Virus record (IMG/VR): IMGVR_UViG_3300035661_000262
Span: 1 to 29,751 of that record
Reading direction: 5' to 3' (one strand)
Source: a virus
DNA: 29,751 nucleotides
Below, one piece after another: positions 1 through 29,751 of this stretch (within the stretch, counting starts at the first letter, position 1; each line of letters starts with the position of its first letter). Made by a program: the position numbers and the translations under genes. A model generated the notes under the pieces. It saw nothing but the letters and a program-made list of their open reading frames with translations. It was not told where the DNA came from and searched no databases.

Positions 1-278
1 TTAGTGAGGAACGTCGTAGTCTTAAGTTTGGCCTCATGATTCCCACTGTAGACTATCGTAGGAATACGAATAGACATAATAAAGTCGAAGTATAGTTCTA
101 GCTCTTCCATACTAGGAAGCTTATCAAATATATCTCCGCCTAATACTAGTAATTCTGCTTTATGTTCTAAATTGTGTATTTGTTTAAATAACTGCTGATA
201 GCGGTGCTTGGCCCAATCTACTGGCACACTTTTCTGACCTAACTTAATATGCCAATCAGCTGTAAAGAGTACTTTCAT
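1..278 (-). CDS. SbcD/Mre11-like nuclease subunit (T5 D12-like), N-terminal part
   Basis: The start codon is seen but the gene runs off the low-coordinate edge; 92 codons are present. They begin MKVLFTADWHIKLGQ and contain GGDIFD and SGNHEA, which match the first three metal-binding motifs (DxH, GD, GNH) of calcineurin-like phosphoesterases of the SbcD/Mre11/T4 gp47/T5 D12 group. In that family this subunit forms a Mn-dependent exo/endonuclease with an SbcC-type ATPase and acts in recombination and replication. A good ribosome binding site, AAGGAGATAA, precedes the ATG. The partner ATPase would be expected just outside the window. A terminator-like hairpin lies between this gene and the SSB gene upstream of it, so it may be expressed separately or by read-through. 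The fold is clear; assignment to SbcD rather than another phosphoesterase rests on the replication-gene context. Confidence 0.85.
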   Translation of the reverse strand, partial: MKVLFTADWHIKLGQKSVPVDWAKHRYQQLFKQIHNLEHKAELLVLGGDIFDKLPSMEELELYFDFIMSIRIPTIVYSGNHEAKLKTTTFLT

Positions 279-297
279 TTATCTCCTTAAGACGAAT

Positions 298-330
298 AAG
301 CCCCCAAAAGATATGCTCCTTTGGGGGCTT
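298..330 (-). terminator. Rho-independent terminator after the SSB gene
   Basis: A perfect 11-bp inverted repeat (AAGCCCCCAAA / TTTGGGGGCTT) with an 11-base loop sits five bases after the stop of the SSB-like gene. The stem itself ends in U-rich pairs. No long U run follows, so termination may be partial and allow some read-through into the nuclease gene. Confidence 0.75.
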
Positions 331-335
331 AGTTA

Positions 336-1010
336 TTATGTTAGGTCAGCTGCAGCTTCTTGCTCTGCTGCACTACCTGCTGGAGCATCTTCCTCCTCCG
401 AAGCACCCGCCTTAATCTTATCTAGTAGAGCCTTAACCTCATCAGCAGTAGGACGAACATACTTTGAATCAATATCTACCGCTGCTGCTACCGCTTCGCG
501 CTCTTCAGCGGTAAGCGGACGTACCTTACACTTTAGAACCTGTAGAGTATACTCTACGTTGAAAGGTAGAGGGCCAGTCTTAGCACGCTTGAACTTAATA
601 TCCCAACCTGCATTAATATCTGTAGGGTCACCTAGGTCTTCAGCAGCAGCTACGATTTGCTCAAATAGCTTCTTCTTTAGATTTAGAACCTTAACCTTAC
701 CGTCCGTAGGATCAATACAGTTAATGCTGTATGACCATGAGCAGTTTGTAATACGCTTACCCTTAGAGTCAATCTCTGGGTAATAGGCGGGAACGTGATC
801 CACTTCCTTGTTATCAAACTTTTCCTTAGTACGGCTGAAAGCTAGACACTCAACAGGAATATCCTTGTTATTAGTACCCTTTAACCAGTAAACATAACGG
901 GGAAGAACTCCACCGAAAATACGTACTGAATTATCACCATCTTTGTAGGTGAATGAGTCTACTGAGTTCTTGATTGCCTTGCCTGCTGTGTTACTGAATG
1001 CTAATGCCAT
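336..1010 (-). CDS. Phage single-stranded DNA-binding protein (gp32-like)
   Basis: This 224-residue protein has the layout of phage SSBs. A core around residues 35-175 contains aromatic and basic positions (RYVYWLKG, ECLAFSR, CSWSYSINCIDP, DGKVKVLNLKKKLFEQI, GPLPFNVEYTLQ). It ends in a strongly acidic Ala/Glu tail, EEEDAPAGSAAEQEAAADLT, of the kind that recruits replication proteins. In this family the protein coats single-stranded DNA during replication and recombination. The start is supported by AAAGGAAATAAA before the ATG, and it overlaps the stop of the upstream gene by 10 bases. Its place beside recombination nuclease, helicase and polymerase genes fits. I recognise it from its overall pattern, so the exact SSB subfamily is uncertain. 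Confidence 0.75.
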   Translation of the reverse strand: MALAFSNTAGKAIKNSVDSFTYKDGDNSVRIFGGVLPRYVYWLKGTNNKDIPVECLAFSRTKEKFDNKEVDHVPAYYPEIDSKGKRITNCSWSYSINCIDPTDGKVKVLNLKKKLFEQIVAAAEDLGDPTDINAGWDIKFKRAKTGPLPFNVEYTLQVLKCKVRPLTAEEREAVAAAVDIDSKYVRPTADEVKALLDKIKAGASEEEDAPAGSAAEQEAAADLT

Positions 1011-1396
1011 TTTATTTCCTTTTTAGCTTCCTCAAATAGGAAGAAGATTTCTGTTTGTGTTATATTTAATAACGGATTAGTTTTAATACTTTCCATATTT
1101 ATGTCTGGAAAGTAGTTTAATTGAAGTGATTTAGAACCGTAGTGTTTGTATAGGCTATAGTCTCTCCGTCCAGCTAGTGATACATATTGAACTACATATG
1201 CGCTGTCTACATTTGTAGTGAATAATGGTTCCGGATTTAATAAGTAGCTACTTCCTATTAAAGTAAGCTTTGCTGGCTTGAACTTATTGTACCGTCTTGG
1301 TAGCCTTTTATAATAGAAGGCTTCTAGTAATTGAACAAATCGTTTAGAGTCACATACTGCCTCTTTCTCTAAATTGTCAATGTTGAAGAAGAACAT
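1001..1396 (-). CDS. Unknown protein between helicase and SSB (T5 D11 position)
   Basis: No domain is recognised in this 131-residue protein, which starts MFFFNIDN and is rich in Tyr, Leu and Lys. An upstream in-frame TTG would add 16 codons, but those bases are the consensus promoter at 1416-1444 (the TTG itself is its -35 box), so the ATG about 13 bases after the predicted transcript start is preferred. A GGGG tract lies upstream of this ATG. The gene is followed with a 10-base overlap by the SSB gene, so the two should be co-transcribed. Its position between a D10-like helicase and the D12-like nuclease resembles that of D11 in T5, but I cannot confirm sequence relationship. Confidence 0.7.
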   Translation of the reverse strand: MFFFNIDNLEKEAVCDSKRFVQLLEAFYYKRLPRRYNKFKPAKLTLIGSSYLLNPEPLFTTNVDSAYVVQYVSLAGRRDYSLYKHYGSKSLQLNYFPDINMESIKTNPLLNITQTEIFFLFEEAKKEIKWH

Positions 1397-1415
1397 TAAT
1401 TTGCCCCATGTGTCT

Positions 1416-1444
1416 ATTATAGCATAATTGATACCCCGAAGCAA
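1416..1444 (-). promoter_or_regulatory. Sigma70-type promoter P1 (SSB operon)
   Basis: TTGCTT, 17 bp, TATAAT followed by AGACAC, preceded by an A/T-rich stretch and CACTTG. Same design as the other ten promoters in the window. Drives the unknown gene and SSB. Confidence 0.8.
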
Positions 1445-1454
1445 GTGTAAATTT

Positions 1455-2750
1455 TCAGAGGGTATTTACGTTCCAGCCCTTGTTTAAGTAAAAACCCAAT
1501 CTAAGATTGTTCTGCTTCCGGTCGGCAAACCCGGCAAAATTAATGTCAATTACAAGAGGGTCCTCTTTAAGAGGATGTTTGCGCATAATTCGCCCACATA
1601 GTTGCTCTAGTAGCACTTCGTTAGCAATAGGGCTTGCTAAGATTATACAACTAAGCCTATTGATTGAGATTCCCTCTGCGAAGATTTGACGGGAGCCTGA
1701 AAGAGCCTGCTTTTCGCCAGATTCGATCTGTTCGGCTGCGAGCTTTCTTTCTTCGAAGGTTGTTTCACCAGTAACCAGCACACACTTTTCACCTATCATT
1801 TCCTTTACGTTAGCTAAAAATTCAGTACGATCTGCGACAATTAGCACTGAATGACCTAAAGCCATCTGTGTTTGTGCAATAACGGAAACGTATTCTTGGT
1901 AATCTTTATCATAAAGAAGATTATTAATTTTCTTAACCCAAATCTCTCCAGGGGTTAGTGTAATACCTGATTTGAGGATTTTAACTACTGGATTTAATGT
2001 ATGACTTTGTGGAGGCTTATGTACTTCAGAGCCGAAATAATCTCGGAATAGTATGTGCTTACCATCCTTACGAATCATAGTACCACTAAGAGCAATTCTG
2101 TATCTAGCGTAAAGCGTATCGATTAGTGATGTAAATGTAGTTGCTGCAACGTGGTGTGCCTCATCCATAATAACAGTACCAAACTCTTTACTAAGTGCTA
2201 GAGCATGTTTAGTAACTGTCTGTACATTGCCTACTACAATAGCATGGTCAATATCATATTGGCCAGAGCCAATAATACCACACTGCATACCAAACAATGC
2301 TTCGACTTCCTCAATCCATTGATCCCGCAACATCGTAGTATGTGTGATAACTAGGGTCTTCTGTCCTAGCTTTCTAGCAATATGTAGTGCAGTAAAGGTC
2401 TTACCCCAGCCTACTAGAGCATTAATGAATCCTGTATCATTAAACTCATCAAATACTACCTGTTGTCCCTCACGTAAAGGAATTTTAGGTAAAGGAAAGG
2501 GCATATCGTTGATAGTACGTTTATCTAGGATTTCGTACCCTTCTGGAATTAAGTCTTGCCTACCTTGAGGTATACTAAGAATGTTTTTAGCTAATACTTT
2601 ATAGTTCTTAATAATCTCGATAATAGTACTCTTACCTCCCCTACCTGCCCCTTTGTGCTCAATCTTATAAGTTAGGGCTTTCTTGATACTATCAAACCCT
2701 TCTGGAGGACAGTTTAGATAGATTCTATTTGATATTACTGCTTTGGTCAT
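1455..2750 (-). CDS. SF2 DNA helicase (T5 D10-like)
   Basis: This 431-residue protein has the motifs of superfamily 2 helicases. The P-loop is ALVGWGKT (about 111-118), motif Ia follows (LVITHTTMLRDQW), motif II is DEAH (196-199), motif III is LSGT (221-224), and the C-terminal motif VI is QLCGRIMRKHP. This is the pattern of the UvsW/RecG-like and T5 D10 helicases, which remodel branched DNA in phage replication and recombination. The glycine-rich loop GWGKT lacks one of the usual residues but keeps GKT. The ATG overlaps the end of the SLOG gene by 26 bases and has only a distant purine-rich sequence upstream, suggesting translational coupling. Confidence 0.9.
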   Translation of the reverse strand: MTKAVISNRIYLNCPPEGFDSIKKALTYKIEHKGAGRGGKSTIIEIIKNYKVLAKNILSIPQGRQDLIPEGYEILDKRTINDMPFPLPKIPLREGQQVVFDEFNDTGFINALVGWGKTFTALHIARKLGQKTLVITHTTMLRDQWIEEVEALFGMQCGIIGSGQYDIDHAIVVGNVQTVTKHALALSKEFGTVIMDEAHHVAATTFTSLIDTLYARYRIALSGTMIRKDGKHILFRDYFGSEVHKPPQSHTLNPVVKILKSGITLTPGEIWVKKINNLLYDKDYQEYVSVIAQTQMALGHSVLIVADRTEFLANVKEMIGEKCVLVTGETTFEERKLAAEQIESGEKQALSGSRQIFAEGISINRLSCIILASPIANEVLLEQLCGRIMRKHPLKEDPLVIDINFAGFADRKQNNLRLGFYLNKGWNVNTL

Positions 2751-3099
2751 ATAAGTGTACGTATACCTTTAGTTTTAATTTATTGGCTAAATCTATCATG
2801 TTGGCGGTACCTTTACTGTACCCATCCCACAGAGCTATTAGCGCCTCTCCGCATTTTGCCATTTCTGCATTACGTTTCATTCCTGCAGCTTGATCATATG
2901 CACCACTAGGAATATTCCACTCAGGATAGAATCTAATAATGGGAATATTACAATCTTCTGCCCATTTTAGTCCTAAGGTATCTGCACCTTTAGCCATACC
3001 AGTAAGTACACAAGTTGGCTCCCAGCCACAGTTATCTAATGCGTCCAATAAGATATACGGACTGGTACAGTCCCGGCCCCCTGCTATGATTGTTCTTAT
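2725..3099 (-). CDS. SLOG-superfamily (YspA/DUF2493-like) protein, probable AUA start
   Basis: The protein reads RTIIAGGRDC at the N terminus, then LTGMAKGADTLGLKWAED and ALIALWDGYSKGTANMIDLA. This is the Rossmann-like SLOG pattern (GGRD, then GxxxGaD, then WDGxSxGT) of families thought to bind nucleotides or their derivatives. The first in-frame canonical start is TTG at 3048, which would delete the conserved GGRD strand. Upstream in frame there is no ATG or GTG, but AUA at 3097-3099 sits five bases after AGGAGA and overlaps the TAA of the preceding gene as ATATAA. I place the start there, giving 124 residues. The substrate is unknown. If AUA is not used, the TTG form of 107 residues remains. 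Confidence 0.75.
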   Translation of the reverse strand: MRTIIAGGRDCTSPYILLDALDNCGWEPTCVLTGMAKGADTLGLKWAEDCNIPIIRFYPEWNIPSGAYDQAAGMKRNAEMAKCGEALIALWDGYSKGTANMIDLANKLKLKVYVHLYDQSSNIK

Positions 3100-3617
3100 A
3101 TCATTCTCCTAGTATCGTCATATTTTTCTGTATACAGACCGTAAAGTATGTAGCTTCTACCACGTACTAAAATACCTGCAAATTTCTCAGCGTTGGTAGG
3201 CGCAAAAAGCGTCTTAAATCGTGAAGGAATTCCCTCAATCTCTAAGATTGCTCCGCCCGTAGATATTTTATGTACATAAGTTATTTTCTTAAACTGTAAT
3301 TTGGTATTAGTAGTTTTCTTATACTGAAATATTGTCCCTACACTGTCTATTAGCCAAGTAGTGGAATTAGCCATTTTAACTAGGTCTCCTAGGAAAAATA
3401 CCGCTCTTCCTAGTTTTTTAATAGCTATGCCTTCTTTTAAAAGCTGAAGCCTACGTAATGCTAAAGTTGGTTTAGGTATATTAGTATCGTCTAGAAGTTT
3501 ACAATCTAGTTTTTCTTCCCCTGAGTTGTTAATGGTGTGGCGAATAAATAAAGCCACACCATTTTCAATTATAGGCTTTTCACTCCCTATCCGGAATACG
3601 GGATAGACGATCTCCAT
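3096..3617 (-). CDS. Unknown protein downstream of DNA polymerase
   Basis: This 173-residue protein is rich in beta-type hydrophobic stretches; no domain is recognised. It begins MEIVYPVFRIG inside the last codons of the polymerase gene (38-base overlap) and ends RRMI, with AGGAGA in the final codons serving as the ribosome binding site for the SLOG gene. A TTG ten codons further up is possible but would extend the overlap. Context suggests a replication accessory role, which is inference only. Confidence 0.65.
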   Translation of the reverse strand: MEIVYPVFRIGSEKPIIENGVALFIRHTINNSGEEKLDCKLLDDTNIPKPTLALRRLQLLKEGIAIKKLGRAVFFLGDLVKMANSTTWLIDSVGTIFQYKKTTNTKLQFKKITYVHKISTGGAILEIEGIPSRFKTLFAPTNAEKFAGILVRGRSYILYGLYTEKYDDTRRMI

Positions 3618-5874
3618 TAAGCTGATAGGTTTTGTCAAACTTTCCAAAGCTATAGTCCTGTCCGATTTCCTGATCTACGCCAATAGGCGTTCCAGGAATT
3701 GAACACCCGCGATCTTTTTGGGTACAGTTACGAAGAATTTCGCAGTACTCTTCTACATCTTCATCTTTTACTAGACCTACGATTGAGTCGTGTACTAACA
3801 TGAAGATTCTAGCATCTAATTTAGCTTCTTTAATAGCTACAGCTGCATCCATTGCACCTAACAGATTGACGTCGGAACAAATTGATTGTACTTCTGAGTT
3901 AATCCCACTTCGTACTTCATGGGCCGCAATACCCTTATCAGCGGAGAATACATTGATGAGTCTACGCTTTCTACCGAAGAAAGAATAAGTATATCCGTTT
4001 GTTCTGATGAAAGCTTCACGTTCTTTAAGCCATGCCTTAAGCTTTTTGAATTTAGTAAAGTAGGCTGAAATATCATCTTTTGCTCTATCTATTCCATAGT
4101 ATTCACCCGTCGCAGCGGATACGGTATCGGATACTTTCTGCGGGCCTGAACCATACAAGATTCCGAATGAGATTGCTTTAGCAGATTGACGCATTGCTGG
4201 AAATAGCTTTTTAACTGCTTCTGCAACGCAAGTGAGGTCAAATACCATTTTGGCAATGGTACTATGAAAGTCTCCTCCGGTCTTGAATACTGCTTGGAGA
4301 TTTTTGTCCCCTGATAAGACGGCGGCATAATACATTTCTCCAGTTTGTAAGTCTTGAGATATAATCTTATAGCCCGGTGGGGCTACAATACACCCTTTAA
4401 TGATTGGATTGTCTCTAGGAATTTGCTGAGCATTAAATTTACCACTAGAACTAAGACGTCCGGATGTAGTAAAGATTAGGTTGAAGTTCGTACGAATACA
4501 TCCATCACGATCTATTTGAGGAAGAATCTTACTAATGTAAGTACTCTTCATCTTACCCATTTGCCTTACGTTAAGAATAGCCTTCGGTAAAGGGTGTTCT
4601 TCTGACAGTTCATCAAGTACTTCAGCATCAGTGGAGATAGCTCCAGTTGCTGTAAGCTTTCCGGTTGGAGTAAGCTTGAGATAATCGAATAGTACCTTGC
4701 GTAGTTGTTGTACCGAGTTCGGATTGAAAATCGCGCCCTGATCTGACTCAAACGCTTTAATTTCCTCAAATTCATAAATCTTAGCCTTAGCCTTCGTAAT
4801 TTCGTCGTCTAGATATAGCTCTGCTTCGCGCATTCTAGCTTTATCAATAGGAATACCTACTTCCTCCATTTCATCTAGGAAAATAGTTCCTGGAATAAGG
4901 ATATCGTGGTATACACTAAATAACTTCTTATTGGCTACAATGATAGGGTAGAATTTGTAGAATAATTCGAGTGTGACAGCAGTATCAATACTAGCATACT
5001 GACACATAATCTCGAAAGGAATGAGGTCGTAGGTGAAGTCGTCGTTAAGAACTCCGTTAGAAGAACAATATTCTTTCTTGAAAGTGTCAAGATCAGCATC
5101 GTATTCTCCGTATTCTGTATGCTTAAGTGCTAGAGGTTTTAGACCATGCATAGCATTTTCATCTAGAGCATAATGCATAACCATAGTGTCGTGCACTTTA
5201 CGCTTATTAAACACTAAGTTTAGGTGGTACCTAAGCATCTTCATATCGAACTTCATATTGTGAAATACAATAGGATAGTTATCTAAAATTTGCTGTAGTA
5301 CGGCAATATGCTCATCTGATAAAACATCAGTAAGAATATATCGTCCATGTTTTAACTTATAAGAAATAGAGATACCTAGAACATAACCATTTCTAGGATA
5401 CAGTCCTGTAGTTTCCGTATCCATAGCTACTACTTCAGCACTAGAGTGAAGAACCTCTAATAGAAACTCCATAGCTTCCTCGGGTGTATCAATACCCTTG
5501 AAATCGCCAATTACCTTAGCTTGTTGAAGTGTGCCGTCTGCATATTTCTTAATACGGGATACTGCCTTATCAAATTCCGGCTTACCTTCTGGCTTGAAGA
5601 TAAGCATGGCAGGATTGCTAAGAGCCACAAATTTCTCGTTTACGAGCTGGCCCGCTAGGTTAGTAACACTAGTAATTTTACCATATTCCTTAGCCGCCTC
5701 TGAACCTACTAAGATTACTAGATCATAGTAATCTAAATCAATCTCTAAGTCTACATCCTTCTTGAGTAACTTAGGGATAGGCACACTAGACATATGGAAC
5801 TGCTCAAACTCAAAATCGAAATACTTTGAGTAGTCGTTTCTACTAGGAGCTTTGTCAATAATAGCTATTTTCAT
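3580..5874 (-). CDS. Family A DNA polymerase with 3'-5' exonuclease (T5 D9-like)
   Basis: A complete 764-residue replicative polymerase. Exonuclease motifs are DTE (152-154), NMKFD (206-210) and YASID (293-297). Polymerase motif A contains Asp508 in SQDLQTGEMYY. Motif B is R562...K566...Y574G575 (RQSAKAISFGILYG), and motif C is LVHDS (693-697). In most polymerase I enzymes motif A reads DYSQxE and motif C HDE; here these are DLQTGE and HDS, so the metal ligand Asp is kept in both while the following Glu of motif C is replaced by Ser. No 5' nuclease domain is present, as expected for T5-type enzymes. The ATG overlaps the previous stop as ATGA. Confidence 0.95.
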   Translation of the reverse strand: MKIAIIDKAPSRNDYSKYFDFEFEQFHMSSVPIPKLLKKDVDLEIDLDYYDLVILVGSEAAKEYGKITSVTNLAGQLVNEKFVALSNPAMLIFKPEGKPEFDKAVSRIKKYADGTLQQAKVIGDFKGIDTPEEAMEFLLEVLHSSAEVVAMDTETTGLYPRNGYVLGISISYKLKHGRYILTDVLSDEHIAVLQQILDNYPIVFHNMKFDMKMLRYHLNLVFNKRKVHDTMVMHYALDENAMHGLKPLALKHTEYGEYDADLDTFKKEYCSSNGVLNDDFTYDLIPFEIMCQYASIDTAVTLELFYKFYPIIVANKKLFSVYHDILIPGTIFLDEMEEVGIPIDKARMREAELYLDDEITKAKAKIYEFEEIKAFESDQGAIFNPNSVQQLRKVLFDYLKLTPTGKLTATGAISTDAEVLDELSEEHPLPKAILNVRQMGKMKSTYISKILPQIDRDGCIRTNFNLIFTTSGRLSSSGKFNAQQIPRDNPIIKGCIVAPPGYKIISQDLQTGEMYYAAVLSGDKNLQAVFKTGGDFHSTIAKMVFDLTCVAEAVKKLFPAMRQSAKAISFGILYGSGPQKVSDTVSAATGEYYGIDRAKDDISAYFTKFKKLKAWLKEREAFIRTNGYTYSFFGRKRRLINVFSADKGIAAHEVRSGINSEVQSICSDVNLLGAMDAAVAIKEAKLDARIFMLVHDSIVGLVKDEDVEEYCEILRNCTQKDRGCSIPGTPIGVDQEIGQDYSFGKFDKTYQLNGDRLSRIPDRE

Positions 5875-6134
5875 GAGTATGAGCCTTTATGATTAGGATC
5901 GTCGTAGATTTTTAGTGCTTTATCGCAAATACTACACTTTATTGTAATAGTTACAGAAGACAAGTAATCATACCCACCACTACAATACTTTCTACTTGTT
6001 TTAGTAGTAGGATGTAAACATTCTTTTTGTAATTTATTTGTCCACTCAATAACTGTCGCAGTATCAGAGGCAATTCTACGTTTAATAATATCTATATTGT
6101 CTTTTGACTTCAAAATCTCTGTAATATCTGTCAT
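5871..6134 (-). CDS. Small putative zinc-binding protein between primase and polymerase
   Basis: This 87-residue protein has a helical N-terminal half (TEILKSKDNIDIIKRR) and a C-terminal half with possible metal ligands: CLHP, KYCSGG and CSIC (CxxC). These could form a zinc ribbon. It is joined on both sides by ATGA overlaps to the primase and polymerase genes, so it belongs to the replication operon. Function unknown. Confidence 0.7.
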   Translation of the reverse strand: MTDITEILKSKDNIDIIKRRIASDTATVIEWTNKLQKECLHPTTKTSRKYCSGGYDYLSSVTITIKCSICDKALKIYDDPNHKGSYS

Positions 6135-6982
6135 TTTGTATATTCTCTCATTGAGGTTACATCCTCTTGACTCATAGTACCAGGATCGGTATCATCGGGT
6201 AAGTCAATGATTTCTACTAGAAAACCCTCAGCTTCTAATAGTGGTTTTAGTTCTTTTGCAGACTCACGCCCTGCTTTATCTCCATCAAATAATAGGAAAA
6301 TCTTAGTAATGCCTTGTACCTTAAAAGCTAGAAGCTTACGTCCGGTGTTATTCTTTAAAGTATTAGTGCCAAAAGTACACGATACATTATGTAACCCCTT
6401 ATCATATAGGTTCAACATATCAAAAATACCTTCTACTAATACCATATTAGTAGTATTTTCTGGAGCTTTAGCTGGAAAGATTGGCATTACCACACCACTA
6501 GGATAATTAACATACCTAGGCTGTGCTTCTGATAACGTATGTCTTGCTACATATACTATAGTCTTATTAGAAATATCTGTAATAGGGAAGATAATTCTAT
6601 CTTGTAGCTTTTCCACATCATGAGTATAAAAAGCCCCAAAATGCTTGAGTGTAGCAGCACTAATATCACGAAATTTATTAGTATAAGGGGTAGCGCCTTT
6701 AGGCATCTCAATACCATCAACACTAACCTTAAGTGCTTCTAGTTTTTCTTTCAATACCTGAATCTTTACAGAAGTATTGTTAGTAAATACACCAAAGAAC
6801 TTAAATAGGTTACATTTAAAACCACAAGATAAGCAGTGCGTGAGACCGCGAACGCGGTCTACTCTGCAACTAGGATGAGTATCTTCATGGTCTGGATTTA
6901 AGCACTTAATCAGATAATCTTTACCTGATGGAATATACCCAATATTATTTTCTTTTAGTAGGGTTAGCACTGCATCAGTCAT
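6131..6982 (-). CDS. DNA primase, CHC2 zinc finger plus Toprim
   Basis: This 283-residue protein starts with a DnaG-type zinc finger (Cys27, His32, Cys50, Cys53) and continues into a Toprim domain with VLVEGIFDMLNLY (the conserved Glu) and LLFDGDKAGRE (the DxD-type metal site). Such enzymes make RNA primers on single-stranded DNA for lagging-strand synthesis. It is short because it lacks the C-terminal helicase-interaction domain of bacterial DnaG; the helicase is encoded by the next gene upstream. The ATG lies three bases after the helicase stop. Confidence 0.9.
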   Translation of the reverse strand: MTDAVLTLLKENNIGYIPSGKDYLIKCLNPDHEDTHPSCRVDRVRGLTHCLSCGFKCNLFKFFGVFTNNTSVKIQVLKEKLEALKVSVDGIEMPKGATPYTNKFRDISAATLKHFGAFYTHDVEKLQDRIIFPITDISNKTIVYVARHTLSEAQPRYVNYPSGVVMPIFPAKAPENTTNMVLVEGIFDMLNLYDKGLHNVSCTFGTNTLKNNTGRKLLAFKVQGITKIFLLFDGDKAGRESAKELKPLLEAEGFLVEIIDLPDDTDPGTMSQEDVTSMREYTK

Positions 6983-6985
6983 ATA

Positions 6986-8368
6986 TCACCATGGTATGTC
7001 CGTCGCTTTTTCATCTGCTTGTTGTGGATCTTTTTTACCTGCGCGCTTCATCTTATCCTTTGGGGCCTCTGGAGTTTCCATACTGATAGGACTAATACGT
7101 AAAGTATCCCAATCAATAGGACTAGTTACTTTGATTGGTGGACCACCACGAATTTTAGTAGTATCAAAACCAATAGCGTTCTTCTCTTTTTCAAAGGGCT
7201 TCATTAGGATAGCCACGTCAGCAGCATCAAGAATACCTTTTGCGAAGCGAGCTTCGCCCCCTGCATCAATTTGATAGGGAGTAAACATTACTACCTCATG
7301 CTTACGAGCAAGTTCTTTAAGCTTCTTAGATACTACAATCTGTGGCTGCCAGTCGAACTGGCTTTTGCCTTCTTCTACCACAATTTGATTCAAGTAATCT
7401 ACTACAGCTACTTTAAGTTTATCCCCAAATCTTGCTTTTAGTTTACCTAAGTGCAAGTCTATTGATGATAGACTTAATGCTCTGTCATCAATCATAATCA
7501 TTTGATTATCTTGCTTCAGTTGTTTCTCACGAACTAAAGCTAACTCGAACTTAAAGCGATCTCTATGTTGCTGATATTCTTCTACTAAATTATAAGAATC
7601 TTCGAACATTGCTGCTCGTGCGGTAATTACCTTTAGTAACTCGGAAGGGCTTAGCGAACCGTTCTTTAACGCCATATAGGGAACATTAGCATTAATACTG
7701 AACTGACGTTCTAGTACTTCGTGTGCAATCATTTCAATACTGAAATATACACACGAATTGCCCATTTCGTACTGATTGTTCATAATGTTACTACAAACAA
7801 TAGACTTACCTGCTCCACGCTCTCCCCCAATTAGTACTAGTTCTTGAAGCGCACACCCACCTAGTACAGCATCGAATGTATTATTAAATCCAAGGTGTAC
7901 TCTATCGCGGGACATTTCGTCTGCCGTCTTGAACAACATAATATCACCCATAGTATAAACACCCTCTGTTGTAAGTGTCTTCTCGTCTAGATTTAGTACT
8001 ATATTGCTAAGATTTTCTTTTATTTCCGATGTATCATAGAGAGGTAGTTTATCTACAAACTTCTCTAGTAAATTAATTGTTTGATTCTGTGTGTACTGAT
8101 CAATTAGCGCGTCTAATGCTACTTCGCCACTAATATCCGGCTCATTGATTAATTTCAGTGTTGCTAGAAGGGCCTTACCTACCCCTTCACGTGTGGTAAG
8201 TTCTAGCTCCTCAAATGAAGGTAGACACGCATATCCCTCATAGTGTCTAGCAATAGCACTATAGACGGAGGTATACTCTGCCCCTAGGAAAGCGAGCTTT
8301 AGTTTAGCCCACACATCTAAGTTACGTTCTAGTAGTAGCTTATTTAAGACAATTGCTGAGGTATCCAT
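6986..8368 (-). CDS. DnaB-like replicative helicase
   Basis: This 460-residue protein has a helical N-terminal region (1-130) and a RecA-like motor domain: Walker A GGERGAGKS (181-189), the following SIEM segment typical of DnaB motif 1a, Walker B VAVVDYLNQI, and a late KIRGG motif. It should form the hexameric fork helicase working with the primase gene just downstream. Its C terminus is a charged Lys/Glu-rich tail ending DIPW. The ATG overlaps the previous stop by one base (TAATG). Confidence 0.9.
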   Translation of the reverse strand: MDTSAIVLNKLLLERNLDVWAKLKLAFLGAEYTSVYSAIARHYEGYACLPSFEELELTTREGVGKALLATLKLINEPDISGEVALDALIDQYTQNQTINLLEKFVDKLPLYDTSEIKENLSNIVLNLDEKTLTTEGVYTMGDIMLFKTADEMSRDRVHLGFNNTFDAVLGGCALQELVLIGGERGAGKSIVCSNIMNNQYEMGNSCVYFSIEMIAHEVLERQFSINANVPYMALKNGSLSPSELLKVITARAAMFEDSYNLVEEYQQHRDRFKFELALVREKQLKQDNQMIMIDDRALSLSSIDLHLGKLKARFGDKLKVAVVDYLNQIVVEEGKSQFDWQPQIVVSKKLKELARKHEVVMFTPYQIDAGGEARFAKGILDAADVAILMKPFEKEKNAIGFDTTKIRGGPPIKVTSPIDWDTLRISPISMETPEAPKDKMKRAGKKDPQQADEKATDIPW

Positions 8369-8667
8369 TATGCGACTTTGCTCTCATTGTCTATAATTAC
8401 AGAATCTAGGATCTCCTCCACTTTTATAAGGATTTCTGATCGTAGGGGCTTAATATCTTTTTGGTAGCTAAACTTATTATCAAATAATATAGATAGCTGT
8501 CTATGGGTAATCATCTGTTGTAGCGCATGATATATTAGGTCATGTGGCGCAAGCGAATCGGCCTGAATCTCCACTTTTACATGCTTACCATAATTTGTAT
8601 GGGCTAGTGCAACTATTTCTTCTGCGGTGAAGGCCTTATCGTCGTGGTACTTAATTGTTACTTGCAT
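8368..8667 (-). CDS. Unknown small protein leading the replication operon
   Basis: A 99-residue acidic protein without a recognised domain, preceded by AAAGGATACAT. Its stop overlaps the helicase start (TAATG), so it should be co-translated with the helicase, and a loader or regulator role is conceivable but not shown. It is the first gene after the terminator at 8690-8716, yet no promoter of the common type lies between them. Confidence 0.75.
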   Translation of the reverse strand: MQVTIKYHDDKAFTAEEIVALAHTNYGKHVKVEIQADSLAPHDLIYHALQQMITHRQLSILFDNKFSYQKDIKPLRSEILIKVEEILDSVIIDNESKVA

Positions 8668-8689
8668 ATGTATCCTTTCAACGAAAATA

Positions 8690-8716
8690 GGGACAAGGCT
8701 TATGCAACCTTGTCCC
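8690..8716 (-). terminator. Terminator after the D5-like gene
   Basis: Perfect 9-bp stem GGGACAAGG / CCTTGTCCC with a 9-base loop. On the minus strand it is followed by TATTTTCG. It separates the ligase/D5 unit from the helicase-primase-polymerase operon. Confidence 0.8.
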
Positions 8717-8737
8717 CCATCTTACTGCGCTACAGTA

Positions 8738-9484
8738 TTAAGCAGCAACGGCCTTAGCCTGTGCCTTTTCGTGCTTAGCAGCACCGTCATAGTCGGCTAC
8801 CTTAATTCCACGACGTGTTAGAAGAGTACGAATACCGCGCTCTGTCTTGTCAGCAGCAACAGCAATCGCTGCAACAGTCATACCTGCTAGAGATTCACCT
8901 AGTGCCTCAACAGCATCAACTACGTTCTTTGCGTGGCTTTCTTTCTGCTTAGGAATTGAGTCGATTTGTCCGCTACGTGTAAGCGATAGTGCCTTACCAC
9001 GCACTGAGGGAACTGTCTTACCTAGGGTAACAGCAATTTCTTCAATGAACTTACCTGCTTGAGCCATCTTCACAAACACTGCTTCTTCAGCTTCGGTGTA
9101 TGTGCGGGCAACTTCTACCTTCTCAGTAGCCTTAACCTTGCTAGTTAATTCAAGGGCTAGTAGCTTACCTTGAATCTGCTTAGCGGAGAAAGCGCCAGGA
9201 AACTGGGCAGCGATATCCTTGTAAGTAAGGGTATCAGCATTATCTAGAACGAAGGCAGTTAGCGCTTCGGTTTGCTCAGGGGTAAAGGTTGATACCTTTT
9301 CCTTGGCTAGTGACGCAACTTCTAGATCAAGCTGACGAAGCTTTGAAGCTACTGAACGGACGCTAACTTCTAGCTTAGCTGCTGCGGCTTCTACGGTTGC
9401 AGCAGTTACTGGTGATTCACCATTAACTACGGCTAGGAGAGTTGCAACTGCGGCGTCGTTCCACTTTTTTGTTGATTCGGTCAT
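8738..9484 (-). CDS. D5-like DNA-binding protein with four helix-turn-helix repeats
   Basis: This 248-residue protein is very rich in Ala, Val and Lys and appears to contain about four copies of a 45-55 residue helical DNA-binding unit. They start near residues 8 (WNDAAVATLLAVV), 65 (FTPEQTEALTAFV), 123 (RTYTEAEEAVFVK) and 185. Each ends in a recognition-helix pattern such as SVRSVASKLRQL, SAKQIQGKLLAL, TVPSVRGKALSL and TERGIRTLLTRR. This matches the abundant T5 D5 protein, known to bind double-stranded DNA and to affect T5 DNA synthesis and late transcription. It follows ligB by one base, with AAAGGT as a ribosome binding site, and is closed by a strong terminator. Confidence 0.75.
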   Translation of the reverse strand: MTESTKKWNDAAVATLLAVVNGESPVTAATVEAAAAKLEVSVRSVASKLRQLDLEVASLAKEKVSTFTPEQTEALTAFVLDNADTLTYKDIAAQFPGAFSAKQIQGKLLALELTSKVKATEKVEVARTYTEAEEAVFVKMAQAGKFIEEIAVTLGKTVPSVRGKALSLTRSGQIDSIPKQKESHAKNVVDAVEALGESLAGMTVAAIAVAADKTERGIRTLLTRRGIKVADYDGAAKHEKAQAKAVAA

Positions 9485-9485
9485 G

Positions 9486-10238
9486 TTAAATATTTACCTT
9501 TAGAAGATCATTTAGATCGGTTATAATAGGGATACCGTATTGTACGGCTTTCTCTCTCTTACTTGAAGAACTATCGCCTTCGTCTACTAGATAATCCGTT
9601 GTTTTTGTCACGGAGTCTACTAGAATGTAACCTGCGGCTGCGAGTGAGGCTTCAGCGTCGGCTTTCTTTTTGAAGGACTTTAATTTACCAGTAATGCAGA
9701 CCCGCTTACTATCTGCACTTACTGTAACTATCTTTGTATCGAATGTAAACGGTAGAAATTCTTTGAGTTCCTGATATTCTGAATTAACCCAATTTAGCAG
9801 GCTCTCCGTGACTTTATCACCTAGACCTGCTGATTTGCACAACTCTTGAGTAATTTCATCAATAGATGTAATTACAGAAGCAATTTTCTTACTAGCAGTA
9901 TTCCCAACTAAAGGGATGCTAAAAGATTCAATAACCGTAGCTAGTGTGGCCGACTTAGAACGCTCGATCTCATCTAGTAACTTAGTAGCTAACTTATCTC
10001 CTAGAACCTCTGCTACTTCTGAGTGATCTAGATAAAAGATTTCAGTAAGTTCTTGAAGATTTAGCTTCTCTACGGTTTTAGGTCCCATGCCCTTAATGCT
10101 AAGTACCTTACAGAAGTGTTCAATCTTTTTAGCGATTTGTGCTGAACATGCCGAATTACGACAGAACAACTGATCCTTCACTTTTTCTAGTGGGTAATCA
10201 CAACAGGGGCAAGTGGTGGGTTCTTTAATTAAAATCAT
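9486..10238 (-). CDS. ligB: NAD-dependent DNA ligase, C-terminal subunit (zinc finger, HhH, BRCT)
   Basis: This 250-residue protein carries only the C-terminal half of a bacterial LigA-type ligase. It has a four-cysteine zinc finger (Cys10, Cys13, Cys26, Cys31), helix-hairpin-helix motifs (LSIKGMGPKTVEKL and the region around residues 100-150), and a BRCT domain from about 168 (VCITGKLKSFKKKADAE) to the end. The nucleotidyltransferase and OB domains are in the separate gene upstream. T5 is known to have the same two-gene arrangement. The ATG follows a strong promoter, so this subunit can be made independently of the other. Confidence 0.9.
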   Translation of the reverse strand: MILIKEPTTCPCCDYPLEKVKDQLFCRNSACSAQIAKKIEHFCKVLSIKGMGPKTVEKLNLQELTEIFYLDHSEVAEVLGDKLATKLLDEIERSKSATLATVIESFSIPLVGNTASKKIASVITSIDEITQELCKSAGLGDKVTESLLNWVNSEYQELKEFLPFTFDTKIVTVSADSKRVCITGKLKSFKKKADAEASLAAAGYILVDSVTKTTDYLVDEGDSSSSKREKAVQYGIPIITDLNDLLKVNI

Positions 10239-10263
10239 GTTGGTTCTTGTTCTTGATGTATCT

Positions 10264-10292
10264 ATTATACAAGATTTGATAGGGCATTACAA
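10264..10292 (-). promoter_or_regulatory. Sigma70-type promoter P2 (ligB-D5)
   Basis: TTGTAA, 17 bp, TATAAT followed by AGATACA, with A/T-rich sequence and ACTTG upstream. It lies between the two ligase genes. Confidence 0.85.
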
Positions 10293-10310
10293 GTTCAAAT
10301 TTTGTATGCC

Positions 10311-11261
10311 CTACACTTTGTACACTATCTTAGGGATCACATCCCCTCCACGGATAACCCCTACAGTATCTCCAATGCACAGACCTAATGCCTCAATAAA
10401 CGCAATGTTGTTTAAGGTGGCTCGGGATACCTCAGCATCCCCAACCATTACAGGCTCTAGGATAGCTACCGGCGTGACTTTACCTGATTTCCCCACCTGC
10501 CATTCAACATCAAGTAATGTTGTTTCAACGGCCGCGCCTCTTTCTTTAAGAGCGTAGGCACCGCGGGGGTGTTTACTTGTATAACCAGCTGCATAAAATT
10601 CCACATTGTCAGAGAGTCTAAATACGAGACCATCGCACGGGTATACATTATGAATCTCCGGGTCTTTAATTGTGTTAAATCCCATGCGTTTTAGTGCAAC
10701 CATGTCTGCCGGAAAATTCGGCATGATCTGTGGTTGTACGCCATAGGCAAAAAAGGTAATAGCTCGGGTCTTAAACTCACTAGCATCTTTAAGATTCAGA
10801 GCGCCTGCAGCGTAGTTACGAGCGTTCTCAATGTACTTAGGAGTAGCTATTTCACCAGTGATTTGAACGATACCCATTAGAGGGATAGTTTGAGGAATAA
10901 ATTTACTATCTAGAAACTTATCTGTTACTACCGTACCTTCGATACCATCCCCGCGGGTTAGAGATCGAACCAGATTGCCATCAACGTACAGATGAGAAAC
11001 AGCAGCACCGTCGATTTTGGGTGATCGATCAATGTGTTTACTAAATCCAGCAAGCGGATTTGCTTTACCTTCGTCCTCATAAAGCTTTTGAAGGCTGTAC
11101 ATGGGGAATAGGTGTTTTTCAATGTGGTCATGCTGTTTGGCTCCCACGGAGTCAAATCCACAGGCTTCCGAAAGTTGATCGAAAGCTTCGTCGCTAATGC
11201 TTGGTTCGCCATTGTAGTAGTCTCGTGCACAGTTAGTTAGATACTGATGTAGTTTGTTCAT
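10311..11261 (-). CDS. ligA: NAD-dependent DNA ligase, adenylation plus OB subunit
   Basis: This 316-residue protein has the catalytic core of an NAD-dependent ligase. The adenylation lysine is Lys82 in KIDG, and TRGDGIEG (102-109), GEIA, and the OB-fold region (WQVGKSGKVTPVA ... TLNNIAFIEALGLCIGDTV) follow. It ends at the point where bacterial LigA would continue into the zinc finger, which is on the next gene. The N-terminal NMN-binding domain Ia appears short. ATG with AAGGCATTAA upstream; the start overlaps the PC4-like gene by 29 bases. Confidence 0.92.
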   Translation of the reverse strand: MNKLHQYLTNCARDYYNGEPSISDEAFDQLSEACGFDSVGAKQHDHIEKHLFPMYSLQKLYEDEGKANPLAGFSKHIDRSPKIDGAAVSHLYVDGNLVRSLTRGDGIEGTVVTDKFLDSKFIPQTIPLMGIVQITGEIATPKYIENARNYAAGALNLKDASEFKTRAITFFAYGVQPQIMPNFPADMVALKRMGFNTIKDPEIHNVYPCDGLVFRLSDNVEFYAAGYTSKHPRGAYALKERGAAVETTLLDVEWQVGKSGKVTPVAILEPVMVGDAEVSRATLNNIAFIEALGLCIGDTVGVIRGGDVIPKIVYKV

Positions 11262-11547
11262 TTAATGCCTTGATCTTGTCAGCAAAGTGTTGAGTAATAG
11301 CATCCGCACTTTCTTCAAAGCTACAGATTTCGATAAGTCCGTCTAGAAGGGCATAGATGCTACTAATAGTAGCAGGCATAGAGGCACCCTCTTTAGTAGG
11401 GCACCATTCGCCTTCATAGCTTAGAAAATATTTTCTGATATGTAGATATTGTACATCACGGAACTCATTCACTACAAGTCTTAATTGCGACCCCTTCTCT
11501 ATATTTTCTGATAGGATCTTTTCATATAGGGGTACACTATCAGACAT
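11233..11547 (-). CDS. PC4/p15-like single-stranded DNA-binding protein
   Basis: The middle of this 104-residue protein reads LRLVVNEFRDVQYLHIRKYF then EGEWCPTKEGASMP. This is the PC4 pattern (beta strand, V/IxxFxGxxYxxIRkwY, then GEWxPTKKGisl). PC4-fold dimers bind single-stranded or melted DNA, and T5 is known to encode a PC4 homologue linked to recombination-dependent replication. The start is the ATG of MSDSV; a TTG one codon earlier is in frame but less likely. It overlaps the gene upstream by 8 bases and the ligase gene downstream by 29. Confidence 0.8.
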   Translation of the reverse strand: MSDSVPLYEKILSENIEKGSQLRLVVNEFRDVQYLHIRKYFLSYEGEWCPTKEGASMPATISSIYALLDGLIEICSFEESADAITQHFADKIKALNEQTTSVSN

Positions 11548-11896
11548 CAAACATCTGCTTTTCTAAATCTATTAACTTATCCATAACAGTATACTTACTT
11601 TCTTCATGTAATACGGAATGCATTATACTTCTAATAGGGTCTCTGAATTCCCCGAATACTGTCTGAATTACCGACTTAGTAATTTCTTTTAGTATATTTT
11701 CTCTAACTTCAGTATCAAGTAAGCTTTCCTGTACAAATATAGTTTTTCCAAATTTAGCTTCAAAGCGCACTTCGTAATCTAAATTAGTATATAGGGAGTT
11801 AGCTGGACTATATTTTACTTCATATGATACAATCTCAGAGGTAGGTCTACGAGTATTTAGTACGGTAGCCTTTACTTGTTCAGCTAATTTGCTCAT
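11540..11896 (-). CDS. Unknown protein in the ligase operon
   Basis: A 118-residue protein with a beta-rich N-terminal half (YEVKYSPANS, YEVRFEAKFGKTIFV) and a helical C-terminal half ending LEKQMFDV. No family is recognised. It overlaps the gene before it as ATGA and the PC4-like gene by 8 bases, so it is translated as part of this operon. Confidence 0.7.
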   Translation of the reverse strand: MSKLAEQVKATVLNTRRPTSEIVSYEVKYSPANSLYTNLDYEVRFEAKFGKTIFVQESLLDTEVRENILKEITKSVIQTVFGEFRDPIRSIMHSVLHEESKYTVMDKLIDLEKQMFDV

Positions 11897-12144
11897 GGAT
11901 TTTTAGGTGGAGATTGTATACTACATACTTCTGGACTACTAATTTCTGCCCAATGAGATACTGATACAATAGGGCTAAATCTACGGGGCTTCTCGCAGTC
12001 GAAACAGTCATACGGATTATACCTAACTACACCTAAAAGTCTTCCTCCTCTATTTAGGCTTAGCATACCTAAAATATTACCCCAGGCTAACACGCTTCTG
12101 CGGTTATTAGGGACTCTATCTTTTACATTAATCCACTCAATCAT
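11893..12144 (-). CDS. DUF551-like small protein
   Basis: An 83-residue protein that starts IEWINVKDRVPNNRRSVLAW and later has SVSHWAEI. This resembles the DUF551 pattern seen in many phages and prophages (W-I-xV-x-D-R-x-P ... VLaw ... VtHWmplP). Its function is unknown. Starts and stops overlap its neighbours as ATGA on both sides. Confidence 0.75.
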   Translation of the reverse strand: MIEWINVKDRVPNNRRSVLAWGNILGMLSLNRGGRLLGVVRYNPYDCFDCEKPRRFSPIVSVSHWAEISSPEVCSIQSPPKNP

Positions 12145-12740
12145 ATATTGATACCTAACTTTCTAATAGGTTCTAGCGAGGCTAGCTCTTCCGCAGGCTG
12201 GTAACAATACTGCCGCCATTTATCGGCTAGCAGATATAGACGGTATACTCCTGGGCTGAAGGCTTGGTCGATAGTAGCTAGAGAATCATACCGCATGCTA
12301 TAAACCTTCTCGCCTATTTTAAAACGTTCGCGAATAGCTTCGTCAGGAACCAGCCCAGGACGAAAATAGCTAAAACTAGTATTACGAATAGGGACACTAC
12401 ATTTATTAAGCACTGCATTTACAAAAGCAGGTCCACGGAATAGTGATTTAGAAATTGAATCAACTGTAGCTCCCTCTAGGTATTCTTTGACAGTGAACTC
12501 AATCTCCGCCTGAGTTGCGGGAGTCCCGCGCTTTTCAGCGCGCCTAGCCGCATCCTTAGCTTTGCCCTCTTTGTACTTATCGATAAGTGTGGCTAGGCGA
12601 GTAGTGTTGTATGCAATACCTAGGTACCCACAACACTCTTTCTTAGTCCAAGGCTTTTCACCTTCTAACATCTTAATCACATGCTCGAAGTGAGTTGCGT
12701 CAAGTTTATCGTCTTCTTGTTGTACTCGTTTTGTTGCCAT
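12141..12740 (-). CDS. Putative DNA-binding protein, first gene of the ligase operon
   Basis: This 199-residue protein has a basic N-terminal region with two likely helix-turn-helix units: residues 28-55 (WTKKECCGYLGIAYNTTRLATLI) and 70-125 (PATQAEIEFTVKEYLEGATVDSISKSLFRGPAFVNAVL). The C-terminal half (130-199) is aromatic and not recognised. It lies directly after a strong promoter and has AAGGCAAAATA before its ATG. A regulatory or replication role is inferred from this. The end overlaps the next gene as ATGA. Confidence 0.65.
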   Translation of the reverse strand: MATKRVQQEDDKLDATHFEHVIKMLEGEKPWTKKECCGYLGIAYNTTRLATLIDKYKEGKAKDAARRAEKRGTPATQAEIEFTVKEYLEGATVDSISKSLFRGPAFVNAVLNKCSVPIRNTSFSYFRPGLVPDEAIRERFKIGEKVYSMRYDSLATIDQAFSPGVYRLYLLADKWRQYCYQPAEELASLEPIRKLGINI

Positions 12741-12759
12741 TATTTTGCCTTAAAGAAGT

Positions 12760-12788
12760 ATTATACACTAACAAGGCCTATGAAACAA
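12760..12788 (-). promoter_or_regulatory. Sigma70-type promoter P3 (ligase operon)
   Basis: TTGTTT, 17 bp, TATAAT, with CACTTG overlapping the -35 box. Predicted transcript start is about 14 bases before the ATG at 12740. Confidence 0.8.
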
Positions 12789-12835
12789 GTGAGTATTTTT
12801 ATAGGTATAGGCGCACCTAAATTTTCTCCATTGAA

Positions 12836-12858
12836 AAAGCCCGCACAAGGCGGGCTTT
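12836..12858 (-). terminator. Terminator after the 12.9-kb gene
   Basis: AAAGCCCGC / GCGGGCTTT stem with a 5-base loop; on the minus strand the U tract GCUUUUUC follows. It ends the unit that begins at promoter P4 and sits just ahead of promoter P3. Confidence 0.9.
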
Positions 12859-12860
12859 CA

Positions 12861-13238
12861 TTACTTCGCAGTGAATACGGTAGTAAAGTAGGCAGCAGCC
12901 TTGCCGGTTAGCTTGGTGATGATTTCTTCATCAACGGTAGCTCCAGCAGCCTCGATAGCAGCACGTAATGCATCAATCTGAGATTCCTTAGAAACTCGCT
13001 TGGTACCTTCGCCTGTATCCTTATTAGTGATTTTACCAGCCGTAGGCTTAGTAGCAGTACCACCAACTTCCTTCTTTACATATACCTTCTCTTGCACTAG
13101 AACCTGACGTACACCATTAGGTGACTGTTCCATAGTCTCTGCAATTTCCTTGACTAGCTCGGTTGAGTTTTCGGCAGTAGGATTTCCTGCCATGTAAAGC
13201 TCAACGGCTTGCTTCTTCTGTTCTTCTGACCATGCCAT
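12861..13238 (-). CDS. Putative DNA-binding protein with one D5-like helix-turn-helix unit
   Basis: A 125-residue protein. Residues 1-50 (MAWSEEQKKQAVELYMAG ... IAETMEQSPNGVRQVLVQE) resemble one repeat of the D5-like protein. A Lys/Thr/Gly-rich linker (55-85) follows, then a C-terminal helical region (RVSKESQIDALRAAIEAAGA). AAGGAATAATTAAAC precedes the ATG. Role inferred: a transcription or replication regulator. The terminator directly follows the stop codon. Confidence 0.65.
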   Translation of the reverse strand: MAWSEEQKKQAVELYMAGNPTAENSTELVKEIAETMEQSPNGVRQVLVQEKVYVKKEVGGTATKPTAGKITNKDTGEGTKRVSKESQIDALRAAIEAAGATVDEEIITKLTGKAAAYFTTVFTAK

Positions 13239-13251
13239 GTTTAATTATTCC

Positions 13252-13521
13252 TTAGTGTAGGGTTTTTGTTGATTTAGCGAGATTACCGCTTTTAATAAGC
13301 TGTTCTTTTTCTAGGAGTTCGTACATTGCTGAATAACAAATTGCAATGTCATATAGTAACTCTGTGGGTACTAGAGACGGGGGTAACTGATCTAAGGTAG
13401 TTTCCTTATCAGTCATACTCTCTAGTACAGTTTCGATCTTCTCTTGCATTTGAGTAATGCTAGCCAAAATTGTAGTAATGGCTTTAATATCCCAGATTCG
13501 TAGCTTTCTTGGATTGCTCAT
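13252..13521 (-). CDS. Unknown small helical protein
   Basis: An 89-residue protein whose predicted structure is mostly helical, with possible coiled-coil parts (ITQMQEKIETVLESMTDKE; MYELLEKEQLIKSG). It overlaps the end of the gene upstream by 38 bases in another frame and has AAAG shortly before the ATG. No family recognised. Confidence 0.6.
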   Translation of the reverse strand: MSNPRKLRIWDIKAITTILASITQMQEKIETVLESMTDKETTLDQLPPSLVPTELLYDIAICYSAMYELLEKEQLIKSGNLAKSTKTLH

Positions 13522-13648
13522 TTTGCTTTAGGTGTTTACCTATTAAATTAATCTGTTCCTCTAAAACGTCTGCACATAGAGCAGCTATTTCTAAATAGGC
13601 ACTAAACTGTTTGTTAGTTCTAGGAGCAGGTAGTTTGAACTCTTCCAT
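13484..13648 (-). CDS. Unknown 54-residue protein directly after a tRNA gene
   Basis: MEEFKLPAPR at the start, then a helical, Ala/Leu-rich stretch (FSAYLEIAALCADVLEEQINLIGKHLK broken as two helices). The reading frame is open further upstream, but that part is the tRNA gene at 13659-13741, so the ATG with AAGGATATATC in front is chosen. The ribosome binding site starts in the CCA of the tRNA. Function unknown. Confidence 0.6.
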   Translation of the reverse strand: MEEFKLPAPRTNKQFSAYLEIAALCADVLEEQINLIGKHLKQNEQSKKATNLGY

Positions 13649-13658
13649 GATATATCCT

Positions 13659-13741
13659 TGGTGCTGGTGGAGTGACTCGAACACTCGTAGGTTTCCCGAC
13701 GGCTTACAAAACCGTTGCAATTGCCGCTATGCGACACCAGC
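13659..13741 (-). tRNA. tRNA with TGT anticodon (Thr) in a class II body
   Basis: Acceptor GCTGGTG / CACCAGC, T-arm GAGTG-TTCGAGT-CACTC, encoded ACCA. The anticodon stem ACGGT/GCCGT encloses TTTGTAA, giving TGT (Thr, ACA). Unusual: a 3-bp D stem and a 12-base variable region able to fold, as in Tyr/Leu/Ser tRNAs. It could be a Tyr tRNA with a shifted loop; identity is therefore uncertain. Confidence 0.8.
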
Positions 13742-13746
13742 GTATT

Positions 13747-13822
13747 TGGGGTGACTGTGAGATTCGAACTCACGCTACTGGTTTCACAGACCAGGGTGCT
13801 GGACCGCTGACACTATAGTCAC
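13747..13822 (-). tRNA. tRNA-His (GTG)
   Basis: Anticodon stem CTGGT/ACCAG with loop CTGTGAA (GTG). T-arm GTGAG-TTCGAAT-CTCAC, then AGTCAC, C73 and encoded CCA. The 3' acceptor strand is one base short, leaving position 7 unpaired. The base before position 1 is A rather than the G usually needed at -1. Confidence 0.85.
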
Positions 13823-13829
13823 TACTGTG

Positions 13830-13905
13830 TGGGTTCCCACCTAGGACTCGAACCTAGATTGCAAGGATTTGGAATCCCGCATCTTGCCAATTAGAACAAT
13901 GAGAA
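13830..13905 (-). tRNA. tRNA-Trp (CCA)
   Basis: Anticodon loop TTCCAAA (CCA). Acceptor TTCTCAT / GTGGGAA with two G-U pairs, T-arm CTAGG-TTCGAGT-CCTAG, C73 and encoded CCA. Follows a small CDS after 5 bases. Confidence 0.88.
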
Positions 13906-13910
13906 ACTGA

Positions 13911-14177
13911 TTAGATCACTGTAATTTCGGACATGCCGTCAGAAAGAAAGTTCTTATATGCGAACTTAAGGTCAAATTCGTCCTGTAGTTCTCGTACATT
14001 AAAGAGATGCTCTTTATATAGATAGCTAAGTTCTTTGGCGAACTTAGCTGCGTCGATAGGATCAAGCTCTGATATATCAATACCAGCATACTTGTTACCA
14101 GGCTCTACCATAGTAATTAGTGTGCGCTCAGATTTTGAACCGTCTTTTTTCTGATAGTTGAATGTAATAGTTTTCAT
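13911..14177 (-). CDS. Unknown 88-residue protein ahead of a tRNA trio
   Basis: Starts KTITFNYQKKDGSKSERTL, continues with GNKYAGIDISEL and a helical acidic part (KFAKELSYLYKEHL), and ends FLSDGMSEITVI. I believe this pattern recurs among phage hypothetical proteins, but I cannot name a function. It is the first gene after promoter P4 and is followed within 6 bases by tRNA-Trp, so tRNA processing would cut the message just beyond the stop codon. Confidence 0.75.
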   Translation of the reverse strand: MKTITFNYQKKDGSKSERTLITMVEPGNKYAGIDISELDPIDAAKFAKELSYLYKEHLFNVRELQDEFDLKFAYKNFLSDGMSEITVI

Positions 14178-14200
14178 ATAGTGTTTCCGTGTGAGTATAT

Positions 14201-14229
14201 ATTATACTATCATTGCAGCGATATTACAA
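14201..14229 (-). promoter_or_regulatory. Sigma70-type promoter P4
   Basis: TTGTAA, 17 bp, TATAAT, with GACTTG overlapping the -35 box and an AAATTT tract upstream. Drives the 13.9-kb gene, three tRNAs and the genes down to the terminator at 12836-12858. Confidence 0.85.
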
Positions 14230-14240
14230 GTCTAAATTTT

Positions 14241-14498
14241 CTAGGGTCTTGTAAGCTCAGTTACTAGGGCTTCGCGAAACCATGTGCTGAAACTAGGAAT
14301 AATGCACATTAGGAATACTAGTGGGGCTGCGATAGTGAATACTAAAGTGAACACTGCATAAGACAACCAACGGTATTCCAGCATATTATGCTTAGGGGCT
14401 AGAATCGCTAGATCACTAAGTGCGGGGGCAGCTAATTCATAGCTGCCTGTAAGACCTGTAGTGAACGCAAATAGGAAATACCAACCAATTAGTTCCAT
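14241..14498 (-). CDS. Small membrane protein
   Basis: An 85-residue hydrophobic protein with two likely membrane segments, residues 3-22 and about 44-68 (WLSYAVFTLVFTIAAPLVFL). Its ATG lies inside the last codons of the gene upstream (10-base overlap). It is the last gene of the thyX unit. It could be a holin-like or superinfection-exclusion protein; nothing in the sequence decides this. Confidence 0.65.
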   Translation of the reverse strand: MELIGWYFLFAFTTGLTGSYELAAPALSDLAILAPKHNMLEYRWLSYAVFTLVFTIAAPLVFLMCIIPSFSTWFREALVTELTRP

Positions 14499-14914
14499 AG
14501 GGCATGCCCCTTAGAGAACATCTGAGTTCCTAAGGAGAACATACTTCCAGTAGACTTCTCTTGCGTATTACTCTCGCCCTTCTTAATCTGGGATACAAAC
14601 TTATTAGCATCACGAGTCATCGTAGCTGCATGACGCTTAATAGGGTCTGCATTAAACATATCCTTATTAAACTTACCAGTAAACTCTTTCATGAGTTTAG
14701 CTGTAGCAATCATCTGATGTGACCAAAAGGCTGCCTTAGGTACATGACGACGATGATGAATATCCTTTAGAGCAATCTTTGCCTGCTCATTCTCAGGATT
14801 CTTTGCGATAAACTTTTCTAGCTTTGCCTTACGGTTTGCTAGTTCCTTACCGGAATTCTTATACTTAGCATAGCTAAGTTCCCAGTTCTTACTTCCGCGT
14901 TTTGCTTTTGCCAT
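14489..14914 (-). CDS. Unknown basic protein downstream of thyX
   Basis: This 141-residue protein is strongly basic at its N terminus (MAKAKRGSKNWELSYAKYK) and largely helical with many Lys and His residues, ending in a Ser/Gly-rich tail (STGSMFSLGTQMFSKGHALWN). It may bind nucleic acid, but no family is recognised. It begins 3 bases after thyX ends, with no evident ribosome binding site, which suggests coupling to ThyX translation. Confidence 0.65.
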   Translation of the reverse strand: MAKAKRGSKNWELSYAKYKNSGKELANRKAKLEKFIAKNPENEQAKIALKDIHHRRHVPKAAFWSHQMIATAKLMKEFTGKFNKDMFNADPIKRHAATMTRDANKFVSQIKKGESNTQEKSTGSMFSLGTQMFSKGHALWN

Positions 14915-14917
14915 AGT

Positions 14918-15568
14918 TTATAGTAGTGATGAAATTGAGGGGAATTCGGCCTTGAGAATACCTCTAGCCGATATTGCGATTTCGCGATGTTCTTTTTGGG
15001 TACCTTCTTCGGTACGAATATGACAATAATGAATCCAGCTACGAAGTGAACCAGACATATACATACGTGAGTTAGTAATGCCTTCTGGAAGTACCTTACG
15101 AGCACACTCTTTAGCTACTCCGTTATCTAGAGCCCAAGCGTAATCGTCTTTGATGTGCTCTAGTAAAAACTTCTGGCGAGCTGACCATTCTGTCTTTAAT
15201 ACTTCATCTTCTGTCTCATGGGATGCTTGACGATTCTTAGCATCTTGCATACGTGCTTCACCAAAAGTGAAACCTAGACTCTCTACAGTTGCGTATCGTT
15301 GACTAAATTCTTGGAAGCTAAAGCTACGGTGCCGAAGAATCTGTCTAGCAATATCTCTTGTAGTATTAATCTCCATTACTACATGCACCATTTCAAATGG
15401 TGACCAGTGCTTATTTTTCATTAAATAAGCTAATAGCTTTGGGGCTGTATCGTTACTAGCCTGATTAGCGGGATTACTTACGCGAGCTGTATATGCTACT
15501 AGGTCTTCCGCGCTAGTTAAGCCTCCGGTACGGGGCTGAGTTACGCCGATTAGGGTCACTGTACTCAT
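14918..15568 (-). CDS. thyX: Flavin-dependent thymidylate synthase ThyX
   Basis: This 216-residue protein contains the ThyX signature RHRxxSxQxxSQRY at residues 79-92 (RHRSFSFQEFSQRY) and the C-terminal substrate region SGSLRSWIHYCHIRTEEGTQKEHREIA seen in two blocks. It converts dUMP to dTMP using FAD, NADPH and methylene-tetrahydrofolate, supplying thymidylate for phage DNA. T5 itself uses the unrelated ThyA, so this is a non-homologous replacement. The ATG overlaps the gene upstream as ATGA. Confidence 0.95.
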   Translation of the reverse strand: MSTVTLIGVTQPRTGGLTSAEDLVAYTARVSNPANQASNDTAPKLLAYLMKNKHWSPFEMVHVVMEINTTRDIARQILRHRSFSFQEFSQRYATVESLGFTFGEARMQDAKNRQASHETEDEVLKTEWSARQKFLLEHIKDDYAWALDNGVAKECARKVLPEGITNSRMYMSGSLRSWIHYCHIRTEEGTQKEHREIAISARGILKAEFPSISSLL

Positions 15569-15774
15569 GGTTGCTTAGCTACTACTACCTGACATACTTC
15601 TAAACTTGGTACTTCAAGTGCACAGGCCGTAGCCATATGATTAGTACTTGTCTTTAGTGCGCTCTCTAGTAGGGCATTTTTATTCATATTATATCCTGTA
15701 ATAGCTACAGTAATACTTATGATTACGGCTGCAATACAACACCAAAAGATAGCATATACCCTATTTTCGCTCAT
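15565..15774 (-). CDS. Small single-span membrane protein
   Basis: A 69-residue protein with a short charged N terminus, one membrane helix at about residues 8-27 (IFWCCIAAVIISITVAITGY), and an outer tail with two cysteines (ATACALEVPSLEVCQ) that could form a disulfide if it faces the periplasm. GAGGA precedes the ATG; ATGA overlaps join it to both neighbours. Function unknown. Confidence 0.65.
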   Translation of the reverse strand: MSENRVYAIFWCCIAAVIISITVAITGYNMNKNALLESALKTSTNHMATACALEVPSLEVCQVVVAKQP

Positions 15775-15947
15775 AGAAAGTTAATCCTCTTCATAATTAG
15801 TTCGGTAACTAGGTATAGCCCATATGGAGTACATAGAGCAAAGAATACAGCCCAAAAACCCTTAGCGAGTACAATACCTGCTAGGTATAGCATCATTGAT
15901 AATGGTAGCACTATGGCTGTAACTAAACGGATAATTAATTCTGACAT
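15771..15947 (-). CDS. Small hydrophobic membrane protein
   Basis: A 58-residue protein, MSELIIRLVTAIVLPLSMM at the start, with two closely spaced hydrophobic segments (about 4-28 and 31-50) and a basic end (MKRINFL). AAGGACAACTCA precedes the ATG, and it is the first gene after promoter P5. It ends in an ATGA overlap with the next membrane protein gene. Function unknown. Confidence 0.65.
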   Translation of the reverse strand: MSELIIRLVTAIVLPLSMMLYLAGIVLAKGFWAVFFALCTPYGLYLVTELIMKRINFL

Positions 15948-15976
15948 TGAGTTGTCCTTATTGTTTGCATGTATCT

Positions 15977-16005
15977 ATTATACTAAATTTCGACTCTTAG
16001 ATCAA
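15977..16005 (-). promoter_or_regulatory. Sigma70-type promoter P5 (thyX unit)
   Basis: TTGATC, 17 bp, TATAAT followed by AGATACATG, with GACTTG overlapping the -35 box. Drives two membrane protein genes, thyX and two further genes. Confidence 0.85.
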
Positions 16006-16013
16006 GTCAATAT

Positions 16014-16175
16014 TTATGCTACAGCATAGTTAGCTGTACGCATTTCTTCAATATCTGTGGGAGAAAGTAACTCTCCACCAGTAGCTAGGTGGAATTCAGC
16101 TACCTCTACCTTACCTTCATACACTGCGTACAAGGTTCTATCTGCCTTAGTCTCGATCAGTACTAGACGTGTCAT
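16014..16175 (-). CDS. Unknown 53-residue protein
   Basis: MTRLVLIETKADRTLYAVYEG at the start (given here over two strands), then VEVAEFHLATGG and a helical end. Compact, beta-rich, without a recognised domain. TGGAGTTAGAA lies before the ATG. It sits between the terminator after tRNA-Leu and promoter P5; a TATAAT 12 bases upstream may provide its own promoter. Confidence 0.6.
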   Translation of the reverse strand: MTRLVLIETKADRTLYAVYEGKVEVAEFHLATGGELLSPTDIEEMRTANYAVA

Positions 16176-16186
16176 TTCTAACTCCA

Positions 16187-16215
16187 ATTATACAAATAAG
16201 TAAACCCGCCGAAGC
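16187..16215 (-). promoter_or_regulatory. Weak promoter candidate for the 16.0-kb gene
   Basis: A TATAAT box (16187-16192) preceded by TTG lies 12 bases before the ATG, but there is no good -35 hexamer at 17 bp because that region is the terminator hairpin. It differs from the common design. Confidence 0.3.
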
Positions 16216-16219
16216 GGGT
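16204..16219 (-). terminator. Terminator after tRNA-Leu
   Basis: ACCCGC-TTCG-GCGGGT hairpin (read on the minus strand) with a stable UUCG loop, followed by TTACTTATTTG. Lies 5 bases beyond the tRNA-Leu CCA. Confidence 0.8.
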
Positions 16220-16224
16220 CAAAC

Positions 16225-16308
16225 TGGTACCTGAGACGGGACTCGAACCCGTATGCCCGAAGACGGGAGATTTTAAGTCTCCTGCGTATACCGTTCCGCC
16301 ACCCAGGC
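16225..16308 (-). tRNA. tRNA-Leu (TAA)
   Basis: Class II tRNA: acceptor GCCTGGG / CTCAGGT, anticodon arm GGAGA-CTTAAAA-TCTCC (TAA), long variable arm, T-arm with TTCGAGT, A73 and encoded CCA. It is the last product before the terminator. Confidence 0.92.
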
Positions 16309-16315
16309 AATATTC

Positions 16316-16648
16316 TTATAGATCAAACATATAGCTAAGAACACCCTTAAGTTCGGTACTGCCAAACTCTTTGTGGAATTTAGCTAGAGGTAGCTGAACA
16401 TACTCGCCATCAAATAGCTTCATTGCAGCCTGATAGCGGCCCACCTTCTTGCTAAACTTATCCTCCGGAGCGCAGTAGGATACTGCTACTTGTAGCATCC
16501 TAGCGTCTTCGCCCGTTGCGTCTTGTGCATACGCTACAGTAAACCCAATAGATTCAATACCAGATTCTGAGGTAATAAACTTAACGCCATTGTCCTTAGC
16601 AGCTTGCTTGTAAAACTTAGCGGATTCTTTATCGTAATTTTGTTTCAT
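16316..16648 (-). CDS. Unknown 110-residue protein
   Basis: Basic N-terminal helix (MKQNYDKESAKFYKQAAKDNG), then a beta-rich middle (IGFTVAYAQD, MLQVAVSYCAP) and a C-terminal helix. No domain recognised. GGAA precedes the ATG, and the stop lies 7 bases before tRNA-Leu, as with other genes in this region. Co-transcribed with the phosphoesterase gene. Confidence 0.65.
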   Translation of the reverse strand: MKQNYDKESAKFYKQAAKDNGVKFITSESGIESIGFTVAYAQDATGEDARMLQVAVSYCAPEDKFSKKVGRYQAAMKLFDGEYVQLPLAKFHKEFGSTELKGVLSYMFDL

Positions 16649-16666
16649 TATAGTTCCAGTGAAAGA

Positions 16667-17221
16667 TTAATTATAACGTGTTCGAGGTGAAAGATCAAGT
16701 GCAGGTTTATGCTTCTTAACTTCTTCTAGTGAAATTGGGGTGTAGTTGATTTGCTCTACACTAACACAGAAGTAACGTGGGTCAACTTGAGTACCGAATG
16801 CGGTCATTACACGCCTTGCGTGAAGGTGGCCGTGTACGTTAAATCCCCATCTACTTAGTGAGTCGGGATGCACCGGAATATGTGTAAGAAGAATGCCATC
16901 AAACTGATGGCTACCACGCACATCATAGAAATACTTACTGTATTCCTTAAGGTCTTCCATGTCATGGTTGCCCCTAATTAGTACCTTATTCCCGTTTAGA
17001 CGATCTAGGATATGAAGGAACTTCTTAGACATTGTAACATCGCCTAGGTGATATACTTTGTCCTTTGGGGTTACTACTTTATTCCATTGTGCTACCTGAT
17101 ATTCGTCACAGGCTTCTGCGTTTATGAAGTCTCTCAGAGGAGAGCCGTCTTCACGCTTAAACTTAGTATAGGGGGCTTCGTGTCCGTAATGACTATCTGA
17201 TATAAAAAATATGTTACTCAT
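16667..17221 (-). CDS. Calcineurin-like metallophosphoesterase
   Basis: A 184-residue enzyme with all metal-binding motifs in order: SDSHYGH (8-14), YHLGDV, RGNHD, LLTHIPVHP and VHGHLH. The substrate cannot be read from sequence; related small phage enzymes act on nucleotides, cyclic phosphates or nucleic acid ends. The start MSNIFF has GAGG upstream; a TTG 14 codons earlier is open but has no ribosome binding site. It lies between tRNA-Asp and tRNA-Leu in one unit, so a role in RNA end metabolism is conceivable but is inference. Confidence 0.85.
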   Translation of the reverse strand: MSNIFFISDSHYGHEAPYTKFKREDGSPLRDFINAEACDEYQVAQWNKVVTPKDKVYHLGDVTMSKKFLHILDRLNGNKVLIRGNHDMEDLKEYSKYFYDVRGSHQFDGILLTHIPVHPDSLSRWGFNVHGHLHARRVMTAFGTQVDPRYFCVSVEQINYTPISLEEVKKHKPALDLSPRTRYN

Positions 17222-17266
17222 AAGTGCCTCTAAGGGGTCGTTGGGGCCTACTCGAAAAGGCAATTC

Positions 17267-17285
17267 CGTAATCTAGAGTTACGGC
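17267..17285 (-). terminator. Hairpin between tRNA-Asp and the phosphoesterase gene
   Basis: CCGTAA / TTACGG stem with a 7-base loop, followed a few bases later on the minus strand by CCTTTTC. It may be a weak terminator or simply protect the tRNA trailer. Confidence 0.4.
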
Positions 17286-17320
17286 GTTATATCCATGTTG
17301 TAACTACCCAACAATTAATT

Positions 17321-17395
17321 TGGCGAGGCGTGGGAGAGTCGAACTCCCGTCTACGGATAGACAATCCGCGATAATAACCGTTATATGAACGCCCC
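17321..17395 (-). tRNA. tRNA-Asp (GTC)
   Basis: Acceptor GGGGCGT / ACGCCTC, anticodon arm GCGGA-TTGTCTA-TCCGT (GTC), G73 as expected for Asp, encoded CCA. Its first base directly follows the TAA of the small gene upstream. Confidence 0.92.
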
Positions 17396-17524
17396 TTAAT
17401 TTTTCTGTACAACAAACATAGGTGTGTTGTAGTAAACTTTGAACATCTGAGTAGCTCTTGCATACCCAACATTGAATTCTTTCTGAGTCAAAACAATAAC
17501 TTTATTGCGCTGTTCGATAGACAT
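17396..17524 (-). CDS. 42-residue protein abutting tRNA-Asp
   Basis: MSIEQRNKVIVLTQKEF then a Tyr/Val/Phe-rich, basic end (YARATQMFKVYYNTPMFVVQKN in part). The start is set by GGAG 8 bases upstream and by promoter P6; an earlier ATG at 17536 lies only a few bases from the predicted transcript start and within the ribosome binding site. The TAA touches the tRNA. Function unknown. Confidence 0.6.
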   Translation of the reverse strand: MSIEQRNKVIVLTQKEFNVGYARATQMFKVYYNTPMFVVQKN

Positions 17525-17546
17525 TGTATTCTCCATTGAAGTATCT

Positions 17547-17575
17547 ATTATATCAAATTTGATAAGACACTTCAA
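17547..17575 (-). promoter_or_regulatory. Sigma70-type promoter P6
   Basis: TTGAAG, 17 bp, TATAAT followed by AGATAC; ACTTG overlaps the -35 box. The A/T-rich upstream part begins immediately after the CCA of tRNA-Phe. Confidence 0.85.
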
Positions 17576-17585
17576 GTATATATTT

Positions 17586-17661
17586 TGGTCCGTCCTCGTG
17601 GGATCGAACCATGTTCCCAGGACCTTCAAACCTGCGCTATGACCACATCAGCTAAAGACGG
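17586..17661 (-). tRNA. tRNA-Phe (GAA)
   Basis: Acceptor CCGTCTT / AGGACGG, D stem GCT/AGC, anticodon loop TTGAAGG (GAA) on a CAGG/CCTG stem with a U-U at the top, T-loop TTCGATC, A73, encoded CCA. The T stem has one A-C mismatch. Confidence 0.8.
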
Positions 17662-17668
17662 ATAAATA

Positions 17669-17799
17669 CTAAAGTATAACCTGGGGATTTATGCTTTAGA
17701 CCTAGTTAGTTCTGTAAGCCTCCCAGCCAACATTTTCACGTGTCTTAGATACGTGAAGGCTCTGAACCAAGACGTACCAACATACAGATTATACTTTAG
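17669..17799 (-). ncRNA. Structured RNA between tRNA-Val and tRNA-Phe
   Basis: This stretch between tRNA-Val and tRNA-Phe has no gene but is highly folded. A perfect 11-bp outer stem, CTAAAGTATAA / TTATACTTTAG, closes it. Inside are TCTGTA / TACAGA and a hairpin TTCACGT-(9)-ACGTGAA flanked by AGCC / GGCT. It lies in the transcript from promoter P7. No known RNA family is recognised; it could be a degenerate tRNA pair or a stable phage small RNA. Confidence 0.4.
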
Positions 17800-17813
17800 C
17801 ATTTCTGCTAAAA

Positions 17814-17832
17814 TGGGAGTCTATTCCTCCCA
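17814..17832 (-). terminator. Hairpin with U tract, possible terminator
   Basis: TGGGAG / CTCCCA stem, 7-base loop, followed on the minus strand by TTTTAGC. Could end or pause transcripts before the folded RNA at 17669-17799. The remaining bases 17833-17953 hold only short hairpins (e.g. palindrome GTCCGCGGAC at 17853-17862, CGTAA/TTACG near 17900). Confidence 0.4.
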
Positions 17833-17953
17833 GCCATCCTCATGTTTTTAAGTCCGCGGACGCGCGACTATTGGTGAGTGGACTAACTCAAGTTATACGT
17901 AACCAACATTACGCTATCTACTAACTAAGTGTTTAACCTCAGGTTTTAGAATT

Positions 17954-18029
17954 TGGTAGCCAATGTCGGACTCGAACCGACATACTGTCACTTGTAAGGA
18001 GACCGCTTGAACCTCTCAGCTAATCGGCT
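17954..18029 (-). tRNA. tRNA-Val (TAC)
   Basis: Acceptor AGCCGAT / ATTGGCT, anticodon loop CTTACAA (TAC), T-arm GTCGG-TTCGAGT-CCGAC, A73, encoded CCA. The anticodon stem has one U-U mismatch. Confidence 0.88.
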
Positions 18030-18033
18030 ATAA

Positions 18034-18285
18034 TCAGAATGGTACATCATCGAACCAGTCATCAATATTAGGTAAATATCGTAGGTCTTCGATTATGCTA
18101 TGTTTTACTATTGCTAGTTTTTCGTGTACTGAAGGGTAAAACTGCTTACCCTCTTTAATAAGCCATTTAATGTAATCCGGCTTAATTTCTATTACTTCTG
18201 CTACTGTGTAGTTATTCCAGGCACCAAAAGTAAATGTATCATCTAGTCCTAGTTTAGTTCTAACTTCGTTAAACTTAATTGCCAT
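18034..18285 (-). CDS. Small DUF3820/ExoX-C-like protein between two tRNAs
   Basis: This 83-residue protein contains FTFGAWNNYTVAEVIEIKPDYIKWLIKEGKQFYP in two blocks. It resembles the short module (tFGkhKGkt...dPdYikWl) found in DUF3820 proteins and at the C terminus of some exonucleases. Its biochemical role is not established. The ATG is only two bases beyond the CCA of tRNA-Met, and the only purine-rich sequence before it (AAGAG) lies in that tRNA's acceptor stem. The stop lies 4 bases before tRNA-Val. Confidence 0.75.
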   Translation of the reverse strand: MAIKFNEVRTKLGLDDTFTFGAWNNYTVAEVIEIKPDYIKWLIKEGKQFYPSVHEKLAIVKHSIIEDLRYLPNIDDWFDDVPF

Positions 18286-18286
18286 A

Positions 18287-18364
18287 TGGTAGCTCTTATT
18301 GGATTCTAACCAATGATGGCGGCTTATGAGACCGCTGCATTAGGACAAACTATGCTAAAGAGCC
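18287..18364 (-). tRNA. tRNA with CAT anticodon (Met or Ile2)
   Basis: Acceptor GGCTCTT / AAGAGCT, anticodon arm GCGGT-CTCATAA-GCCGC (CAT), T-loop TTAGAAT (C56 replaced by A), A73, encoded CCA. Sequence alone does not separate elongator Met from a tRNA-Ile whose C34 is modified to lysidine. The position-1 pair is not that of an initiator. Confidence 0.88.
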
Positions 18365-18365
18365 A

Positions 18366-18584
18366 TTAACCTGGACCACGTCCGTCGTGTGGGATATAGG
18401 GTTTAGAACTATCGTAATTAACTGCCATACACTCAGGACAGTTAAATTTACGGTAACTTCCCTCTCGCTGATCGCTAAATGCTTCAGCTTCTGATTCCTT
18501 GTACTCAATCACAGATGTACAAGTATTACAGGTACATCTGTAAACACGTTCAGAAGGCTTTATACCTCTAATAATTACTCTCAT
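18366..18584 (-). CDS. Small zinc-ribbon protein
   Basis: A 72-residue protein: MRVIIRGIKPSERVYRCTC at the start, CTCNTC then NCPEC about 30 residues later, a pair of CxxC knuckles that should bind zinc, and a polar tail (PYIPHDGRGPG). GGAGGTAAT lies before the ATG, which starts just after the stop of the acidic gene upstream. The longer open frame upstream is ignored because it reads through that gene. The stop codon lies one base before tRNA-Met. Confidence 0.75.
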   Translation of the reverse strand: MRVIIRGIKPSERVYRCTCNTCTSVIEYKESEAEAFSDQREGSYRKFNCPECMAVNYDSSKPYIPHDGRGPG

Positions 18585-18585
18585 A

Positions 18586-18897
18586 TTACCTCCAGTCCCA
18601 CTCGCCACCACCAGCCTTAAGACCGTCATGCTTCTTGGGATCGTATTCTTCCCACCATCCGTCAATATCGTCAGAATACGGATCGTCGTCCTCAGGATCA
18701 GCGTCATCAGGACGGTCAGATTCAGGGTAGATACCATAGGATTCTGCAAACTGAACCGCATAGTCCCAGGCGGTATCGTTTAAGCTGTTTGGATACGTAT
18801 CAGCCTTCCAATCGTTATATTCTTCGTCGCTAACAAGGTATGCCTCAGCACTCTCCATACCCACTCCGCAGAATACGCGTAAAATCATTTTGTGCAT
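18586..18897 (-). CDS. Unknown highly acidic protein
   Basis: This 103-residue protein has a hydrophobic N-terminal strand (MHKMILRVFCGVGM) and a very acidic C-terminal part with runs such as DDADPEDDDPYSDD, ending GGGEWDWR. Such DNA-mimic-like acidity occurs in some phage anti-restriction or anti-defence proteins, but I see no specific match. AAAGGAATTGAA precedes the ATG, just after promoter P7. Confidence 0.7.
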   Translation of the reverse strand: MHKMILRVFCGVGMESAEAYLVSDEEYNDWKADTYPNSLNDTAWDYAVQFAESYGIYPESDRPDDADPEDDDPYSDDIDGWWEEYDPKKHDGLKAGGGEWDWR

Positions 18898-18925
18898 TTC
18901 AATTCCTTTTTCAATCTATACATAG

Positions 18926-18954
18926 ATTATACATTGAAAAAGAAACAATATCAA
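18926..18954 (-). promoter_or_regulatory. Sigma70-type promoter P7
   Basis: TTGATA, 17 bp, TATAAT; CACTTG overlaps the -35 box. Drives the acidic and zinc-ribbon genes, tRNA-Met, the 18.0-kb gene, tRNA-Val, the folded RNA and tRNA-Phe. Confidence 0.85.
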
Positions 18955-18987
18955 GTGAGAGATTAGACAGGTTGGAATCTAGCTAAT

Positions 18988-19011
18988 AACCACCGCTATG
19001 CGCGGTGGGTT
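18988..19011 (-). terminator. Terminator after the tRNA-like minihelix
   Basis: CCACCGC / GCGGTGG stem extended by A-U pairs, 5-base loop, followed on the minus strand by TTATTAG. Ends the unit that starts at P8. Confidence 0.75.
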
Positions 19012-19014
19012 AAT

Positions 19015-19069
19015 TGGTCGGGGCCCCTGAGGTCATGACTTCTCAGGATGCTGCAACAGTGTGGCCCCG
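19015..19069 (-). ncRNA. 55-nt tRNA-like minihelix with encoded ACCA
   Basis: Ends form a perfect 7-bp acceptor-like stem, CGGGGCC / GGCCCCG, followed by A and CCA exactly as in a tRNA 3' end. Inside, CCTGAG / CTCAGG forms a second stem with a 10-base loop stacked next to the acceptor, where the T-arm would be; about 15 unpaired bases replace the D and anticodon arms. There is no TTC-type T-loop. The 5' end touches the stop of a 31-codon gene, the same arrangement as tRNA-Asp. Probably a processed small RNA or tRNA remnant. Confidence 0.5.
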
Positions 19070-19165
19070 TTAGAGTTTTAGTACCTCTACGTCAATGAAT
19101 CCGTGTTCATCGATAGACCAAAGTAGAAATACTTTTGGTTTTTCTGCTAAGTTTAGGTACGTCAT
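19070..19165 (-). CDS. 31-residue peptide between two tRNA-type elements
   Basis: MTYLNLAEKPKVFLLWSIDE and a short remainder ending EVLKL. The ATG is preceded by GGAGGAACCATATAA, in which GGAGGA is the acceptor 3' strand of tRNA-Ile, so cleavage of the tRNA would remove the ribosome binding site. The stop directly precedes the minihelix. Short, so it may be chance, but spacing and signals match the neighbouring small genes. Confidence 0.45.
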   Translation of the reverse strand: MTYLNLAEKPKVFLLWSIDEHGFIDVEVLKL

Positions 19166-19170
19166 TTATA

Positions 19171-19245
19171 TGGTTCCTCCGCTAAGAATCGAACTTAGAA
19201 TAAAGCCTTATCAAGGCTACGTTATAACCGTTTAACTAAAGAGGA
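19171..19245 (-). tRNA. tRNA-Ile (GAT)
   Basis: Acceptor TCCTCTT / CGGAGGA (one mismatch at 7-66), D stem GTTA/TAAC, anticodon loop TTGATAA (GAT), T-arm CTAAG-TTCGATT-CTTAG, A73, encoded CCA. Confidence 0.88.
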
Positions 19246-19253
19246 ATATTTGT

Positions 19254-19326
19254 AATACGTGATAGGGATCGAACCTACATAAAACAGGGTTGCAATCTGC
19301 TCCCTAGCCATTCGGGTCACACGTAT
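19254..19326 (-). tRNA. tRNA-Cys (GCA)
   Basis: Perfect acceptor ATACGTG / CACGTAT, anticodon loop TTGCAAC (GCA), T-loop TTCGATC, U73 as expected for Cys. The next bases are ACA, so CCA is not encoded and must be added after transcription, unlike most tRNAs here. Confidence 0.87.
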
Positions 19327-19331
19327 ATTGT

Positions 19332-19586
19332 TTAGTGTTGGTAAGATACGGGGGTGAATATAGAAGATAGAGAAAATACTCTTTGCTTCTCTGTCTTAAG
19401 CTCTAGTACATTAATTTGACCCATCTCACTGTCAGAGTAGTGAGTTTGCATACTCTTAAATGACGAAAACTCAGTGTCATCCTGAAGATAGCTCTGTGCT
19501 GCCTCAAGACGGGAATTGGCAGAAACTAGCTCCTGCTTTAGCTCATCAGTCATATATGCGTAAAATGCAACTACATACTTATTCAT
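19332..19586 (-). CDS. Unknown 84-residue protein
   Basis: MNKYVVAFYAYMTDELKQEL at the start, then a helical Ala/Gln-rich region (ANSRLEAAQSYL) and a Ser-rich middle (SSFKSMQTHYSDSEMG). No domain recognised. First gene after promoter P8; its stop lies 5 bases before tRNA-Cys. Confidence 0.65.
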   Translation of the reverse strand: MNKYVVAFYAYMTDELKQELVSANSRLEAAQSYLQDDTEFSSFKSMQTHYSDSEMGQINVLELKTEKQRVFSLSSIFTPVSYQH

Positions 19587-19613
19587 TTTATTACTCCGTT
19601 TGCGTATGTGTCT

Positions 19614-19642
19614 ATTATACAGAAATCTAACAGTGTAATCAA
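19614..19642 (-). promoter_or_regulatory. Sigma70-type promoter P8
   Basis: TTGATT, 17 bp, TATAAT followed by AGACACA, with ACTTG at the -35. Drives the 19.3-kb gene, tRNA-Cys, tRNA-Ile, the 31-codon gene and the minihelix. Confidence 0.85.
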
Positions 19643-19711
19643 GTAAGAACTTTTAGGCTTCAGATTATCACTTTAACTTAGCCCTATCTTTAAGCGCTGG
19701 GTACCTTTAAT

Positions 19712-19802
19712 TGGCGGAAGCTTAGAGAGTCGAACTCTAAAGGCGGTATTAGCACTCGGCAGTTTTCAAGACTGATCCCATCACCAGTTGGGTTGAGCTT
19801 CC
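19712..19802 (-). tRNA. tRNA-Ser (TGA)
   Basis: Class II: acceptor GGAAGCT / AGCTTCC, anticodon loop CTTGAAA (TGA) on a CAGT/ACTG stem, long variable arm, T-arm with TTCGACT, G73 typical of Ser, encoded CCA. Confidence 0.9.
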
Positions 19803-19804
19803 TT

Positions 19805-19859
19805 ATTAGTTACTATACTGCTAGGCTGCCGGACTCAAACCAGCAATATAGTAACTAAT
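19805..19859 (-). ncRNA. Hairpin with 13-bp stem enclosing a T-arm-like loop
   Basis: A perfect 13-bp outer stem (ATTAGTTACTATA / TATAGTAACTAAT) encloses GCTGG-TTTGAGT-CCGGC, which has the stem length and loop pattern of a tRNA T-arm, plus a 10-base 3' bulge. It ends two bases before tRNA-Ser(TGA) begins. No anticodon or D arm is present. May be a tRNA-mimic small RNA or a leader guiding processing. Confidence 0.45.
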
Positions 19860-20032
19860 GCTCACTTATTATTTTATAAGGAAAGTGAGCGAAACCTCAT
19901 CGAGTTCACGCTGCTAAGCGGAATTCCTCGAAGTATGTGTCATCATTTGCATTTAGACGTTTTATGCGATTTACGGTCGTCATCTACCGTGATGTAGTTA
20001 ATACTTAGTCTAGTCAATCGAAAACATATTCA
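19860..20032 (-). other. Hairpin-rich stretch without a gene
   Basis: No coding frame is supported here. Visible structures are GCTCACTT / AAGTGAGC (19860-19890), the imperfect hairpin at 19901-19930 (CGAG, TTC, CGCT pairing with AGCG, GAA, CTCG) and a short ACGGT / ACCGT hairpin near 19975. It is transcribed from P9 as part of the tRNA-Ser unit. Could be degenerate tRNAs or small RNAs. Confidence 0.4.
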
Positions 20033-20113
20033 CCCCCATTAGTAATAGCTTTCACGGTTTATCTTTCCGTTCCTGAATACACAGACAAAAGCTATTACTG
20101 GTGGAGGTGGGGG
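20033..20113 (-). ncRNA. Long hairpin RNA between two tRNA-Ser genes
   Basis: Two coaxial perfect stems: CCCCCA / TGGGGG outside and AGTAATAGCTTT / AAAGCTATTACT (12 bp) inside, with a 35-base apical loop holding a small CGG/CCG hairpin. The G tract can instead pair as GGGGC / GCCCC at 20110-20125, so the two folds compete. No gene or known family seen. Confidence 0.4.
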
Positions 20114-20152
20114 CGGCGAAGCCCCGTCTTGCCTATGTTCATATCACATTCA

Positions 20153-20183
20153 AAATTCACTAGGTTTGGCGCCTAGGGAATTT
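20153..20183 (-). other. Stable hairpin beyond tRNA-Ser(GCT)
   Basis: AAATTC-x-CTAGG-(7)-CCTAG-x-GAATTT, an 11-bp stem with one mismatch and a 7-base loop, 13 bases after the tRNA CCA. No U tract, so probably a trailer structure or RNase barrier rather than a terminator. Confidence 0.4.
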
Positions 20184-20195
20184 ACACATCAATTC

Positions 20196-20285
20196 TGGTG
20201 GAAGGTGAAGGGATCGAACCTTCGCTCCGATTGCTCAAAGTCCGTGGTTTAGCAAACCAGACTATTACCTCTCTAGCAACCTTCC
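20196..20285 (-). tRNA. tRNA-Ser (GCT)
   Basis: Class II: acceptor GGAAGGT / ACCTTCC, anticodon loop TTGCTAA (GCT), variable arm, T-arm GAAGG-TTCGATC-CCTTC, A73 (G is usual for Ser), encoded CCA. Lies 3 bases after the stop of the upstream small gene. Confidence 0.88.
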
Positions 20286-20288
20286 GTG

Positions 20289-20483
20289 TTATACTGGTGA
20301 TCCATATTGCGGGAACGTCATTCGCGTGTTACATGCGGGGCAGATCAGTGCCCTGAAATAGCCCTTATCTCCTAGATAATCAGAACTATAATCTTCGTAC
20401 AGGTCATCTACACTGAATTCGATTAAAGAACCACAGTATTTATGTACTTTCTGAAAAATGCCATTCTTAATTACGGTAGCCAT
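20289..20483 (-). CDS. Small putative zinc protein ahead of tRNA-Ser
   Basis: A 64-residue protein, MATVIKNGIFQKVHKYCGSL at the start, acidic in the middle (SVDDLYEDYSSDYLGDK), with CPAC near the end that could bind zinc together with the earlier Cys. The open frame continues upstream through promoter P9, so the ATG after AGAGAATATA is chosen. Function unknown. Confidence 0.65.
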   Translation of the reverse strand: MATVIKNGIFQKVHKYCGSLIEFSVDDLYEDYSSDYLGDKGYFRALICPACNTRMTFPQYGSPV

Positions 20484-20520
20484 TATATTCTCTTTGGTTA
20501 AATCTGCCCAATCAACATAT

Positions 20521-20549
20521 ATTATACGATGATTGGGCACCCTTATCAA
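20521..20549 (-). promoter_or_regulatory. Sigma70-type promoter P9
   Basis: TTGATA, 17 bp, TATAAT, with AACTTG at the -35 and AAATTT upstream. It lies immediately after the nadV stop and overlaps a near-palindrome (TGCCCAATCA / TGATTGGGCA) that could act as an operator or weak terminator. Confidence 0.85.
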
Positions 20550-20551
20550 GT

Positions 20552-28560: not shown

Positions 28561-28655
28561 TTAACTACTTTTTCTAGACTTGCTAGAATATCTGATAGAT
28601 GTTCACTAGTATACGGAACCGCAGCCTTTAGTACATTTTCAAGTAGTCCGAACAT
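28557..28655 (-). CDS. 32-residue peptide coupled to the G8 gene
   Basis: Begins MFGLLENVLKAAVPYTSEHL and continues with SDILASLEKVVK. It is a shortened relative of the 59-residue protein at 28953-29132: both start MFG.., share LKAAV, and then PYT....SDI; the membrane-like middle is missing here. AAAGGAGCATAA precedes the ATG, and the stop overlaps the GTG of the G8 gene, so it may serve as a translational leader or partner. Confidence 0.65.
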   Translation of the reverse strand: MFGLLENVLKAAVPYTSEHLSDILASLEKVVK

Positions 28656-28691
28656 TTATGCTCCTTTATTTTTATTGACTCTATCCAGCTT

Positions 28692-28733
28692 TTGCAGTTA
28701 AAGTGCAATGTTATACCGTTTAACTATACCCCA
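28692..28733 (-). pseudogene. tRNA-Gln-like 5' half with TTA anticodon
   Basis: Reads TGGGGTA, D stem GTTA/TAAC, then anticodon arm TTGCA-CTTTAAC-TGCAA, after which no T-arm or acceptor 3' strand can be found. The anticodon position is TTA (would read ochre UAA). D and anticodon stems differ from the intact tRNA-Gln but remain fully paired. A truncated or half tRNA. Confidence 0.6.
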
Positions 28734-28765
28734 TCAGTATTTAGTGTACAGCTACGCTGTCGTGA
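28726..28765. repeat. Direct repeat copy 2 at the high end of the G8 module
   Basis: Second copy of the 40-bp repeat at 25536-25575, again covering the tRNA 5' end and an upstream ACAGC-TAC-GCTGT hairpin. Confidence 0.9.
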
Positions 28766-28767
28766 AT

Positions 28768-28956
28768 TCATGGCTTTCTCCCAATTAAGAATACTATCAG
28801 GCTAAGGTTAAGGGTGAACATAGAGAACATTATAAAGCGATAGCCTAAATTAGGTCCTGGTACCCATATAAATGTATATACTGCAGCTCCTAGTAGTACA
28901 CTAGAGACTAGTAAAATATACTCGTATAACTTAATGCTTTTCAGCCAAGCAATCAT
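28768..28956 (-). CDS. Small two-span membrane protein
   Basis: A 62-residue protein with two hydrophobic helices (about 10-31 and 38-58) separated by a short WVPGPNLGYR loop, and basic ends (KSIKLY; GRKP). This is the shape of small holins or other phage membrane proteins, but nothing is specific. The ATG overlaps the stop of the gene upstream as ATGA. Confidence 0.65.
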   Translation of the reverse strand: MIAWLKSIKLYEYILLVSSVLLGAAVYTFIWVPGPNLGYRFIMFSMFTLNLSLIVFLIGRKP

Positions 28957-29132
28957 GGCTTAGAAGCATCTTTAAGATTAGTTACAATATCAGACACCGC
29001 ATCCGCAGTATATGGAACGGGCTTGTCAGTTAGTACGCCGCCTAAAGTTGCTACATCGGCAACTAGAGTAACCGGAAGGGTGGCTACACCTACAGCAGCC
29101 TTAAGCATACTCTCAAATATATTACCAAACAT
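28953..29132 (-). CDS. 59-residue amphipathic phage protein
   Basis: Begins MFGNIFESMLKAAVGVATLP, continues VTLVADVATLGGVLTDK with a hydrophobic Gly/Val/Ala stretch, then PVPYTADAVSDIVTNLKDA. Small proteins with this pattern are frequent in tailed phages as hypotheticals. The start overlaps the basic gene upstream by 11 bases; AGGATACTAAAA precedes the ATG. Related to the 32-residue peptide at 28557-28655. Confidence 0.7.
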   Translation of the reverse strand: MFGNIFESMLKAAVGVATLPVTLVADVATLGGVLTDKPVPYTADAVSDIVTNLKDASKP

Positions 29133-29241
29133 TTTTAGTATCCTTATCTAGTTTACGCTGTGAACGAATATGCTTACCTGCCTTACGTTTAAGGCTTGGG
29201 GCCAGTAGGAAATTGCGCTGTTTGCGCAGGACGATCTTCAT
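29122..29241 (-). CDS. Very basic 39-residue protein
   Basis: MKIVLRKQRNFLLAPSLKRK then AGKHIRSQRKLDKDTKNVW: about one third Lys/Arg. Overlaps the upstream gene by 53 bases in another frame and the downstream one by 11. GATGGGTATTAAAA before the ATG is a weak ribosome binding site. Might bind nucleic acid. Being short and overlapping, it is only moderately supported. Confidence 0.45.
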   Translation of the reverse strand: MKIVLRKQRNFLLAPSLKRKAGKHIRSQRKLDKDTKNVW

Positions 29242-29365
29242 TTTTAATACCCATCATTTTTCTATAGAAGGCTAATTGGTTGATAGCTACTTGTTTTGCT
29301 AGCTTAACTACGTCAAAGTCTTTAGTTGGTTTCATACAAATCTCGATATAATCAAGTAGTTTCAT
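29189..29365 (-). CDS. Unknown 58-residue protein
   Basis: MKLLDYIEICMKPTKDFDVV at the start, a helical middle (KLAKQVAINQLAFYRKMMG) and a Pro-rich end (FPTGPKP). No clear ribosome binding site before this ATG; a second in-frame ATG ten codons later has GAG at a suitable distance and may be the true start. First gene of the small-gene string leading to the G8 gene. Confidence 0.5.
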   Translation of the reverse strand: MKLLDYIEICMKPTKDFDVVKLAKQVAINQLAFYRKMMGIKNEDRPAQTAQFPTGPKP

Positions 29366-29495
29366 AGTTTGTAATAGTAAGGTTTCAGCATGAATATGTC
29401 ATGTCACCTCTTACTAGAGGATTACCTGTATTGAGAAGACTTCCACCTTGCACTATGCGGTTCAACTCGGGCATCACGAGTTTCGTCTTATTAAG
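29366..29495 (-). other. Untranslated stretch with hairpins after tRNA-Thr
   Basis: No gene is supported. Perfect hairpins AACTCG-(7)-CGAGTT (near 29465-29485) and CCTCT-AGTA-AGAGG (near 29407-29421) are present. It joins tRNA-Thr to the first small gene and has no promoter of the common type. Confidence 0.4.
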
Positions 29496-29571
29496 TGGTG
29501 CTGTCTAATGGAATCGAACCATTTACCTCTCCCATACCAAGGGAGAGCTCTTCCATACGAGCTAAAACAGC
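29496..29571 (-). tRNA. tRNA-Thr (GGT)
   Basis: Acceptor GCTGTTT / AGACAGC, D stem GCTC/GAGC, anticodon arm CTCCC-TTGGTAT-GGGAG (GGT), T-loop TTCGATT, A73, encoded CCA. A normal class I Thr tRNA, unlike the TGT one at 13659-13741. Confidence 0.93.
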
Positions 29572-29577
29572 ATTAAT

Positions 29578-29651
29578 TGGTGGACCGTGGGAGGATCGAA
29601 CTCCCATAAATAGCTTGCAAAGCTACCGTAATCCCATTATACTAACAGCCC
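29578..29651 (-). tRNA. tRNA-Ala (TGC)
   Basis: Acceptor GGGCTGT / ACGGTCC with two G-U pairs, one at G3-U70, the classic Ala identity pair; anticodon arm GTAGC-TTTGCAA-GCTAT (TGC); T-loop TTCGATC; A73; encoded CCA. Confidence 0.93.
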
Positions 29652-29751
29652 AATTAGAATACACTTAGTTTTCAAGCCACGTTAACGTGTGGAATATAGT
29701 TTCAGCACAGTAGCTTTCTATGCCTATCTATAACTCGAACCCTCACTGCCA
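29652..29751. other. Untranslated end of the window
   Basis: No gene seen. Contains a 12-bp palindrome CACGTTAACGTG (29678-29689). A TTCGAG near the edge resembles a T-loop but has no pairing stems. Confidence 0.35.

Follow-up and report, generated by a model that had tools for sequence, protein, structure and literature searches.

We report that a virus record of 29,751 bases (the window, that is, the whole stretch of DNA analysed) carries on its minus strand a 55-nt tRNA-like minihelix, which combines a perfect acceptor stem, a second stem abutting it and an encoded CCA with a position that relatives give to a tRNA gene or to another tRNA-like RNA. With somewhat less than even confidence, we favour the reading that this is a reduced tRNA-like element without decoding function that occupies a tRNA slot and would be cut by RNase P behind the stop codon of the preceding ORF and trimmed to its CCA. 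A structured 3' end of the usual kind, whose CCA arose by chance, is nearly as likely. The minihelix and its surroundings comprise the following features:

19070..19165, minus strand: conserved small ORF of 31 aa, MTYLNLAEKPKVFLLWSIDEHGFIDVEVLKL, directly upstream of the minihelix, with homologues in L003, L006, L185, L187 and L009
19015..19069, minus strand: tRNA-like minihelix of 55 nt, made up of an acceptor of 7 bp, a mini hairpin of 3 bp, a 6-bp stem closed by a 10-nt loop, A73 and the encoded CCA
19069-19063, minus strand: 5' acceptor strand CGGGGCC, its first base directly after the upstream stop codon
19059-19051, minus strand: weak 3-bp hairpin CTG-TTG-CAG, within a 15-nt stretch of the minihelix
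19047-19026, minus strand: stem-loop at the T-arm position, CCTGAG-AAGTCATGAC-CTCAGG, abutting the 3' acceptor strand
19025-19019, minus strand: 3' acceptor strand GGCCCCG
19018 and 19017-19015, minus strand: discriminator A and encoded CCA
19008-18990, minus strand: second G+C-rich hairpin CCACCGC-GCATA-GCGGTGG, with no T-run
18926..18954, minus strand: site resembling a promoter (TTGATA-17-TATAAT), a match to consensus alone, which belongs to the next gene and ends the slot
18586..18897, minus strand: acidic ORF of 103 aa, the conserved downstream neighbour that locates the slot in relatives

The structure of the minihelix is real. RNA folding returned it as both the minimum free energy (MFE) and the centroid structure, with an MFE of -23.3 kcal/mol compared with -16.7 ± 3.0 kcal/mol for shuffled sequences (z -2.2; 6 of 200 shuffles equalled it). 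Within a 201-nt context, pair probabilities were 0.83-1.0 for the acceptor, 0.97-0.98 for the second stem and ~0.53 for the 3-bp mini hairpin, and the two main stems were kept in both 201 and 601 nt of context (0.83-1.0). The perfect 7-bp acceptor, discriminator A and correctly placed CCA described in the initial annotation are thus all present at 19069-19015, and every acceptor pair is Watson-Crick. The 10-nt loop contains an 8-nt palindrome, GTCATGAC, through which two copies of the RNA could pair as a kissing loop. Cofolding gave -61.4 kcal/mol for two copies as opposed to -23.3 kcal/mol for one, using a program that does not model kissing loops, and we estimate that about one loop in 100 would hold such a palindrome by chance; we regard a dimer-forming RNA as very improbable.

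The minihelix shares its slot, strand and encoded CCA with phage tRNA genes, but it lacks a decoding arm and a canonical T-loop. Neither ARAGORN nor Rfam detected a tRNA at the minihelix (the latter at its gathering threshold and also at E up to 10), and no other Rfam family matched there. The acceptor has the 7 bp, discriminator and CCA of a tRNA. As had been proposed, the second stem does sit in the T-arm position, directly against the acceptor; however, its 6 bp and 10-nt loop are not the 5 bp and TTCRA loop of a canonical T-arm and, because the loop lacks TTCRA, the minihelix does not qualify as a tRNA with a genuine T-arm. Where the D-arm and anticodon arm would stand there is the weak 3-bp hairpin alone, which, together with the silence of ARAGORN and the Rfam tRNA model, bears out the earlier observation that both arms are missing. 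When aligned to 182 tRNAs from the window and 13 relative loci, shuffled versions of the minihelix matched as well as the minihelix itself in 221 of 300 global and 293 of 300 local comparisons. A fragment of a tRNA-Pro, considered on account of C1-G72/A73, found no support; tRNA-Phe in the window and in L006 likewise has C1-G72.

To gauge how often such a form arises by chance, we used a strict scan that permitted Watson-Crick pairs only and required a 7-bp acceptor, an abutting stem of 5-6 bp and a terminal NCCA within 45-66 nt. Across 1500 dinucleotide-shuffled versions of the window the scan returned 18 matches, or 0.012 per window, two of them with a 6-bp second stem; 107 further viral loci (1,374,694 bases, with overlaps kept in) gave one distinct match. 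Therefore, ~0.01-0.02 such forms are expected per window, a rarity that is somewhat flattered because the criteria were set once the element had been seen. A looser scan (G-U pairs permitted, 40-130 nt) found 17 matches not called by ARAGORN across 16 loci, compared with 4.75 expected; we rejected these as one family, since many have tRNA-like T-loops and are probably tRNAs that ARAGORN missed.

These results bear on the alternative of an ordinary structured 3' end, in which two G+C-rich hairpins after the last ORF of the unit would stop exonucleases or aid termination and the CCA would be coincidental. An NCCA is expected after about one stem in 64, the loop of the minihelix is not a T-loop, and the second hairpin (19008-18990), which is itself strong (z -3.9), follows next and is in turn followed by the promoter-like site of the next gene. 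Against this stand the joint rarity of an exact 7-bp acceptor, an abutting second stem and a CCA, the use of the site as a tRNA slot in relatives and the lack of a T-run: a scan for intrinsic terminators (hairpin plus T-run) listed neither the minihelix nor the hairpin at 19008-18990. The initial annotation had placed the minihelix between a stop codon and a terminator; the first part holds, the minihelix starting on the base after the stop, whereas the terminator does not. We consider a structured 3' end quite possible, if a little short of the favoured tRNA-like element.

The slot itself was examined in relatives gathered through NAMPT (5 loci), Ro60 (10 loci) and the 103-aa downstream ORF (11 loci). 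A profile built from five copies of the 31-codon ORF and searched against 27 sources (the window and these 26 loci) matched in the window, L006, L003, L187 and L185, and weakly in L009 (E 7e-4); L180 (E 0.43) was left out of the count, as were repeats, L181 being the L006 contig, L189 the L003 contig and L188 near-identical to the contig of L003. The slot holds a tRNA-Gly(GCC) in four of the five distinct relatives: the tRNA starts 1-3 nt past the stop of the 31-codon ORF in L187, L185 and L009, and overlaps that stop in L003. The fifth relative, L006, has in its place a non-decoding tRNA-like RNA, and its ARAGORN tRNA order is identical to that of the window (Ser, Cys, Ile, slot, Met, Val, Phe, Asp). 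Relatives thus place a tRNA-Gly, a non-decoding tRNA-like RNA or the minihelix at one and the same site.

The start point shared with the tRNA-Gly(GCC) genes of L003, L009, L185 and L187, and a short GTTGC that resembles a Gly anticodon loop, would also suit a decayed and now functionless tRNA-Gly(GCC) gene. Decay, however, should break the acceptor and spare patches of sequence, whereas the stems of the minihelix pair perfectly and no stretch of it shows significant similarity. Its alignments to the four slot tRNA-Gly genes were not significant (equalled by between 108 and 495 of 1000 shuffles), which leaves descent from tRNA-Gly as guesswork, and we judge a decayed gene unlikely.

In L006 a structured and possibly pseudoknotted RNA comes after the 31-codon ORF, and behind it the tRNA-like RNA (43 Rfam bits); in our reading the latter pairs G-1 with C73, has G at position 33 and lacks CCA. 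L003 has both RNAs as well, further along and ahead of the same downstream ORF. In both phages (L006:4836-4995 and L003:12325-12485) the tRNA-like RNA lacks CCA and U33 and has a shortened anticodon arm, and we read its G-1:C73 as histidine-like. A pattern search for this tRNA-like RNA returned those two phage groups alone plus five unrelated stretches, and a metallophosphatase search returned the L003 group alone. The pair was rejected as a Y RNA, as it lacks the Y-RNA motif and its one Rfam match above threshold is the tRNA match in L006. A separate element between tRNA genes of L009 (2705-2783) is CCA-ended, with a 7-bp acceptor and a T-arm-like stem carrying a CTTCGACA loop; it has no recognisable D-arm, and its MFE fold disagrees with a tRNA-like reading.

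For the favoured tRNA-like element, we propose the following path. Judging from gene order and strand, the minihelix would be co-transcribed with tRNA-Cys, tRNA-Ile and the 31-codon ORF. RNase P could then cut at 19070/19069, just behind the stop of the 31-codon ORF, since the stacked 7-bp and 6-bp helix with its 3' ACCA resembles an acceptor/T-arm substrate, and 3' exonucleases would trim back to the CCA, which would yield a stable RNA of ~55 nt together with a defined 3' end on the mRNA in front. Processing of this kind is plausible by analogy: passages of PMC11143913 describe cleavage by RNase P of model hairpins made of an acceptor and a T-stem-loop, and name two phage RNAs other than tRNAs that it cuts, M3 RNA and C4 antisense RNA. 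In sequence and fold the minihelix has the stacked acceptor-like helix and 3' RCCA of such non-tRNA substrates. Like the synthetic model substrates, it stacks an acceptor on a second stem, ends in CCA and has no D-arm or anticodon arm; unlike them, it is natural, its second stem has 6 bp and a 10-nt loop with no TTCRA in place of a true T-loop, and it carries 15 extra nt. The same source states that T-loop replacement reduces cleavage of model substrates (PMC11143913). With M3 RNA and C4 antisense RNA the minihelix shares being a small phage RNA for which a tRNA processing route may be expected. Should the predicted processing take place, the minihelix would provide a natural example of a minimal substrate for tRNA maturation in a phage, and would indicate that phage tRNA clusters can include non-decoding RNAs. 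The tRNA-like structures of plant RNA viruses lie at the genome's end, have a pseudoknotted acceptor and are charged. The minihelix likewise would give a viral transcript a tRNA-like 3' end, but it is internal, belongs to a DNA phage and shows no pseudoknot.

The points against the favoured tRNA-like element are that our searches found no homologue of the minihelix, and that it has no significant similarity to tRNAs and no T-loop motif. Homologues were sought in phages by a distant search with 131 nt and a near search with 10 kb, in viral contigs by a pattern with both loops fixed and the stems free, and in genome contigs by way of the neighbouring protein, and none of these searches found any. 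A pattern of stem plus CCA matched 82 stretches, mostly in G+C-rich DNA among the 80 compared (L098-L177), none of which bore a convincing likeness to the minihelix. A literature search on phage tRNA-like minihelices or decoys gave no match by title or abstract start.

The acceptor, A73 and CCA of a tRNA are the contacts of synthetases, EF-Tu and CCA-modifying toxins. The minihelix has all three, and might therefore serve as a decoy for such acceptor-end enzymes or be charged by them. Minihelices are charged by some synthetases according to a section of PMC9976931, which also gives G72 and A73, likewise G35 and G36, as required for proline identity. C1-G72/A73 of the minihelix recalls these end determinants of proline, but the anticodon determinants are absent and all charging determinants are incomplete; aminoacylation, as suggested in the initial annotation, thus found no backing. 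The suggested decoy for tRNA-cleaving defences fared no better: the best-known of these enzymes cut the anticodon loop, and phage tRNAs are proposed to resist them through loop mutations, as described in part of PMC10264068, whereas the minihelix has no anticodon loop to offer. A charging or decoy role is therefore unsupported, and we give it a slim chance. Equally slim is the chance of a more specific version, in which the phage would have reduced a tRNA gene to a mimic of ~55 nt with no D-arm or anticodon arm that matures like a tRNA and competes for CCA-end enzymes such as toxins; if true, this CCA-end type of decoy would differ from known phage tRNAs that replace anticodon-cleaved ones.

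The window encodes a phage Ro60 (23827-25158), and the minihelix had also been put forward as a Ro60 ligand, which we took to mean a Y RNA. On both sides of Ro60 a repeated motif, AACRG-TTACTTC ... CYGTT-N-TTNTTC, was found in the window, L003, L007, L008, L009 and L016; one copy in L016 matches Rfam YrlA (RF02553) with 40.9 bits and E 1.8e-7, short of the gathering cut-off of 69. We built a Y-RNA model from five candidate copies of four relatives, with the window excluded from the seeds; in 20 relative loci it gave 24 matches with E no greater than 0.5, five of them its own seeds, and we infer that its motif binds Ro60. In the window the model matched at four sites, with E between 1.5e-4 and 0.024: 25256-25185, 23616-23522, 23688-23618 and 25407-25259. 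All four are on the minus strand and flank Ro60. At the minihelix neither this model nor Rfam YrlA matched. Like YrlA-type Y RNAs, the minihelix would be a tRNA mimic in a Ro60-bearing phage, but it lacks the D-arm, the T-loop and the Ro60-stem motif, and the Y-RNA candidates of this phage adjoin Ro60 instead. Since the Y-RNA matches all flank Ro60 and none falls on the minihelix, its reading as a Ro60 ligand is unsupported and, in our view, most improbable of all. Of the tRNA-like element as first described, the acceptor geometry and encoded CCA stand, joined here by its rarity by chance and by its place at a site where relatives have tRNA-Gly or a tRNA-like RNA; the Ro60-ligand, decoy and aminoacylation roles found no support. 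We read the Y-RNA candidates of L016 and L009 as YrlA-like in that they carry a tRNA-like domain in permuted order: T-arm, closed acceptor, D-arm. By pattern, there are up to five candidates per Ro60 locus (L003).

The DNA polymerase of the window is nearest to those of T5-like phages (49% identity), a label that we presume from the taxonomy of the phages with the nearest polymerases. Besides Ro60, the window encodes NAMPT and a Nudix/nucleotidyltransferase protein, and its RNAs include 15 tRNAs (ARAGORN) and a permuted tmRNA (RF04321; 19906-20159, minus strand). The permuted tmRNA is also present in L002, L003, L006, L007, L009 and L016; the match in L003 covers 780 nt, perhaps owing to a long insert, and two-piece tmRNAs of phages have already been reported, as a passage of PMC9004378 indicates. 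tRNAs with anticodon CTA ('Pyl' in ARAGORN), possibly amber suppressors, occur in the window (17235-17314, minus strand), in L002 (14140-14215) and in L016 (7578-7664). Finally, the Rfam tRNA-Sec model matched the window at 19716-19802 (minus strand; 48.5 bits, threshold 47), but in our reading the anticodon loop there has TGA, so that we take it for a tRNA-Ser missed by ARAGORN; similar elements occur at L003:9878-9968 and L006:2827-2916.
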